DNA of 64,000 bases from Nocardioides iriomotensis. Lineage in GTDB: Bacteria > Actinomycetota > Actinomycetes > Propionibacteriales > Nocardioidaceae. Of this stretch, positions 1 through 64,000 are shown piece by piece. Numbering within the stretch: the first letter of the stretch is position 1; every line of letters begins with the position of its first letter. The notes beneath the pieces were generated by a model. It was not told the DNA's origin and did no database searches. It saw nothing but the letters and a program-made list of their open reading frames with translations. The translations under genes were made by a program, and so were the position numbers. Location: NCBI RefSeq assembly GCF_004168035.1, contig NZ_SDPU01000034.1:186001-250000 (forward strand). Reading direction: 5' to 3'.

Positions 1-111
1 TGCGACCTCCGCTTCCCGATCTCGACGGTGCTTTTACGGTGGCCCCGTGTGCTCCACCACGCTAGTCACATTTCGAACTCGTGGGTAGGAGGCTGCGAGG
101 ATGGTCCCGCC

Positions 112-876
112 ATGAAGACAGAACTCGACCGGTTGGGCGCTCCCGCAAGCCTGCTGATGATGGGCTGGCTGAGCGTCGTGCTCGGGCTCGACCGCGCCGG
201 CGGCGACGGCACGCTGTGGCTGCAGCGTGGCCTCGGCGTGCTGACCTGGGTCGTGCTGCTGGTCGCGCTGCGCCGGGTCTCACCGATGGTGCGCGCGCAG
301 ACCGCGGTCGTCGTCGCGTTCGCGACGCTCGTGGAGTACACCTTCAGCGCCGGGCTCGAGGTCTACACCTACCGCTTCGACAACGTGCCGGCGTACGTCC
401 CACCGGGGCACGGGCTGGTCTACCTCTCGGCGTTCGCGCTGGGGCACGCCGCGTTCGTGCAGCGACGGCTACGAGCGGCCGAGCTGCTCGTGCTCGTCGT
501 CGGTGGCGGGTGGGCGGCGTACGGGCTGTTCCTGGCCGACCGCCCCGACGCGCTCGGGGCGTTCTGGTTCGTGTGCCTGGCCGGGTTCCTGGCGTGGGGC
601 CCGTCCAAGCAGGTGTACGTCGGCGCGTTCGTCGTCGTGAGCTGGCTGGAGCTGCTAGGCACGCACCTCGGCACCTGGGCGTGGGGCACCCACGACTTCA
701 CCGGCTGGGTCACGATCGGCAACCCGCCGTCGGGTGCGGCCGGAGGCTACGGCTGGTTCGACCTGGCCGGCCTGCTGCTCGCGCCGTACATCCTCCGCGC
801 GACCGGACGGCTCACTCGTCCTCGTCCAGCTCCGGGATCGGCTCGTCCTGAGCCGGAGGACGCCGCCGCGCACTGA
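112..876 (+). CDS. Polytopic membrane protein of unknown function (254 aa)
   Basis: I do not recognise the family. The protein is rich in hydrophobic segments (about seven likely membrane spans between residues 15 and 240) with short polar loops. One loop has the striking sequence YRFDNVPAYVPPGHGLVY near residue 90, which suggests a conserved site near the membrane face. The ATG at 112 is preferred because GAGG-type ribosome-binding sequence lies just before it; an upstream in-frame start at 28 adds residues unlike a membrane-protein N-terminus. The last 65 bases overlap the 3' end of the convergent hisN gene. The C-terminal tail is Pro/Glu-rich and probably cytoplasmic. Confidence 0.75.
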   Translation: MKTELDRLGAPASLLMMGWLSVVLGLDRAGGDGTLWLQRGLGVLTWVVLLVALRRVSPMVRAQTAVVVAFATLVEYTFSAGLEVYTYRFDNVPAYVPPGHGLVYLSAFALGHAAFVQRRLRAAELLVLVVGGGWAAYGLFLADRPDALGAFWFVCLAGFLAWGPSKQVYVGAFVVVSWLELLGTHLGTWAWGTHDFTGWVTIGNPPSGAAGGYGWFDLAGLLLAPYILRATGRLTRPRPAPGSARPEPEDAAAH

Positions 877-1717
877 GGTCGTGCACCGAGCCGCCCCGGT
901 GGCCGGGCTCGGCGGGCTCGTCGTCGCCGGAGACCGACCCGAGGTAGGACAGCGCGGCGTCGTGGAGACGGCCGTTGCTGGCCAGCGCGTTGCCGCCGGT
1001 CGGTCCGGGCGTGCCGGCGAGCGACGTGAACTGGCCGCCGGCCTCGCGCACGATCACGTCGAGCGCGGCCATGTCGTAGAGCTCGAGGTCCGGCTCGGCG
1101 GCCAGGTCGACGGCGCCCTCGGCGACGAGCATGTAGGACCAGAAGTCGCCGTACGCCCGGGTGCGCCAGGTGCGGCGCGACAGCGCCATGAAGTCGTCGA
1201 GCCGGCCAGCCTCCTCCCACCCTCTGAACGAGGAGAAGGAGAGCGATGCGTCCTCCAGTGAGGCGACGTCGGAGACCCGGCACGTCGACGCGTTGAGCAG
1301 CGAGCGGCCGGTCCAGGCGCCGCCGTCCTTGGACGCCCACCAGCGGCGGTTGAGCTGCGGCGCGGACACGCAACCGACGACGACCTCGTCGTCGACCATC
1401 AGCGCGATGAGGGTGGCCCACACGGGGACGCCGCGGACGAAGTTCTTGGTGCCGTCGATCGGGTCGACCACCCAGCGGCGCTGGCTGTAGCCGGTCGAGC
1501 CCTGCTCCTCACCGATCACCGCGTCGCGCGGGCGAGCACGGGAGAGGGTGCGGCGGATGCCCTCCTCGACGGACTTGTCCGCGTCGGTCACCGGCGTCAG
1601 GTCGGGCTTGTTCATCACGTGCAGGTCCTGGGCCTTGAACCGGCTCGTGGTCAGCGAGTCGGCGTCGTCCGCCAGGACGTGCGCAAGCCGCAAGTCGTCG
1701 GTGTAGTTGGGGGGCAT
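812..1717 (-). CDS. hisN: Histidinol-phosphatase, inositol monophosphatase family (HisN, 301 aa)
   Basis: This is predicted to dephosphorylate histidinol phosphate in histidine biosynthesis. The fold belongs to the Mg-dependent inositol monophosphatase family: the metal-binding motifs GEE (in VIGEEQGS) and DPIDGTKNF are both present, with the third metal aspartate in the ELYDMAALDVIV segment. Family members can be hard to separate from inositol phosphatases by sequence alone. The call to HisN rests on similarity of overall pattern and on its place beside rsgA-aroA and sigR-rsrA, where actinobacterial hisN usually sits. The ATG at 1717 follows a TAGCCT -10 by 7 bases with no Shine-Dalgarno. 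The acidic C-terminal tail overlaps the convergent membrane-protein gene. Confidence 0.85.
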   Translation of the reverse strand: MPPNYTDDLRLAHVLADDADSLTTSRFKAQDLHVMNKPDLTPVTDADKSVEEGIRRTLSRARPRDAVIGEEQGSTGYSQRRWVVDPIDGTKNFVRGVPVWATLIALMVDDEVVVGCVSAPQLNRRWWASKDGGAWTGRSLLNASTCRVSDVASLEDASLSFSSFRGWEEAGRLDDFMALSRRTWRTRAYGDFWSYMLVAEGAVDLAAEPDLELYDMAALDVIVREAGGQFTSLAGTPGPTGGNALASNGRLHDAALSYLGSVSGDDEPAEPGHRGGSVHDLSARRRPPAQDEPIPELDEDE

Positions 1718-1724
1718 GAGGGTC

Positions 1725-1730
1725 AGGCTA
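1725..1730 (-). promoter_or_regulatory. -10 element of a leaderless hisN transcript
   Basis: On the minus strand the sequence TAGCCT is followed by 7 bases and the hisN ATG at 1717. There is no ribosome-binding sequence, so the mRNA probably starts at or next to the start codon. Confidence 0.6.
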
Positions 1731-1825
1731 GGGCACCCGCCGTGCTCGGCCGCTGCGCCGTCGCCGGAACCTGTGAAGACCTGAAGATTCCCGGGTCGGA
1801 ACGGACTGCCGCGTCTCGCGCTGGC

Positions 1826-1831
1826 TAGCGT
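1826..1831 (+). promoter_or_regulatory. -10 element of a leaderless DUF2231 transcript
   Basis: TAGCGT lies 6 bases before the ATG at 1838, with no Shine-Dalgarno. It faces away from the hisN promoter, so the 120-base gap between the two genes is a divergent promoter region. Confidence 0.55.
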
Positions 1832-1837
1832 GACCGC

Positions 1838-2308
1838 ATGGAGATCGCCGGCCTGCCCGCGCACCCGCTGATCGTGCACGCCGCGGTCGTGTTCACGCCG
1901 TTGGCCGCCCTGCTGGTGATCGTCTTCGCGGTGCTGCCGAGGTACCGGTGGCTGACCCGCTGGCCGACGGCCGCGGCGGTGGTGGCGGCACTGCTCGCGG
2001 TGTGGGCGGCGCGCCTCAGCGGGCGGGCGATGCTCGAGGCCAACCCGGCGCTGGCCCAGCTCGTCGTCACGCACCAGGCGCGCGCCAACCTGCTGTCGCT
2101 GCTGATCATCGGGTTTGCCGTGCTGGCGCTGCTGGGCACCTGGTTGCTGCCCGGCCCGACGGCGCTCGCGAGCGGCCGGGGCGCAGTGACGTCGCGGACT
2201 GCCGTGCTCGACAAGGTGCTGCCGGCCGTGCTCGTCGTCGCGGCGCTGGTCGTGCTGGTGCAGGTCGTGCTCACCGGCGACGCCGGGTCGCGCGCGGTCT
2301 GGGGCTGA
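1838..2308 (+). CDS. DUF2231 family membrane protein (156 aa)
   Basis: A small inner-membrane protein of the DUF2231 family. The family signature HPLIVHAAVVF is at residues 9-19, at the start of the first of four membrane spans. The second conserved part (TGDAGSRAVWG at the C-terminus) is also typical. Members are often linked with haem or redox proteins, but no function is established that can be assigned here. It sits between hisN and rsgA on the opposite strand and breaks what is otherwise a minus-strand run. The stop is only 11 bases from the end of the convergent rsgA. Confidence 0.8.
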   Translation: MEIAGLPAHPLIVHAAVVFTPLAALLVIVFAVLPRYRWLTRWPTAAAVVAALLAVWAARLSGRAMLEANPALAQLVVTHQARANLLSLLIIGFAVLALLGTWLLPGPTALASGRGAVTSRTAVLDKVLPAVLVVAALVVLVQVVLTGDAGSRAVWG

Positions 2309-2319
2309 CGCCCCCGCGG

Positions 2320-3333
2320 TCAGTCGCCCTCGGCGCGCTCGCGGCTGGCGAGCAGCCGCCGGAACGACTCCACGCGCTCGGCCTCCGTGCGGCCGTCCTC
2401 GATCGCCTCGTCGAGCCCGCACTCCGGCTCGGTCTCCCCGTGCGTGCAGCCGCGCGGGCAGGCGTCCGTGAGCTCCTCGAGGTCAGGGAACGCCTTGATC
2501 AGGTTCGCCGGCTGGACGTGCGCCAGCCCGAACGACCGGATGCCGGGGGTGTCCACGATCCAGCCGGTCGCGCCGTCGTGCTCGGGCAGCTCGAGCATCA
2601 CCGCGGACGTGGAGGTGTGCCGGCCGCGGCCGGTGACGGCGTTGACCTTGCCGATGGCCCGGTCGGCGCCAGGCACCAGACCGTTCACCAGGGTGGACTT
2701 GCCGACCCCGCTGTGGCCGACGAGCACGCTCATCCGGCCGGTCAGCCGGTCGCGCACCTCGGAGAGGTCGCCGTCGCGCTGTGAGACGACGGCGTCGACC
2801 CCGAGCGGTCGGTAGGCCGCGAGCAGCCCGGCCGGGTCGGCGAGGTCGGACTTCGTGAGGCAGAGCAGCGGCTCCATGCCGGCGTCGTACGCCGCCACGA
2901 GGGCGCGGTCGATCAGCCGGCGGCGCGGCTCGGGGTCGGCGAGCGCGGTGACCACGACGAGCTGGTCGGCGTTGGCGACGATGACGCGTTCGACGGGGTC
3001 GTCGTCGTCGGCGGTACGGCGGAGCACGGTGGCGCGCTCCTCGACCTCGACGATGCGCGCCAGGGTGCCCTCGTCGCCGGAGACGTCGCCGACGAGGCGG
3101 ACCCGGTCACCGACGACGACGCCCTTGCGGCCGAGCGGGCGGGCCTTCATGGCGAGGACCGTGCGGCCGTTGACGAGCGTGGTCAGCCGGCCGCGGTCGA
3201 CGGTGACGACGACGCCGTCGACGGCGTCGTCGTAGGTGGGCCGGTCCTTGGTGCGCGGCCGGGTGTGGCGGCGGGGTCGGTCGTAGCGCTCGTGGTCGTA
3301 CTCGGCGTACTGCTCGTAGCCGCCCTTCGGCAC
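2320..3333 (-). CDS. rsgA: Small ribosomal subunit biogenesis GTPase RsgA (337 aa)
   Basis: RsgA is a circularly permuted GTPase that helps late 30S subunit maturation. An N-terminal OB-fold (about residues 25-95) is followed by the GTPase core in permuted order: G4 TKSD, then G1 GHSGVGKST, then G3 DTPG. A C-terminal zinc cluster follows, with Cys and His in ACPRGCTHGETEPEC. The start is the GTG at 3333, whose first base is also the last base of the aroA TAG stop on this strand (TAGTG). Translation is therefore probably coupled to aroA. Length and motif order are complete. Confidence 0.93.
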   Translation of the reverse strand: MPKGGYEQYAEYDHERYDRPRRHTRPRTKDRPTYDDAVDGVVVTVDRGRLTTLVNGRTVLAMKARPLGRKGVVVGDRVRLVGDVSGDEGTLARIVEVEERATVLRRTADDDDPVERVIVANADQLVVVTALADPEPRRRLIDRALVAAYDAGMEPLLCLTKSDLADPAGLLAAYRPLGVDAVVSQRDGDLSEVRDRLTGRMSVLVGHSGVGKSTLVNGLVPGADRAIGKVNAVTGRGRHTSTSAVMLELPEHDGATGWIVDTPGIRSFGLAHVQPANLIKAFPDLEELTDACPRGCTHGETEPECGLDEAIEDGRTEAERVESFRRLLASRERAEGD

Positions 3334-4607
3334 TAGAGGAGCCTCGACCAGGCGTCGGCGAAGCCGGGGAAGGTCTTCGCGGTGGTCTCGACGTTCTCGA
3401 CCTTGACCCCGCGGACGACCAGGCCCAGCACGACAGCGGCGTGCGCCATCCGGTGGTCGGCGTAGGTGTGGAACGTGCCGCCGTCGAGGTGCGCCGGCCG
3501 GATGGTCAGGCCGTCGTCGGTCTCGACCACGTGGCCGCCGAGGGAGTTGAGCTCGGTGGCCAGGGCGGCGAGGCGGTCGGTCTCGTGGCCGCGGATGTGG
3601 GCGATGCCGCGCAGGTGGCTGGGCGAGGAGGCCAGGGCGCACAGCGCCGCGACCACGGGGGTCAGCTCGCCGACGTCGTGCAGGTCGTAGTCGAGACCGC
3701 TGATCGTCCCGGTGCCGCGCACGGTCAGGCCGTCGTCGCCGAGGCTGACGTCGGCGCCCATGAGCGACAGGATCTCGCGGAGCGCGTTGCCGGCCTGCGT
3801 GGTGTGGGCCGGCCAGTCGCGCACCGTCACCCGGCCCCCGGTCGCGAGCGCGCTGGCCAGGAACGGGGCGGCGTTGGACAGGTCGGGCTCGACGACGACG
3901 TCGGTCGCGCGCACCGGGCCCGGCGCGACCCGCCAGTGGTTCGCATCCGAGTCGTCGACGTCCACGCCACGCTGCCGGAGCTGGTCGACCGTCATCTCGA
4001 TGTGGGGGAGCGAGGGCACGGGCTTGCCGTCGTGGCGAACGTCGACCCCCTGCTCGTAGCGCGCGCCCGCCAGCAGCAGCGCCGAGATGAACTGGCTGGA
4101 CGCCGACGCGTCGATCGTGACCTCGCCGCCGCGGACCGAGCCGGTGCCGAGCACCGTGAACGGCAGCGTGCCGCGGTCCTCGTCGTCGATCTCGACGCCG
4201 AGGCCGCGCAGGCCGCGGAGCACCTCGTGCATCGGCCGGCTGCGGGCGTGCGGGTCACCGTCGAAGATGACCGGGCCGTCGGCCAGCGCCGCCACCGGCG
4301 GGACGAACCGCATCACCGTGCCGGCCAGGCCGCAGTCGATGGTGGTGCGGCCGGTCCAGGCGCCGGGGGAGACCTTCCAGTCGTCGCCGGTCGTGTCGAC
4401 CTCGGCGCCCAGCGCGGTGAGCGCCGCGGCCATCAGCTCGGTGTCGCGCGAGCGGAGCGCTCGCCGTACCACGCCGGGGCCGTCGGCCACGGCCGCCAGC
4501 ACCAGGGCGCGGTTGGTCAGCGACTTGGAGCCCGGCAGCGACACCGTGGTGTCGACGGGGCTCGCCGCGTGCGGCGCCGGCCAGAGGGCGTGGTGTGCGT
4601 CGTTCAT
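3333..4607 (-). CDS. aroA: 3-phosphoshikimate 1-carboxyvinyltransferase (EPSP synthase)
   Basis: This enzyme transfers enolpyruvate from PEP to shikimate 3-phosphate in the chorismate pathway. The N-terminal signature [16 protein letters not shown] (substrate lysine, Ser-Asn-Arg group) is near residue 25, and the GLAGTVMRF segment matches the family GNAGT motif with the class I-like Gly region. The C-terminal [10 protein letters not shown] motif is also present. An in-frame GTG at 4613 exists, but the ATG at 4607 is preferred because a TACCCT -10 lies exactly 7 bases before it, as for other leaderless genes here. It forms an operon with rsgA, which overlaps its stop codon by one base. Confidence 0.93.
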
Positions 4608-4614
4608 CGCCACG

Positions 4615-4620
4615 AGGGTA
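4615..4620 (-). promoter_or_regulatory. -10 element of a leaderless aroA transcript
   Basis: TACCCT on the minus strand is followed by 7 bases and the ATG at 4607. This spacing decides the start codon in favour of 4607 over the GTG at 4613. Confidence 0.5.
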
Positions 4621-4650
4621 TGCCTGCCGGTCCCGCGTGGTCGCCGCGGC

Positions 4651-5187
4651 TCAGGACGTGACCGACTTGGCGGCCAGCCTGGCCTGCTGCTTCGCCTCGC
4701 GGCGCAGGTGCTTGGCCTCGCGCTTGACGTCGGTGACGGCCCGCTTGGCCCGCCACGCGACCCCGGGCTTGCCCTCGGTGTCCACCGCGGCGATGAGGAG
4801 GCCGCCGAGCATGGAGACGTTCTTGGTGAAGTGCAGCTTCTGCTGGGTGCGCGTGGTCGGGTCGGACTCCTCCCAGAACCGGTGCCCGGCCGCGGTCGTC
4901 GGCACCAGCGAAGCCGCGAGCACCATCGCGCTCAGCCGCGGCGCGCGTCCCGTGGCGAGGGCGAGGCCGGCGCCGATCTGGGCGGCCGCGTTGAGCTGGA
5001 CCACCTTCTTGGCGTCCCGCGTCACGGGCACGTCGTCGGGCGTCGCCTGGTCGGCGGTGTGAGTGAGCCGGTCGATGACGGGCCTGGCCTTCGCGGCGAG
5101 CGCGTCGGCGTTCTTGAGGGCGTTGACACCCCCCAGGACGAACATCGACGCGAGCATCGGACGGGCGACGAGGCGAACCGGAGTCAT
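4651..5187 (-). CDS. DoxX family membrane protein (178 aa)
   Basis: A DoxX-type membrane protein with about four hydrophobic helices. The N-terminal [17 protein letters not shown] segment and the [23 protein letters not shown] segment match the family pattern (conserved Arg, Gly and an amphipathic second helix). The C-terminus is an unusually long, basic Lys/Arg/Ala helix (about residues 140-178) expected in the cytoplasm. DoxX relatives are linked to thiol and oxidative stress complexes, but the exact role is unknown. An AAGGTG ribosome-binding sequence precedes the ATG at 5187. DoxX next to aroA and sigR is a conserved actinobacterial arrangement. Confidence 0.82.
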
Positions 5188-5236
5188 GGCACCTTCATAC
5201 CCGATCGGCGGCCGGACACGCCGGGCCGGTCGAGCG

Positions 5237-7621
5237 TCAGGGCACGACGCCGATGGGGGCGCTGATCTCGTCGGAGCCGATGCGCACGACGAGCGGGCCG
5301 CGACCGGCAGGCAGCACTGCGTCGAAGGTGCCGGAGAACGAGGTCGCGCCTGGGGCGACCGGGCACGTCATGACCGTGGAAGAGGTGAGCACGCACCCGG
5401 GCACCGGGCTCTCGAACTTCTGCTGGTTCTCCGGCAGGACGAGCTCGATCGAGGTCGTGCCGCGGGGGACGCTCACCGTGAAGTCGACGTTGTGCAGGTT
5501 GCCGCTGCGCAGCGTGGCCCTCGGCCCCGACACCCAGGCGAGCTCGACCGGGACGGGCTGCAGGGTGGTGCCGACGGAGTTGTCGCCCGGCGCGAGCTCG
5601 TCGTACTCCGCCGGAGCCGTCACCGTCAGCGTGAACGGCGTCTCGACGTCCGTCGCCGCGCCGAGCACGAGATCGACGATCTGGCCCTCGTCTGGGTCCG
5701 GGCAGCGCAGCGCGCCGCCCTCGATCGCGCACCCGCTGGCGCTCTCGATCGTGGCGCCGGTCGCGCCCAGGTCGACGTAGTCGAGACCGTCGACGCCGCG
5801 CAGCGTGGTGCTCACGACGTACATGCCGTCGGTTCCCGGCAACGGGTTCGCCGGCGTGAGCGGGGTCAGGGAGACGTTCGTGACGCCGTCGTGGTTGAAC
5901 GTCGCGAACACCGGGTCCACGCCGTCCGCCGACAGCGTGAGCGTCACGACGGTGTCGCCCTGGTTGAGGGGGACGGACAGCGGCAGGTCGTAGCTCGTGG
6001 TCGTGCCGGTCGGGCACAGCACGGACGTTCCGGTGGCACCGATCCACGGTGTGCAGTCGCCGAGCGTGGAGCCGAACGTGATCCCACCCAGTGGGGTGAG
6101 GTCGACCCGCACCGTGCTCGGGAGGGTGCCGCCACCGGCGAGGCTGAACGACACGGAGCCGTTGTTGTAGCTGGGCGCCGCGGCGAACGCCACGGTCGGC
6201 GGCGGCGTGACCACGGGCGGCGTGACCACGGGCGGCGTGACCACGGGCGGCGTGACCACGGGCGGCGTGACCACGGGCGGCGTGACCACGGGCGGTGTCA
6301 CCGGCGGCGTCGTCGGAACCGGCTCGGCTGCCGGGGTCGGCTCGCCGGTCGGAGCCGGCTCGTCCGTCGGGGTCGGCTCCCCGGTGGGGGTCGGCTCCTC
6401 GGTCGGGCTGGGCTCGTCGGTCGGAGTCGGCTCGTCGGTGGGAGTCGGGTCGGTGGTCGGGGTGGGCTCCTCGGTCGGGACCGTCGTGGTCGGGTCGGCA
6501 CCCGGGAGCTCGACCGGCACGAGGTAGGGGGAGTCCGTCTCGGTCTCGGGGACGTCCGACGCGGTGGCTGCTTCCTCGGTTTTCCGCTCGTCCTGCGGCT
6601 GCGGGAGCTGGGAGGTCGCCTCGGCGGGAGGAGCGGCCGGGACCTCGGCGGTGGCCGGGTTGTCGGCCGCCACCACCTTCTCCGGGCTGCTGGGCAGCAT
6701 CATCACGCCGACCGTCGTGGCGGCGACGACGCTGGCGGCCACGCCGCCCACGGTGGCGACCCCGGCGTTGGCGACGACCACGTCGCGCACCCGGCCGAGG
6801 GCCGCGACGAGGCCGAGACTGCCGGCTGAAGCGCCACCGGCGGCAGCGAGGTAGCCGGTGGCGGCCGCACCGAGCAGCAGGGGCGCGATGATCGCGGCGA
6901 GGTTCGAGTTGACCTCGGTCAGCTCGAGGTACATCGCCGTGCAGCGACGGCACTGGTCGACGTGCCCCTGCACCTTGGTGCTGTCGCGGTTGGAGAGCCC
7001 CTTGCGGACGTAGGCGCCGAGGTGCTCGTTGACCCAGCGGCAATCGGTGTCGGAGATGTCGTTGAGGTGCATCGTGAGGAACGCCTGGCGGAGCCCCTCG
7101 CGCGCCCGGTAGGCCAGGGCGGACACCGAGTTGGCGCTCATGCCGAGCAGCGGCGCGATGTCGGCGGGCTTGTTGCCCTCGACCTCGAGGTGCCACAGCA
7201 CGAGCTGCCAGCGCTCCGGCAGCGTGGCGAAGGCCCGCGCGGCCGCACCGCTCTCGAAGTTCGCGATCGCGGTGTCGTGGAACGGGACGCCCGGGTCGAA
7301 GGCCTCCATGTCGTCGGACGTCTGCACCTTGGCGCCGGCCCGCATCTTGTCGACGTGCAGGCGGCGTACGGCGGTGAGCAGGTAGGCGCGGAACGCCACG
7401 TCCGGGCCCCCGCCGCCCTGCAGCACGGACAGCACCTTGGCGAACGCCTCGGAGACCAGGTCGTCGGCGTCGGGCCCCCGCACGAGCTGGCGCGCGAGCC
7501 GGTTGGCGGCCTCCCGGTGCCGCGAGAACAGGTCCCCGTAGGCAGCGACGTCCCCACCGCGCACGCTCGAGATCAGCTCGGCGTCGCTGGGTGTCGCGAG
7601 TTCGCTCAGCAGGTCGGTCAT
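5237..7621 (-). CDS. ECF sigma factor fused to zinc-motif anti-sigma-like, membrane and large C-terminal domains (794 aa)
   Basis: A single chain joins modules normally found in two proteins. Residues 13-95 are a sigma-70 region 2 (DADDLVSEAFAKVL and the YLLTAVRRLHVD helix). Residues 130-185 are region 4 with a helix-turn-helix (KPADIAPLLGMSANSVSALA). Residues 194-227 carry an HxxxCxxC zinc motif (H220, C224, C227) like anti-sigma factors of the ZAS type. Hydrophobic stretches lie at 240-261 and 286-309. Then come a Glu/Pro/Thr stalk (378-440), six exact VVTPP-type repeats (441-475) and a 320-residue beta-rich C-terminal part with repeated domains similar to bacterial DUF11/Ig-like folds. One predicted span would put the C-terminus outside, two would put it inside; the domain type favours outside. 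Actinobacterial ECF groups with C-terminal membrane extensions are known, so this is a member or relative of those. A GAAGG sequence precedes the ATG at 7621. Confidence 0.85.
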   Translation of the reverse strand: MTDLLSELATPSDAELISSVRGGDVAAYGDLFSRHREAANRLARQLVRGPDADDLVSEAFAKVLSVLQGGGGPDVAFRAYLLTAVRRLHVDKMRAGAKVQTSDDMEAFDPGVPFHDTAIANFESGAAARAFATLPERWQLVLWHLEVEGNKPADIAPLLGMSANSVSALAYRAREGLRQAFLTMHLNDISDTDCRWVNEHLGAYVRKGLSNRDSTKVQGHVDQCRRCTAMYLELTEVNSNLAAIIAPLLLGAAATGYLAAAGGASAGSLGLVAALGRVRDVVVANAGVATVGGVAASVVAATTVGVMMLPSSPEKVVAADNPATAEVPAAPPAEATSQLPQPQDERKTEEAATASDVPETETDSPYLVPVELPGADPTTTVPTEEPTPTTDPTPTDEPTPTDEPSPTEEPTPTGEPTPTDEPAPTGEPTPAAEPVPTTPPVTPPVVTPPVVTPPVVTPPVVTPPVVTPPVVTPPPTVAFAAAPSYNNGSVSFSLAGGGTLPSTVRVDLTPLGGITFGSTLGDCTPWIGATGTSVLCPTGTTTSYDLPLSVPLNQGDTVVTLTLSADGVDPVFATFNHDGVTNVSLTPLTPANPLPGTDGMYVVSTTLRGVDGLDYVDLGATGATIESASGCAIEGGALRCPDPDEGQIVDLVLGAATDVETPFTLTVTAPAEYDELAPGDNSVGTTLQPVPVELAWVSGPRATLRSGNLHNVDFTVSVPRGTTSIELVLPENQQKFESPVPGCVLTSSTVMTCPVAPGATSFSGTFDAVLPAGRGPLVVRIGSDEISAPIGVVP
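6204..6293 (-). repeat. Six exact tandem copies of a 15-base unit
   Basis: The unit GGCGTGACCACGGGC (plus strand) is repeated six times without a mismatch. Read on the minus strand it encodes the PVVTP stalk repeat of the sigma-factor fusion. Perfect identity at DNA level suggests recent expansion or slippage, so copy number may differ between strains. Confidence 0.95.
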
Positions 7622-7925
7622 GTGCCTTCAGGGGTGGGACGGCCCGAGAGTGAGGTCATGACGCCGAACGGCGCGCACGACTTCGCTCACGGTAAGCGGT
7701 GGAGGAGCCTCCGCATGGCTGATCGGCCGGATTCGTGCCCGAGTTGAGCGATCCTGGCGAAGCGGACGGGGTGGTCCCGGAACCGTTACCGACCGAAATT
7801 GGTCGAAAAAACTTCTCAGAATCGCGTCATGCCGTCCGACCTCGCCCGTTCCATCGCCGAAGGAAGCGTCGGGGCGAGCGCTGGTGGGAGCGCTTCGGGG
7901 ACACGGAGACGGAGGTGGGCAGCTG
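7622..7925. other. 304-base divergent intergenic region
   Basis: This lies between the sigma fusion (minus) and the GGDEF-like gene (plus). It holds an ECF-type promoter-like pair at 7779-7804, an A-rich patch near 7795-7812 that stands out in this GC-rich DNA, and a small GGAGG/CCTCC hairpin near 7701-7712. A 63-codon open frame from a GTG at 7735 ends in a TGATG overlap with the next gene, but its arginine-rich sequence has no recognisable family and I do not call it a gene. Confidence 0.6.
7779..7804 (+). promoter_or_regulatory. ECF-type promoter-like sequence GGAACC-N16-GGTC
   Basis: GGAACC at 7779-7784 and GGTC at 7801-7804 are separated by 16 bases. ECF sigma factors commonly use a GGAAC -35 and a short GTC-containing -10 at about this spacing. 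It points toward the GGDEF-like gene. That the fused sigma factor next door uses it is inference. Confidence 0.45.
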
Positions 7926-8678
7926 ATGGCCCTCTTCACGTTTGCGCGTCGCCGGCCCGACGCCGACTCGGACGTCGTGGCCCGTGGGTTGCCCGAGCAC
8001 GTGCGGGAGTCGCTCCCGTTGCGGTTCGAGGCGGTGGGGGAGGCCTTGGCGTCCGGGGGGGACGTCGCAGCGGCCTGCCACGTGGTGGGTCGTGACGTGG
8101 CCCGAGACGGTGCCGCCCTGGGAGAGGCACTGTCCGGGCTGCGTACGACGTACACGCTCGTGCGCGGCTCCGACCCGGAGTTCTCCGCCACGGAGGCGCT
8201 GTCGGTGGCCTGGAGCGAGGCGACGCTGGAGTACCTGCACGACCTGTCGTGCGAGGACCCGCTGACCGGCCTGACCAGCCTGGCCCACGTCCGGACCCGG
8301 CTCGCCGAGGTCTTCCGCGACGCCGAGCTGACCGACGTACCCGTGAAGATCAGCCACGCGCTGGTCGTGGTCGAGGTGCGCGTGCGCGGTCGCGCGCTGC
8401 TCGACGAGCACCAGTTCACCCGAGCGCTTCGCCTCGTCCAGGTCGCCGAGGCGATGCGTTCGGTGTTCTCCGGCGGCGAGACGATCGGCCGTCTGGGCCT
8501 CAACCGCGCGGTGGCGGTGGTGGGCCGGCACATCGACCTCGGTACGTCGGTCAACCTGCTGCGCGACTTCCTCGGCGACCTCGACCTCGGCGACGCCGAC
8601 GTGCGGGTCTGGATCGAGGGCCTGCCCGGCACGCACGACTCCGCGACCCGGTTGCTCGACGAGCTCGCTCGCACCTGA
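7926..8678 (+). CDS. Degenerate GGDEF-like domain protein (250 aa)
   Basis: Residues 105-235 look like a diguanylate cyclase GGDEF fold: the N-terminal motif DPLTGL is intact (in CEDPLTGLTSLAHVRTRL). At the place where the active-site GGDEF loop should be, the sequence reads IGRLGLNRAVAVV, so the catalytic glycines and acids are gone. Cyclase activity is not expected; the domain may bind a nucleotide or a partner. The first 100 residues are a helical region without a family I recognise. The ATG at 7926 follows a strong GGAGGT ribosome-binding site. It is divergent from the sigma fusion gene and ends 7 bases before the convergent oxidoreductase. Confidence 0.75.
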   Translation: MALFTFARRRPDADSDVVARGLPEHVRESLPLRFEAVGEALASGGDVAAACHVVGRDVARDGAALGEALSGLRTTYTLVRGSDPEFSATEALSVAWSEATLEYLHDLSCEDPLTGLTSLAHVRTRLAEVFRDAELTDVPVKISHALVVVEVRVRGRALLDEHQFTRALRLVQVAEAMRSVFSGGETIGRLGLNRAVAVVGRHIDLGTSVNLLRDFLGDLDLGDADVRVWIEGLPGTHDSATRLLDELART

Positions 8679-8684
8679 CCAGCG

Positions 8685-9554
8685 CTACCGCAGCCGTTCG
8701 AGCACGGCCTGGAGGTCGTCGACGGCGGCGGACTCCTCTGGCGTGAGCTCGGCCAGCGACGTCCGGGACAGCCGGGCGTACACCGCGGCCATCCCCTCGA
8801 ACAGCTCCCCGCTGGCTCCAGCCGACGCCTGGGTCGCCGCTATCTGCTCCATCTCGGCCACGAACCGGCCGCTCTTGCTCGCCACGGTCGCGATCAGCCG
8901 TGCGGCGCGCTTCTCGGTCTCCGGGAACGTCTCGCGCAGGTCGTCCAGCACTGGTTGCAGCACGTCGTAGTGGTGCGCGGTCTGCAACGCCTGCGCCCAC
9001 AGCGCCGAGGTGCCCTTGTAGACCGACGCGGTGCACATCTTCACCGCGGATGCCACGCCCGGCATGTCGCCGACCACGCGGGCGCGCAGCCCGTCGGCGT
9101 CGAGCGCGAGCTCGGCGGCGCGGGCCCCGGACAGGTACAGCCGGGTCTCGCCGCCCGGGCGCGGCGGCGGGCCGCTGACCGCGCCGTCGACCAGGTCGAG
9201 CCCGGCGTCCGCGGCGCGCGCCGCCAGCCCCGCCACGGCCACCGGGGAGAGCGCGTTGAGGTCGGCCAGCAGCGGCCTGCTGCCGGTCCGCCGCGCCGCG
9301 GCGAGCAGGTCGTCGAGTACGGCGGACGCGGCGGCCGGTGGGCAGATGCTGACGACCACGTCCGCGGCCGCGACGACGGCGTCGAGATCGGGCAGGTCCG
9401 TGAGGCCCTCGGCGAGCCGCCGCGTGCGCTCGCTCCGGCCGCTCAGGCTGGTCACGGCGGTGGCGCCCGCCGACTGCCAGGCGCGGCCGAGCGCCGAGCC
9501 CATCGCGCCGGCGGACACGACGCCGATGGTGGGGCCGGTCGTGGGTGCTGTCAT
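8685..9554 (-). CDS. NAD(P)-binding 6-phosphogluconate dehydrogenase-like oxidoreductase (289 aa)
   Basis: An N-terminal Rossmann fold is shown by IGVVSAGAMGSALGRAW (residues 10-26). A helical C-terminal domain containing VASAVKMCTASVYKG resembles the DUF1932 domain found in phosphogluconate/hydroxyisobutyrate dehydrogenase relatives; the lysine in that segment is a likely catalytic residue. The substrate cannot be told from the sequence. A GGAGG sequence sits 6 bases before the ATG at 9554. It is divergent from the YedK-like gene and convergent with the GGDEF-like gene. Confidence 0.78.
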   Translation of the reverse strand: MTAPTTGPTIGVVSAGAMGSALGRAWQSAGATAVTSLSGRSERTRRLAEGLTDLPDLDAVVAAADVVVSICPPAAASAVLDDLLAAARRTGSRPLLADLNALSPVAVAGLAARAADAGLDLVDGAVSGPPPRPGGETRLYLSGARAAELALDADGLRARVVGDMPGVASAVKMCTASVYKGTSALWAQALQTAHHYDVLQPVLDDLRETFPETEKRAARLIATVASKSGRFVAEMEQIAATQASAGASGELFEGMAAVYARLSRTSLAELTPEESAAVDDLQAVLERLR

Positions 9555-9595
9555 GCCTCCGGATCCAACCACGCCGTACCGGGGGCGGGCCTGGC

Positions 9596-9601
9596 TACGC
9601 T
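9596..9601 (+). promoter_or_regulatory. -10 element of a leaderless YedK-family transcript
   Basis: TACGCT lies 7 bases before the ATG at 9609 with no Shine-Dalgarno. Confidence 0.55.
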
Positions 9602-9608
9602 GACGCAC

Positions 9609-10382
9609 ATGTGCGGTCGATACGCCTCGAGCCGGAAGCCCGAGGACCTCGTCGAGGAGTTCGAGATCGACAAGGTCGAGGTCAAGGAGACGCTCGCGCC
9701 CGACTTCAACGTCGCGCCGACCAAGCCGGTGTACGCCGTGCTCCAGCGACCCCCACGCGACGAGGAGGGCGGCGCCGACGCCGCGGAGCGGCAGCTGCGC
9801 ACGCTGTCGTGGGGGCTGGTGCCGTTCTGGGCCAAGGACCCGGCCATCGGCAACAAGATGATCAACGCCCGCATGGAGACCGTCCACGAGAAGCCGGCGT
9901 TCCGCCAGGCGTTCGCCAAGCGCCGCTGCCTGCTGCCCGCCGACGGCTACTACGAGTGGTACCCGACCGAACAGAGGACCAAGGCCGGCAAGCCGCTCAA
10001 GCAGCCGTTCTTCATCCACCCCGCCGACGGGTCGGTGATGGCGATGGCCGGCCTCTACGAGATCTGGCGCGACCCCACCCGCGACGACGACGACCCGCAG
10101 CGCTTCAAGTGGACCTGCACGGTGCTGACCACCTCCGCCGAGGACGCCGTCGGGCACATCCACGACCGGATGCCGCTGCTCGTCGAGCCCGAGCGGTACG
10201 CCGCCTGGCTCGACCCGACCAACAGTGCCGGGCCCGAGGACCTGCGCGACCTGCTCGTGCCGGCGGCGCCCGGGCGGCTGGAGGCCTACCCGGTCTCGAC
10301 CCAGGTCAACAACGTCCGGAACAACGGACCCGACCTGCTGGACCCGCTGCCTGCCGAGGACTCCGAGGGGGACGACGCGTGA
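9609..10382 (+). CDS. SOS response-associated peptidase / abasic-site DNA-protein crosslink enzyme (YedK/HMCES, 257 aa)
   Basis: The protein starts MCGRYA, where Cys2 becomes the N-terminal nucleophile that forms a thiazolidine link with abasic sites in single-stranded DNA. Other SRAP landmarks are present: FNVAPTKP, WGLVPFWAKD, NARMETV, the catalytic glutamate in GYYEWY and the histidine in VGHIHDRMPLL. The length matches the family. The downstream hydrolase gene overlaps it by four bases (GTGA), so the two are cotranscribed and probably translationally coupled. No LexA box is evident. Confidence 0.93.
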   Translation: MCGRYASSRKPEDLVEEFEIDKVEVKETLAPDFNVAPTKPVYAVLQRPPRDEEGGADAAERQLRTLSWGLVPFWAKDPAIGNKMINARMETVHEKPAFRQAFAKRRCLLPADGYYEWYPTEQRTKAGKPLKQPFFIHPADGSVMAMAGLYEIWRDPTRDDDDPQRFKWTCTVLTTSAEDAVGHIHDRMPLLVEPERYAAWLDPTNSAGPEDLRDLLVPAAPGRLEAYPVSTQVNNVRNNGPDLLDPLPAEDSEGDDA

Positions 10383-11029
10383 GCACCGAGGTCAGCTCCG
10401 TCGAGACCCCGCACGGTGAGGCGCGGCTGCACCGCGACCGCGCCCGGAAGCCGATCGCCACCCTCGTGCTCGGCCACGGCGCCGGCGGCGGGGTGGAGTC
10501 CCGCGACCTCGACGCGCTGGCGCGGATGCTCCCGCGTCAGGGCATCTCCGTGGTGCGCGTCGAGCAGCCGTGGCGAGTCGCCGGCAAGCGGCTCGCCGCG
10601 CGGCCCGAGGTGCTCGACGAGTGCTTCATCGCCGCGACCGACCGGCTCCGCGTTCGCACCCCGCTCGTCGTGGGCGGCCGCAGCGCCGGCGCCCGCTCGG
10701 CCGCGCGGACGGCCCGCACGATGGGCGCTGCCGCGTACCTCGCCTTGGCGTTCCCGCTGCACCCGCCCGGCCGCCCCGAGAAGTCCCGGCTCGACGAGCT
10801 CGAGGCGGTCGACGTACCCACCCTCGTGATCCAGGGCGAGCGCGACGCGTTCGGCACTCCCGAGGAGTTCCCGGAGCGGTTCGACATGGCCGTGGTCCCG
10901 GGCGCGGACCACGGCTTCAAGGTGCCCAAGCGGGGCGCGATCAGCCAGGAGGACGCCCTGCTGATCGTGGTCGAGGCGACGCTGGAGTGGGTGGTCCGCG
11001 AGGTCGTCGGGAATCAGGTCGACGCCTGA
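10379..11029 (+). CDS. Alpha/beta hydrolase of the KANL3/TEX30-like type (216 aa)
   Basis: A small alpha/beta hydrolase. LVLGHGAGGG near residue 30 forms the oxyanion region, GGRSAGAR near residue 100 carries the nucleophilic serine, the acid is probably the Asp in QGERDAFG, and the histidine lies in PGADHGFKVP. Substrate is unknown. The GTG start overlaps the stop of the YedK-type gene by four bases. The last 20 bases of the coding region contain the -35 of the SigR-type promoter of the next gene. Confidence 0.85.
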   Translation: MSTEVSSVETPHGEARLHRDRARKPIATLVLGHGAGGGVESRDLDALARMLPRQGISVVRVEQPWRVAGKRLAARPEVLDECFIAATDRLRVRTPLVVGGRSAGARSAARTARTMGAAAYLALAFPLHPPGRPEKSRLDELEAVDVPTLVIQGERDAFGTPEEFPERFDMAVVPGADHGFKVPKRGAISQEDALLIVVEATLEWVVREVVGNQVDA

Positions 11030-11036
11030 CGTGTTG
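11009..11036 (+). promoter_or_regulatory. SigR-type promoter upstream of sigR (GGGAAT-N18-GTTG)
   Basis: GGGAAT at 11009-11014 and GTTG from 11033 are separated by exactly 18 bases, matching the known SigR/SigH consensus. It implies autoregulation of sigR. The -35 lies inside the end of the hydrolase gene. Confidence 0.82.
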
Positions 11037-11186
11037 GACCGGGTGACCACCACCCGCACGTGCACGTGTCTCTACGCACCGAGGAGCCGTTCTTGCCTGG
11101 CACGCTGACCTGCCCACCCGGCGGACCCGACTGCGAGGAGCGTCACGCCCGTCGCGAGACGCCCCGGTCGTACCCGACCCTCCCGG

Positions 11187-11192
11187 TAGGCT
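11187..11192 (+). promoter_or_regulatory. Second sigR promoter -10 (TAGGCT), near-leaderless
   Basis: TAGGCT ends 8 bases before the ATG at 11201. It would give a constitutive, near-leaderless message for the short SigR form. Confidence 0.5.
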
Positions 11193-11200
11193 GGACGGCG

Positions 11201-11862
<662 letters not shown>

Positions 11863-11866
<4 letters not shown>

Positions 11867-12138
11867 GTTGTGGCAACCCCCACGACAAGGACTGTGTCGA
11901 GGTGCTCGACCGCGTCTTCGACTTCATCGACAACGAGCTGAAGAACGCCGACAAGGACGAGATCCAGCATCATCTCGACGAGTGCCTGCCGTGCCTGCAG
12001 AAGTACGACCTCGAGCGCACCGTCAAGGCGCTCGTCGCGCGCTCCTGCAGCGAGCACGCCCCCGAGACGCTGCGGGAGAAGGTGCTGATGCGGATCCGCA
12101 CCGTCCAGGTCGAGATCCACGAGACGCGCACCGAGTAG
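11863..12138 (+). CDS. rsrA: Mycothiol-system zinc anti-sigma factor RsrA (91 aa)
   Basis: RsrA binds SigR and releases it when its cysteines form a disulphide. The zinc-binding motif HHLDECLPC (HxxxCxxC) lies near residues 36-44, an upstream cysteine is in KDCVEVL (residue 11), and further cysteines are at the N-terminus (Cys3) and in ARSCSEHA. This is the normal redox-switch layout. The GTG start overlaps the sigR stop by four bases, so the two proteins are made in coupled amounts. A perfect hairpin follows 30 bases after the stop. Confidence 0.93.
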
Positions 12139-12168
12139 GACGCTCCAGCGCGAGACGCTGTGACACAC

Positions 12169-12203
12169 GAAGACCCCGTGCCCTGCTGGGCGACGGGGTC
12201 TTC
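12169..12203. terminator. Bidirectional intrinsic terminator between rsrA and bL37
   Basis: An 11-bp perfect stem (GAAGACCCCGT paired with ACGGGGTCTTC) closes a 13-base loop. It is placed to end both the sigR-rsrA message and the convergent short ribosomal-protein gene. Confidence 0.82.
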
Positions 12204-12242
12204 TGCTTCTGCGTGCGCGGTCCGCGCAAGAACGCCTACGAC

Positions 12243-12317
12243 TCAGGCGTTGGGGCGCTTACCGTGGTTGGCGCCCTTCTTCTTGCGGGCGCGGCGCTTG
12301 CGGCCGGTCTTACCCAT
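12243..12317 (-). CDS. 50S ribosomal protein bL37 (24 aa)
   Basis: A 24-residue, strongly basic protein beginning MGKTGRKRRARKKKG and ending ANHGKRPNA. It matches the pattern of the actinobacterial ribosomal protein bL37 seen in mycobacterial ribosome structures, whose members end in NHGKRPN-S/A. A perfect GAGGAGG ribosome-binding site stands 6 bases before the ATG at 12317. The gene is short enough to be missed by most gene finders. It is convergent with rsrA and separated from it by a shared terminator. Confidence 0.9.
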   Translation of the reverse strand: MGKTGRKRRARKKKGANHGKRPNA

Positions 12318-12426
12318 GGTGTCCTCCTCAACGCGGATGCGCCCCGACCGTGACGGTCAGGGCTCGCGCCCATTGTCGCACCGGTCCCCGTTCGGGCGGA
12401 AATCGGCCCCGCGGCAAGATGGCGGG

Positions 12427-12813
12427 ATGACCATCGCGACCGGGCAGTCGGCCACCCTCGAGCACACCGTCACCGACGACGACACCGCCCTGGCGCTGGG
12501 GTCGGGCGACCTGCCGGTCCTCGGCACCCCGCGCCTGCTCGCCTGGGCCGAGGCGGCCACCTGCGCGGCGATCGCTGCCGAGGTCGACGCCGGCTCGTCG
12601 AGCGTCGGCACCCGGGTGCAGCTCGAGCACGTCGCCGCCAGCCCGGTCGGGGCGACGGTCACGGTCACGGCGACGACGTCGTACGTGGACGGGCGGCTGG
12701 TCCGCTTCGAGGTCGTCGCCGAGCACGCGGTCGGCGAGACCACCAAGGTCGTCGGGCACGGCGAGGTGACCCGGGTGGTCGTCGACCGCGGGCGGTTCCT
12801 CGGCCGCCTCTAG
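12427..12813 (+). CDS. Hotdog-fold thioesterase, fluoroacetyl-CoA thioesterase (FlK)-like (128 aa)
   Basis: A single hotdog domain. The residues that form the FlK active site are present: Thr in VLGTPRLL, Glu in WAEAATC, and His in QLEHVAASPVG. The GTRVQLEHVAASPVG signature is typical of this clade, many members of which act on small acyl-CoAs; the substrate here is unknown. The start at 12427 is close to a CAAGAT -10-like sequence and has no Shine-Dalgarno. The stop overlaps the end of the convergent acetyltransferase gene by four bases. Confidence 0.85.
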   Translation: MTIATGQSATLEHTVTDDDTALALGSGDLPVLGTPRLLAWAEAATCAAIAAEVDAGSSSVGTRVQLEHVAASPVGATVTVTATTSYVDGRLVRFEVVAEHAVGETTKVVGHGEVTRVVVDRGRFLGRL

Positions 12814-13307
12814 AGATCCAGCCGGAACGCGATCAGCTCGACGTCCGGCAGCGGCGACCAGTCCAGGTCGGGGGTACGGCGGAAGCCGAGGCGGGCGTAG
12901 ACCCGGTGCGCCGCGACCTGGACGGGCAGGCTCGACAGCACGACGGCGGTGTGGCCGAGCTCGTGGGACCGCTCGATGCAGGCCGACACCAGCGCCTCCC
13001 CGACGCCGCGGCGACGGGCGGACGGCGCAACCCCGAGCATCCGGATCTCACCCTCGTCCTCGCGCGCGAGCTCGGTCCACGGCGACGGCGGCACGCAGTA
13101 GGTGACCGTCCCGACCGGGTGGTCCGGCGCCTCCGGGAGCATCGCGACGTACACCTCGGCCTCGGCGGCGCGGGCGGCGGCGTCGCGCAGCCGGTCGAGG
13201 TACGGGTCGTCCTCGACGAGGTACCCGTCGGCGTCGTACGCCTCGACGGTGAGCTCGCCCGCCCGGCCGAGCTCGTGCGGGTGGGCGGGGCGGACGAGGA
13301 TGCTCAT
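12810..13307 (-). CDS. GNAT family N-acetyltransferase (165 aa)
   Basis: The GNAT acetyl-CoA site is clear: IRMLGVAPSARRRGVGEALVSAC near residues 90-112, with the R-R-x-G-V-G pyrophosphate loop. The C-terminal AAHRVYARLGFRRT is the usual last strand and helix. The acceptor substrate is unknown. It follows the IlvG-like gene by 7 bases on the same strand and is probably cotranscribed with it. Confidence 0.88.
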   Translation of the reverse strand: MSILVRPAHPHELGRAGELTVEAYDADGYLVEDDPYLDRLRDAAARAAEAEVYVAMLPEAPDHPVGTVTYCVPPSPWTELAREDEGEIRMLGVAPSARRRGVGEALVSACIERSHELGHTAVVLSSLPVQVAAHRVYARLGFRRTPDLDWSPLPDVELIAFRLDL

Positions 13308-13314
13308 CGGCGCG

Positions 13315-15006
13315 TCAGACCCCGAACGTGTTGCGCGGGTACGCGGCCTCGACGTCGGTGATCACGTTGACGAGGTACGGCGTGCCGGCGGCGAAGGCGC
13401 GGTCGAGGGCCGGGCCGATCTGCTTCGGGTCCGTCACGGTCTCGCCCCCGCCGCCGAGCGCCTTGACGACCTCGTCGTAGCGGGTCTGCGGGGCGAGGTC
13501 CGCCGCGACGTCGTAGCCGTAGATCATCTGCATCGGCCCCTTCTCCAGGCCCCACGCGGAGTTGTTGCCGCAGACCATCACGACCGGCAGGTCGTGCCGG
13601 ACGAGCGTGTCGACGTCCATCAGCGACATGCCCGCCGCGCCGTCGCCGAGCAGCAGCACGACCTGCGCCGAGGGCCTGGCCAGGCGGGCGGCGATGGCCG
13701 AGCCGAGGCCGGCGCCGAGGCAGCCGTAGGGGCCGGGGTCGAGCCAGCCGCCGGGCCGCTTGGGCTCGACGTACTTGCCGGCGAACGACACGAAGTCTCC
13801 GCCGTCGCCGATCACGACGGAGTCGTCGGCCAGCCGCGGGACCAGCTCGCCGTAGATGCGGGCGGGGTGGATCGGGTCGGCCTCGGCGCCGAGCAGGCCG
13901 GCGTCGCGCTCGACGGCCGCGCGGACCCCGTCCTGAAGCTCCTCGACCCACGCCGTCCAGTCGGGCTTGCGCAGCTGCTGCTGGACGGCCGCGAGCAGGC
14001 CGTCGAGCGCGAGCGTGAGGTCGCCGGCCACCGACGCGGCGAGGTCGGCGTGGCCGGACACCTGGGCGGGGGAGTCGGCGACGTGCACGACGCGCGCCGG
14101 CGTCGCGCCGTCCTTGCCGCCGAAGACGCCGTACCCGAGCCGGAAGTCGAGCGGCGTGCCGACCACGACCACGAGGTCGCTCGTGCCGAGCGCCGTGCCG
14201 CGGGCCTTGGTGACGAGCAGCGGGTGCCCGCCGGGTACCACGCCGCGGCCCATGCCGTTGGTGACCGCCGGCAGCCCGAGGGTCTCGACGATCCGGAGCG
14301 CGGCCTCCTCGGCCCCGTCGGCCCACACGTCGGTCCCGAGCACGAGGACGGGGCGGCGGGCCTCGGCGAGCAGCGCGCCGACCTCGGAGAGCGCGTCGGG
14401 GTCGGGCTCGACCCGGCGCCGCGCGTCCACCTCCGGGGTCTCGGCGGCCGTCTTGTCGAAGAACTGGTCCATCGGCACGTCGAGGAACGCCGGGCCGCGG
14501 TGCGGGGCGGCGGCGAGCGTGAACGCGTCGTGCAGCGCGGTCGGGATCGCCTCGACGGTGTGGACGGTGCGCGACGACTTGGTCACCGGTGCGAGCAGCG
14601 GCGGGTGGTCGAGCTCCTGGAGGCTGCCCATGCCCCAGCGGTTGGCCGGTGCACGGCCGCCGACGACGACCAGCGGGGAGCCGCTGAACTGCGCCTGGGT
14701 GATCGCGCTGACACCGTTGGTGACGCCCGGGCCGGCGGTCAGCACCGCGAGGCCGGGGACCCGGGTGAGCTTGCCCATCGCCTCGGCCGCGAACACGGCG
14801 GTCTGCTCGTGCCGGACGTCGAGGATCCGCATCGGCGGATCGGCCCTGACCGCGCCGTCGTACATCGGGAACACGTGCGCGCCGGACAGCGTGAACATGG
14901 TGTCCACGCCGTGGGCGGCGGCCACCGCGACGGCGTGCTCGCCGCCGTGCGCCTCCGGAACCGCGTCGGTCTGCTCGTCCGCCTCGGTGGCTGTGATCTC
15001 GCTCAT
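13315..15006 (-). CDS. Acetolactate synthase-like ThDP enzyme, IlvG type (563 aa)
   Basis: A thiamin-diphosphate enzyme of the acetohydroxyacid synthase family. The catalytic glutamate is in RHEQTAVFAAEAM, followed by LTAGPGVTNGVSA. The ThDP/Mg motif is GDGAAGMSLMDVDTLVRHDLP...NN with the usual spacing. It closely follows the pattern of mycobacterial IlvG (shared GGRAPANRWGMGSLQE segment), whose role in branched-chain synthesis is uncertain. No regulatory subunit gene is adjacent, so a different carboligase or decarboxylase role is possible. The ATG is preceded at 7 bases by TAGCCT, which is itself one arm of a strong hairpin. Confidence 0.85.
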   Translation of the reverse strand: MSEITATEADEQTDAVPEAHGGEHAVAVAAAHGVDTMFTLSGAHVFPMYDGAVRADPPMRILDVRHEQTAVFAAEAMGKLTRVPGLAVLTAGPGVTNGVSAITQAQFSGSPLVVVGGRAPANRWGMGSLQELDHPPLLAPVTKSSRTVHTVEAIPTALHDAFTLAAAPHRGPAFLDVPMDQFFDKTAAETPEVDARRRVEPDPDALSEVGALLAEARRPVLVLGTDVWADGAEEAALRIVETLGLPAVTNGMGRGVVPGGHPLLVTKARGTALGTSDLVVVVGTPLDFRLGYGVFGGKDGATPARVVHVADSPAQVSGHADLAASVAGDLTLALDGLLAAVQQQLRKPDWTAWVEELQDGVRAAVERDAGLLGAEADPIHPARIYGELVPRLADDSVVIGDGGDFVSFAGKYVEPKRPGGWLDPGPYGCLGAGLGSAIAARLARPSAQVVLLLGDGAAGMSLMDVDTLVRHDLPVVMVCGNNSAWGLEKGPMQMIYGYDVAADLAPQTRYDEVVKALGGGGETVTDPKQIGPALDRAFAAGTPYLVNVITDVEAAYPRNTFGV

Positions 15007-15040
15007 GGCGGGCAGGCTACCGGGTAGTAGCCTGCCCGCC
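15007..15040. terminator. 14-bp hairpin that also carries the ilvG-like -10
   Basis: A perfect 14-bp stem (GGCGGGCAGGCTAC with its complement) encloses a 6-base loop and touches the start codon of the IlvG-like gene. It can end the symporter message. Its arm includes TAGCCT on the minus strand, 7 bases before the ATG. Confidence 0.72.
15014..15019 (-). promoter_or_regulatory. -10 element of a leaderless IlvG-like transcript
   Basis: TAGCCT on the minus strand, 7 bases before the ATG at 15006, lies within the hairpin at 15007-15040. Confidence 0.5.
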
Positions 15041-15067
15041 GCGAGGGGAGCCCCGCCCGTGGTGGTG

Positions 15068-16726
15068 CTAGCGCGTGGGCGTGTCGGTCGACAGCTCGTC
15101 GACGTCGAGGTCCTCGACCCCTTCGTCGCCGGCGTCGGCCTTGTAGTCCTCCGGCACGGTGTGGTCCTGGCCGGCCGGGACCTTGAGCGCCCGGAACGCC
15201 AGCGTGAGCACGACCGCCACCAGCAGGTTGATCACGAACGCCGTCAGCGCGATGTAGCCCTTGACGTCCTCGGTGAAGGGCACGACCGCGAGCGAGCCGC
15301 CGAAGTGGCTGCCGGGGTCGCCGGGCACCTCGACGAGGTAGGCGGTCCAGGTGCCGTAGGCCATGCCGACCGCCCAGCCGGCGAGCAGCGCGTAGCGGTG
15401 GAACCACCGGGTGTAGAGCCCGAACACGATCGCCGGGAACGTCTGCAGGATCCAGACGCCACCGAGCAGCTGCAGGTTGATCGCGAAGTCGCTCGGCAGG
15501 CCGAGCACGAAGAACAGCGCACCGAACTTGACGACCAGCGAGATCAGCTTGCTCTGCTTCGCCTCCTGCGCAGGGGTGGCCTCGGTGTTGAGGTAGGCCT
15601 TGTAGATGTTGCGCGTCCAGAGGTTCGCGGCCGCGATCGACATGATCGCCGCGGGCACGAGTGCTCCGATGCCGATCGCCGCGAAGGCGACGCCCGCGAA
15701 CCAGGGCGGGAACATCTCCCGCAGCAGCTCCGGCACCGCCATCTGGGCGTTGTCGACCTGGATGCCGGCCGCCACGGCCATGAAGCCCAGCAGGGCGAGC
15801 AGGCCGAGCAGGAAGGAGTACGCCGGCAGCAGGGCCGCGTTGCGCCGGATCACGTTGCGGCTCGCCGAGGCGAGCACGCCGGTGAGCGAGTGCGGGTACA
15901 TGAACAGTGCGAGCGCCGACCCGAGGGCGAGCGACGCGTAGGCCCAGTGCAGCGCCTCGACCGGCACCAGCCCCTTCGGCGACGCCGCACCGGCGGCGAT
16001 CGCGTCGGCGTTGTCGGCGTTGAACGAGTTGAAGGAGTCCCTCGCGCTGCCGAAGATCACGTCCCAGCCGCCGAGCTGGATCGGGATGTAGATGACGGCC
16101 ACGATGATCACGATGTAGATCAGCGTGTCCTTGACGAACGCGATCAGGGCGGGTGCGCGCAGGCCGGAGGAGTAGGTGTAGGCCGCCAGCACCGCGAAGG
16201 CGATGAACAGCGGGATGTCCTTGGCCAGCCACGAGTCGCCCTGCCCGCCGATGCCCATGACCTCCAGCACGACCTGGATGCCGACGAGCTGCAGCGCGAT
16301 GTAGGGCATCGTCGCGAGGATGCCGGTGATCGCGACCGCGAGCGCGAGCGGCTTGGAGTCGAACCGGCCGCGGATGAAGTCGGCCGGAGTGACGTAGCCG
16401 TGCCGGTGCGAGACCGACCAGAGCCGCGGCAGGAACACGAAGATGATCGGGTAGAGCACGATCGTGTAGGGCACCGCGAAGAAGCCGACCATGTTGCCGG
16501 CGTACAGCAGCGCGGGCACCGCGACGAAGGTGTAGGCGGTGTAGATGTCGCCGCCGATCAGGAACCACGTGACGAACGTGCCGAAGCCACGGCCGCCCAG
16601 GCCCCACTCGTCGAGGTTGTCCAGGGCGCTGGCGCGACGCCACCGGGAGGCCAGGAAGCCCATGACGGTGACGAGCAGGAAGAAGAACAGGAAGATCGAC
16701 AGCTCGACCCAGTTGATGTCGTTCAC
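15068..16726 (-). CDS. Sodium:solute symporter, monocarboxylate type (552 aa)
   Basis: A secondary transporter of the SSS family with about 13 membrane spans. The N-terminus (helix, then WGLGGRGFGTFVTWFLIGGDIYTAYTF) and the YVTPADFIRGRF segment are typical of the acetate/propionate/pyruvate permeases (ActP/MctC group). The preferred substrate is inferred only. Sequence runs to a soluble acidic tail (DAGDEGVEDLDVDELSTDTP). The GTG start overlaps the stop of the DUF3311 gene by four bases, an arrangement common for this transporter type. Confidence 0.9.
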   Translation of the reverse strand: MNDINWVELSIFLFFFLLVTVMGFLASRWRRASALDNLDEWGLGGRGFGTFVTWFLIGGDIYTAYTFVAVPALLYAGNMVGFFAVPYTIVLYPIIFVFLPRLWSVSHRHGYVTPADFIRGRFDSKPLALAVAITGILATMPYIALQLVGIQVVLEVMGIGGQGDSWLAKDIPLFIAFAVLAAYTYSSGLRAPALIAFVKDTLIYIVIIVAVIYIPIQLGGWDVIFGSARDSFNSFNADNADAIAAGAASPKGLVPVEALHWAYASLALGSALALFMYPHSLTGVLASASRNVIRRNAALLPAYSFLLGLLALLGFMAVAAGIQVDNAQMAVPELLREMFPPWFAGVAFAAIGIGALVPAAIMSIAAANLWTRNIYKAYLNTEATPAQEAKQSKLISLVVKFGALFFVLGLPSDFAINLQLLGGVWILQTFPAIVFGLYTRWFHRYALLAGWAVGMAYGTWTAYLVEVPGDPGSHFGGSLAVVPFTEDVKGYIALTAFVINLLVAVVLTLAFRALKVPAGQDHTVPEDYKADAGDEGVEDLDVDELSTDTPTR

Positions 16727-17007
16727 CGCGACCCTCCGCTCGTGCTCTGCTTGCGGCGGGCTGCCCGGTCACGTGCCGTCGCGTTCTCGCTGAGCTTGAA
16801 GGCGAGGAACGTGAGGCCCGAGACGATCGGGATCAGCAGGAACTGGAACCAGTAGAAGAACGGGAAGCCACCCAGGGCGGGGGTCTCCGAGTCGTACATC
16901 CACACCAGGAGCGGGACGACCGCACCGACGGCGAGCAGGACGCCCACGACGGTCCAGGTTGGTCGGGTGGACGGTGCTGCGCCCGACGGGGGACGGGAGT
17001 CAGACAT
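16723..17007 (-). CDS. DUF3311 membrane protein, symporter partner (94 aa)
   Basis: A small protein with two membrane spans (about residues 17-37 and 50-68) containing the DUF3311-type segment GFPFFYWFQFLLIPI. Such genes sit directly upstream of SSS symporters and are thought to assist them. A GGAGGTG ribosome-binding site lies before the ATG at 17007. The stop overlaps the symporter start (GTGA). Confidence 0.86.
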   Translation of the reverse strand: MSDSRPPSGAAPSTRPTWTVVGVLLAVGAVVPLLVWMYDSETPALGGFPFFYWFQFLLIPIVSGLTFLAFKLSENATARDRAARRKQSTSGGSR

Positions 17008-17145
17008 GGCGAATCACCTCCGAGAACTAGCGCCCGCGCGAGAGTAGTGACGGGCACCCTCGCAGAGGGAGTACCCGCGGAGGGGGTCGCTCAACGGTAT
17101 TTCCGGTGCGGCGAACGGTCTTTTCGTACCGGCCTTCCGGACGAA

Positions 17146-17988
17146 TCAGCCCAAGAAGTGCGGGTTGGCCAGCTTGAGGTGGTCGATCAGCGTCAGCAGC
17201 AGGTCGGCACGCTGCGCCGGCGGCTTCGGGGCGAGCGCGAGCTGGAGGTGCAGCGCCCGCAGAAACGGCTGCACGTTGCCCGCGACGGCGTAGGGGTCGC
17301 TGGCGCGCTCGAAGTCGGGCTGGGCCTTGGCGGCCAGCCGGGCCAGCCACGGGTCGACGACGTCGGTGCCGAGCAGGTCGCGGCGCAGGATCTGCATCGT
17401 CGCGAGCGCCAGCCGGTCGTCCTCGCCGTGCAGCAGCCGGTCGGACTCGCTGAGCACCCGGTCGGCGATCACGTCGAGCAGCACGGTGAGCTCGAGGCGG
17501 CCGAGGGCGGGCGACTGGGCCAGCGTGGCCAGCACGTCGGCGCCGTGGGCCACGGCGTGCGCCCAGCCCTTGCCGTGGACGTAGCCGCGCACGTCGCGCT
17601 CGCGCACCAGCCAGCCCGCGGCCCGGTCGCCCCAGCGCAGGATCGTGTCGGGGGGTACGACGCGCATCTCGGTGTCGCGGGAGACGCACTCGGCGAGGAT
17701 CAGCGCGCTGAAGCTGCGCCGGAACACCGTGTCGGTGCCGCGCTCGCCGATCCCGACCATGAGGCCGGCCGCCATGCCGTCGCCGAGGCCCTGGAGCAGG
17801 TCGTCGTAGACGCCCTCGGACACCCAGGTGGCGAGCACCTCGTAGGCGATCCCGTCGCGCAGCCGCGGGTCGGTGTCGCCGAGCATGGCGGTGAGCTCGG
17901 ACGTCAGGTCGGCCAGGGAGCGGTCCGTCGGGACCTTGTGGCCCTCGGCCACGACACGGTCCCAGAACGCCGACTCCATGTCGGCCAT
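17146..17988 (-). CDS. DUF2785 domain protein (about 280 aa)
   Basis: An all-helical soluble protein matching the DUF2785 family, for which no biochemical function is established. The HEAT-like helices include SDRLLHGEDDRLALATMQILRRDLLG. The ATG at 17988 gives the more usual N-terminus (MADMESAFWDRVV); a longer in-frame start at 18018 would run almost into the divergent kinase promoter. The next gene on the strand is 138 bases away and has its own ribosome-binding site. Confidence 0.7.
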   Translation of the reverse strand: MADMESAFWDRVVAEGHKVPTDRSLADLTSELTAMLGDTDPRLRDGIAYEVLATWVSEGVYDDLLQGLGDGMAAGLMVGIGERGTDTVFRRSFSALILAECVSRDTEMRVVPPDTILRWGDRAAGWLVRERDVRGYVHGKGWAHAVAHGADVLATLAQSPALGRLELTVLLDVIADRVLSESDRLLHGEDDRLALATMQILRRDLLGTDVVDPWLARLAAKAQPDFERASDPYAVAGNVQPFLRALHLQLALAPKPPAQRADLLLTLIDHLKLANPHFLG

Positions 17989-18043
17989 CCTGCCATTCCG
18001 CACCCCCGATCCGGGCATCGGGAGTCCACGGATTCGTCCCGGA

Positions 18044-18049
18044 TAGCCT
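18044..18049 (+). promoter_or_regulatory. -10 element of a leaderless pdtaS-like transcript
   Basis: TAGCCT is followed by 7 bases and the GTG start at 18057, with no Shine-Dalgarno. Confidence 0.6.
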
Positions 18050-18056
18050 TTTCCGC

Positions 18057-19514
18057 GTGCCGTCGCTGACCGAGCTCGTGCGGGCCCACACCGACCTCGA
18101 CGACGAGGACGTCGCGTGGCTGCAGATGCTGCTCGCCGACTGGCAGATCATCGCCGACCTGTCCTTCGCCGACCTGGTGCTCTGGCTGCCCGACCGGGCG
18201 GGCAGCGGCTTCTGGGCGGGGGCGCAGATGCGGCCCACCACCGGTCCCACGGCGTACGTCGACGACCTGGTGGGCGCCTTCGTCCCGGCCGGGCGGCGAC
18301 CGCTGCTCGACTCGGCCTACGAGCGGGAGCGGGTGGCCCGGGAGGGCGACCCGGAGTGGCGCGACGACATCCCGGTGCGGGTCGAGGCGATCCCGGTGCG
18401 CCGCGGCGAGCGGATCCTGGCCGTGATCGGCCGCAACACCAACCTGCTCGGCGTGCGCACCCCGAGCCGGCTCGAGCTGTCCTACCTGCAGACCGCGACC
18501 GACCTGACCCAGATGATCGCCGGGGGGCACTTCCCGATCCCCGGGCAGCGCTCCGACCACGCCGACTCCCCGCGGGTGGGGGACGGGTTCGTGCGGATCG
18601 ACGCGGGCGGCCGGGTCACCTACGCCAGCCCCAACGCGCTGTCGGTCTACCGCCGCCTCGGGCTGCAGGCGGACCTGACCGGGCTCAACCTGGCCGACGC
18701 CACCCGTGCGCTGGTGCCGCCCAAGCGCCGTCCCGACGAGGAGACGCTCTCGGCCGTGCTCGGCGGCCGGATGCCGCGCGACACCGAGATCGGCGACGGC
18801 GACACGGTGCTGATCGTGCGGGCGATCCCGCTCCGGCCGGAGGGCGAGCACCTCGGTGCGCTGGTGCTGCTCCGCGACGTGACCGACCTGCGCCGGCGGG
18901 ACCGGGAGCTGGTCACCAAGGACGCCACGATCCGCGAGATCCACCACCGGGTGAAGAACAACCTGCAGACCGTGGCCGCGCTGCTGCGACTGCAGGCCCG
19001 GCGGATCGACGTACCCGAGGGCCGTGCTGCCCTGGAGGAGGCCGTGCGCAGGGTCGGGTCCATCGCGATCGTGCACGACACCCTGAGCCAGAACTTCGAC
19101 GAGACCGTGGACTTCGACGAGGTCGCCGACCGGCTCCGGGTGATGGTGACCGAGGTGAGCTCGCCGGACGCGCCCGTCGAGACGCGGCGCGACGGGACCT
19201 TCGGGACGATCACGGCGGAGGTCGCCACCCCGCTGGCGATGGTGCTGACCGAGGTGCTGCAGAACGCCGTCGAGCACGGCTTCCGGGAGGGTCCGGGCGC
19301 GCTGGTGGTCTCGGTGCGCCGCTGGGGGGAGCGGCTGCTGGTCCGCATCGAGGACGACGGGGTCGGCCTGCCCGCGGGCTTCGACCCCGCGGAGTCCACC
19401 AGCCTCGGCCTGTCGATCGTCCGGACGCTGGTCGAGTCCGAGCTCGGCGGACGGCTGGAGATGGGCCCGCGCCCGGGCGGCGGCACCCGCGTGCTGCTGG
19501 ACCTGCCCGCCTGA
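18057..19514 (+). CDS. Sensor histidine kinase of the PdtaS type (485 aa)
   Basis: A soluble two-component kinase. An N-terminal GAF-like domain (about residues 1-150) and a PAS domain (about 178-280) precede a HisKA_2 domain whose phosphoacceptor is in IREIHHRVKNNLQTV. The ATPase domain follows, with the N box VLTEVLQNAVEHGF, G1 IEDDGVGLPAGF and the G2 region STSLGLSIVRTLV. This domain order is that of mycobacterial PdtaS, which phosphorylates the ANTAR-domain regulator PdtaR. No ANTAR protein is in this window. A strong terminator lies 30 bases downstream. Confidence 0.9.
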   Translation: MPSLTELVRAHTDLDDEDVAWLQMLLADWQIIADLSFADLVLWLPDRAGSGFWAGAQMRPTTGPTAYVDDLVGAFVPAGRRPLLDSAYERERVAREGDPEWRDDIPVRVEAIPVRRGERILAVIGRNTNLLGVRTPSRLELSYLQTATDLTQMIAGGHFPIPGQRSDHADSPRVGDGFVRIDAGGRVTYASPNALSVYRRLGLQADLTGLNLADATRALVPPKRRPDEETLSAVLGGRMPRDTEIGDGDTVLIVRAIPLRPEGEHLGALVLLRDVTDLRRRDRELVTKDATIREIHHRVKNNLQTVAALLRLQARRIDVPEGRAALEEAVRRVGSIAIVHDTLSQNFDETVDFDEVADRLRVMVTEVSSPDAPVETRRDGTFGTITAEVATPLAMVLTEVLQNAVEHGFREGPGALVVSVRRWGERLLVRIEDDGVGLPAGFDPAESTSLGLSIVRTLVESELGGRLEMGPRPGGGTRVLLDLPA

Positions 19515-19545
19515 GCCGGCGTCCCGGCCTAGCCCGGGGGTGCAA

Positions 19546-19576
19546 CAGGCCGCCCGTGCGGCGCGCGGGCGGCCTG
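19546..19576. terminator. Intrinsic terminator between pdtaS-like gene and whiB1
   Basis: An 11-bp perfect stem (CAGGCCGCCCG and complement) with a 9-base loop lies between two convergent genes and can serve both. Confidence 0.8.
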
Positions 19577-19594
19577 GTCTGACGTCGGCGGGGT

Positions 19595-19846
19595 CTAGGC
19601 GGTGCGCACCTTGGCACGCGCGTTGCGGCGCTTCAGCGCGCGACGCTCGTCCTCGCTGAGACCGCCCCAGACGCCGTGGTCCTGTCCCGCCTCGAGCGCC
19701 CAGGCGAGGCACTGCTCGCGGACGTCGCAACGACGGCACACCTGCTTGGCCTCCTCGATCTGGAGGATGGCCGGACCGGTGTTGCCGATCGGGAAGAACA
19801 GCTCCGGATCCTCGTCGAGGCATGCAGAGCGGTGGCGCCAATCCAT
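19595..19846 (-). CDS. whiB1: WhiB-family iron-sulfur regulator, WhiB1-like (83 aa)
   Basis: A WhiB protein that should hold a [4Fe-4S] cluster through four cysteines: Cys9 (SACLDEDPELFFP), then the CRRCDVREQC group (Cys37, Cys40, Cys46). The GVWGGLSEDERRALKRR segment is the G[VI]WGG turn plus a basic helix that contacts DNA and region 4 of the main sigma factor. Length and the short C-terminus fit WhiB1. An AAGGAG ribosome-binding site precedes the ATG at 19846. The upstream region contains a CRP-like palindrome, in keeping with the CRP control known for mycobacterial whiB1. Confidence 0.9.
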   Translation of the reverse strand: MDWRHRSACLDEDPELFFPIGNTGPAILQIEEAKQVCRRCDVREQCLAWALEAGQDHGVWGGLSEDERRALKRRNARAKVRTA

Positions 19847-19938
19847 GGCGGCTGACTCCTTGTCGTGTCTGTGGGCCGGTTTGGCTCGAGCGTGACGAAC
19901 CGCCGGTTCCGTGCGGTGCTGCGTGAGGGCCTCACGGT

Positions 19939-19954
19939 TGTGAACCTGTTCACG
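19939..19954 (-). promoter_or_regulatory. CRP-like operator upstream of whiB1 (TGTGA-N6-TCACG)
   Basis: TGTGAACCTGTTCACG is a near-perfect palindrome matching the CRP/FNR-family site TGTGA-N6-TCACA at 9 of 10 fixed positions. It lies about 93 bases upstream of the whiB1 ATG. Binding by a cAMP receptor protein is inferred from mycobacterial whiB1. Confidence 0.55.
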
Positions 19955-20240
19955 AAGCCCGACCCTGTCCGTCTGGTCGCGGGAGGGCCGGAGGTGGTCA
20001 TGGCGACAGGCGCAATCGTCCTGGTGACCTGTGACCTGTTCTAGCCTGGCAAGAGATCCGGGTCCGATCAACCCCCGCCGCTGGTCACTTTCGTCACAAC
20101 CTGACGAATTTACCGCCACGACCGGGTCCAACCCCGCGGGATCCGTCGTCCGTGCCGCCTGCGTACCCCGGATCCGTGCCGTCATGCCCCCCACGCCGCT
20201 CGTCCAGCCCACCTCCGTGCCGGGCGCGTCCGGCGGTGCG

Positions 20241-20246
20241 TAGCCT
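20241..20246 (+). promoter_or_regulatory. -10 element of a near-leaderless membrane-protein transcript
   Basis: TAGCCT is followed by 8 bases and the GTG at 20255. Confidence 0.5.
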
Positions 20247-20254
20247 TGGCTTCC

Positions 20255-20659
20255 GTGACCGGACCCGCGCCCGACGCCACCGCCGCCCCCTCCGAGCGGC
20301 CCGCGCCCTTGACTGTGGCCGCGTCGCTGGCGGGGATCGAGGCCGCGCTCCTGGTGCTCTTCGGCGTCGCCGAGCTGTTCTCGCTGACCGGCGCCCGGGT
20401 CGCGATGGGCCTCACCACGACCGCGTTCTTCCTCGTGTACGGCGCCGGCCTGGCGTTCTGCGCCTGGCGACTGGCCCGGCTGGAGTCGTGGGCCCGCGCC
20501 CCGGTAGTGCTGGCCCAGCTCATCCAGCTCGGTGTCGCCTGGAGCTTCAAGTCCGGCTCCACGACGGTCGTCGCGGTCGCGCTGGCGCTGGTGGCGCTGG
20601 TGGTGATCGCCGGGATCTTCCACCCTCGGTCGCTCTCGTCGCTGGCCGAGCGGGACTGA
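20255..20659 (+). CDS. Small four-span membrane protein of unknown function (134 aa)
   Basis: Hydrophobic helices at about residues 23-45, 50-70, 85-100 and 105-125, with a short polar N-terminal tail rich in Ala and Pro. No family motif is recognised. The GTG at 20255 fits the spacing from the TAGCCT -10; a TTG three codons earlier is less likely. It is convergent with the SigF-family gene, with a weak CCGAC/GTCGG hairpin between them. Confidence 0.7.
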   Translation: MTGPAPDATAAPSERPAPLTVAASLAGIEAALLVLFGVAELFSLTGARVAMGLTTTAFFLVYGAGLAFCAWRLARLESWARAPVVLAQLIQLGVAWSFKSGSTTVVAVALALVALVVIAGIFHPRSLSSLAERD

Positions 20660-20701
20660 CCAGCCCCTGCCGACGACCGGTGTCGGTGGTCCAGCGGCGG
20701 G

Positions 20702-21511
20702 TCAGTCGAGCGTCCCGGGCTCCTGGGACAGCGACTCCCGGAGCTGGGCGAGCGTGCGCGCGAGCAGCCGCGACACGTGCATCTGCGAGATGCCGATCTC
20801 AGCGGCGATCTGCGACTGGGTCATGCCGCGGAAGAACCGCAGCGTGAGGATGTGCTTCTCGCGCGGGTCGAGCGCCTCGAGCAGCGGCTTGATCGTCTCG
20901 CGGTTCTCGACGTGCGAGAGCGCCTCGTCGTCCTCGCCGATGACGTCGATCATGCTCAGCGCGCTGTCCTCGCTGTTGTCCGGCGCGTCGAGCGAGAGCG
21001 TGGAGTAGGCGTTGGCCGACTCCAGGCCCTCGATGATCTCCTCGTCGGAGACGCCGACCTTCCGCGCGAGCTCGCTCACGGTGGGGGAGCGGCCGAGGTC
21101 CTGGGTCAGCTCCGCGGTCGCGGACGAGATCGTGATCCGCAGCTCCTGCAGCCGGCGCGGCACGCGGATCGCCCAGCCCCGGTCGCGGAAGTGCCGCTTG
21201 ATCTCGCCGACGATCGTCGGGGTCGCGTAGGTCGAGAACTCCACGCCGCGCTCGAGGTCGAACCGGTCGATCGCCTTGATCAGGCCGATCGTGCCGACCT
21301 GGAGCAGGTCGTCGAACGGCTCGCCGCGGTTGAGGAACCGGCGGGCGAAGTGCTCGACGAGCGGCAGGTGCAGCCGGACCAGCTGGTCGCGCACCTCGGC
21401 GCGCTCGGCCTCGGAGAGGTCGGTCGCCAGCTCGTGGAAGAGGGCCACGCTCCGCGTTCGCATCTCCGCGAGCGACTCGCGCCCCTCCTCGGCGGTCATC
21501 CCCCGGCTCAC
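20702..21511 (-). CDS. SigB/SigF-family stress sigma factor (about 269 aa)
   Basis: A group 3 sigma factor with all three main regions: region 2 (PFDDLLQVGTIGLIKAIDRFDLERGVEFSTYATPTIVGEIKRHFRDRGWAIRVPRR, about residues 65-120), region 3 (LTQDLGRSPTVSELARKVGVSDEEI) and region 4 (LTLRFFRGMTQSQIAAEIGISQMHVSRLLART). No region 1.1 is present. The GTG at 21511 overlaps the rsbW-like stop (GTGA); an ATG at 21499 is an alternative start. Coupling to an anti-sigma kinase gene indicates partner-switching control by STAS proteins such as that at 63349. Confidence 0.9.
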   Translation of the reverse strand: MSRGMTAEEGRESLAEMRTRSVALFHELATDLSEAERAEVRDQLVRLHLPLVEHFARRFLNRGEPFDDLLQVGTIGLIKAIDRFDLERGVEFSTYATPTIVGEIKRHFRDRGWAIRVPRRLQELRITISSATAELTQDLGRSPTVSELARKVGVSDEEIIEGLESANAYSTLSLDAPDNSEDSALSMIDVIGEDDEALSHVENRETIKPLLEALDPREKHILTLRFFRGMTQSQIAAEIGISQMHVSRLLARTLAQLRESLSQEPGTLD

Positions 21512-21891
21512 TCCGGCTCGGCCGTGTTGCGGGACAGGGTGATGGTGAGACGGTCTCCGTGGACCTCGGCGCTCACCGACGAGGTGAGGGCGGCGAGGAC
21601 GGTCCAGGCGAAGCCGTCGCGGCTCGGCTGGCGCGGCTGGTCGCACACGGCCGACACGGCGACGTCGAGCCGGCCCGTGCCGAGCGTGAACGCGCAGGTG
21701 AGGTCGGAGCCCTCCTTGGCCTGGGGCAGCACCATGGCGCAGGCCTCGTCGACCGCGATCCGCAGGTCCTCGATGTCGTCGAGGGTGAAGTCCAGCCGCG
21801 CGGCGAGCCCGGCGGTCGCCGTACGGAGGACGGCGAGGAACGCGGAGTCGGCGGGGATCCGGAGCTCGACGTCCGGGGTGGAACCGGACAC
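21508..21891 (-). CDS. RsbW-like anti-sigma factor / serine kinase (127 aa)
   Basis: A GHKL-fold ATPase of the RsbW type. The N box is in DIEDLRIAVDEACAMVL (residues 41-57), and the C-terminal part is the DRLTITL strand. The G1/G2 loops are short and divergent, so kinase activity is less certain than sigma binding. It starts with GTG at 21891 behind a good AGGGAGG site and overlaps the sigma gene by four bases. It should hold the SigF-family factor inactive until an unphosphorylated STAS antagonist binds. Confidence 0.82.
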   Translation of the reverse strand: MSGSTPDVELRIPADSAFLAVLRTATAGLAARLDFTLDDIEDLRIAVDEACAMVLPQAKEGSDLTCAFTLGTGRLDVAVSAVCDQPRQPSRDGFAWTVLAALTSSVSAEVHGDRLTITLSRNTAEPE

Positions 21892-21930
21892 GCGGGTACC
21901 TCCCTTTGCTTGCTCTTCACGTGCGACGAC

Positions 21931-21969
21931 GGGGTCGGAAGCCCACCCGGGGGATGGGCAACCGACCCC
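21931..21969 (-). terminator. Intrinsic terminator downstream of sodN (distal)
   Basis: An 8-bp stem (GGGGTCGG with CCGACCCC) carries a second inner stem (GCCCA with TGGGC). It is the second of two hairpins separating sodN from the rsbW-like gene. Confidence 0.65.
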
Positions 21970-21984
21970 GCCAGCAGCTGCCGA

Positions 21985-22010
21985 GGCCGTCTCTCCCGAG
22001 GCGGACGGCC
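21985..22010 (-). terminator. Intrinsic terminator downstream of sodN (proximal)
   Basis: A 7-bp stem (GGCCGTC with GACGGCC) and 12-base loop, 20 bases after the sodN stop. Confidence 0.6.
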
Positions 22011-22030
22011 CACAGTCTGTCAGGACAGCG

Positions 22031-22432
22031 TCAGGACTTCTTCGTCTCCCAGAAGATTTCGGCGATCTCGTCGATCTTGGCGAGCAGGTCGTCGGCGACC
22101 TTCGCGTCCAGCTCGCCCTTGGTGCCGGTGGCTCCCGCGAGCTTGGTGGCCTCGTTCACGAGGGTGTGCAGCTGGGGGTACTTCTCGAAGTGCGGGGGCT
22201 TGAAGTAGTCGGTCCACAGCACCCAGAGGTGGTGCTTGACCAGCTCCGACCGCTGCTCCTTGATCAGGATGGCGCGGGTGCGGAAGTCGGGGTCGTCGTT
22301 GTCGGCGACCTTGGCGATGATCGCCTTGACGGACTCGGCCTCGATGCGGGCCTGGGCCGGGTCGTAGACGCCGCACGGCAGGTCGCAGTGCGCCTGGACG
22401 TCGATGGTGGGGGCGAAGAGACGGGCGAACAT
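22031..22432 (-). CDS. sodN: Nickel superoxide dismutase precursor (133 aa)
   Basis: NiSOD dismutates superoxide in the cytoplasm. The nickel hook HCDLPCGVY begins at residue 15, after the 14-residue leader MFARLFAPTIDVQA that must be removed so that His1, Cys2 and Cys6 of the mature protein bind nickel. The helical core (QARIEAESVKAI ... HHLWVLWTDYFKPPHFEKYP) matches the Streptomyces enzyme along its whole length. The leader protease gene sodX is divergent, 152 bases away. Streptomyces represses the iron SOD by the nickel regulator Nur; no iron SOD gene is in this window. Confidence 0.96.
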   Translation of the reverse strand: MFARLFAPTIDVQAHCDLPCGVYDPAQARIEAESVKAIIAKVADNDDPDFRTRAILIKEQRSELVKHHLWVLWTDYFKPPHFEKYPQLHTLVNEATKLAGATGTKGELDAKVADDLLAKIDEIAEIFWETKKS

Positions 22433-22493
22433 CCCGGTCACTTGTGGATCCTCTCTGTCGTTGTCGCAGGCACGGGGTGGCGTGCCCGGGTAC

Positions 22494-22512
22494 GTCGTGC
22501 AGGGGTCGTGCA
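22494..22512 (+). promoter_or_regulatory. Direct repeat GTCGTGCA in the sodN-sodX promoter region
   Basis: GTCGTGCA occurs at 22494-22501 and again at 22505-22512, one helical turn apart, between the divergent sodN and sodX genes. It may be an operator; the bound protein is unknown. Confidence 0.35.
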
Positions 22513-22584
22513 AGTCAGCCACCTGCGACACTACTCCCGCGCGAGCGGGGTCTCGCGGGCGGTTCACCAGGAGGTTTGGTACCC

Positions 22585-22893
22585 ATGTCGACGGGAGCCA
22601 CGCGTCCGCCACGTCGGCTCGGGCTGGCCGTGGTGCACGGGCGATCGATGCTCCCGACGCTGCGCGAGGGGGAGCGGCTGCTCGTCCTGCACGGCGCCGT
22701 ACCCCGACCGGGTGGGCTGGCGGTCTGCCGGCTTCCGGCGGGCGTCGTCGCGGTGAAGCGGGTGGAGGCCCGCGGCCCCGGTAGCTGGGCGGTGGTCTCC
22801 GACAACCCCGAGGGTGCGAGCGCGGTGGTCGACGACGGCGACGTGCTGGCCGTCGTGCTGGCCCGGGTCTGGCCGCGCCCCCGCCCGTTCTGA
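22585..22893 (+). CDS. sodX: Nickel-type superoxide dismutase maturation protease (102 aa)
   Basis: A short signal-peptidase-like (S24/S26) serine protease that should cut the 14-residue leader of SodN. The catalytic serine is in VVHGRSMLPTLREGERLLV (residues 16-34) and the general-base lysine in VVAVKRVEA. There is no membrane anchor, as expected for the cytoplasmic SodX enzymes. A CAGGAGG ribosome-binding site precedes the ATG at 22585. Its position divergent from sodN is the usual arrangement. Confidence 0.93.
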   Translation: MSTGATRPPRRLGLAVVHGRSMLPTLREGERLLVLHGAVPRPGGLAVCRLPAGVVAVKRVEARGPGSWAVVSDNPEGASAVVDDGDVLAVVLARVWPRPRPF

Positions 22894-22965
22894 GCGGTTC
22901 CGCGTGGTGCGGGTCACCCATCTTGGCCCTCGGGACGTGCGCCCACGCTGTGGAACACTGCCCGA

Positions 22966-24135
22966 ATGGCCGACACTCGCGAGCAGGATCCCGTCTTCGA
23001 GCTCCACGTGGGCGGCAAGATGGCCATCGTCTCGACCGTGGCGCTCGAGGGCCGCGACGACCTGTCGATGGCCTACACGCCCGGCGTCGCCCGGGTCTGC
23101 GAGGCGATCGCGGCCGAGCCGGCCCTGGCCGACGACTACACCTGGGTCTCCAACACCGTCGCGGTCGTCACCGACGGCACCGCCGTGCTGGGCCTGGGCG
23201 ACATCGGCCCGTCCGCCGCGATGCCGGTGATGGAGGGCAAGGCGGTGCTGTTCAAGCAGTTCGCCGGCGTCGACGCCGTCCCGATCTGCCTGGACACCAA
23301 GGACACCGACGAGATCGTGGAGACGGTCGCGCGGCTCGCCCCGAGCTTCGGCGGGATCAACCTCGAGGACATCTCCGCGCCGCGCTGCTTCGAGATCGAG
23401 GAGCGGCTCAAGGCCCTGCTGGACATCCCGGTCTTCCACGACGACCAGCACGGTACGGCGGTCGTCGCGCTCGCCGCGCTCGAGAACGCCCTGCGGCTGA
23501 CCGGCCGAGCCCACGCCACCACCCGGGTGGTCGTGTCGGGTGCGGGAGCCGCCGGCGTCGCGGTCGCCAAGATCCTGCTCGAGGCCGGCATCACCGACCT
23601 CGCCGTCACCGACCGTCGCGGCGTGCTGCACTCCTCCCGCGGCGACCTGACCCCGGTGAAGAAGGCGCTGGCCGAGCAGACCGCCGACAAGACCGGCCGC
23701 ACCGGCACGCTCGCCGACGTGATGGCGGGGGCCGACGTCTACATCGGCGTCTCCGGCGGCACCGTGCCCGAGGAGGTCGTCGCGACGATGGCCGACGACG
23801 CGATCATCTTCGGGCTCGCCAACCCCAACCCCGAGGTGCACCCCGAGGTGGCCCACCGGCACGCGCGGGTCGTCGCCACCGGCAGGTCCGACTACCCCAA
23901 CCAGATCAACAACGTGCTGGCGTTCCCCGGCATCTTCCGGGGCGCCTTCGACGTGCGCGCCACCGCGATCACCGAGGGCATGAAGCTGGCCGCCGCCGAG
24001 GCGCTGGCCGCCCTCGTCGGCGACGAGCTGAGCGAGGACTTCGTCGTGCCGTCGCCGTTCGACGCCCGCGTCGCCCCGGCCGTCTCCGCCGCGGTCGCCG
24101 CGGCCGCCCGCGCCGAGGGCGTCGCCCGACGCTGA
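22966..24135 (+). CDS. Malic enzyme, NAD(P)-dependent (389 aa)
   Basis: Oxidatively decarboxylates malate to pyruvate. The family motif SMAYTPGVARVC near residue 27 carries the catalytic tyrosine; VLGLGDIGPSAAMPVMEGKAVLFKQF contains the catalytic lysine; FHDDQHGTAVV has the metal-binding acids. The nucleotide site is VVSGAGAAGVAVAKIL near residue 190. It lacks the C-terminal phosphotransacetylase-like domain of the long bacterial MaeB enzymes. Cofactor preference cannot be read safely. No Shine-Dalgarno is evident. Confidence 0.93.
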   Translation: MADTREQDPVFELHVGGKMAIVSTVALEGRDDLSMAYTPGVARVCEAIAAEPALADDYTWVSNTVAVVTDGTAVLGLGDIGPSAAMPVMEGKAVLFKQFAGVDAVPICLDTKDTDEIVETVARLAPSFGGINLEDISAPRCFEIEERLKALLDIPVFHDDQHGTAVVALAALENALRLTGRAHATTRVVVSGAGAAGVAVAKILLEAGITDLAVTDRRGVLHSSRGDLTPVKKALAEQTADKTGRTGTLADVMAGADVYIGVSGGTVPEEVVATMADDAIIFGLANPNPEVHPEVAHRHARVVATGRSDYPNQINNVLAFPGIFRGAFDVRATAITEGMKLAAAEALAALVGDELSEDFVVPSPFDARVAPAVSAAVAAAARAEGVARR

Positions 24136-24193
24136 ACCGCGATCCGCGGCCCGCGTGTGACGTGGGCCCTAAGCCCGGTCACCGCCGGGCCAC

Positions 24194-24199
24194 TAGGGT
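24194..24199 (+). promoter_or_regulatory. -10 element of a leaderless oxidoreductase transcript
   Basis: TAGGGT is followed by 7 bases and the ATG at 24207. A GCCCGG/CCGGGC hairpin just upstream may end the malic enzyme message. Confidence 0.55.
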
Positions 24200-24206
24200 C
24201 GGCAGC

Positions 24207-25175
24207 ATGTTCGCCGTCTACGCAGAGTCCTTCTCGACCGACGACCCGCTGTCCGGCCTGGTGGTCGGCGAACGACCCGATCCCGAGGCGCCGGACGGCT
24301 GGACGACCGTGACGGTCAAGGCCGCCTCCCTCAACCACCACGACGTGTGGTCGCTGCGCGGCGTCGGGCTCAAGGAGGACGCGCTGCCGATGATCCTCGG
24401 CTGTGACGCGGCCGGGTACGACGAGGACGGCAACGAGGTCGTCGTGCACGCCGTCGTCTCCGACCCGTCCTGGACCGGCGACGAGACCCTCGACCCGAGG
24501 CGGTCGCTGCTCTCCGAGCGCTACCAGGGCACCTTCGCCGACAAGGTCGTCGTGCCCAAGGGCAACGTGGTGCCCAAGCCGCCGTCGCTGTCGTTCGAGG
24601 AGGCCGCCTGCCTGCCGACGGCCTGGCTGACGGCGTACCGCATGCTCTTTGTCCAGGGCCGCCTCAAGCCCGGCGACACCGTGCTCGTGCAGGGAGCGGG
24701 CGGTGGCGTCGCGACGGCGCTCATCGCGCTCGCCCACGCCGGCGGCCTCAAGGTCTTCGCCACCAGCCGCGACGAGACCAAGCGCAAGCGCGCCCTCGAG
24801 CTCGGCGCCGACGAGGTCTTCGAGAGCGGCGCGCGGCTGCCGGTCCGCGTCGACGCGGTCATGGAGACCGTCGGCAAGGCGACCTGGTCGCACTCGGTGA
24901 AGTCGCTGCGCCCCGGTGGCCGCATCGTCATCTCCGGTACGACGTCCGGTCCCGACGTGTCCAACGCCGAGCTGACCCGCGTCTTCTTCCTGCAACTGGA
25001 GGTGATCGGGTCGACGATGGGCACCCGTCAGGAGCTCGCGTCGCTGGTGAACATGCTCGACGCGACGGGCGTGCGGCCGGTCATCGACCGGGTGCTGCCG
25101 ATGGAGCAGGCGCGCGACGGGTTCGCCGCGATGGCCGACGGCGACCTTTTCGGCAAGGTGGTCTTCACCCGCTGA
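24207..25175 (+). CDS. Zinc-binding-family alcohol dehydrogenase / quinone oxidoreductase-like (322 aa)
   Basis: A medium-chain dehydrogenase. The N-terminal GroES-like domain has VKAASLNHHDVWSLRG, and the Rossmann fold begins at VLVQGAGGGVATALIALA near residue 160. The structural zinc-binding cysteine cluster is absent, as in quinone oxidoreductases. The substrate is unknown. The last 11 bases overlap the convergent membrane-protein gene. Confidence 0.85.
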   Translation: MFAVYAESFSTDDPLSGLVVGERPDPEAPDGWTTVTVKAASLNHHDVWSLRGVGLKEDALPMILGCDAAGYDEDGNEVVVHAVVSDPSWTGDETLDPRRSLLSERYQGTFADKVVVPKGNVVPKPPSLSFEEAACLPTAWLTAYRMLFVQGRLKPGDTVLVQGAGGGVATALIALAHAGGLKVFATSRDETKRKRALELGADEVFESGARLPVRVDAVMETVGKATWSHSVKSLRPGGRIVISGTTSGPDVSNAELTRVFFLQLEVIGSTMGTRQELASLVNMLDATGVRPVIDRVLPMEQARDGFAAMADGDLFGKVVFTR

Positions 25176-25623
25176 CGCGGCGGGTGTCGCCCGACACCAG
25201 CGCCCGGACGCCGACCGCGACCAGCCACCACGCCCACGGGCAGGCGAGCACGCCGCCGGCGCCGTCCCACCAGGTGTTCATGCCGTAGCCCGGTTCCGCG
25301 GCCGACGCGTCGGCGACCGCCCGCACCGTGAGCAGGCCGAGCACCACAGCGGCGACCAGCGTGACCGGCAGCTGCCAGGTCGTGGTCGACCAGCGCCGGA
25401 AGGCCAGCGCGCCCAGCAGCAGCACCAGCGTGGTGGCGCCGTACGCCCCCGCGGCCACCGCGTAGTCGTCCGCGTCCGCGCCCGAGCCGCCGATCTGGAA
25501 CGCCACCGCGAACCAGCCCACCACCAGCCCGGTCAGCGCGGTCAGCACGACGCCGCAGCCGGTCAGCACACCCACGAGCAGGGTGCGGTCGATGCGGGGG
25601 CGGCGGTGCACGGCGGTCTCCAT
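25165..25623 (-). CDS. Four-span membrane protein of unknown function (152 aa)
   Basis: Hydrophobic spans lie at about residues 14-40, 55-75, 85-105 and 125-145, after a basic N-terminus (METAVHRRPRIDRT). No family is recognised. The ATG at 25623 is preferred; an in-frame start 12 codons earlier adds a polar, arginine-rich lead. It is divergent from the MFS exporter across a 99-base gap holding a small palindrome. Confidence 0.65.
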   Translation of the reverse strand: METAVHRRPRIDRTLLVGVLTGCGVVLTALTGLVVGWFAVAFQIGGSGADADDYAVAAGAYGATTLVLLLGALAFRRWSTTTWQLPVTLVAAVVLGLLTVRAVADASAAEPGYGMNTWWDGAGGVLACPWAWWLVAVGVRALVSGDTRRVSG

Positions 25624-25658
25624 GCGTCGATCGTCGCGACCGGACCCGGCCGTCCGCA

Positions 25659-25674
25659 TGAGTCGTCGTACTCA
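25659..25674. promoter_or_regulatory. Short palindrome in a divergent promoter region
   Basis: TGAGT and ACTCA are separated by 6 bases between the membrane-protein and MFS exporter genes. Exporters are often controlled through such sites, but no regulator gene is adjacent. Confidence 0.25.
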
Positions 25675-25722
25675 ACACCTCGACGCCGATGAGTTCCCGA
25701 CGCGGCCGCGGTCTCAACGGGC

Positions 25723-27189
25723 ATGACGACGACGAGCGGCCTCACCTCCCCGCGCGAAGCGACCCCGACCAGGGAGCCCAACCCCTACGCCGTGCTGCGC
25801 TGGCTGGTGGCGGCCACCTTCATCGTGATTCTCAACGAGACGATCATGGTCAACGCGATCCCGCGCCTGATGACGGAGTTCGCCGTGACGGCGCGGGCGG
25901 CGCAGTGGCTGTCCACCGCCTTCATGCTGACGATGGCCGTGGTCATCCCGGTGACGGGCTGGTTCCTGCAGAAGGTCAGCACCCGCACGGCGTACCTCGT
26001 CGCGATGACGGTGTTCTGCTCCGGCACCCTCGTCGCGGCGCTCGCGCCGGTGTTCCCGGTGCTGCTCGCCGGCCGCGTCGTCCAGGCCGCCGGCACGGCC
26101 GTGATGATGCCGCTGCTGATGACCACCCTGATGACCGTCGTCCCCGAGCACGACCGCGGCCGCGTCATGGGCAACGTGACGCTGGCGATGTCGGTCGCTC
26201 CCGCCCTCGGCCCGGCCGTGTCCGGTGTCGTGCTGCAGTGGCTGTCGTGGCGCTGGATGTTCGCCCTGGTGCTGCCCGTCGCGCTGGTCCTGACCGTGCT
26301 CGGCGCACGCCGGCTCGGGCGGACGGAGGCGCCGGGCGCCGGCAGCGTGGACTGGTGGAGCGTCGCCGCGGCGGCCCTCGGCTTCGGCGGCCTGGTCTAC
26401 GGCCTGAGCCGGCTCGGTGCCGAGACCGCCGGCGGGCTGCCGGCGCTGCCGACGGTGCTCGTGTCCCTGCTCGTCGTCGCGGTCTTCGTCGCCCGCCAGC
26501 TGCGGCTGCAGCGCACGGGTGAGCCGCTGCTCGACCTGCGGGTGCTGCGCGAGCGGCCGTTCACGGTCTCGCTGGCCCTGATGTCGTTCGCGTTCATGGC
26601 GATGCTCGGCGCGATGATCCTGCTGCCCCTCTACCTCCAGGACGTGCTCGGCCTCACCGCCCTCCAGACCGGCCTGCTGGTGATGCCCGGCGGTGTCGTG
26701 ATGGGGCTGCTCGGCCCGTCCGTCGGGCGCTGGTTCGACCGGCTGGGTGCCCGCCCGCTCGTCGTCCCGGGATCGGTCGGCATCCTGGTGGCACTCGGTG
26801 CGCTGACCACGGTCACGTCGCACACCGGCCCCTGGTTCGTGCTGGTCGCGCACGTGCTGCTGATGCTCAGCCTGGCCGCGGTGTTCACGCCAGTGTTCAC
26901 CGTCGGGCTCGGCGCCCTGCCGATGCACCTCTACTCCCACGGCAGCTCGCTGCTCGGCACGCTCCAGCAGGTCGCCGCCGCGGTCGGTACGGCGGTCGTC
27001 GTCACCGTGATGTCGTGGCGGGCGGGCGTCCTGGCCGGCGGCGGCGCCGACCCGGTCGAGTCGCTGGTGGGCGGGATGCGCTGGGCCTTCGCGTTCGGCG
27101 CGATCGCCTCGGTCGCGGTCGTCGGGCTCGCCCTGCTGCTGCCGGCGAAGGCCGCCGCGGGGTCAGTCGACGTCGAGGACGTGGCGTAG
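25723..27189 (+). CDS. MFS multidrug exporter, DHA2 (EmrB/QacA) family (488 aa)
   Basis: A proton-driven exporter with 14 predicted spans. Motif C-like ALGPAVSGVVLQWLSWRWMFAL lies in helix 5, and the helix 1 motif LNETIMVNAIPRLMTEF (family motif D1) is in place. The loop after helix 2 reads WFLQKVSTRTAYL, a version of motif A. The drug or metabolite exported cannot be told. No TetR or MarR gene is next to it. The start has no strong ribosome-binding sequence. Confidence 0.9.
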   Translation: MTTTSGLTSPREATPTREPNPYAVLRWLVAATFIVILNETIMVNAIPRLMTEFAVTARAAQWLSTAFMLTMAVVIPVTGWFLQKVSTRTAYLVAMTVFCSGTLVAALAPVFPVLLAGRVVQAAGTAVMMPLLMTTLMTVVPEHDRGRVMGNVTLAMSVAPALGPAVSGVVLQWLSWRWMFALVLPVALVLTVLGARRLGRTEAPGAGSVDWWSVAAAALGFGGLVYGLSRLGAETAGGLPALPTVLVSLLVVAVFVARQLRLQRTGEPLLDLRVLRERPFTVSLALMSFAFMAMLGAMILLPLYLQDVLGLTALQTGLLVMPGGVVMGLLGPSVGRWFDRLGARPLVVPGSVGILVALGALTTVTSHTGPWFVLVAHVLLMLSLAAVFTPVFTVGLGALPMHLYSHGSSLLGTLQQVAAAVGTAVVVTVMSWRAGVLAGGGADPVESLVGGMRWAFAFGAIASVAVVGLALLLPAKAAAGSVDVEDVA

Positions 27190-27193
27190 GGGC

Positions 27194-27370
27194 TCAGTCG
27201 TCGGGGTCGTCGAGCCGGGCCAGCCAGGTGGCGAGCCGCTCGACGGGCACCTCGAACTCCGGGTTCAGGTCCACGAACTCCTGCAGCCGGTCGGCGACCC
27301 ACGCCAGGGTGACCTCCTCGTCACCCCGGCGCTTCTCGAGCTCCTCGAGCCCGCGGTCGGTGAAGTACAC
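27194..27370 (-). CDS. DUF6104 family protein (58 aa)
   Basis: A small acidic protein starting MYFTDRGLEELEKRRGDEE and containing VDLNPEFEVPVERLATWLAR. It matches the pattern of the actinobacterial DUF6104 family, which sits directly downstream of kgd. The function is unknown. The GTG start at 27370 is 10 bases from the kgd stop, so it is cotranscribed. It is below the length cut-off of many gene finders. Confidence 0.85.
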   Translation of the reverse strand: MYFTDRGLEELEKRRGDEEVTLAWVADRLQEFVDLNPEFEVPVERLATWLARLDDPDD

Positions 27371-27380
27371 CCGGCCTCCG

Positions 27381-30300
27381 TCAGCTGAACGCCTGCTGGA
27401 GGAGCTCCTTCTGCTCCTCCACGTGGCGGGAGTGCTGGCCCACCGACGGCGACGACGACTCGGGCCGCGAGACCCGGTAGAACGGCACCGGCAGCTCCGA
27501 GGTGAGGTGCAGCGCCATGTGCGGCCACGGACCCATGTTGGCGGGCTCGTCCTGCACCCAGCGCACCTCGCGGAGGTTGGGGTACTTCGCCAGCTCCGCC
27601 TTGATCTCGGCTTCGGGCCGGGGGTAGAGCTGCTCCAGCCGCAGGATCGCGGTGGTCGGCTCGTCGCCCTCGCGCTTCTTGCGCTCGACCATGAGGTCCC
27701 AGGTGATCCGGCCGCTGCACAGCAGCACCTTCTCGACCTTGTCGGCCACTGCCGCGGGGTCCGGGACGACCGGCTGGAACGTGCCCTCGGTGAAGTCGGC
27801 CGGCTGCGACGCGGCCTCCTTGCGCTTGAGCATCGACTTCGGCGTGAAGACGATCAGCGGGCGGTGCTCCTCGCCGAGCGAGTGCTGGCGGAGGAGGTGG
27901 AAGTGGCTGGCCGGCGAGGACGGCTGCGCCACGACGAACGCCTCGTCGGCGGCCATCGTCAGGAAGCGCTCGATGCGCGCCGACGAGTGGTCGGGACCCT
28001 GGCCCTCGTAGCCGTGCGGCAGCAGCAGCACGACGCCGGACTGCTGGCGCCACTTGGTCTCGCCCGAGGTGATGAACTCGTCGATGATCGTCTGCGCGCC
28101 GTTGACGAAGTCGCCGAACTGCGCCTCCCACAGCACGAGCGCGTCGGGCCGGGCCACGGAGTAGCCATACTCGAAGCCCATCGCGGCGTACTCGGAGAGC
28201 AGCGAGTCGTAGACGTAGAACTGGCCCTGCTCCTCGGTGAGGTTGGCCAGCGGGGTCCACTCGTCGGCGTTGTCGCGGTCGATGATCGTGGCGAACCGCT
28301 GGACGAACGTGCCACGCCGGCTGTCCTGGCCGGAGAGCCGCACGGGGCGACCGTCCATCAGCAGCGAGCCGAACGCGAGGATCTCGCCCGTGCCCCAGTC
28401 GATCGGGCCGTCGGTGATCGCGGCGGCCCGGCGCTGCAGCTGCGGCAGCACCTTGGGGTGCACGGTGAAGCCCTCGGGCGCGTTGACGTGGGCGTCGGAG
28501 ATCCGCTTGAGGGTCTCGCGGGAGATCGCCGTCTTGGTCTCGCCCGCGGACTTCTCGGGGTAGTCCGGGACGGTCGTCCACTCCTGCGGCGCCTGGGTCG
28601 CCTCGCGCACCTCGGTGAAGACCCGCTCGAGCTGCTGCTGGTAGTCGCGCAGCACCTGCTCGGCCTCCTCCAGCGTGATGTCGCCACGCCCGATGAGGGA
28701 CTCGGTGTAGAGCTTGCGGACCGAGCGCTTCTGCTCGATGAGGTCGTACATCAGTGGCTGGGTGTACGACGGGTCGTCGCCCTCGTTGTGCCCGCGACGG
28801 CGGTAGCAGACGAGGTCGATGACGACGTCCTTCTTGAACGCCTGGCGGTACTCGAAGGCCAGCCGCGCGACGCGGATGCAGGCCTCGGGGTCGTCGCCGT
28901 TGACGTGGAAGATCGGCGCCTGGACCATGCGCGCGACGTCGGTGCAGTACAGCGACGAGCGCGACGAGGCCGGCGAGGTGGTGAAGCCGACCTGGTTGTT
29001 GACGACGACGTGGATCGTGCCGCCGGTGCGGTAGCCGCGCAGCTGGGAGAGGTTCAGGGTCTCGGCGACCACGCCCTGGCCGGCGAACGCCGCGTCGCCG
29101 TGGACGAGCAGCGGCAGCACCGGGAACGCCGCGCCCTTGTTGAGGACGTCCTGCTTGGCGCGGGCGATGCCCTCGAGGACCGGGTCGACCGCCTCCAGGT
29201 GGGACGGGTTCGCGGCCACCGACACCTTGATGTTCTCGCCGGAGCCGGCGGTGAACTCGCCCTCGGCGCCGAGGTGGTACTTCACGTCGCCGGAGCCCTG
29301 GACCGTGCGCGGGTCGATGTTGCCCTCGAACTCGCGGAAGATCTGGGAGTACTTCTTGCCGACGATGTTGGCGAGCACGTTCAGCCGGCCGCGGTGGGCC
29401 ATGCCGATCGTGACCTCGTCGAGGTCGGCCTCGGCGGCCGCCTCACAGATCTCGTCGATCAGCGGGATCGTCGTCTCGCCGCCCTCGAGGCTGAACCGCT
29501 TCTGGCCGACGAACTTCGTCTGCAGGAAGGTCTCGAACGCCTCGGCCTGGTTGAGCTTGAGCAGGATGCGGAGCTGCTCCTCGCGGGGCGGCTTCACGTG
29601 CGGCTGCTCGACGCGCTGCTGGATCCACCGGCGCTGCTCGGGGTCCTGGATGTGCATGTACTCGATGCCGACCGTGCGGCAGTAGGAGTCACGCAGGATG
29701 CCGAGGATGTTGCGGAGCTTCATGAAGCGCCGGCCCTCGCCGCCGAACGATCCGGTGGCGAACTCCCGGTCGAGGTCCCACAGGGTCAGGCCGTGCGACT
29801 CGACCTCGAGGTCGGGGTGGCTGCGCTGCTGGTACTCCAGCGGGTCGGTGTCGGCCATGATGTGGCCGCGCACGCGGTAGGCGTGGATCAGCTCGAGGAT
29901 GCGGGCCTGCTTGCTGATCTCGTCGTCGTGGCTCGCCGAGATGTCCTTGGCCCAGCGGATCGGCTCGTAGGGGATCCGCAGCGCGCGGAAGATCTCGTCG
30001 TAGAAGTCCTCCTCGCCGAGCAGCAGGCCGTGCAGGCGCTTGAGGAACTCGCCCGACTGCGCGCCCTGGATGACGCGGTGGTCGTAGGTCGAGGTCAGCG
30101 TCATGACCTTGCTGACGGCGTTGCGGGTCAGGGTCTCCTCGGAGGCGCCCTGGTACTCCGGCGGGAAGTCCATGGAGCCGACGCCCAGGATGCAGCCCTG
30201 GCCCTTCATCAGCCGCGGCACGGAGTGGTTGGTGCCGATCGTGCCGGGGTTGGTCAGGCTGATCGTGGTGCCCTGGAAGTCGCTGACGGCCAGCTTGTTG

Positions 30301-31190
30301 TTGCGAGCCTTGCGGACGAGGTCCTCGTAGGCGGTCCAGAACGACGCGAAGTCCATCGTCTCGGCGGCCTTGATCGACGGCACCAGCAGCTGCCGGGTGC
30401 CGTCGGGCTTCGGCATGTCGATGGCCAGGCCGAGGTTGATGTGCTTGGGCTGGATGAGCGTCGGCTTGCCGTCGATGACGTCGAAGCCGTTGTTCATCTC
30501 CGGCATGTCCTTGAGCGCCTTGACCAGGGCGTAGCCGATCAGGTGCGTGAAGGACACCTTGCCGCCGCGGGCGCGGGACAGGTGGTTGTTGATGACGATC
30601 CGGTTGTCCCAGAGCAGCTTGACCGGGACCGAGCGGACGCTCGTGGCGGTGGGGACGGTGAGGCTGACGTCCATGTTCTGGGCGGTGCGGGCCGGGGCGC
30701 CGCGCAGGGTGGTCAGCTCGGGGTCGTCGGAGGCGGCGGCCTTGGCGGTCGGCTCGGGCTCCTTGGGCACCGGCGAGGCGGCCGGCTGCGGCTTCGCCTT
30801 GGGGGCGTCTGGCCGGGGCTGGACGTCTCTGGCCGGGGTGGTCTTCGTGGGCGCCGCCGGAGCCGGCTTCGGCTCGGCCGCCGGGGTGGACGCGGGGGCG
30901 GCCTGCGCGGCCGGCTTCGGTGCGGCCTGCGCGGCCGGCTTCGGTGCGGCGGGGGCGGACGCGCCGCCGTTGCTGCCGGCCGGCTCCGCGGTGCCGCTGG
31001 AGGACGTCTGCTCACCCGGGGTGTAGCTCTTGAAGAAGGCCCACCACGCCTTGTCCACGCTGTCGGGATCCCGCTGGTACTGCTCGTACATCTCGTCGAC
31101 GAGCCACTCGTTGGCGCCGAAGGCTGCCATCGGGTCGTCGGGGGCCGCACCTGCGGCCACATCGGATCCTGCGGGTGAAGACTCGGCCAC
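27381..31190 (-). CDS. kgd: Multifunctional 2-oxoglutarate metabolism enzyme Kgd (1,269 aa)
   Basis: The actinobacterial fusion of a dihydrolipoamide succinyltransferase-like domain with the E1 component of 2-oxoglutarate dehydrogenase. After an N-terminal [15 protein letters not shown] helix and a long Ala/Pro linker (about residues 60-150) comes the E2-like domain, with the catalytic histidine in [14 protein letters not shown]. It lacks a lipoyl domain. The ThDP-dependent E1 follows ([29 protein letters not shown]...NNQVGFTT, with the metal-binding residues). It takes part in the TCA cycle and in glutamate-linked carbon flow. The start is a GTG at 31190. Any GarA-type inhibitor gene lies outside this window. 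Confidence 0.95.
30901..30948 (-). repeat. Two tandem 24-base units in the kgd linker
   Basis: A 24-base unit is present twice in a row, encoding the KPAAQAAP repeat of the Ala/Pro linker. Confidence 0.85.
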
Positions 31191-31367
31191 GGCCTGGATC
31201 GCCTCTTCCGGTGAAACGTGATTCGTTGTCTTTAGGGTGGGGTGAACGGCTACCAGGCTAGTCCTTCGTCACAACTAAGTGCAGCCGGTCCCGGCCCGCG
31301 TCGGACCCGTGTTACGCGGGTCACTCGACGGCCCCTCCGAGCATGAGCCGTAGGAAGGAAATCCCGC

Positions 31368-32021
31368 ATGCACCGCCTCCGTGCGCGCCCGTACGCCGCC
31401 GCGCTGGTCGCGCTCGCCCTGGCCGTGACCACCGCGTCGTGCACCGGCTCCGACGAGCCCGAGGGCGCCCCCAGCCCCGCCCCGTCGTCCGCACCCGCCG
31501 AGAGCCCGGCCACGAGCGACGAACCCGCCCCGGAGTCGGTCCAGCCCCGGGTCCGCGTGACCCGCGTCTCCGGGAGGCTCAAGCCGAAGGACCAGGAGGT
31601 TCTCGCCGACAACGTCGGCAAGGTGGTGAACGCCTACTTCGAGGACGCGTTCACCGGCGGCGCGTACCCCCGGACCTCCTTCGGGGACGCCTTTGCGACC
31701 TTCTCCGACGGCGCGGCGCGCCAGGCCGACGGCGACCGCGACCTGTTGACCAACCGGGTCCTCGGTCCGCAGACCGAGTCGGTCGTGGTCCGCCGGCAGA
31801 CGGCGTACCTGTCGGTGCTGGCGCCGTACAAGGTCGCGGCGGGCGTGACCGCGACGGTGCACCTGCGCTTCGTGGCGGAGCGTGCCGACAAGCCCGCCAA
31901 GCGGGTCGACGTGAAGGGCCGGCTGATGCTGACCCGCAAGGAGAAGAGCGGAGGCTGGAAGATCTTCGGCTACGACCTGACCCAGGACGCCACGACCGCG
32001 GGGGAGGGTGGTGCCCGATGA
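31368..32021 (+). CDS. Putative lipoprotein (217 aa)
   Basis: A signal peptide ends in a lipobox-like TTASC (Cys at about residue 25), predicting a diacylglycerol-anchored cell-surface protein. A Pro/Ser/Glu-rich spacer (residues 28-58) leads to an alpha+beta domain that resembles NTF2-like folds in pattern (VVNAYFEDAFTGG... TATVHLRFVAE... GWKIFGYDL), though the family is not certain. A GGAAGG ribosome-binding sequence precedes the ATG. The stop overlaps the LCP gene start (ATGA), so the two products probably act together at the cell wall. Confidence 0.8.
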   Translation: MHRLRARPYAAALVALALAVTTASCTGSDEPEGAPSPAPSSAPAESPATSDEPAPESVQPRVRVTRVSGRLKPKDQEVLADNVGKVVNAYFEDAFTGGAYPRTSFGDAFATFSDGAARQADGDRDLLTNRVLGPQTESVVVRRQTAYLSVLAPYKVAAGVTATVHLRFVAERADKPAKRVDVKGRLMLTRKEKSGGWKIFGYDLTQDATTAGEGGAR

Positions 32022-32950
32022 CGACCCTCCTCCCGGCGCTCGCCGGCCTCCCGGGACGCCAGCTGCGCCGGCTCCTCGTGCTCGGCCTCGTGCTGGCCGT
32101 CACCGCGCTCGTGGTGCCGACCCCGACGTACCGAGACGCCCCGGTCTCCCTGGTCAAGGGCCAGGGAGCGAGCGGCGTCGACCACAACCACAACGTCGTG
32201 TGGATCCTCTTCCTCGGCTCCGACGCGCGGCCGGGCCAGGGCATGACCCGCAGCCGGGCCGACGCCATCCAGCTCACCGGCGTCAACCTGAAGACCGGGC
32301 ACGCGACGATGATCGGCATCCCGCGCGACTCCTACGTCCCGATCCCGGGTCACGGCCGCGACAAGATCAACGCCGCGATGTACTTCGGCGGCCCGAAGCT
32401 GATGGGTCGGGCCGTCGGCAACCTCGTCGGCGTGCAGCCCGACTACGTGTTCACCACCGGGTTCGCCGGCTTCCGCAAGATGGTCAACACCATCGGCGGC
32501 GTGACCGTGAATTCCCGCTTCGCGTTCTCCGACCCGGTGCGGCCGAAGGGCTACAAGGTCGGCAAGAACCACCTGACCGGGTTCCAGGCGGAGATCTTCG
32601 CCCGGATCCGCAAGTCGTTCCCGCGCGGTGACTTCGACCGTTCCGGCAACCAGCAGGACGTGATGCGCGGGATCCTCGCCCAGGTGCGCGGCGGGATGGA
32701 CAAGCCCGGCTTCATGGAGCGCGGGGTGCTGTCGGTCGTGCGCAACATGAACACCGACCTCAAGCCGTCGCAGCTCTACAAGCTCGCCCAGGCCGGGACC
32801 CGGGTCGAGCAGAGGAAGCTGCGCGGCTGCGTGGTCCTCGGTGGGATCGGGACGGTCAACGGCGCGAGCGTGGTGTTCCCGAGCTACTCGCAGGCCCGCC
32901 GGATCGGCCGGGACGTGCGCAACGACGCCCGGCTCGACCACGGCTGCTGA
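32018..32950 (+). CDS. LytR-CpsA-Psr (LCP) family cell-wall glycopolymer ligase (310 aa)
   Basis: One N-terminal membrane anchor (about residues 18-38) is followed by an extracellular LCP domain. Key residues are in ILFLGSDARPG (Asp), TRSRADAIQLTGV (Arg-x-Asp pair) and GIPRDSYVPIPGHGRDKINAA (Arg-Asp and the arginine of GRDKIN). LCP enzymes move lipid-linked glycopolymers onto peptidoglycan. The gene overlaps the upstream lipoprotein gene by four bases, and tagO at 51536 could supply the linkage-unit lipid. Confidence 0.93.
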   Translation: MTTLLPALAGLPGRQLRRLLVLGLVLAVTALVVPTPTYRDAPVSLVKGQGASGVDHNHNVVWILFLGSDARPGQGMTRSRADAIQLTGVNLKTGHATMIGIPRDSYVPIPGHGRDKINAAMYFGGPKLMGRAVGNLVGVQPDYVFTTGFAGFRKMVNTIGGVTVNSRFAFSDPVRPKGYKVGKNHLTGFQAEIFARIRKSFPRGDFDRSGNQQDVMRGILAQVRGGMDKPGFMERGVLSVVRNMNTDLKPSQLYKLAQAGTRVEQRKLRGCVVLGGIGTVNGASVVFPSYSQARRIGRDVRNDARLDHGC

Positions 32951-32983
32951 GGCCGCTCGAACGCCCCGGGCCGGAGCGTCGGG

Positions 32984-33682
32984 TCAGCGGAGGACGACCT
33001 TGCGGGAGTGCGAGCGGTCCCAGTCGGCGCTGCCCTTGGTCACCGCGCGGAGCTTGAGCTTGCCGCCGGTGTAGCGGACCTTGACCTTGGCCTTGCCCTT
33101 CTCGTTGGTCTCGGCCTTGCTGCCCTTGACCTTGCTCCAGCCGCGCTCGGTCTTCTGCTGCAGGAGCACGGTGGCGCCGGCCTTGCGCTCGTAGCCGCCC
33201 GGCATCTCGTCGCGGCTCTTGATCTTGATCGCGACCTTCTGGCCCTTGCCGGGGTTCGTGGTCGACGGCTTGATCTCGGTGTTGGTGAACGGGTTGCGCA
33301 TGGTGAACGTGGTCGGCGGCACCTGGGAGGTGTAGAGCGCGTCGTACTGGAGCCGACCTGACAGCGTGAACGTCCCGGGATCAACTGTGTCGCCGCAGAC
33401 GCGGATCGCCATGACGCCCGACGTCGGGTCGCCGAAGGCCGACGCCGCAAAGTTGCTCTCCAGCGGCTTCCCGTCGGGGGCCGTATAGCCCAGGCTCAGG
33501 TACCAGTTCGAGGACGGGGACTCGAGCGACACGTTGTAGTTCGCGAGGTGGGCGACACAGGCGTTGTAGAGCACGCCCGGCGGTGCGGACGCGGTGGCCG
33601 AGGCGGCCTGCTGTGCCGACGCCGCAGGCACGCAGGCGAGCAGCACGGCGGCCGCGACGGCGGATGTGAGGACGGTGCGCAC
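32984..33682 (-). CDS. Secreted protein of unknown function with an Ig-like C-terminal part (232 aa)
   Basis: A Sec signal peptide (VRTVLTSAVAAAVLLACVP, cleavage near ASAQQ) leads a mature protein of about 205 residues. The second half is a beta-rich, lysine-rich domain (KVAIKIKSRDEMPGGYERKAG... GKAKVKVRYTGGKLKLRAVT) like the Ig-type repeats common on actinobacterial surface proteins. The start is the GTG at 33682, preceded by AGGGGGA; longer in-frame starts would bury the signal peptide. Three TCCGAGA repeats lie just upstream. Confidence 0.8.
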   Translation of the reverse strand: MRTVLTSAVAAAVLLACVPAASAQQAASATASAPPGVLYNACVAHLANYNVSLESPSSNWYLSLGYTAPDGKPLESNFAASAFGDPTSGVMAIRVCGDTVDPGTFTLSGRLQYDALYTSQVPPTTFTMRNPFTNTEIKPSTTNPGKGQKVAIKIKSRDEMPGGYERKAGATVLLQQKTERGWSKVKGSKAETNEKGKAKVKVRYTGGKLKLRAVTKGSADWDRSHSRKVVLR

Positions 33683-33698
33683 GATCGATCCCCCTGGA

Positions 33699-33725
33699 TC
33701 CGAGAGAGTCCGAGACAATCCGAGA
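33699..33725 (-). repeat. Three TCCGAGA repeats at a 10-base period
   Basis: TCCGAGA (plus-strand reading) starts at 33699, 33709 and 33719, exactly one helical turn apart, just upstream of the secreted-protein gene. A regulatory role is possible. Confidence 0.6.
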
Positions 33726-33755
33726 CAAGGGGACCAACCTAACGCGGGGGTCACG

Positions 33756-36700
33756 TCAGGGCCGGTACTCCACGTGCAGCACGGGAGCGCCGGCGGTGCC
33801 GCCCTCGAGGGCGACCGCCGTCCGCACGCCGGTCCCCGTGACCACCACGGCGACCGCGTTCCCCGAGACCCAGCCGGCGCGACCGACCACGTTCTGGAGC
33901 GGTACGGCGAGGTCGGGGGTCCGCTGGTCCGCGCCGCGTGCGCCGACCGCCGGCCACGCGACCGGCGCCCAGGCGACGGCGGCGGTGCGGGGGCGCGACG
34001 ACACGTTGCGCGTGGTGTTCACGAACGCGGCCGCCGCGTCGGCGTCCTGCAGCGCGACCGACAGCGACGCCGCGGCGGACGACGCCTCGTCGGTCGTGAA
34101 CTGCACCCAGGCACGCACGATCGTGGCGCCGCGCGGCACCGCCAGCGCCGAGAAGCGGATCCCGACGGTCTGCACGCTGGAGCCGTCGGCGACGAGCTCG
34201 AGGTCGCTGCTGCCGAGGTTGACCGACCCGCTCGGGCTCTCCTCGACGTCGTCCGCCCCGGTCCCCACCCGCACGTCAAGCGTGGTGACCGTCCCGCCGG
34301 GTGGTGCGTCGGCCACGGTCACCGTGACTGTGTCGCTCGCGCTCAGCTCGCCGTCGGTGGCGGTGAGCCGCAGCACGTAGCTGCCGGCCGCGGAGAACGT
34401 CGCGGTCGTCGCCGCCGCGCCGGGGCTGGCGAAGGTCGCCGTACCCGGCCCGCTGACCTGGCTCCAGGTCGCGCTCACCGAGCTGCCGGTGGGAAGCCCG
34501 TCGTCGACGGCCGACCCGCTCAGGCTCGCGGCCGAGGGCCGGGTCACCGACGCGTCCGGGCCGGCGTCGACGGTGGGCGCGGCGTTGGTCTGCCCGGTCC
34601 CGCCGGTCGTCCAGCTCACCGAGAGCGACGGGCCGAGCGCGGCGCCGGACTCGAAGGCCTCCGCCGTACGGCGACCGCTGCCGGTGAAGACGAACGCCAT
34701 CGCGTTGCCGCCGGCCCAGCCGCCGCGGTTGACCAGCTCCTGGACGACGGCGCGCAGGTCGGGCGTGCGCTGGGCGGTGCCGCGCTCGCCGACCGTCGGC
34801 CAGGTCGCCGGGGACCACGCCGCCGACGCGGCCGTGACCGGCCGGGTCGAGACGTTGCGGCCGGCGGTCGTGAACGTCGTCGGGTTGTCAGCCGCCTGCG
34901 CGCGCACGGTCATCGTGGCCACGTCGGTGGACACCTCGTCGACCTGGAGCTGCACGAACGCGGAGGTGATGGTCGCGCCGCGCGGGACCGTGACGCCGGG
35001 GAAGCGGATCCCGACGGTCTGCACGCTGGCCCCGTCGGTCACGAGCTCGAGGTCGCCGCTCGTCAGGGCGACCGAGCCGCCGGGCGCCTCCTCGGCGTCG
35101 TCGCTGCCGGTGCCCGGCCGGACCACGACGGTGCTGACGGTGCCGCCCGGGGGCGGGGCGTCGGTCACGGTGACCGTCAGCGTGTCGGTGGCCGAGAGCT
35201 CGCCGTCCGAGGCGGTCAGGCGCAGGACGTACGACCCGGCGGCGGGGAAGGCGGCCGTGGTCGCCGTCTGCGTGGCGTTGCCGAAGGTGACGGTGCCGGG
35301 CCCGCTCACCTGGCTCCACGTCGTGGCGAGGGGGCTCCCGGCGGGGAGCCCGTCGTCGGCGGCGGTCCCGCTGAGCGAGGCGGTCGCGGGCAGGGTCACC
35401 GCCTGGTCGGCGCCGGCCTCGACGGTCGGGGCGGCGTTCGCCGTGGGGGGAGTGCCGCCCGTCGTGTAGCTGACCCGCAGCAGCGGTGCGGCGGCCGCGC
35501 CGCCCTCGAAGGCCACGGCGGTGCGAACACCGGTCCCGGTGATGACGAAGGCGGCCGCGTTGCCGCTGGCCCAGCCGGCCCGCGACACCACCCGTTGCAG
35601 GGCGGAGGACAGGTCGGGCGTGAGCTGGGCCGCGGCGCGCTCGCCGACGGTGTTCCAGGCAGGCGGGGACCAGGCGAGCGAGGGGGTGCGCGGCCGGGAG
35701 GAGACGTTGCGGGTCGCGGTCGTGAAGGCGGCGGCGTTGTCGGCGTCCTGCGCCGCGACCTGAAGCGACGTGGCCCCGGTCTTCACCTCGTCGGTGGAGA
35801 ACTGGATCCGCGCCTGCGTGACGGTCGCGCCGCGCGGCACGGCCAGGGAGGGGAAGCGCAGGCCGACGGTCTGCACGCTGGACCCGTCGGTGACCAGCTC
35901 GAGGTCGCCGCTGGTCAGCGCGACCGAGCCGCTCGCGGCCTCCTCGGCGTCGTCGGCGCCCGCCGTCACGTGCGCCTCCACCGTGGTCGACGTGCCGCCG
36001 CCGGGCGGCGGATCGCTCACCGTGACGGTCGTGGTGTCGGCCGCGCTGAGCTCGCCGTCGTCGGCGGTCAGCCGCAGCACGTAGCTGCCGGCGGCGGAGA
36101 ACGTCGCGGTCGTCGACGCGGCCGTCGCGTCCGCGAAGCCGACCGTGCCGGGTCCGGAGTCGACCGACCACCTTCGGGTCAGCGTGCCGCCTGCGGGACG
36201 GCCGTCGTCGGACACCGAGCCGACGAGGCTCGCGGAGGCCGGGAGGGTGACGGCGAGATCGGGTCCGGCCGAGACCGTCGGCGCCCGGTTGCTCGGCGCG
36301 CTGCCGTCGGACTCGACCGCGCCGACGTCGGGGGCGGCGCCGAGGTAGTCGGCGACCTGCGCGGCGATCTCGCCGCCGGGCAGCGTCATCTGCGCCGTAC
36401 CCGCGTCGACGAGGGGACTGCCGGGCTGGGGTGCCCACGACGCGTCGAGCAGCGGGTCGCCGGAGAACGCCGTGGCGGCGTCGACGTTGCTGCTGACGTT
36501 GGCGGCACCGTTGGCGAAGAAGTGGTTGTACGCCGTCACGGACGCGCCGTCGACGTTCTTCAGCGCCGGGCCGACCTGGCGGGTCAGCACGTTGTTCACG
36601 GCGACGAGGTTGTCGCCGCCGACGATCCCGTGGTTGTTGCGGGAGAAGACGTTGTTGAGCACGAGGACGCGCTCGTTGAGGCTCGCGCCGCGGTAGTCCT

Positions 36701-37793
36701 CGGACGTCACGCCCCCGTCGAGCAGGCCGAGCCCGGCCTCGCCGTTGTCGGCGATCACGTTGCGCTCGATGGTGAACAGGCTCGCGGACTGTGCGGCCGG
36801 CGCGATCGTGTCCTGGTCGATGATCTGCAGGCCGTCCTGCCGGTTGCCGGTGAACTCGTTGCCGCGGATCACCACGGCGCGCTGCGGCGCGGTCACGTTG
36901 GTCATGCGGGCCTCGACGCCGTCACCGGCGTTGTCCCGCACGTCGTTGTCGACGACGACCACCGACGACTCGTCGATGTCGACGCCGTCGTCCCCGTTCT
37001 GGCTCATCGTGTTGTGCTGCACCAGGCCGGCGCTGTTGCGCGGGAAGTCGAAGGCGTCCGACCCGCTGACCACGACGTTGTGCTCGGCGACGACGTGGCC
37101 GCCGCTCGCGGTCTCGATGCCGTCCTTGCCGTCGCGCACGGTCAGGCCGACGATCCGGGTGGCCGGGCCGGCGGCCGCGGCGACGCCGATCGTGTCGGTG
37201 CCCGTCGCGGGACCGCTGATGACGGTCGCGGCGATCATCGCCGGGTCGCCGGTGGTGTAGTAGGTCGACGCCAGTGTCAGGGTGCGCGGAACGACGACGT
37301 TCTCGCGGTAGGTGCCCGGCGAGACCAGGACGAGTGCGTTGAGCGGGGCGGCGTTCAGGGCCGCCTGCACGGTCGGGTAGTCGGCCGGTACGCGCAACGT
37401 CGCCGCGTGCGTCGTGCCGACGGTGAGGGACAGGTCGTCGCTCGCCGTCCCCCCGCCGTCGTCGGCGGTCAGCCGCAGCACGTAGCTGCCCGCCGCGCCG
37501 AAGCGCGCCGACGTGAAGGCCTCGTCGGCCCGGCCGAACGTCACGCTGCCCGGTCCGCTGACCACGCTCCACCGGGCCTCGACCTGCGACGGGGCGGGCT
37601 GCCCGTCGTCGCTGACCCGCCCCGGGAGGAACGCGGTGTCCGCGGTGGTGAGCACCTGGTCGGGCCCGGCGTTCACGGTGGGTGGTGCGCCGGTCGCCGC
37701 GCCGGCCGGCACGGGCCCGAGCACCGAGGCGCACACCGACGCCACGACGAAGGTGACGAGAGCAGGACGCAGGCGACGCTTTCCCCGGAGCAT
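33756..37793 (-). CDS. Large secreted surface protein with parallel beta-helix and repeated PKD/DNRLRE-like modules (1,345 aa)
   Basis: A signal peptide (residues 1-32) precedes a PKD-type Ig-like domain (about 35-125, ending GSYVLRLTADD). A right-handed parallel beta-helix follows (about 128-470; NEFTGNRQDGLQI, ERNVIADNGEAGLGLLDGG, LNNVFSRNNHGIVGGDNLV), like pectate-lyase-fold proteins. Three copies of a 283-residue module then follow, each a PKD domain plus a DNRLRE-like beta-sandwich (SVQTVG[LI]RF..VPRGAT motif), at about 500-780, 785-1065 and 1070-1343. There is no sortase motif or C-terminal membrane anchor, so it is probably released or held non-covalently. A carbohydrate-binding or polysaccharide role is likely; catalytic residues were not identified. 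Confidence 0.85.
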   Translation of the reverse strand: MLRGKRRLRPALVTFVVASVCASVLGPVPAGAATGAPPTVNAGPDQVLTTADTAFLPGRVSDDGQPAPSQVEARWSVVSGPGSVTFGRADEAFTSARFGAAGSYVLRLTADDGGGTASDDLSLTVGTTHAATLRVPADYPTVQAALNAAPLNALVLVSPGTYRENVVVPRTLTLASTYYTTGDPAMIAATVISGPATGTDTIGVAAAAGPATRIVGLTVRDGKDGIETASGGHVVAEHNVVVSGSDAFDFPRNSAGLVQHNTMSQNGDDGVDIDESSVVVVDNDVRDNAGDGVEARMTNVTAPQRAVVIRGNEFTGNRQDGLQIIDQDTIAPAAQSASLFTIERNVIADNGEAGLGLLDGGVTSEDYRGASLNERVLVLNNVFSRNNHGIVGGDNLVAVNNVLTRQVGPALKNVDGASVTAYNHFFANGAANVSSNVDAATAFSGDPLLDASWAPQPGSPLVDAGTAQMTLPGGEIAAQVADYLGAAPDVGAVESDGSAPSNRAPTVSAGPDLAVTLPASASLVGSVSDDGRPAGGTLTRRWSVDSGPGTVGFADATAASTTATFSAAGSYVLRLTADDGELSAADTTTVTVSDPPPGGGTSTTVEAHVTAGADDAEEAASGSVALTSGDLELVTDGSSVQTVGLRFPSLAVPRGATVTQARIQFSTDEVKTGATSLQVAAQDADNAAAFTTATRNVSSRPRTPSLAWSPPAWNTVGERAAAQLTPDLSSALQRVVSRAGWASGNAAAFVITGTGVRTAVAFEGGAAAAPLLRVSYTTGGTPPTANAAPTVEAGADQAVTLPATASLSGTAADDGLPAGSPLATTWSQVSGPGTVTFGNATQTATTAAFPAAGSYVLRLTASDGELSATDTLTVTVTDAPPPGGTVSTVVVRPGTGSDDAEEAPGGSVALTSGDLELVTDGASVQTVGIRFPGVTVPRGATITSAFVQLQVDEVSTDVATMTVRAQAADNPTTFTTAGRNVSTRPVTAASAAWSPATWPTVGERGTAQRTPDLRAVVQELVNRGGWAGGNAMAFVFTGSGRRTAEAFESGAALGPSLSVSWTTGGTGQTNAAPTVDAGPDASVTRPSAASLSGSAVDDGLPTGSSVSATWSQVSGPGTATFASPGAAATTATFSAAGSYVLRLTATDGELSASDTVTVTVADAPPGGTVTTLDVRVGTGADDVEESPSGSVNLGSSDLELVADGSSVQTVGIRFSALAVPRGATIVRAWVQFTTDEASSAAASLSVALQDADAAAAFVNTTRNVSSRPRTAAVAWAPVAWPAVGARGADQRTPDLAVPLQNVVGRAGWVSGNAVAVVVTGTGVRTAVALEGGTAGAPVLHVEYRP
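33775..36310 (-). repeat. Three tandem repeats of about 850 bases within the beta-helix protein gene
   Basis: Landmarks recur at about 850-base steps: the codons for YVLRL near 34377, 35230 and 36079, and for SVQTVG near 34160, 35010 and 35858. DNA similarity between copies is high enough for recombination between them to be plausible. Confidence 0.8.
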
Positions 37794-37866
37794 GCGCCAG
37801 GATCACCCGGGCGGTCCGGAGGGAGGATCGTGCGATGTGCGTAGGAATCGGCCGTAAAAGGAACGG

Positions 37867-37938
37867 CGCCCCCGGTAGGATTCGAACCTACGCACCCGCC
37901 TCCGGAGGGCGGTGCTCTATCCCCTGAGCTACGGGGGC
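37867..37938 (-). tRNA. tRNA-Arg (anticodon CCG)
   Basis: A complete cloverleaf of 72 bases: acceptor stem GCCCCCG/CGGGGGC, D-arm GCTC...GAGC, anticodon stem CCGCC/GGCGG around loop CTCCGGA (anticodon CCG, reads CGG), and T-arm GTAGG-TTCGAAT-CCTAC. The 3' CCA is not encoded. Confidence 0.96.
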
Positions 37939-37953
37939 TCGGGATGCGCCGAA

Positions 37954-37959
37954 AGCGTA
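37954..37959 (-). promoter_or_regulatory. Possible -10 of the tRNA-Arg gene
   Basis: TACGCT on the minus strand, directly preceded by TG, lies 15 bases before the mature tRNA 5' end. Confidence 0.4.
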
Positions 37960-38011
37960 CATGAACGTGGCTCCTACGACGGACCGGGGGTTTGACCGAG
38001 GTGATGGCCCG

Positions 38012-38404
38012 ATGACGCCGCCTCGGGGGCGCGTGCTGGTCGTCGACGACGCCCCCGCGATCCGTGAGCTGATCGCCGTCAACCTCGAGCTCGAGGGGTA
38101 CGACGTCGACCGGGCGGGCGACGGCGAGGAGGCCCTGGCGGCGGTCGCCCGGCAGCGGCCCGACGTGATCACCCTCGACGTGATGATGCCGCGGCTCGAC
38201 GGGTTCTCGACGATCGAGCGGCTGCGCTCCGACCCCGACACCGCCGACATCCCGGTGGTGCTGGTGACCGGCCGCGCGTCGGCCGCCGACCGCGCGCGGG
38301 GCGAGCTGCTGGGCGTCGACGGGTTCCTCGCCAAGCCGTTCGAGCCGGCCGAGCTCCTGGCCACGATCCAGCGGCTCACGGGCGGCGCCCCGGTCGTGGA
38401 CTGA
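38012..38404 (+). CDS. Single-domain response regulator (130 aa)
   Basis: A stand-alone receiver domain. The acidic pair is in VLVVDDAPAIREL, the phosphoacceptor Asp in DVITLDVMMPRLDGF, the Thr in VLVTGRASA and the Lys in GFLAKPFEP. There is no output domain, so it may act by protein contact or within a phosphorelay. The ATG at 38012 has GAGGTG upstream; an ATG at 37961 is an alternative but lies 23 bases from the divergent tRNA and adds a non-conserved tail. No kinase gene is adjacent. Confidence 0.82.
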   Translation: MTPPRGRVLVVDDAPAIRELIAVNLELEGYDVDRAGDGEEALAAVARQRPDVITLDVMMPRLDGFSTIERLRSDPDTADIPVVLVTGRASAADRARGELLGVDGFLAKPFEPAELLATIQRLTGGAPVVD

Positions 38405-38435
38405 GGGGCCGGTGAGCCGGAGGTCACGCCTCGCA

Positions 38436-38449
38436 TACCGATATCGGTA
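38436..38449. promoter_or_regulatory. Perfect 14-bp palindrome upstream of argS
   Basis: TACCGATATCGGTA is an exact palindrome with an AT centre in GC-rich DNA, ending 23 bases before the argS -10. The position suits an operator for the argS-lysA operon. Confidence 0.45.
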
Positions 38450-38472
38450 GCGGAGCGGGCACGGCGCGTCGA

Positions 38473-38478
38473 TACCCT
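38473..38478 (+). promoter_or_regulatory. -10 element of a leaderless argS transcript
   Basis: TACCCT is followed by 6 bases and the GTG at 38485, without a Shine-Dalgarno. Confidence 0.5.
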
Positions 38479-38484
38479 GGTTCG

Positions 38485-40152
38485 GTGACCCCTGAACAGC
38501 TCTCGACCGCCATCGTCGGCGCGCTCACGGACCTCGTGGACTCCGGCGCGCTGACCCTCCCCGACGCCGTGCCGGCGAGCGTGGTGGTGGAGCGACCGAA
38601 GAGCAAGGAGCACGGCGACTACGCCACCAACGTCGCCCTCCAGCTGGCCAAGAAGGCCGGCCTCCCGCCGCGCGACCTCGCCGGCCTGCTCGCGGACCGG
38701 CTGCGCGCCACCGAGGGGATCGCCGCGGTCGACATCGCCGGTCCCGGCTTCCTCAACATCACCGTCGAGGCCGCGGCCCAGGGCGCCCTGGCGGCCCAGA
38801 TCGTCGAGGCCGGTGCGGCGTACGGCGGCAGCGACCTGATGGCCGGCGAGAAGGTCAACCTCGAGTTCGTCTCCGCCAACCCGACCGGGCCGATCCACCT
38901 CGGCGGCACCCGGTGGGCCGCCGTCGGCGACGCGCTCGGCCGGATCTTCGAGGCCAGCGGCGCCGACGTGACGCGGGAGTACTACTTCAACGACCACGGT
39001 GCCCAGATCGACCGCTTCTCCACGTCGCTGCTGGCCAGCGCCAAGGGTGAGCCGACCCCCGAGGACGGGTACGGCGGGGCGTACATCGCCGACATCGCCC
39101 AGCAGGTGATGCAGACCGAGCCGCGCGTGCTCGACTTGCCGGACGACGAGGCGCAGGAGGTCTTCCGGTCCGTCGGCGTCAACCTGATGTTCGACGAGAT
39201 CAAGCAGAAGCTGCACGAGTTCGGCGTGGACTTCGACGTCTACTTCCACGAGAACAACCTGCACGAGTCCGGGGCCGTGAAGCGCGCCGTCGAGCGGCTG
39301 ACCGACCTGGGCAACACCTACGAGAAGGACGGCGCCCTCTGGCTGTCGACCGAGCAGTTCGGCGACGACAAGGACCGCGTGATCATCAAGTCCGACGGCA
39401 AGGGCGCCTACCTGTCCGGCGACCTCGCCTACTACCTCGACAAGCGCGAGCGCGGCTTCGACCGCTGCCTGATCATGCTCGGGGCCGACCACCACGGCTA
39501 CGTGGGCCGGATGATGGCCATGTGCGCCGCGTTCGGCGACAAGCCGGGCGAGAACCTCGAGATCCTGATCGGGCAGATGGTCAACCTGCTCTCGGACGGC
39601 CAGCCGCTGCGGATGTCGAAGCGGGCGGGCACCGTGGTCAGGCACGACGACCTGGTCGACGCCATCGGGGTGGACGCGTCGCGCTACGCGCTGGCCCGCT
39701 ACACCTCCGACACCACGATCGACATCGACCTCGACCTGTGGGCCAAGCAGACCAACGACAACCCGGTCTTCTACGTGCAGTACGCCCACGCGCGGCTCGC
39801 CTCGATCCTGCGCAACGCCGCCGACCTCGGCCTGTCCGCGGCGCGTGGCGATGCGTTCGACCCGTCGCTGCTCTCGCACGAGAAGGAGGGCGACCTGCTG
39901 CGGGCGCTCGCCGAGTTCCCGCGCGTGGTGGCCGCGGCCGCGCAGCTGCGCGAGCCGCACCGGGTCGCGCGCTACCTCGAGGACACCGCGTCGAGCTTCC
40001 ACAAGTTCTACGACGCCTGCCGCGTGCTCCCGATGGGCGACGAGGAGCCGGCGCCGATCCACGCCGCCCGGCTGCTGCTCGTCGAGGCCACCAAGACCGT
40101 CATCGCCAACGGACTGCACCTGCTCGGCGTCTCCGCGCCCGAGCGCATGTAG
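38485..40152 (+). CDS. argS: Arginyl-tRNA synthetase (555 aa)
   Basis: A class I aminoacyl-tRNA synthetase. The HIGH-type signature is [20 protein letters not shown] near residue 131 and the KMSKS-type loop is LRMSKRAGT near residue 372. The N-terminal Add1 domain and the C-terminal all-helical anticodon-binding domain (DALRY-like region, [23 protein letters not shown]) are complete. It leads an operon: lysA starts 12 bases downstream. A tRNA-Arg gene lies 550 bases upstream on the other strand. Confidence 0.96.
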
Positions 40153-40163
40153 TAAGGAGAACC

Positions 40164-41564
40164 GTGCCCGTCTCCCACGAGGCCGGCTGGGCGCACGCCG
40201 ACGGGGCACTCCGTGGCCCCTCCTGGCTGCGCGAGCCCGGCGACGTCAACGCGCTCGTCCCGCTGCTCTGGTCGTCGACGGCCCGCAAGAACGCCGACGG
40301 CGCCCTCGAGGTCGGCGGCGTCGACCTGCGCGACCTGGTCGCCGAGCACGGCTCGCCGGCCTACGTCCTCGACGAGGCCGACTTCCGGGCCCGCGCCCGG
40401 GCGTTCCGGGAGGCGTTCGCCGACTACGACGTCTACTACGCCGGCAAGGCCTTCCTCTGTACGGCGGTCGCCCGCTGGGTCGCCGAGGAGGGCCTGTGCC
40501 TCGACGTCTGCTCCAGCGGGGAGCTGACCGTGGCGCTGCGCGCCGGCGTCGACCCGGCCCGGATCGGCTACCACGGCAACAACAAGACCGTCCCTGAGCT
40601 GCGCCGCGCGGTCGACGCCGGCGTGGGCCGGATCGTCCTGGACTCCTTCACCGAGATCGAGCGGCTGGCCGCCGTCACCACCGAGACCGGCCGCACCGCG
40701 CCGGTGATGGTCCGGGTGACCGCCGGGGTCGAGGCGCACACCCACGAGTACATCGCCACCGCGCACGAGGACCAGAAGTTCGGCTTCTCCATCTCCTCCG
40801 GCGACGCGTTCGAGGCGGTCCGGCAGGTGCAGGAGGCGGCCGGCCTCGACCTGCGCGGCCTGCACTCCCACATCGGCAGCCAGATCTTCGACACCTCCGG
40901 CTTCGAGGTCGCGGCACGTCGCGTGCTGACCCTGCACGCGAGGGTCTCCGACGAGCTCGGCGTGTCGATGCCCGAGATGGACCTCGGCGGCGGCTTCGGC
41001 ATCGCCTACACCACCCAGGACGACCCGTCCGACCCGGCGCAGCTCGCCACCGAGCTGACCAAGATCGTCGAGCACGAGTGCCGGGCGTTCGACGTACCCG
41101 TGCCGCAGCTGTCCGTCGAGCCCGGCCGCGCCATCGTCGGGCCGGCGATGTGCACGGTCTACGAGGTCGGCACGGTCAAGCCGGTCGGGCTCGACGCGGG
41201 AGCGGTGCGCACCTACGTCTCGGTCGACGGCGGGATGTCCGACAACATCCGCACCGCGCTGTACGACGCCGACTACTCCTGCACGCTCGCGTCCCGTCAC
41301 TCCGACGCCCCGGCGGTGCTGGGCCGCGTGGTCGGCAAGCACTGCGAGGCCGGTGACATCGTGGTCAAGGACGAGTTCGTGCCCGCCGACATCGCACCCG
41401 GCGACCTGCTGGCCGTGCCGGGCACGGGCGCCTACTGCCGCTCGATGGCCAGCAACTACAACCACGCGCTGCGGCCGCCCGTGATCGCGGTGCGCGACGG
41501 TCGCGCGACGGTGCTGCTGCGCCGCGAGACCGAGGACGACCTGCTCGCGACCGACGTCGGGTGA
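40164..41564 (+). CDS. lysA: Diaminopimelate decarboxylase (466 aa)
   Basis: Makes lysine from meso-diaminopimelate. A fold III PLP enzyme: the PLP lysine is in VYYAGKAFLCTAV near residue 97; the HSHIGSQIF motif and the phosphate-binding GGGFGIAY loop follow; the C-terminal substrate cysteine is in GTGAYCRSMASNYN. The GTG start at 40164 has an AAGGAGA site. It is tightly linked to argS upstream and the threonine genes downstream, as in other actinobacteria. Confidence 0.96.
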   Translation: MPVSHEAGWAHADGALRGPSWLREPGDVNALVPLLWSSTARKNADGALEVGGVDLRDLVAEHGSPAYVLDEADFRARARAFREAFADYDVYYAGKAFLCTAVARWVAEEGLCLDVCSSGELTVALRAGVDPARIGYHGNNKTVPELRRAVDAGVGRIVLDSFTEIERLAAVTTETGRTAPVMVRVTAGVEAHTHEYIATAHEDQKFGFSISSGDAFEAVRQVQEAAGLDLRGLHSHIGSQIFDTSGFEVAARRVLTLHARVSDELGVSMPEMDLGGGFGIAYTTQDDPSDPAQLATELTKIVEHECRAFDVPVPQLSVEPGRAIVGPAMCTVYEVGTVKPVGLDAGAVRTYVSVDGGMSDNIRTALYDADYSCTLASRHSDAPAVLGRVVGKHCEAGDIVVKDEFVPADIAPGDLLAVPGTGAYCRSMASNYNHALRPPVIAVRDGRATVLLRRETEDDLLATDVG

Positions 41565-41662
41565 CGTCTCGGAGACCGGAGACTCGTGCGCCGCGGCGGC
41601 GGGATGGCCCAAGATGAAGGGCCGGACCCCAGAACCACGGGAAGAAAGAGGGTGAGCCCGCT

Positions 41663-42964
41663 GTGTCGGCCCCACCACTGAAGCTGGCCCTGCTCGGCTG
41701 CGGCTCGGTCGGCAGCCAGGTCGTGCGGCTGCTGCGCGAGCAGGCCGACGACCTCACGGCCCGCGTGGGTGCGCCGATCGAGCTCGTCGGCGTCGCCGTA
41801 CGCCGCCCCGAGCTGCAGCGTGACGCCGAGGTCCCGGCCGAGCTCCTCACCACCGACGCCGCCGGGCTCGTCGCCCGCGACGACGTCGACCTGGTGATCG
41901 AGGTGATCGGCGGCATCGAGCCGTCCCGCGCGCTGATCCTGGCGGCGCTCGAGAACGGCGCCTCCGTCGTCACCGCCAACAAGGCCCTGCTCGCCGAGGA
42001 CGGCAGCACGCTGTTCGCCGCGGCCGAGAAGGCCGGGCGCGACCTCTACTTCGAGGCGGCGGTGGCGGGCGCCATCCCGATCCTCCGCCCGCTGCGCGAG
42101 TCGCTCGCCGGTGACCGGGTCACCCGGGTGCTCGGCATCGTCAACGGCACGACCAACTTCATCCTCGACAAGATGGACACCCTCGGCAGCGGCTTCGCCG
42201 AGGTGCTCGAGGAGGCGCAGGCGCTCGGGTACGCCGAGGCCGACCCCACCGCCGACGTCGAGGGCTACGACGCCGCCGCCAAGGCCGCGATCCTCGCCAG
42301 CCTGGCGTTCCACACCCGGGTCACCGCGGCCGACGTCTACCGCGAAGGCATCAGCGAGGTCAGCGCCGCCGACGTCGCCTCCGCCCGCGAGATGGGCTGC
42401 GTCGTCAAGCTGCTCGCGATCTGCGAGCTGCGCGAGGGCCCCGACGGCCCGGCCGTCTCCGCGCGCGTGCACCCGGCGATGATCCCGAGGAGCCACCCGC
42501 TCGCCAGCGTCCGCGAGGCGTTCAACGCGGTCTTCGTCGAGAGCGAGGCCGCCGGCCAGCTGATGTTCTACGGCCCCGGCGCCGGCGGCGCACCCACGGC
42601 GTCCGCCGTCCTGGGTGACCTGGTCACCGTCGCGCGCAACCGGCTCAACGACGTGCGCGGCGCGGGGGAGTCGGCCTACGCCGACCTCGACGTGCTGCCG
42701 ATGGGCGAGACGGAGACCCGCTACCACGTGGCGATCGACGTCGACGACCGCGCGGGCGTGCTGGCCCAGGTCGCGCAGACCTTCGCCGCGCACCAGGTGT
42801 CGATCCAGACCGTCCGCCAGGAGGGTCACGGCGACGACGCCCAGCTCGTCGTCGTCTCGCACCGCGCGGCCGACTCCGCGCTCGCCGCCACCGTCGACAC
42901 CCTGCGCAAGCTCGACTTCGTCCACGACGTCTCGTCCGTCATGCGCGTGGAGGGCGACTTCTGA
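41663..42964 (+). CDS. hom: Homoserine dehydrogenase (433 aa)
   Basis: Reduces aspartate semialdehyde to homoserine. The Rossmann fold starts at [14 protein letters not shown] near residue 8, the catalytic domain contains [12 protein letters not shown] and [11 protein letters not shown], and a C-terminal ACT domain (about residues 355-430, [20 protein letters not shown]) should give threonine feedback control. The GTG start follows AGAGGGTGAG. Its stop overlaps the thrC ATG by one base. The 98-base leader holds only weak hairpins. Confidence 0.95.
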
Positions 42965-44028
42965 TGGCACACCAGTGGCGGGGCGTCCTCGAGGAGTACG
43001 GCGACCGGATGTCGCTGCCCGAGGGCACCCCGACCATCACGCTGCGCGAGGGCGGCACCCCGATGGTTGACAGCCGCTGGCTGTCCGGCCTGCTCGACGC
43101 CGAGGTGTGGCTCAAGGTCGAGGGCGACAACCCGACCGGGTCCTTCAAGGACCGCGGCATGACCGTCGCCCTGTCCGTCGCCGTCGGCCAGGGCGCCGAG
43201 GCGGTGGTCTGCGCGTCGACCGGCAACACGTCGGCGTCGATGGCGGCCTACGCCGCCAAGGCCGGGATCAAGCCGCTCGTGCTGGTGCCGCAGGGCAAGA
43301 TCGCCGCCGGCAAGCTGGCCCAGGCGATCGTGCACGGCGCCCAGGTGATCATGGTGCGCGGCAACTTCGACGACTGCCTGCGGATGTCGCGCGAGCTGGC
43401 CGAGCACTACCCGGTCGCCCTGGTGAACTCCGTGAACCCGATGCGCCTCGAGGGCCAGAAGACCGCGTCGTTCGAGATCGTCGACTTCCTCGGCGACGCC
43501 CCCGAGCTGCACGTGCTGCCGGTGGGCAACGCCGGCAACGTGTCGGCGTACTGGAAGGGCTACGTCGAGTCCGAGAAGGCCGGGGCCAGCAGCCGCCGCC
43601 CGCGCATGCTCGGCTGGCAGGCCGCCGGTGCCGCCCCCCTCGTCCTCGGCGAGCCGGTCGCCCACCCCGAGACGGTCGCCTCCGCGATCCGCATCGGCAA
43701 CCCGGCGTCCTGGCACCTCGCGGTGGCCGCGCGCGACGAGTCCGAGGGCTCGTTCCGCGCGATCGACGACGACGCGATCCTCGCCGCGCAGCGCGAGCTG
43801 GCCGCGCGCGACGGCGTCTTCGTCGAGCCCGCGTCGGCCGCCGGCGTCGCCGGCCTCCTCCGCGACCACGCCGACGGCGTCTCCTACGCCGGCCGGCAGG
43901 TCGTCGTCACCGTCACCGGCCACGGCCTCAAGGACATCGACACCGCGCTGTCCACGTTCACCGACCTCGTCGACACCGTCGTCGACGCCGACGTCGACGC
44001 CGCCGCGGCGGCCGCGGGACTGCGTTGA
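42964..44028 (+). CDS. thrC: Threonine synthase (354 aa)
   Basis: Converts O-phosphohomoserine to threonine. The PLP lysine is in [14 protein letters not shown] near residue 60; the phosphate-binding Gly loop is [13 protein letters not shown], and [18 protein letters not shown] is the family helix. Starts and stops overlap by one base on both sides (TGATG with hom and with thrB), which predicts tight translational coupling across hom-thrC-thrB. Confidence 0.96.
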
Positions 44029-44933
44029 TGCCCACCCTGCTTCCCGGACCGGTCACCGTCACCGTGCCCGCCACCAGCGCGAACCTCGGCCCCGGGTACG
44101 ACGCCCTCGGCCTCGCGCTGAGCCTGCGCGACACCGTCACCGCCGAGGTCGTCGACGGCCCGGGCTCGGTCGTGGTACGCGGCGAGGGGGCGGGCGCCGT
44201 ACCCCTCGACGACAGCCACCTCGTCCGCCGCGCCATGCAGCGCGCGTTCGACGCGATGGGCTGCGGCACCCCGTCGATCCGGCTCACCTGCGACAACGTC
44301 ATCCCGCACGGCCGCGGGCTCGGCTCGTCGTCCGCCGCGATCGTCGCCGGCGTCTGCGCCGCGCGCGGTCTGGTCGGCGGAGGGTCGCTGCTGATGGACG
44401 ACGACGCGGTCTTCGCGCTCACCGCCGAGATCGAGGGCCACCCGGACAACGTGGCGCCCGCGTTCTTCGGCGGGTTCACCGTCGCCTGGGGGAGCGGCGG
44501 CCGGTTCCACGCCACCAACGCGTCGGTCGACCCGCGGGTCGCCGCGGTCGCGTTCGTCCCGCCCGACCCCGTCGAGACGACGGTCGCGCGCGGTCTGCTC
44601 CCGGCCCAGGTGCCGCACGCGGACGCGGCTTTCAACGTCGGCCGGGCCGCGCTGCTGGTCGCCGCGCTCGGCGGGCGGCCGGAGCTGCTGCTCGAGGCGA
44701 CCGAGGACCGGCTGCACCAGGACCAGCGGGCGCCCGCCATGCCGGGCACGGCCGCCCTGGTCAAGGAGCTGCGCGCCGACGGGCTTCCCGCGTTCGTGTC
44801 GGGGGCGGGCCCGACCGTGCTCGTGCTGACCGACCCGCTCGCCCAGGCGGGCGTCGCGGCGCGGGTTCCGGACGGCTGGCGGGTGCACACCCTGGCGGTC
44901 GAGTCGCAGGGCGCCGTCGTCACGGAGGGCTGA
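44028..44933 (+). CDS. thrB: Homoserine kinase (301 aa)
   Basis: A GHMP kinase that phosphorylates homoserine. Motif 1 is VPATSANLGPGYDALGLAL near residue 13, the ATP-binding motif 2 is IPHGRGLGSSSAAIVAG near residue 89, and motif 3 is FVSGAGPTVLVL near residue 260. It is the last gene of hom-thrC-thrB and is followed by the rho leader. No clear intrinsic terminator is seen after it. Confidence 0.95.
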   Translation: MPTLLPGPVTVTVPATSANLGPGYDALGLALSLRDTVTAEVVDGPGSVVVRGEGAGAVPLDDSHLVRRAMQRAFDAMGCGTPSIRLTCDNVIPHGRGLGSSSAAIVAGVCAARGLVGGGSLLMDDDAVFALTAEIEGHPDNVAPAFFGGFTVAWGSGGRFHATNASVDPRVAAVAFVPPDPVETTVARGLLPAQVPHADAAFNVGRAALLVAALGGRPELLLEATEDRLHQDQRAPAMPGTAALVKELRADGLPAFVSGAGPTVLVLTDPLAQAGVAARVPDGWRVHTLAVESQGAVVTEG

Positions 44934-44961
44934 TCCGGCGAGCATTCGCGGGACTCTTCGC

Positions 44962-44990
44962 GGGAACAGCGCGCGGTGTGTCGGTGTTGT
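44962..44990 (+). promoter_or_regulatory. SigR-type promoter upstream of rho (GGGAAC-N18-GTTGT)
   Basis: GGGAAC at 44962-44967 and GTTGT at 44986 are separated by exactly 18 bases. The C at the sixth position is tolerated in SigR-family -35 elements. A housekeeping-like TTGCGG...TTAGTCT pair lies just downstream (44996-45027). Confidence 0.55.
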
Positions 44991-45060
44991 AACAGTTGCG
45001 GACCGCCGTACCCGATGGTGTTAGTCTGCCGCTGCGCGAGCGAATCGTGGGGTCCCACGG

Positions 45061-45130
45061 TCCGAGCTTTCCGATCCAGCTCCCACGATCCCTCTCCGAG
45101 CGCACTCTTCCTCTCGCTCTACTTCACGCG
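45061..45130 (+). promoter_or_regulatory. Pyrimidine-rich, rut-like rho leader segment
   Basis: By direct count these 70 bases hold 32 C and only 11 G, a strong skew in GC-rich DNA, with few stable hairpins. C-rich, G-poor RNA is what Rho loads on, so the leader may let Rho attenuate its own gene, as known in Escherichia coli. Confidence 0.45.
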
Positions 45131-45229
45131 ACGCGTGCGACGCGTCGCCGTGGCGCTCTGCGACGGGATCGACCAACACACGGCCGCTCGGGTGTCTCCC
45201 GACCGGCCTGGACGTGGGAAGGACCTCAC

Positions 45230-47032
45230 GTGACCGACACGACCACCCCCATCCCCGAGACCGCCCCCGCCGCCAAGAAGCGTGCGGGCGGACTGAGCGG
45301 GATGCTGCTCCCCGAGCTCAAGCAGCTCGCCGGTGGGCTGGGTATCAAGGGCGCCGGCGGCATGCGCAAGAGCCAGCTGATCGACGCCATCCGGGCCGCC
45401 CAGGGCGGCGGCCAGCCGGACCGCTCCGCGGCGAAGGCGAGCCAGGACGACGCGGGCGACCGGCCCGCGAAGGCGCCGAAGAACGACCGCGCCGACAAGA
45501 CCGAGAAGACCGACAAGCCGGAGAAGGCCGCGCAGGCCGAGAAGGCTGACAAGAACAACACCAGGACCGAGCAGTCCGACAAGCGCCCCGAGCAGTCCGG
45601 CAAGTCCGGGCAGCCCGAGCAGGCCGAGCAGAAGGACCGCGGCGGCCAGCAGAACGACCGCGGCGGCCAGCCGAACGACCGTGCCGACCGTGGTCAGCAG
45701 CAGAACGACCGCGGCGGTCAGCAGCAGAACCAGGGCAACGACGACGGCGGCAGCCGCCGGAACCGTCGCCGCCGCGGCCGGGACCGGGACCGCGAGCGCC
45801 CCACCAGCAGCAACCAGCGCAGCAGCGGCGGCCGCGAGCCGGACACCCAGATCCTCGAGGACGACGTGCTGCTGCCGGTCGCCGGCATCCTCGACGTGCT
45901 CGACAACTACGCGTTCGTCCGCACCAGCGGCTACCTGCCCGGCCCCGACGACGTGTACGTCTCGCTGTCGATGGTGCGCAAGTTCGGCCTGCGCCGCGGC
46001 GACGCGGTCACCGGCCAGGTGCGCCAGCAGCGCGAGGGGGAGCGCAAGGAGAAGTTCAACCCGCTGGTCCGGATCGACACCATCAACGGTGGCGACCCGG
46101 AGGGTGCCAAGCACCGGGTGGAGTTCCAGAAGCTCACCCCGCTGTACGCCTCCGAGCGGCTGCGCCTGGAGACCGAGTCGACCAACCTGATCGGCCGCGT
46201 CATCGACATCGCCGCCCCGATCGGCAAGGGCCAGCGCGGCCTCATCGTCTCCCCGCCCAAGGCCGGCAAGACGATGATCATGCAGTCGATCGCCAACTCG
46301 ATCACGACCAACAACCCCGAGTGCCACCTGATGATCGTCCTCGTCGACGAGCGTCCGGAGGAGGTCACCGACTTCCAGCGCACGGTGAAGGGCGAGGTCA
46401 TCGCGTCGACGTTCGACCGTCCCGCCACCGACCACACCTCGGTCGCGGAGCTGGCCATCGAGCGCGCCAAGCGTCTCGTCGAGCTCGGCCACGACGTCGT
46501 CGTGCTGCTCGACGGCATCACTCGCCTCGGCCGCGCGTACAACCTGGCGGCCCCCGCCAGCGGCCGGATCCTCTCCGGTGGTGTCGACTCGTCGGCGCTG
46601 TACCCGCCGAAGAAGTTCTTCGGCGCCGCCCGCAACATCGAGGACGGCGGCTCCCTGACCATCCTCGCCACCGCCCTCATCGAGACCGGTTCCAAGATGG
46701 ACGAGGTCATCTTCGAGGAGTTCAAGGGCACCGGGAACATGGAGCTCCGGCTCCGCCGCGAGTTCGCCGACAAGCGGATCTTCCCGGCCATCGACGCCGT
46801 CCAGTCGGGCACGCGCCGCGAGGAGCTCCTGATGAGCAAGGAGGAGCTCCAGATCGTCTGGAAGCTCCGCCGCGTCCTCTCCGGCCTCGACGGCCAGCAG
46901 GCCCTCGAGCTGCTGCTCGAGCGGCTGAAGAAGTCGCAGAGCAACATCGAGTTCCTGATGCAGGTGCAGAAGACCACGCCCACCGCGAACGGCAACGGTC
47001 ACGCGCAGCACGGGCACGGCCACAACGACTGA
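45230..47032 (+). CDS. rho: Transcription termination factor Rho with a long charged insert (600 aa)
   Basis: The hexameric RNA-dependent ATPase that ends transcription. After the N-terminal SAP-like helix bundle (residues 20-57) an Asp/Arg/Lys/Gln-rich, low-complexity region runs to about residue 205, with RGGQ-type repeats and an RRNRRRRGRDRDRER patch. The RNA-binding cold-shock domain follows (ILDVLDNYAFVRTSGYLPG), then Walker A SPPKAGKT, Walker B VVVLLDGITRL, and the Q and R loops. Actinobacterial Rho proteins commonly carry such inserts, which increase RNA affinity. The GTG start has a GGGAAGGA site. Confidence 0.96.
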   Translation: MTDTTTPIPETAPAAKKRAGGLSGMLLPELKQLAGGLGIKGAGGMRKSQLIDAIRAAQGGGQPDRSAAKASQDDAGDRPAKAPKNDRADKTEKTDKPEKAAQAEKADKNNTRTEQSDKRPEQSGKSGQPEQAEQKDRGGQQNDRGGQPNDRADRGQQQNDRGGQQQNQGNDDGGSRRNRRRRGRDRDRERPTSSNQRSSGGREPDTQILEDDVLLPVAGILDVLDNYAFVRTSGYLPGPDDVYVSLSMVRKFGLRRGDAVTGQVRQQREGERKEKFNPLVRIDTINGGDPEGAKHRVEFQKLTPLYASERLRLETESTNLIGRVIDIAAPIGKGQRGLIVSPPKAGKTMIMQSIANSITTNNPECHLMIVLVDERPEEVTDFQRTVKGEVIASTFDRPATDHTSVAELAIERAKRLVELGHDVVVLLDGITRLGRAYNLAAPASGRILSGGVDSSALYPPKKFFGAARNIEDGGSLTILATALIETGSKMDEVIFEEFKGTGNMELRLRREFADKRIFPAIDAVQSGTRREELLMSKEELQIVWKLRRVLSGLDGQQALELLLERLKKSQSNIEFLMQVQKTTPTANGNGHAQHGHGHND

Positions 47033-47061
47033 CGACTATCCACAGAACTTCCCGGCCTGTT

Positions 47062-47101
47062 CCTGCACTTCCAGGGCGTTGCAACGCCCTGGAAGCGCAG
47101 G
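47062..47101 (+). terminator. 40-base palindrome downstream of rho
   Basis: The central 28 bases (47068-47095) are a perfect palindrome with half CTTCCAGGGCGTTG; five more pairs extend it after one mismatch. It can form a long hairpin just after the rho stop, or a cruciform in DNA. Confidence 0.75.
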
Positions 47102-47125
47102 AGTCCCTGGTGAACCAGGGACTCC
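47100..47125 (+). terminator. Second hairpin downstream of rho
   Basis: An 11-bp perfect stem (GGAGTCCCTGG and complement) with a TGAA loop follows the first palindrome directly. Together they form a tandem terminator. Confidence 0.72.
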
Positions 47126-47177
47126 GACACGCCGGACGCCGGGAATAGTCCACACGCCGGGGGACTTGAGGGGACAC

Positions 47178-48434
47178 GTGGAGACGGTGACCCAGCGCCC
47201 TGGTACGACGCGGACCCGGCCGCCCGCGCACGGGCTGAGCCGCGGCCGGCACGTCCAGCTGATCGTCGTGCTGGGCAGCCTGATCGCGCTCGGTCCGCTG
47301 ACGATCGACATGTACCTCCCGGCGTTCCCGCAGCTCGCCGACGAGCTCGACGCGTCGGCGGCGTCGGTCCAGCTCACGCTGACCGGCATGCTCGGCGGTC
47401 TGGCGTTCGGCCAGCTCGTGATCGGGCCGCTGTCGGACGCGTTCGGGCGTCGCAGGCCGCTGCTGGCCGGGCTCGTCGTGCACGCGCTGGCGTCGCTGCT
47501 CTGCGCGGTCGCGCCGAACATCGCGGTGCTCAGCGTCGTGCGTGTGCTGCAGGGGTTCGCGGGCGCCGCGATCTCGGTGGTCGCGCTGGCGACCGTGCGC
47601 GACCTGTTCAGCGGTGTCGCCGTCGCGCGCACGATGTCGCGGCTGATGCTGGTGATCGGCCTGGCGCCGATCGTCGCGCCGTCGATCGGCGGGTTCATCC
47701 TGCAGGTCACCGACTGGCGCGGCATCTTCTTCGTGCTCGCGGGCGCGGCCGTCGTCCTGATCGGGGTCGCGCTGGTGGGACTGCGGGAGACGCTGCCCGT
47801 CGAGCGCCGGCGCTCCGCGCGGGTCGGCGCGACGCTGCGCACCTACCGCTCGCTGCTGTCCGACCGGACCTTCGTCGCGCTCGTGCTGGTGGCCGGCCTG
47901 TCGTTCTCCTCGCTGTTCGTCTACGTCTCCGGGGCGTCGTTCGTGCTCCAGGAGGGCTTCGGCCTGGACGCCCGGACCTTCGGCCTCGTCTTCGGCGCCA
48001 ACTCCGCGGCGCTCACCATCGCCTCGCAGCTCAACCCGACGCTGATCCGGCGGTTCGGCCCGGCCAACGTGCTCACCGGGGCGATCCTGGTCTCGATGGC
48101 CGCGGCGGTGGCGCTGCTGGTGGCCGGGCTGGCCGGTGGGGGACTGGTGACGGTCCTCGTGCCGCTGATGGTCGTCCTCGCCTCGGCCGGCCTCGCGATG
48201 CCCAACACCCCGGCGCTGGCGCTCAACCGGCACGGCGAGGCGGCGGGTACGGCGTCCGCGATGCTCGGCTGCGTCCAGTTCGGCGTCGGCGCGCTGGTCG
48301 CCCCGCTGGTGGGCGTGCTGGGCAGCACGACGGCGGCGCCGATGGGCGCGGTGATGCTGACCGTGACGGGGCTGGCGGCGCTGCTGATGTTCGCCGTCGT
48401 CCGCCGCGACCCGACCGTGCAGGCGGTCCGCTGA
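47178..48434 (+). CDS. MFS multidrug exporter, Bcr/CflA type (DHA1, 418 aa)
   Basis: A 12-span drug:proton antiporter. The Bcr/CflA signature [23 protein letters not shown] lies in helix 1; motif [17 protein letters not shown] follows helix 2; helix 5 carries [23 protein letters not shown]. The substrate is unknown. The GTG at 47178 follows GAGGGGA. The gene stands between rho and rpmE, which are closer neighbours in many actinobacteria, so it may be an insertion in this lineage. Confidence 0.9.
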
Positions 48435-48471
48435 CCGGGTTCCGACACCCGTCGCACGGCCCCGACGTCGC

Positions 48472-48498
48472 GGAATTAGGTCGGCGCCGCAGTTGTTT
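48472..48498 (+). promoter_or_regulatory. SigR-type promoter upstream of rpmE (GGAAT-N18-GTTT)
   Basis: GGAAT at 48472-48476 and GTTT at 48495-48498 are exactly 18 bases apart. In Streptomyces coelicolor rpmE is reported as a SigR target, which supports the call. Confidence 0.65.
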
Positions 48499-48580
48499 GG
48501 CAGACTGTATGGCTGGTTCCGGTTCACGCCGTGAGCACTCGCGCTCCGGCGACCCGGCGACTGCACCTCGAGAGGAAACC

Positions 48581-48802
48581 ATGAAGAAGGACATCCACCC
48601 GGACTACGTGTCCACCCAGGTCACCTGCACCTGTGGCAACACGTTCACCACCCGCAGCACCGCGAAGAGCGGCGTCATCCACGCCGACGTCTGCTCGCAG
48701 TGCCACCCGTTCTACACCGGCAAGCAGAAGATCCTCGACACCGGCGGCCGCGTCGCCCGCTTCGAGGCCCGCTACGCCAAGAAGGACGCTGCCAAGAAGT
48801 AG
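48581..48802 (+). CDS. rpmE: 50S ribosomal protein L31, zinc-binding (C+) form (73 aa)
   Basis: bL31 with its zinc ligands intact: CTCGNTF (Cys16 and Cys18) and [13 protein letters not shown] (Cys37 and Cys40). The start MKKDIHPDY is typical. A GAGGAAA ribosome-binding sequence precedes the ATG. Zinc-containing L31 may be lost under thiol or zinc stress, which would make sense of SigR control. A strong terminator follows. Confidence 0.96.
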
Positions 48803-48809
48803 CGACCGC

Positions 48810-48851
48810 GACAGCGCCGGCTCCCCGTCCACACAGGGGACCGGCGCTGTC
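48810..48851 (+). terminator. Intrinsic terminator after rpmE
   Basis: An 11-bp outer stem (GACAGCGCCGG with its complement) encloses an inner TCCCC/GGGGA stem, and TGTTTGT follows. It separates rpmE from prfA. Confidence 0.85.
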
Positions 48852-48865
48852 TGTTTGTCACGGGC

Positions 48866-48890
48866 GGTGGTCTCGACGAGCTGGACCACC
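48866..48890. repeat. Dispersed hairpin repeat, copy 1
   Basis: GGTGGTC...GACCACC with an 11-base loop lies just before prfA. It shares GTGGTCTCGAC and GACCAC with the copy at 56215-56237. Confidence 0.65.
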
Positions 48891-48909
48891 CGGAGCAAGA
48901 GGAGGAGCG

Positions 48910-49998
48910 GTGTTCGAGGCGGTCGACGGCCTGGTCACGGAGCACCGTGAGCTGGAGACCCGGCTCGCCGACCCCGCGATCCACGCCGACCAGGGGCTCG
49001 CGAAGCGGCTGAACCAGCGGTACGCCGAGCTCTCCGCCATCGTCCGGACGTACGACGAGTGGCAGCAGCTCGGCGACGACGTCGAGGCCGCCCGGGAGCT
49101 CGCGCACGAGGACGAGTCGTTCGCCGAGGAGGCCGAGCAGCTCGCCGAGCGCCGTGTCGCCACCGAGGAGCGGCTGCGGCACCTGCTCGTCCCGCGCGAC
49201 CCCGCCGACTCCAAGGACGCGATCCTCGAGATCAAGTCCGGCGAGGGCGGTGAGGAGTCCGCGCTGTTCGCGGGCGACCTGCTCCGGATGTACTCCCGCT
49301 ACGCCGAGCGCCGCGGCTGGAAGACCGAGCAGCTCGACGCCACCGAGTCCGACCTCGGCGGCTTCAAGTCAGTCACGGTCGCGGTCAAGGCCAAGGGCGC
49401 GCCCGAGCCCGGCGAGGCGCCGTACGCGCTGCTGAAGTTCGAGGGCGGCGTGCACCGCGTCCAGCGCGTGCCGGTCACCGAGAGCCAGGGCCGGGTGCAC
49501 ACCTCGGCCGCCGGGGTGCTGGTGATGCCCGAGGCCGAGCAGGTGGACGTGACGATCGAGGAGAAGGACATCCGGATCGACGTGTTCCGGTCGTCCGGCC
49601 CCGGCGGCCAGTCGGTCAACACCACCGACTCCGCGGTCCGGATCACCCACCTGCCGACCGGCATCGTCGTGTCCTGCCAGAACGAGAAGAGCCAGCTCCA
49701 GAACCGCGAGCAGGCCATGCGCATCCTGCGCTCCCGCCTGCTGCAGGCCGCCCAGGACGCCGCCGACGCCGAGGCCTCTGACGCGCGCCGCTCCCAGGTC
49801 CGCACCGTCGACCGGTCCGAGCGGATCCGCACCTACAACTTCCCGGAGAACCGCATCTCCGACCACCGCACCGGCTACAAGGCCTACAACCTCGACGCGG
49901 TGCTCGACGGCGACCTCGAGCCGGTCGTCACCTCCGCGGTCGAGGCCGACCTCGCCGCCCGCCTCGACGCCCTGGAGCCGGAGCAGTCGACGTCGTGA
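48910..49998 (+). CDS. prfA: Peptide chain release factor 1 (362 aa)
   Basis: Reads UAG and UAA stop codons. The catalytic GGQ motif is in [18 protein letters not shown] near residue 236, and the codon-recognition PxT-type region is in the preceding domain ([15 protein letters not shown] holds the PVT tripeptide). Length is normal. The GTG start follows GAGGAG. prmC, which methylates the GGQ glutamine, overlaps its stop by four bases. Confidence 0.96.
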
Positions 49999-50849
49999 CC
50001 GGTCGCCGCGCACTCGTCAAGGGGGCGGCGCTCCGGCTGGCCCGGGCCGGGGTGGCCAGTCCCGAGCACGACGCCGCCGAGCTGCTCGCCCACGTGCTGG
50101 GCACGACCCGCGGCAACCTGCCGCTCTCCGACGAAGTCGACGCCGCGCAGGCCGCCGCCTACGAGGACCTGGTGGGCCGGCGCGAGGCCCGCGAGCCGCT
50201 CCAGCACCTGGTCGGCTCCGCCGCCTTCCGGTACGTCGAGCTGGCGGTCGGCCCGGGCGTCTTCACGCCCCGGCCCGAGACCGAGCTGCTCGCCGGCTGG
50301 GGCGTCGACCGCGCCCGCGACGTGCTCGCCTCGGGGCGCACCCCCGTCGTCGTCGACCTCTGCACCGGCTCCGGCGCGATCGCGCTCAGCCTCGCGACCG
50401 AGGTGCCCGAGGCGGTCGTGCACGCCGTCGAGCTGAGCGAGGACGCCTTCGTCTGGGCGCAGCGCAACCTCGCCGGATCGGGCGTGGACCTGCGCCAGGG
50501 CGACCTGGCCGACGCCTTCCCCGACCTCGACGGCACCGTCGACGTCCTGCTCTGCAACCCGCCGTACATCCCGCTCGAGGCCTATGAGTCCGTCGCGCAG
50601 GAGGCGCGCGACCACGACCCGCACCTCGCGCTGTTCTCCGGGGACGACGGCCTCGACGCGATCCGGGCGCTCGAGGTGACCGCCGCAAGGCTGCTGCGCG
50701 ACGGCGGCGTCGTCGGGGCCGAGCACGCCGACGTGCAGGGCGAGGTCGCGCCGGCGGTGTTCCGGCGCACCGGCCGGTGGCGCGAGGTGACCGACCACGA
50801 CGACCTCGCGGGCCGCAACCGCTACCTGACCGCGCGACTGGCACGATGA
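49995..50849 (+). CDS. prmC: Release factor glutamine methyltransferase (284 aa)
   Basis: Methylates the glutamine of the GGQ motif in release factors, using S-adenosylmethionine. The SAM-binding motif is [16 protein letters not shown] near residue 116 and the catalytic NPPY is in [12 protein letters not shown]. An N-terminal helical release-factor-binding domain (about residues 1-75) is present. The GTG start overlaps the prfA stop (GTGA). Confidence 0.95.
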
Positions 50850-50865
50850 GGACCGTGATCGACGC

Positions 50866-51525
50866 ATGAGCAACCGCTTCGCCACCGACGAGCCCACCGA
50901 GCGCGAGGCCGGCATCGCCGCTGCGGCGCTCGCCGTCCAGCGCGGCCAGCTCGTCGTCCTCCCGACCGACACCGTGTACGGCGTCGGCGCCGACGCGTTC
51001 TCGGCCGACGCCGTGCGCTCCCTGCTGGCCGCCAAGGGCCGCGGCCGCGACATGCCGCCGCCCGTGCTCGTCTCGGCGGCCACGACGCTCGACGCCCTCG
51101 CGGTCGGGGTGCCGTCCTACGCGCGGGCGCTGATCCAGGAGCTCTGGCCCGGCCCGCTCACGCTCGTGTGCCGGCAGCAGCCGTCCCTGCAGTGGGACCT
51201 CGGCGACACCCGCGGCACCGTCGCGGTCCGGATGCCCGACCACGAGGTCGCACTGGAGCTGCTCTCACGCACCGGGCCGCTGGCCGTGAGCAGCGCCAAC
51301 CGCACCGGCCTCAACGCGGCGACCGACGCCGACGCGGCCGAGTCGATGCTGGGGGAGAAGGTCGAGGTGCTGCTCGACTCGGGCCCCACCGCCGGGGAGG
51401 TGCCGTCGACGATCGTCGACGTCACCGGTGACACCGGCCGCGTGCTGCGCCTCGGGGCGGTCTCGCTCGAACGTCTCAACGAGATCGTGTCCCCGATCGG
51501 CGCCACGATCGTCGACGAGGGGTAG
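50866..51525 (+). CDS. L-threonylcarbamoyladenylate synthase (219 aa)
   Basis: A Sua5/YwlC/TsaC-family enzyme making the activated threonylcarbamoyl group for t6A37 of t[20 protein letters not shown] near residue 29 and the [17 protein letters not shown] segment near residue 143 are the core motifs. The extra C-terminal Sua5 domain of the long forms is absent. It follows prmC by 16 bases in the conserved prfA-prmC-sua5 operon. Confidence 0.93.
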
Positions 51526-51535
51526 GCGCCCCGCC

Positions 51536-52666
51536 GTGCGCGAGTACCTCACCGTCTTCCTCGTCGCCGCCACGACGACGTACCTCCTCGGCGTCTTCGC
51601 CCGGGAGATCGCGCTGCGCACCGGCGCCGTCGCCCGCGTGCGCGACCGCGACGTGCACGCGGTGCCGATCCCGTACTTCGGTGGCGTCGCGATGCTCGGC
51701 GGGCTCACCGCGGCGTACCTCGTCGGGGCCCGGCTGCCGTTCCTCTCCCAGGAGAGCCACGACCAGGTGTTCCGCGACGGCGCGGTGGTGCTCGTGGCCG
51801 GCGCGATGATCTGCCTGCTCGGGGTCGTCGACGACCTGATCGAGATCGACGCGCTGACCAAGCTCGGCGGCCAGCTGCTGGTCGCGGGCGTGCTCGTCTA
51901 CAACGACGTGTACTTCTACTACTTCCAGCTGCCCGGCGGCGGCCAGCTCAGCCCCGACCCCGCCCAGATGCAGCTGCTCAGCGTCATCGTCGTGGTCGCC
52001 ACGATCAACGCGGTGAACTTCGTCGACGGCCTCGACGGGCTCGCGTCCGGCGTCGTCGGCATCGGCGCGGTCGCGTTCTTCCTGTTCAGCTACACCCTGG
52101 CCTACGCCAACGACGAGACGCGGGCCATCACCGCGGCGCTGCTCTGTGCGGCGCTCGCCGGCGCCTGCGCCGGGTTCCTGCCGCACAACTTCTTCCCGGC
52201 CCGGCTGTTCATGGGTGACTCCGGGTCGATGCTGATCGGCCTGGTGCTGGCCGCGAGCGCCCTGACGCTCACCGGGCAGTTCCCCGACGCGCTCGTCACC
52301 CAGGGGGCCGGTGCGAGCGACGCGAGCCTGCTGCCGACGCTGCTGCCGATCATCCTGCCGATCTCGATCCTGATCGTGCCGTTCGCGGACCTGCTGCTCG
52401 CCGTCATCCGCCGCACCCGGGCCGGCCGCTCGCCGTTCTCGCCCGACAAGCAGCACCTGCACCACCGGCTGCTGGAGATCGGGCACTCGCACCGCCGCGC
52501 GGTGCTGATCATGTACCTCTGGGCCGGCCTGATCGCCTTCGGCGGCGTGCTCGCCAGCCTGTACGCCGGCGCCTTCACCACCTACCTGCTCGTCGTGTGG
52601 GTGCTCGTCACGGTCGCGCTGACGTTCGTCGTCCCGCGGCTGCAGCGGCCCTCGACCCGCCTCTGA
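51536..52666 (+). CDS. tagO: Undecaprenyl-phosphate GlcNAc-1-phosphate transferase, TagO/WecA family (376 aa)
   Basis: An 11-span enzyme that starts lipid-linked glycopolymer synthesis. Family motifs are all present: [12 protein letters not shown] (cytoplasmic loop 1), [10 protein letters not shown] (Asp-Asp, metal site), [15 protein letters not shown] and [11 protein letters not shown], then the basic loop [17 protein letters not shown] with the histidine cluster. Its product would feed wall polymers joined by LCP ligases such as that at 32018. It starts at a GTG 11 bases after the sua5-type stop. Confidence 0.94.
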
Positions 52667-52747
52667 CACGCCTCCGACACGCCTCCACCCCGCCCCTGAC
52701 AGACCGGGACCAACCGGCGTACAGACCACCGATTTCCGGCCTCAGGG

Positions 52748-52773
52748 GACTTTGTGCTAACTTTCACAAAGTC
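52748..52773 (+). promoter_or_regulatory. Rex-type operator overlapping the atp operon promoter
   Basis: GACTTTGTG and CACAAAGTC form a perfect 9-bp inverted repeat with an 8-base spacer. The core TTGTG-N8-CACAA, with right half TTCACAA-like, fits the Rex consensus TTGTGAANNNNTTCACAA. An extended -10 (TG-C-TAACTT, 52755-52763) lies inside it, so a bound repressor would block transcription of the downstream ATP synthase operon. Rex senses NADH/NAD ratio and is reported to control atp genes in Streptomyces. Confidence 0.75.
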
Positions 52774-52808
52774 AGCAGGGGCCACCCGGACGCACCGTCC
52801 GGACCCCA

Positions 52809-53354
52809 GTGACGACTGTCCCGTCGAGCACGACAGAACGGCCGCCCATGATGACCGAGCAGCGACCAGCCCAGGGTGTCACTGACGCCCTGACCGGTCC
52901 CGCGGCGCTCGGTCGGCTGGTCCGGCGGGCCCTCCTGGCCGCCGTCGTCTCCGGGGCGCTCACCATCCTGGTCGCCGCGCTCGTGGCCGGCCGCGGCGCC
53001 GCCGCCGGCGCCCTCGTGGGCACGTTGCTCACCTGCGCGACGCTGGCGCTCGGCCTGCCGGTGCTGGCCTGGGTCACCCGCGTGCTGCCGGCCATGTCGC
53101 TGCTCGTCGCGATGATGACCTACCTGATGCAGGTGGTCTTCCTGCTCGCCGCCTACGTCGTCCTCCAGCGGTCGCCGGAGGCCCGCGACGCGGTCGACGG
53201 CAGCTGGCTCGGGATCGCCGTCATCGTCACGACCGTCGTGTGCCTGATCGTGCAGGTCACCGGCTTCCTGAAGGGCCGTCACCCCTACTTCGACGTCGAG
53301 CCCGGAGAGGGCACCGAGGGCGGCTCCGGACGGCCGGAGGCGGGTGCGCGATGA
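52809..53354 (+). CDS. ATP synthase-associated membrane protein, AtpI-like (181 aa)
   Basis: Four spans (about residues 40-60, 65-85, 95-118 and 135-155) with a polar C-terminus (PYFDVEPGEGTEGGSGR). Position at the head of the atp operon and overall pattern fit the actinobacterial ATP synthase subunit I-like proteins, thought to help assembly of the c-ring. The GTG at 52809 and an ATG at 52848 are both possible starts. The Rex-type operator and promoter lie 35-60 bases upstream. Confidence 0.78.
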   Translation: MTTVPSSTTERPPMMTEQRPAQGVTDALTGPAALGRLVRRALLAAVVSGALTILVAALVAGRGAAAGALVGTLLTCATLALGLPVLAWVTRVLPAMSLLVAMMTYLMQVVFLLAAYVVLQRSPEARDAVDGSWLGIAVIVTTVVCLIVQVTGFLKGRHPYFDVEPGEGTEGGSGRPEAGAR

Positions 53355-53384
53355 CCCCCCACGGCTGCTATTGTCCGGAACGCG

Positions 53385-53675
53385 ATGTCACAGCAGAGGC
53401 GTGCGTCTGCTCCCGACGGCGAACCCCCCAGACAGGCCATGGGCGACCCCTGGCAGGCCTTCGGGTACGTCACCGCGGGGGTCCTCGTCTACGGGTTCAT
53501 CGGTTGGCTGCTGGATCGCTGGTGGGGCACGACCTTCATGGTCGCCATCGGCATCCTCGCCGGCGCCGGGCTCGGCATCTACATGACTTTCGGTCGCTTC
53601 GGCCGGCCACCCGAAACACCCGCAACACCGGACAGCACCACGGGCACGAGCGAGACGGGCAGGACTGAGGAGTGA
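53385..53675 (+). CDS. AtpZ/AtpI-family protein (96 aa)
   Basis: Two membrane spans (about residues 27-45 and 50-68) with the family pattern YGFIGWLLDRWWGTTFMVAIGILAGAGLGIYM. AtpZ/AtpI proteins form Mg/Ca carriers or assembly factors for F1Fo. The ATG at 53385 lies 10 bases after TATTGT, so an extra promoter inside the operon is possible. Its stop overlaps the atpB start by four bases. Confidence 0.8.
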   Translation: MSQQRRASAPDGEPPRQAMGDPWQAFGYVTAGVLVYGFIGWLLDRWWGTTFMVAIGILAGAGLGIYMTFGRFGRPPETPATPDSTTGTSETGRTEE

Positions 53676-54487
53676 GTGTGAGCGTCACGGGCACGATCGT
53701 CGCCGCGGCCGAGTCTGGGTCGGACGGCTTCCACGCGCCGGGTCCGGCCAGCTTCGACCTGCCGGCGATCTTCCACGTCGGCGGGCTCGGCGTGACCAAG
53801 CCGATGGTCCTGCTGCTGCTGTCGGTCGTGGTGATCTCGTGGTTCATGATCGCGGCGTCCCGCAAGGCCGCGGTCGTGCCGGGCCGGCTGCAGTTCGCCG
53901 GCGAGGCCGTCTACGGCTTCGTCCGCAACACCGTCGCCCGCGACACCATCGGCAGCGAGCACTTCATGAAGTTCGTGCCGTACCTGTTCTCGCTCTTCAT
54001 GTTCATCATCGTGAACAACTACTACGGCATCATCCCGCTGCTGCAGTTCCCGAGCTTCTCGCGGATCGGCTTCATCGTCCCGCTGGCGCTGGCCTCGTGG
54101 CTGCTGTTCATCGGCACCGGCATCTGGAAGCACGGCGCGCTCGGCTACCTCAAGCACGCAACGATGCCGGGCGGCGTGGGCGGCCCGATCCTGGTCCTCC
54201 TGGTCCCGCTGGAGTTCATCTCCAACATCCTGGTCCGGCCCTTCACCCTGACCCTGCGACTCTTCGGCAACATGTTCGCCGGCCACCTGCTGCTGATCCT
54301 GTTCGCCACCGGCGGTGCCTACCTGCTGACCAGCGGCAACATCCTGTACGGCGGCGTCGGCATCCTCTCGTTCGGCATGGGCATCGCCGTCAGCTTCCTC
54401 GAGATGCTGGTGATGTTCCTGCAGGCCTACGTCTTCACCCTGCTCAGCGCGATGTACATCGGCGAGGCCCTCGCCGAGGAGCACTGA
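53672..54487 (+). CDS. atpB: F0F1 ATP synthase subunit a (271 aa)
   Basis: The proton-channel subunit. The essential arginine is in LVRPFTLTLRLFGNMFAGHLLL, and the C-terminal helix reads EMLVMFLQAYVFTLLSAMYIGEALAEEH. NNYYGIIP marks the earlier conserved region. The GTG at 53672 overlaps the preceding stop (GTGA); a GTG two codons later is an alternative. Confidence 0.95.
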   Translation: MSVSVTGTIVAAAESGSDGFHAPGPASFDLPAIFHVGGLGVTKPMVLLLLSVVVISWFMIAASRKAAVVPGRLQFAGEAVYGFVRNTVARDTIGSEHFMKFVPYLFSLFMFIIVNNYYGIIPLLQFPSFSRIGFIVPLALASWLLFIGTGIWKHGALGYLKHATMPGGVGGPILVLLVPLEFISNILVRPFTLTLRLFGNMFAGHLLLILFATGGAYLLTSGNILYGGVGILSFGMGIAVSFLEMLVMFLQAYVFTLLSAMYIGEALAEEH

Positions 54488-54573
54488 GCACCCGCACCAC
54501 CTGACGCACGACCCACAAGTTTCGCCACAACAACCGGCGCCGAGGAAGGCGTCGGACGACGAAAGGAAAAGCC

Positions 54574-54777
54574 GTGGAAGGCTCCCTCAACCTGGTCGGT
54601 CTCGGCCTCTCCGCCATCGGTCCTGGTGTCGGTATCGGCCTGATCTTCGCCGCCTTCATCTCGGGCGTCGCCCGTCAGCCCGAGGCGCAGAGCCGCCTCC
54701 AGTCGATCGCGATCCTCGGCTTCGTTCTGGCTGAGGCGCTCTTCATCATCACCGTGGCGCTCGCCTTCGTCCTCTGA
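54574..54777 (+). CDS. atpE: F0F1 ATP synthase subunit c (67 aa)
   Basis: A two-helix hairpin that forms the rotor ring. The glycine-rich first helix is [17 protein letters not shown], the polar loop is ARQPEAQ, and the proton-carrying glutamate is in [18 protein letters not shown]. At 67 residues it is slightly shorter than many actinobacterial c subunits but complete. The GTG start follows GAAAGGA. The 86 bases upstream carry no gene. Confidence 0.95.
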
Positions 54778-54790
54778 CGACGGCACCTGA

Positions 54791-55371
<581 letters not shown>

Positions 55372-55372
<1 letters not shown>

Positions 55373-56193
55373 TGTCGCACCAGCTCCGAGGCGCCTCCGC
55401 CGACGCGCTCGCCGTCCTGACCGACAAGCTCGGTCAGGTCGTCGGGTCGGGTGCGGACGCGTCCCGGGTGGCCGACGACCTGTTCGGGGTGTCCGACGTG
55501 CTCCGGCGCGAGCCGGCGCTGCGCCGGGTCGCCACCGACGTGTCGGTCACGCCGGAGGGCAAGGCCGAGCTGGTGCGCGGCATCTTCGGCTCGCAGCTCG
55601 ACGCGGCCTCGCTCGACCTGGTCACCGACGCGGTCGGCCGCCGCTGGGCGGCGACGCGCGACCTCGGTGACGCCCTGGAGCACCTCGGCGTCGTCGCTGT
55701 CGTGCGCAGCGCGGAGGGCGCCGGCCAGGCCGACGCCCTCGAGGACCAGCTGTTCGCCTTCGAGCGGCTCGTGTCGGGCACCCCGGAGCTGCGCGACGCG
55801 CTCTCCGACCCGGCGCGCTCCGTCGAGGACAAGCGAGGGCTCGTCCGCGGCCTGCTCGACGGCAAGGCCACGCCCGCGACCATCCGCCTGGCGGAGCAGT
55901 CGCTGGCCGGCACCCACCGCACGGTGGCGGTCGCGCTCGAGGAGTACCAGAAGGTCGCCGCGGCGCACCGCGACCGGCTCGTCGCCGAGGTCCGGGTCGC
56001 GCGCGAGCTGCCCGAGGCCGAGACGCAGCGGCTGGCCGGCGTGCTGGCCAGGCAGTACGGCCGCCCGGTGCACCTCAACATCGTGGTCGACCCCGACGTG
56101 ATCGGCGGCATCCGCGTGGAGATCGGTGACGACGTCATCGACGGCACCGTGGTCAGCCGGCTCGACGACGCCCGCCGCAGGCTCGCGGGCTAG
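55372..56193 (+). CDS. atpH: F0F1 ATP synthase subunit delta (273 aa)
   Basis: Links the stator stalk to F1. The protein is about 90 residues longer than the Escherichia coli subunit, as is usual in actinobacteria, because of an extra N-terminal region. The conserved C-terminal core reads [34 protein letters not shown]. It starts with an ATG that shares a base with the atpF stop. Confidence 0.93.
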
Positions 56194-56214
56194 CAGCACA
56201 AGACAACCGGTTGA

Positions 56215-56237
56215 GTGGTCTCGACAGGCTCGACCAC
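56215..56237. repeat. Dispersed hairpin repeat, copy 2
   Basis: GTGGTCTCGAC...GACCAC lies in the 80-base gap between atpH and atpA. It differs from the 48866 copy mainly in the loop. Confidence 0.65.
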
Positions 56238-56273
56238 CCGAGAAGAATCATCGAGAGACAAGGGACTCAGAAC

Positions 56274-57914
56274 ATGACGGAGCTTTCGATCCGTCCGGAG
56301 GAGATCCGGGACGCGCTCCAGCGCTTCGTGTCGGACTACAAGCCGGAGACCGCGAGCCGCGAAGAGGTCGGCACCGTTGCCGAGGCCGGCGACGGCATCG
56401 CCCGCGTGACCGGTCTGCCTTCGGTGATGGCCAACGAGCTGCTCGAGTTCGAGGACGGCACCCTCGGCCTGGCGCTGAACCTCGACACCCGCGAGATCGG
56501 TGTCGTCATCCTCGGTGACTTCGAGAAGATCGAGGAGGGTCAGACGGTGCGGCGCACCGGCGAGATCCTCTCCGTGCCGGTCGGTGACAACTACCTCGGC
56601 CGCGTGGTCGACCCGCTGGGCACCCCGATCGACGGGCTCGGCGAGATCGAGACCACCGAGCGCCGCGCGCTGGAGCTCCAGGCTCCCGGCGTGATGCAGC
56701 GCAAGTCGGTGCACGAGCCGCTCGCCACCGGCATCAAGGCGATCGACGCGATGACCCCGATCGGCCGCGGCCAGCGCCAGCTGATCATCGGCGACCGTGC
56801 GACCGGCAAGTCGACGATCGCGATCGACACGATCATCAACCAGAAGCAGAACTGGGAGTCGGGCGACCCGACCAAGCAGGTCCGCTGCATCTACGTCGCG
56901 ATCGGCCAGAAGGGCTCGACCATCGCCTCCGTGCGTGGCGCCCTCGAGGAGGCCGGCGCGCTGGAGTACACCACCATCGTCGCCTCCCCGGCGTCGGACT
57001 CCGCGGGCTTCAAGTACCTCGCGCCCTACACCGGCTCGGCCATCGGCCAGCACTGGATGTACGACGGCAAGCACGTCCTCATCGTCTTCGACGACCTGAC
57101 CAAGCAGGCCGAGGCCTACCGCGCCGTGTCGCTGCTGCTGCGCCGCCCGCCGGGCCGCGAGGCGTACCCCGGTGACGTCTTCTACCTGCACAGCCGGCTG
57201 CTCGAGCGCTGCGCCAAGCTGTCCGACGACATGGGCGCCGGCTCGATGACCGGCCTGCCGATCATCGAGACCAAGGCCAACGACGTGTCGGCGTACATCC
57301 CGACCAACGTCATCTCGATCACCGACGGCCAGATCTTCCTGCAGTCCGACCTGTTCGCGGCCAACCAGCGGCCCGCGATCGACGTCGGCATCTCGGTCTC
57401 CCGCGTGGGTGGTGCCGCGATGACGAAGGCGATCAAGGCCGTCACCGGCTCGCTCAAGGTGGACCTGGCGCAGTTCCGCGCGATGGAGGCGTTCGCGATG
57501 TTCGCGTCCGACCTCGACGCCGCCTCGCGCCAGCAGCTCGACCGCGGTGCCCGTCTGATGGCTCTGCTCAAGCAGCCGCAGTACTCCCCGTACCCGGTCA
57601 ACGAGATGACCGCGTCGCTCTGGCTCGGCACCACCGGTCGCCTCGACAAGGTGCCGACCGACGACGTGCTGCGCTTCGAGTCGGAGTTCCTCGACTACCT
57701 GCGCCGCGAGCACGGCGGGATCCTCGACACCATCGGGGAGACCAACAAGTTCGAGGACGACACCGAGACGTCCCTCGAGGACGCCTACACCACGTTCCTC
57801 GACCAGTTCGAGACCTCGGACGGCCAGTCGATCAAGGCGGGCAAGGAGGAGCACGAGGCGCTTCCGGAGGACGAGCTCGAGCAGGAGCAGATCGTCAAGC
57901 AGAAGCGAGGCTGA
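56274..57914 (+). CDS. atpA: F0F1 ATP synthase subunit alpha (546 aa)
   Basis: The non-catalytic nucleotide-binding subunit. Walker A is GDRATGKST near residue 173; the family signature [20 protein letters not shown] lies near residue 365. A C-terminal extension of about 35 acidic residues ([20 protein letters not shown]) goes beyond the Escherichia coli protein; in mycobacteria a comparable extension limits ATP hydrolysis. The ATG at 56274 is chosen because the upstream frame runs through the dispersed repeat. Confidence 0.96.
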
Positions 57915-57916
57915 CC

Positions 57917-60318
<2,402 letters not shown>

Positions 60319-60319
60319 C

Positions 60320-60718
60320 ATGGCCGACAAGCTGATGCAGGTCGAGCTGGTCGCAGCCGACCGCCTGGTGTGGTCGGGCGAGGCCTCCATGGTCATCGCC
60401 CGCACCACCGAGGGTGACGTCGGCATCCTGGCGAACCACGCGCCGATGCTCTCGCTGATGGTGGACGGCGTCGTCGACGTGACGACGGCGGAGGGCGAGA
60501 CGTGGATCGCGGCCGTGGACGCCGGGTTCCTGTCGGTGGCCAACAACCGGATCTCGATCCTGTCCGAGCACGCGGAGATGTCGCACGACATCGACCTCGA
60601 GAACGCCCGGGCCGACCTCGAGCGCGCGCACGCCGCCGGGGAGAACAACGACGACGCCGAGGCCGCTGCAGCGCGGGCGTGGGCCGAGGCCCGCATCCGC
60701 GCCGCCGAGAAGGTCTGA
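60320..60718 (+). CDS. atpC: F0F1 ATP synthase subunit epsilon (132 aa)
   Basis: The rotor subunit that joins gamma to the c-ring and can limit hydrolysis. The N-terminal beta-sandwich (VELVAADRLVWSGEASMVIARTTEGDVGILANHAPMLSLM) is complete, and the C-terminal helical part is acidic and Ala-rich (ENNDDAEAAAARAWAEARIRAA). It begins one base after the atpD stop codon. Confidence 0.95.
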   Translation: MADKLMQVELVAADRLVWSGEASMVIARTTEGDVGILANHAPMLSLMVDGVVDVTTAEGETWIAAVDAGFLSVANNRISILSEHAEMSHDIDLENARADLERAHAAGENNDDAEAAAARAWAEARIRAAEKV

Positions 60719-60756
60719 CCCTCAGGCATCGGACGAACGAGAAGGCGAGGCGGTAG

Positions 60757-61200
60757 ATGCCGTGGTGGCAGTGGTTGGCCGACGTGGCCGGCGTCCTGCT
60801 GCTGCTGGTGCTGTGCTACGGCATCGCCCTCGTCGTCCGTCGGCGCTTCCTGTCGCGCCACGGTGGCACCTTCGAGTTCTCAGTCCGCGTCCGGTCCGGT
60901 AGGGCCGGGCGCGGCTGGGTTCTCGGGCTCGGCCGCTACTCCGGGGGCGACCTGGAGTGGTTCCGGATCTTCTCGCTGCTGCCGCGTCCGCGGCGCACCT
61001 TCCGCCGCGCCGAGCTGGAGTACCTCGGCCGGCGCGACCCCGGAGGGGTGGAGTCCTACTCCCTCTACTCCGGGCACATCATCGTCAGCTGCCGCACGCC
61101 CACCGGCCCGCTCGAGGTCGCGATGAGCCCCGAGGCGTTGACCGGCTTCCTGGCCTGGCTCGAGGCCGCGCCGCCGGGACAGCGCTCGCGGAGGCGCTGA
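60757..61200 (+). CDS. DUF2550 family membrane-anchored protein (147 aa)
   Basis: One N-terminal membrane span (about residues 8-27) followed by a basic cytoplasmic beta-rich domain (GGTFEFSVRVRSGRAGRGWVLGLGRYSGGDLEWFRIFS). DUF2550 genes sit right after atpC in many actinobacteria; the function is unknown. The 38-base gap to atpC and same strand suggest it belongs to the atp operon. Confidence 0.88.
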   Translation: MPWWQWLADVAGVLLLLVLCYGIALVVRRRFLSRHGGTFEFSVRVRSGRAGRGWVLGLGRYSGGDLEWFRIFSLLPRPRRTFRRAELEYLGRRDPGGVESYSLYSGHIIVSCRTPTGPLEVAMSPEALTGFLAWLEAAPPGQRSRRR

Positions 61201-61210
61201 GGCGCTGGGC

Positions 61211-61783
61211 TCAGCGCTCGCCGCCCGGCACCCAGAGCACGTCGCCCTGCGCGCGGTTGGCGTGCCTGGCGAGGATGAACAGCAGGTCGGAGAGCCGGTT
61301 GAGGTACGTGATCGCCACGACGTTCATCGTGTCGGCGTGGTGCTCGTAGGCCGCCCAGCCGGCCCGCTCGGCCCGCCGTACGACGGTGCGGGCGACGTGC
61401 AGCAGCGCCGCGCCCGGCGTGCCGCCGTTGAGGATGAACGACCGCAGCTTGCCGAGGTCCTCGTTGTAGTGGTCGCACCAGGCCTCGAGCCGGTCGACGT
61501 ACGCCTGCTCGATGCGCAGCGGCGGGAACTCCGGGTTCTCCACCACCGGCGTGCAGAAGTCGGCGCCGACGTCGAACAGGTCGTTCTGGACGGTGGTCAG
61601 CACCGTCACCACGTCGTCGTCCAGCCCGCCGGTCGCGATCGCGACGCCGATGTGCGCGTTGGCCTCGTCGACGTCCGCGTAGGCGTGCAGACGGAGGTCG
61701 TTCTTCGTCGTGACGCTCATGTCGCCGAGGCGCGTCTCCCCGGCGTCGCCGGTGCGCGTGTAGATGCGGGTGAGGTTGACCAT
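61211..61783 (-). CDS. Cob(I)alamin adenosyltransferase, PduO type (190 aa)
   Basis: Makes adenosylcobalamin from cob(I)alamin and ATP. The ATP-binding N-terminus YTRTGDAGETRLGD, the VGADFCTP motif and the AERAGWAA and YLNRLSDLLFILAR helices match the PduO/MMAB family. Its product is the cofactor of the acyl-CoA mutase that begins at 63764, which links the two genes in function. The ATG follows a TAGGCT -10 by 6 bases without a Shine-Dalgarno. Confidence 0.95.
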   Translation of the reverse strand: MVNLTRIYTRTGDAGETRLGDMSVTTKNDLRLHAYADVDEANAHIGVAIATGGLDDDVVTVLTTVQNDLFDVGADFCTPVVENPEFPPLRIEQAYVDRLEAWCDHYNEDLGKLRSFILNGGTPGAALLHVARTVVRRAERAGWAAYEHHADTMNVVAITYLNRLSDLLFILARHANRAQGDVLWVPGGER

Positions 61784-61789
61784 GTCGTG

Positions 61790-61795
61790 AGCCTA
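61790..61795 (-). promoter_or_regulatory. -10 element of a leaderless adenosyltransferase transcript
   Basis: TAGGCT on the minus strand, 6 bases before the ATG at 61783. It forms a divergent pair with the murA promoter. Confidence 0.5.
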
Positions 61796-61879
61796 GGCGG
61801 TACGGCGGGCCGGAGCGGCGGCCGCGGCTGTGGGATGGGTCGCACCTGCGGCCCGGGGTTCCGCCGTGGCCCGGGGCAC

Positions 61880-61885
61880 TAGCAT
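61880..61885 (+). promoter_or_regulatory. -10 element of a leaderless murA transcript
   Basis: TAGCAT is followed by 7 bases and the ATG at 61893, with no Shine-Dalgarno. Confidence 0.55.
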
Positions 61886-61892
61886 CGGCCCG

Positions 61893-63200
61893 ATGGAAGG
61901 GTTCCAGGTCGTCTCGCAAGGCCCGCTGTCGTCCCCGCTCACCGGCACCGTGGCGGTGAGCGGCGCCAAGAACAGCGCGCTGAAGCTGATGGCCGCCTCG
62001 CTCCTCGCCGTCGGGCGCACCACGATCACGAACGTGCCCGACATCCTCGACGTGCACGTGATGGCCCGGCTGCTCGAGGAGCTCGGCTGCACCGTGACGA
62101 TCGAGGGGGACGGATCGGTCTCGCCGGCCGCCCTGACCGTCGGCGTCGACACCCCGCACGAGCTCACGCCCGAGGCGCCCTACGAGCTGGTCCGCCGGCT
62201 GCGGGCGTCCATCAGCGTGCTCGGCCCGCTGATCGCCCGCTGCGGGCGTGCACGCGTGGCGCTGCCGGGCGGCGACAACATCGGCTCGCGCGGCCTCGAC
62301 ATGCACATCGCCGGGCTGCACGAGCTCGGCGCGACGGTACGGATCGAGCACGGCTTCGTCGTCGCCGAGGTCGCCGGCGGCCTGCAGGGCGCGAACCTCT
62401 GGCTCGACTTCCCGAGCGTGGGCGCGACCGAGAACCTCCTCATGGCGGCCGTCCTGACCCGGGGCCAGACCGTGATCGACAACGTCGCCCGCGAGCCGGA
62501 GATCAGCGACCTCTGCGAGATGCTGATCGCGATGGGCGCCGACATCGAGGGGGTCACCACCTCGACCCTGTCGATCCGGGGTGTCGAGGCGTTGCGGCCG
62601 GTCGAGCACGCCACGGTGCCGGACCGGATCGTGTCGGGCACCTGGGCGTTCGCGGCGGCGGTGGCCGGTGGCGACCTGACCGTGCAGGGTGGCCGCGCGC
62701 GGCACCTCGACATCGTGCTGGACAAGCTCGCCTCCGCCGGCGGGCACGTCGAGGACGACGAGGACGGGTTCAGCGTGCGCGTCGACAAGCAGCTGGCGTC
62801 GTTCGACGTGGTGACGCTGCCGTACCCGGGCTTCCCGACCGACCTCCAGCCGTTCGCGATGGCTCTCGCGTCGGTGAGCGACGGGACGGCGATGATCACC
62901 GAGAACGTCTTCGAGGCGCGCTTCATGTTCGCCCAGGAGCTGGCCCGGCTCGGCGCCGACCTGCGCACCGACGGCCACCACGCCGTGGTCCGCGGCAAGC
63001 CGGTGCTGTCGGGAGCGCCGGTCATGGCGCACGACATCCGGGCCGGCGCCGCGCTGGTCCTCGCCGGCCTGGCCGCGCAGGGCACCACGACCGTGGCCGA
63101 GTCGCACCACATCGACCGGGGCTACCCGCGCTTCGCCGAGGTGCTGTCCGGCCTCGGGGCCGAGGTCACCCGGGTCCAGCTTCCTGACCTCACCCCCTGA
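61893..63200 (+). CDS. murA: UDP-N-acetylglucosamine 1-carboxyvinyltransferase (435 aa)
   Basis: First committed step of peptidoglycan synthesis. The substrate motif GAKNSALK is at residues 24-31 and the catalytic loop [10 protein letters not shown] at 124-133. Asp128 stands where most bacterial MurA enzymes have the catalytic cysteine (Cys115 in Escherichia coli). The same Cys-to-Asp change in Mycobacterium tuberculosis MurA keeps activity but prevents fosfomycin attack. A two-lobed inside-out barrel of normal length is complete. The divergent neighbour is the adenosyltransferase gene. Confidence 0.95.
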
Positions 63201-63280
63201 CCCAGCCCCGGCGTCGTTCGGCCGAGTCACTCCCGTCACACGCGACACACCCGGCTCAGCCCGCGGAGGCAACCTTTTCC

Positions 63281-63305
63281 GTGTGCGCTGCGTCATAGTG
63301 GGTAC
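63281..63305 (+). promoter_or_regulatory. SigB/SigF-type promoter upstream of the STAS gene (GTGT-N15-GGGTAC)
   Basis: GTGT at 63281-63284 and GGGTAC at 63300-63305 are 15 bases apart, close to the known GTTT-N15-GGGTA(C/T) consensus of SigB/SigF factors. A SigF-family gene is present at 20702. Confidence 0.55.
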
Positions 63306-63348
63306 GCCACCGGTCACGGGGGACCGGCCCAGCAGGCAGGAGCTGTAG

Positions 63349-63654
63349 ATGGAAGCGACCACCAACCGCGAGGCGCTGGTCCTCGCCGGCCGGCTCGACG
63401 GACGGTCCACCGCCATGGTCCGCGAGATCCTCCACTCCCTGATGTCCCGCTTCGACGACGTCGTCGTCGACCTGACCGACGTCGAGTCCATCGACGTCAC
63501 CGGCCTCACCATGCTCGCCGCGACGAGCAAGCTCATGGAGCGCGACGGCCGCCACCTGGTGCTCCGCGGCTGCCGGCCGGCGCTGCGCCGCGTCATCGCC
63601 TTCACCCGGATCCGCCACGTGCTCGAGCTCGAGAGGCAGGCCGCCACCGCCTGA
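63349..63654 (+). CDS. STAS-domain anti-sigma factor antagonist (101 aa)
   Basis: A single STAS domain: strand ALVLAGRLDG, then VVVDLTDVESIDVTGLTMLAA, where the phosphorylation site of this family (normally Ser or Thr in D-S-S/T-G) is Thr in DVTG. Such proteins release a sigma factor by binding RsbW-type kinases. The promoter-like GGGTAC site upstream suggests feedback by a SigF-family factor. An AGGAGC sequence precedes the ATG. The partner could be the RsbW-like protein at 21508, but distant genes are equally possible. Confidence 0.87.
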   Translation: MEATTNREALVLAGRLDGRSTAMVREILHSLMSRFDDVVVDLTDVESIDVTGLTMLAATSKLMERDGRHLVLRGCRPALRRVIAFTRIRHVLELERQAATA

Positions 63655-63751
63655 GCGGGCGCGTCGTACCGCCGTACCGCCCACGTGTCTGTGACCTAGT
63701 TGGCAGAGTGGAACAGTTCACAAGGTAGTTACCCGCGGGTCAGGTCCGCCC

Positions 63752-63757
63752 TATCGT
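63752..63757 (+). promoter_or_regulatory. -10 element of a leaderless meaA transcript
   Basis: TATCGT is followed by 6 bases and the ATG at 63764. Confidence 0.5.
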
Positions 63758-63763
63758 CGGCCC

Positions 63764-64000
63764 ATGAGCCAGAAGGACCGTCCCTGGGTGATGCGCACGT
63801 ACGCCGGCCACAGCTCCGCGGCCGACTCCAACGCGCTGTACCGGACCAACCTCGCCAAGGGCCAGACCGGCCTGTCGGTGGCGTTCGACCTGCCGACGCA
63901 GACCGGGTACGACCCCGACTCGGCGCTCGCCCGGGGCGAGGTCGGCAAGGTGGGCGTGCCGATCCCTCACCTCGGCGAGATGCGCCGGCTCTTCGAGGAC
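63764..64000 (+). CDS. meaA: Adenosylcobalamin-dependent acyl-CoA mutase, MeaA/ethylmalonyl-CoA mutase type (5' part)
   Basis: Only the first 79 codons are in the window; the gene runs off the right edge. The N-terminus WVMRTYAGHSS, NLAKGQTGLSVAFDLPTQTGYDPDS and GEVGKVGVPIPHLGEMRRLF match the MeaA group rather than methylmalonyl-CoA mutase, whose equivalent reads IRQYAGFST and DLATHRGYDSD. MeaA enzymes isomerise ethylmalonyl-CoA. The cofactor-making adenosyltransferase is encoded 2 kb away. Confidence 0.85.
   Translation, partial: MSQKDRPWVMRTYAGHSSAADSNALYRTNLAKGQTGLSVAFDLPTQTGYDPDSALARGEVGKVGVPIPHLGEMRRLFED

Follow-up and report, generated by a model that had tools for sequence, protein, structure and literature searches.

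A one-chain, ECF52-like sigma factor with a predicted membrane anchor, a variable ectodomain and a linked putative pseudo-GGDEF gene in Nocardioides iriomotensis

Results

Domain organization of the 794-residue protein

The window analyzed here is a stretch of 64,000 nucleotides from Nocardioides iriomotensis. An earlier sequence-only reading had drawn attention to a gene at 5237..7621 on the minus strand, in which ECF sigma, zinc anti-sigma (ZAS), membrane and C-terminal beta-rich parts (the last now identified as Ig-like repeats) follow one another, and its coordinates and length of 794 residues were correctly given; the frame is intact and starts with ATG. Sigma region 2 (residues 31-95, 7337..7531, minus strand, as for all features of this protein) was matched by Pfam PF04542 (Sigma70_r2) with 29.4 bits, and the NCBIfam model TIGR02937 (sigma70-ECF) matched residues 27-180 with 56.3 bits, both above cut-off. 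Sigma region 4 (residues 128-175, 7097..7240) matched PF08281 (Sigma70_r4_2) with 22.6 bits, below the cut-off of 25.7; the same region of the same-genus orthologue at locus L048 reached 32.4 bits. On the strength of TIGR02937 and PF04542 the protein is predicted to be an ECF sigma factor.

ZAS domains are marked by an HX3CX2C motif together with an upstream Cys or His ligand. Residues 194-227 (6941..7042) matched PF13490 (zf-HC2) above cut-off with 28.4 bits and contain the motif C194-x25-H220-x3-C224-x2-C227, the HxxxCxxC portion of which is HVDQCRRC (residues 220-227). Among 38 homologues H220, C224 and C227 were invariant and C194 was found in at least 90%, and this part of the chain is predicted to form a ZAS domain.

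The ZAS domain is followed in the same chain by the two hydrophobic segments and the Thr/Pro stalk that the sequence-only reading had described. For the first segment (approximately residues 241-262, 6836..6901) a hairpin, re-entrant or peripheral arrangement is probable, and the second (approximately residues 288-310, 6692..6760) is a predicted transmembrane segment of N-in/C-out orientation, as judged from charge asymmetry. In the DNA the stalk (approximately residues 376-475, 6197..6496) consists of in-frame tandem repeats of 15 and 18 nt, which lie in two arrays, 6201-6295 and 6320-6479. The predicted structure of the sigma-ZAS-membrane core was of low confidence (pLDDT 46) and was not used for interpretation.

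With respect to the ectodomain (residues 478-794, 5240..6190), Pfam gave no match after residue 227 of the protein at E<=1, while jackhmmer identified three Ig-like repeats at residues 488-567, 579-692 and 708-781, each with one Cys pair. The second repeat was modeled by AlphaFold as a beta-sandwich (pLDDT 83.5), and structure matches of the repeat were to generic Ig-like or beta-sandwich folds. The region had been taken for one beta-rich domain of 320 residues; it is made up instead of these three repeats.

Distribution of the sigma-ZAS-membrane core

Eighty-one loci, every one pre-selected by an earlier search match, were inspected, and 80 of them encoded a core homologue. HxxxCxxC was present in 78 of these 80, and the two homologues lacking it were fragments, one at a contig end (L022) and one split over frames (L028). 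At the remaining locus, L099, no core homologue was seen in two inspections although the class-wide search had matched that place. A frameshift or assembly error had been named as an observation that would overturn the one-chain reading; since the same layout recurs in many genomes, no such error explains it.

In a genome search 55 of 58 genomes, the window's own included, gave a match at E<=0.001, many of these matches being ordinary sigma factors, and 31 of 58 (a count of rows) gave one at E<=1e-50. Across the class the sigma-ZAS-membrane core was found in 116 of 295 genomes at E<=1e-15. A tree of 77 core sequences mostly followed taxonomy, with some deep branches long and weakly placed. Families f3 (Kribbella-like), f17, f20 (Micromonosporaceae-like) and f32 formed one group each, and f1 (Nocardioidaceae, the family of the window) and f19 (Streptomyces-like) required two changes; the labels of f3, f19 and f20 are inferred.

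One conserved switch with different ectodomains

In six comparisons within the genus the sigma-ZAS part was 77-86% identical to that of the window protein; ectodomain identity was 30-34%, as against 28-29% for shuffled sequence. The repeat unit in the genus is about 110 residues. Counted as matched stretches, some of which are shorter than full length, the window protein has three repeats, and six same-genus homologues have 3, 7, 9, 9, 10 and 11. Stretches of at least 85 residues numbered 1 in the window protein, 3 in L048, 7 in L054, 8 in L050, 9 in L053, 8 in L052 and 5 in L051; the high repeat counts hold because these numbers stay high, but the 11 of L051 include six short stretches.

Among 20 individually scanned proteins, eight had an ectodomain Pfam match above cut-off and 12, including that of the window, had none. 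The matches showed that the same core is followed by fn3 and RGI_lyase-type domains in L057, DUF7507 in L059, a ricin-B lectin in L061, Ig and ricin-B lectin domains in L107, NPCBM in L097 and L103, Big_6 in L131 and DUF11 in L133. The conserved switch thus carries different ectodomains among relatives, and the earlier description of this part as lineage-specific was right and even understated. A large and fast-changing ectodomain might suggest a protein that serves chiefly as a surface adhesin, with a sigma part left over as a relic. The sigma-ZAS part is, however, the conserved half of the protein, the opposite of what a relic would show, and we regard this explanation as very improbable.

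Membrane topology

Two hydrophobic stretches were present in 57 of 76 homologues, one in 13 and three in 6. In the window protein the loop between segments 1 and 2 is short and of net positive charge. In 68 of 76 homologues the 20 residues preceding segment 2 carried a higher net charge than the 20 following it (equal in 3, lower in 5); these counts, like the others in this section, come from related and hence non-independent sequences. A plain count of K+R was higher before segment 2 in 47 of 76 (14 equal, 15 lower); this being the weaker signal, part of the asymmetry is due to acidic residues after the segment. Cysteines in the ectodomain were even in number in 60, odd in 4 and absent in 11 of 75 homologues.

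The net charge, the even cysteine counts and the lectin, fn3, Ig and NPCBM domains of some relatives together suggest that the ectodomain lies outside. With two complete spans the C-terminus would come to lie inside; the probable form of segment 1 is therefore a hairpin, re-entrant loop or peripheral helix. Were the two segments instead to form a full hairpin, the C-terminus would be cytoplasmic and the Ig repeats an intracellular interaction arm. This arrangement would accommodate the two segments of most homologues and the modest K+R count, but it fits poorly with the net charge asymmetry across segment 2, with even cysteine counts in 60 of the 64 homologues that have any, and with the ricin-lectin, NPCBM, fn3 and Ig ectodomains; we consider it quite unlikely. 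The one-piece surface sensor of the sequence-only reading stands as a membrane-anchored one-chain sigma receptor, and its outside C-terminus is supported by these indirect signs.

The divergent GGDEF-like gene

Among 29 Nocardioidaceae loci with an orthologue, aroA or DoxX was present at 26, a GGDEF-like gene at 26, and both at 24. The gene had been said to interrupt an otherwise conserved neighborhood, which is not the case, given aroA or DoxX at 26 of the 29 loci. Within this family there are also four loci with a paralogue, L030, L032, L034 and L037, and at these neither aroA/DoxX nor the GGDEF-like gene was found.

In the window the GGDEF-like partner gene lies at 7926..8678 on the plus strand, divergent from the sigma gene, with its ATG at 7926 preceded by GGAGGTG. 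Taken alone, the window protein had no Pfam or NCBIfam match. A profile of 28 partner homologues gave seven PDB matches, to FimX and to proteins of diguanylate cyclase type, with E values of 2e-4 to 0.0092, and among the 28 members there were weak Pfam matches to GGDEF_2 in three and to GGDEF in two, the window copy having none. By profile similarity the partner belongs to the GGDEF-fold superfamily. The GG[D/E]EF signature, searched for with GG, SG or AG before [DE]EF, was absent from all 47 partners; the window partner has GLNRA at the aligned place, and a D-P-L-T-G-L motif is retained in most. With the diguanylate cyclase signature lost, the partner is predicted to be a pseudo-GGDEF (pseudo-diguanylate-cyclase) protein.

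The partner was present at 47 of 80 homologue loci and absent from 33. By family it occurred at 26/29 loci in f1, 8/8 in f3, 5/10 in f17, 5/5 in f20, 2/3 in f24/f40/f15, 1/13 in other or paralogous loci, 0/9 in f19 and 0/3 in f32. At all five f20 loci the partner was on the same strand, with 34-37 bp between frame ends, an operon-like arrangement. When 295 whole genomes were scanned with the partner profile, 45 had a match at E<=1e-8, of which 38 adjoined a sigma-receptor gene (coordinates compared by eye), the profile having been built from receptor neighbors and being biased toward such matches. All 32 matches with E<1e-30 were divergent from the receptor gene, and six f20 matches lay directly upstream of it on the same strand; because the profile held no f20 sequence, these f20 neighbors confirm the linkage independently. 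The seven matches located elsewhere (G191, G137, G063, G197, G200, G125 and G058) were weak and partial and are probably ordinary GGDEF proteins. Expressed against the 116 genomes with a receptor core, 38 had a partner adjoining the receptor gene at E<=1e-8, and there was no match at this threshold in the f19 genomes of the class sample.

Promoter-like sites between the two genes

Alignment of nine orthologous upstream regions revealed two inverted copies of one element. In the window, the copy facing the sigma gene (7638..7663, minus strand) reads CGTCATG-N14-CCGTC and ends 16 nt before the ATG, and the copy facing the GGDEF-like gene (7825..7850, plus strand) reads CGTCATG-N14-CCGTT. Both are ECF-type promoter-like sites; the spacing and the -10 CGTC fit ECF promoters, and with its -35 CGTCA the form resembles, for example, ECF41 promoters.

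Of 27 upstream regions in Nocardioidaceae, 20 contained the strict form CGTCAY-N15-CCGTY (0.1 in shuffles, 0 in the reversed control), among them 12 of the 18 held-out regions not used in motif discovery. In nine of these 12 it faced only the partner, in two both genes and in one only the receptor. Over the 27 loci, nine of which had served motif discovery, 27 sites occurred in 10.8 kb of upstream DNA versus 3 in 405 kb elsewhere. Outside this family the strict form was present in 1/8 f3 upstream regions and was not found in f17 (0/10), f20 (0/5), f19 (0/9), f32 (0/3) or other regions (0/16). A looser element, the pattern of which was widened after inspection, was present in 8/8 f3, 2/3 f32, 2/8 f19, 0/10 f17 and 0/5 f20 regions. 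Across the whole genome CGTCAYG-N14-CCGTY occurred at 10 sites versus 1 for the backward-read pattern. Beyond the two intergenic sites, the other eight lie inside predicted reading frames, so that the regulon looks narrow under the strict form.

We infer that these sites are read by the sigma part of the 794-residue protein itself. They could also be genuine promoters or operators of another regulator, which would agree with the lack of strict sites in f17, f20 and f19 relatives and with the held-out loci in which only the partner gene is faced. Against this are the concentration of sites at the receptor locus, the position of the eight remaining genome sites within reading frames, and a spacing and -10 sequence that fit ECF promoters. 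On balance we judge control by another regulator to be unlikely, though deserving of real weight.

Discussion

The explanation that we favor, with moderate confidence, is that the 794-residue protein is an ECF52-like one-protein receptor which is released by proteolysis and drives expression of itself and of its pseudo-GGDEF partner. The ZAS domain would keep the sigma domains of the same chain in an inactive state on the cytoplasmic face of the membrane. A single net crossing, together with the Thr/Pro stalk, would display an adhesin-like Ig-repeat ectodomain on the cell surface, where a cue such as a ligand, wall contact or strain may bring about a cut within the membrane or close to it and so yield a free sigma domain. 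The freed sigma would then read CGTCAYG-N14-CCGTY, the two clear genome sites of which are directed toward its own gene and toward the divergent partner gene, and the pseudo-GGDEF protein may act as a dedicated cytoplasmic component of the module. Given its linkage to the receptor gene and the promoter region that the two share, the partner is the leading candidate for a cytoplasmic protein that either regulates the switch or serves as its effector.

No cleavage site was found in the 794-residue protein. Peptidase_M50 genes occur at two places in the genome, and as the family is also present in all 14 control genomes this is permissive only. Proteolytic release has been proposed for ECF48, ECF52 and ECF53 in the available text of PMC8999054, and no demonstrated proteolysis was found for ECF52 in the accessible literature on the group. 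Activation could alternatively be conformational, the same receptor recruiting polymerase at the membrane or its sigma part being reversibly freed from the ZAS domain without any cut. The lack of a known protease site would suit this alternative, and such activation is described for ECF41 and ECF238, which have C-terminal extensions (PMC8999054, available text). However, a membrane tether beside a ZAS-like domain resembles systems of regulated proteolysis, and the authors of the SCO4117 study suggest excision of its sigma part (PMC5826349). According to the available text of that paper, cutting SCO4117 down to its sigma part was of less consequence than deleting it entirely, and the truncated sigma part was still able to modulate development (PMC5826349). 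Activation without cleavage appears to us rather improbable.

A more far-reaching proposal, which we offer tentatively and as a possibility short of an even chance, is that receptor and partner form a two-gene device. Interchangeable, fast-evolving adhesin- or lectin-like ectodomains would provide the input, the pseudo-diguanylate-cyclase would gate an ancient switch, for example by binding guanine nucleotide, c-di-GMP or the zinc domain, and both proteins would be co-expressed from promoters of the sigma factor itself. If true, surface sensing would be joined to nucleotide signaling without a separate anti-sigma factor, and the pseudo-GGDEF partner would constitute a new link between the two.

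Most of what is known about sigma factors with an integral membrane sensor comes from prediction, and the literature available names one characterized ECF52 member. The locus described here offers a test of the idea, with a putative promoter, a small putative regulon, natural ectodomain variants on one conserved switch and a partner linked across several families. If the ectodomain sets the signal and the core sets the output, these proteins would represent naturally occurring one-chain receptors, and domain swaps could be used to study their input.

The receptor type as such is already known from ECF52 and SCO4117, as the available descriptions make clear, and diversity of the ectodomain is partly known, since predicted glycosyl hydrolase and carbohydrate-binding domains are reported on some ECF52/53 proteins in the accessible text of PMC10766802. 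A search of the open literature, covering sources other than the main ECF classification papers, in which a prior description is possible, gave no account of swapped Ig, fn3 and ricin ectodomains, of variation in repeat number or of a pseudo-GGDEF partner. PMC9239204, in its available part, treats Campylobacterota.

Comparison with known systems

The partner resembles degenerate GGDEF proteins such as FimX in that its profile matches FimX 3hva (E 2e-4) as well as diguanylate cyclases and in mostly keeping D-P-L-T-G-L. It differs in that its GGDEF signature is replaced (by GLNRA in the window), partners have an extra N-terminal region and most also a C-terminal WIEGLP...LLDEL tail, and the gene is linked to a sigma gene.

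For the receptor, the copies at L097 and L103, the two examined out of nine f19 loci, share about 40% identity with the core of the window protein and, with NPCBM ectodomains and TetR and NDH2-type neighbors, recall the SCO4117-atrA arrangement as far as it is described; SCO4119 is an NADH dehydrogenase. The window protein differs from ECF52 in having Ig-like repeats and no recognizable carbohydrate-binding domain detected, such domains (NPCBM, ricin-B lectin) being present in other homologues. It differs further in its aroA-DoxX neighborhood, in a partner that is absent from all nine f19 loci, and in a core that falls in a clade separate from f19 in the 77-sequence tree. The founder of ECF52, SCO4117 of Streptomyces coelicolor, is described in the available text as having a sigma part, zf-HC2, membrane segment(s), a Pro-rich extension and an extracytoplasmic domain (PMC5826349), and the window protein likewise joins sigma, zinc finger, membrane and Pro-rich parts in one chain. 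The comparison with fused ECF groups that the sequence-only reading had proposed thus bore out the ECF52 layout but not the carbohydrate-binding domain, for want of which the protein is filed, by the published description, as ECF52-like and not as a member.

The same reading had noted that Actinobacterial ECF groups with C-terminal membrane extensions are known, and ECF52, ECF48 and ECF53 are such groups (PMC8999054, PMC5826349, as available). By description, ECF48 and ECF53 of Actinobacteria share with the window protein a C-terminal zinc finger that is likely a ZAS domain, one or two membrane helices and predicted proteolysis (PMC8999054). IutY of Pseudomonas putida (ECF243) is similarly described as a sigma factor fused to a membrane anti-sigma factor (PMC8999054). 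It differs in serving iron-starvation cell-surface signaling, with aerobactin as the signal, and in the account available its release by Prc and RseP is an experimentally characterized precedent for the proteolytic step that we favor here (PMC8999054).

Repeats and cysteines of the predicted extracellular part

The Thr/Pro stalk of the receptor gene (complement of window 5237-7621) is encoded by tandem repeats at window 6201-6479, comprising a perfect 15-nt repeat (6.3 copies) and an imperfect 18-nt repeat (8.9 copies). Since both unit lengths are divisible by three, slippage within these repeats would be predicted to alter the length of the stalk while the reading frame was kept. While four of the long same-genus homologues (L050, L052, L053 and L054) carry 16-20 ectodomain cysteines, the long homologue L051 carries only four, and disulfides may therefore have been lost in one lineage.

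Possibly broken copies and other sigma matches

At L028 (G023:C1, about 2598624-2599545) a receptor orthologue is spread across three frames, in an assembly consisting of a single contig and 91% complete; this reflects either sequencing error or a pseudogene. At L030 (G024:C1:2804208-2804978) a paralogue ends shortly past the zinc domain. As the match at this locus reads through one TGA, the paralogue may have decayed, or may instead represent a short, soluble version of the protein. The earlier class-wide genome search placed a core match at G148:C6:373277-374239 (L099), yet the fetched stretch which includes these coordinates (368000-380000) encoded no receptor homologue.

Within the whole 4.7-Mb genome of the window's own strain there were 44 Sigma70_r2 matches, several lying within open frames of 556-1034 aa, which may represent further sigma fusions or merely long GC-rich frames.

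Gene order in family f20

RsgA-, aroA- or inositol-monophosphatase-like genes (our own labels) were found near the receptor gene in all five f20 loci (L107-L111). In these loci the pseudo-GGDEF gene precedes the receptor gene and shares its strand, with 34-37 bp between frame ends, in contrast to the divergent order of the other partner-bearing loci.
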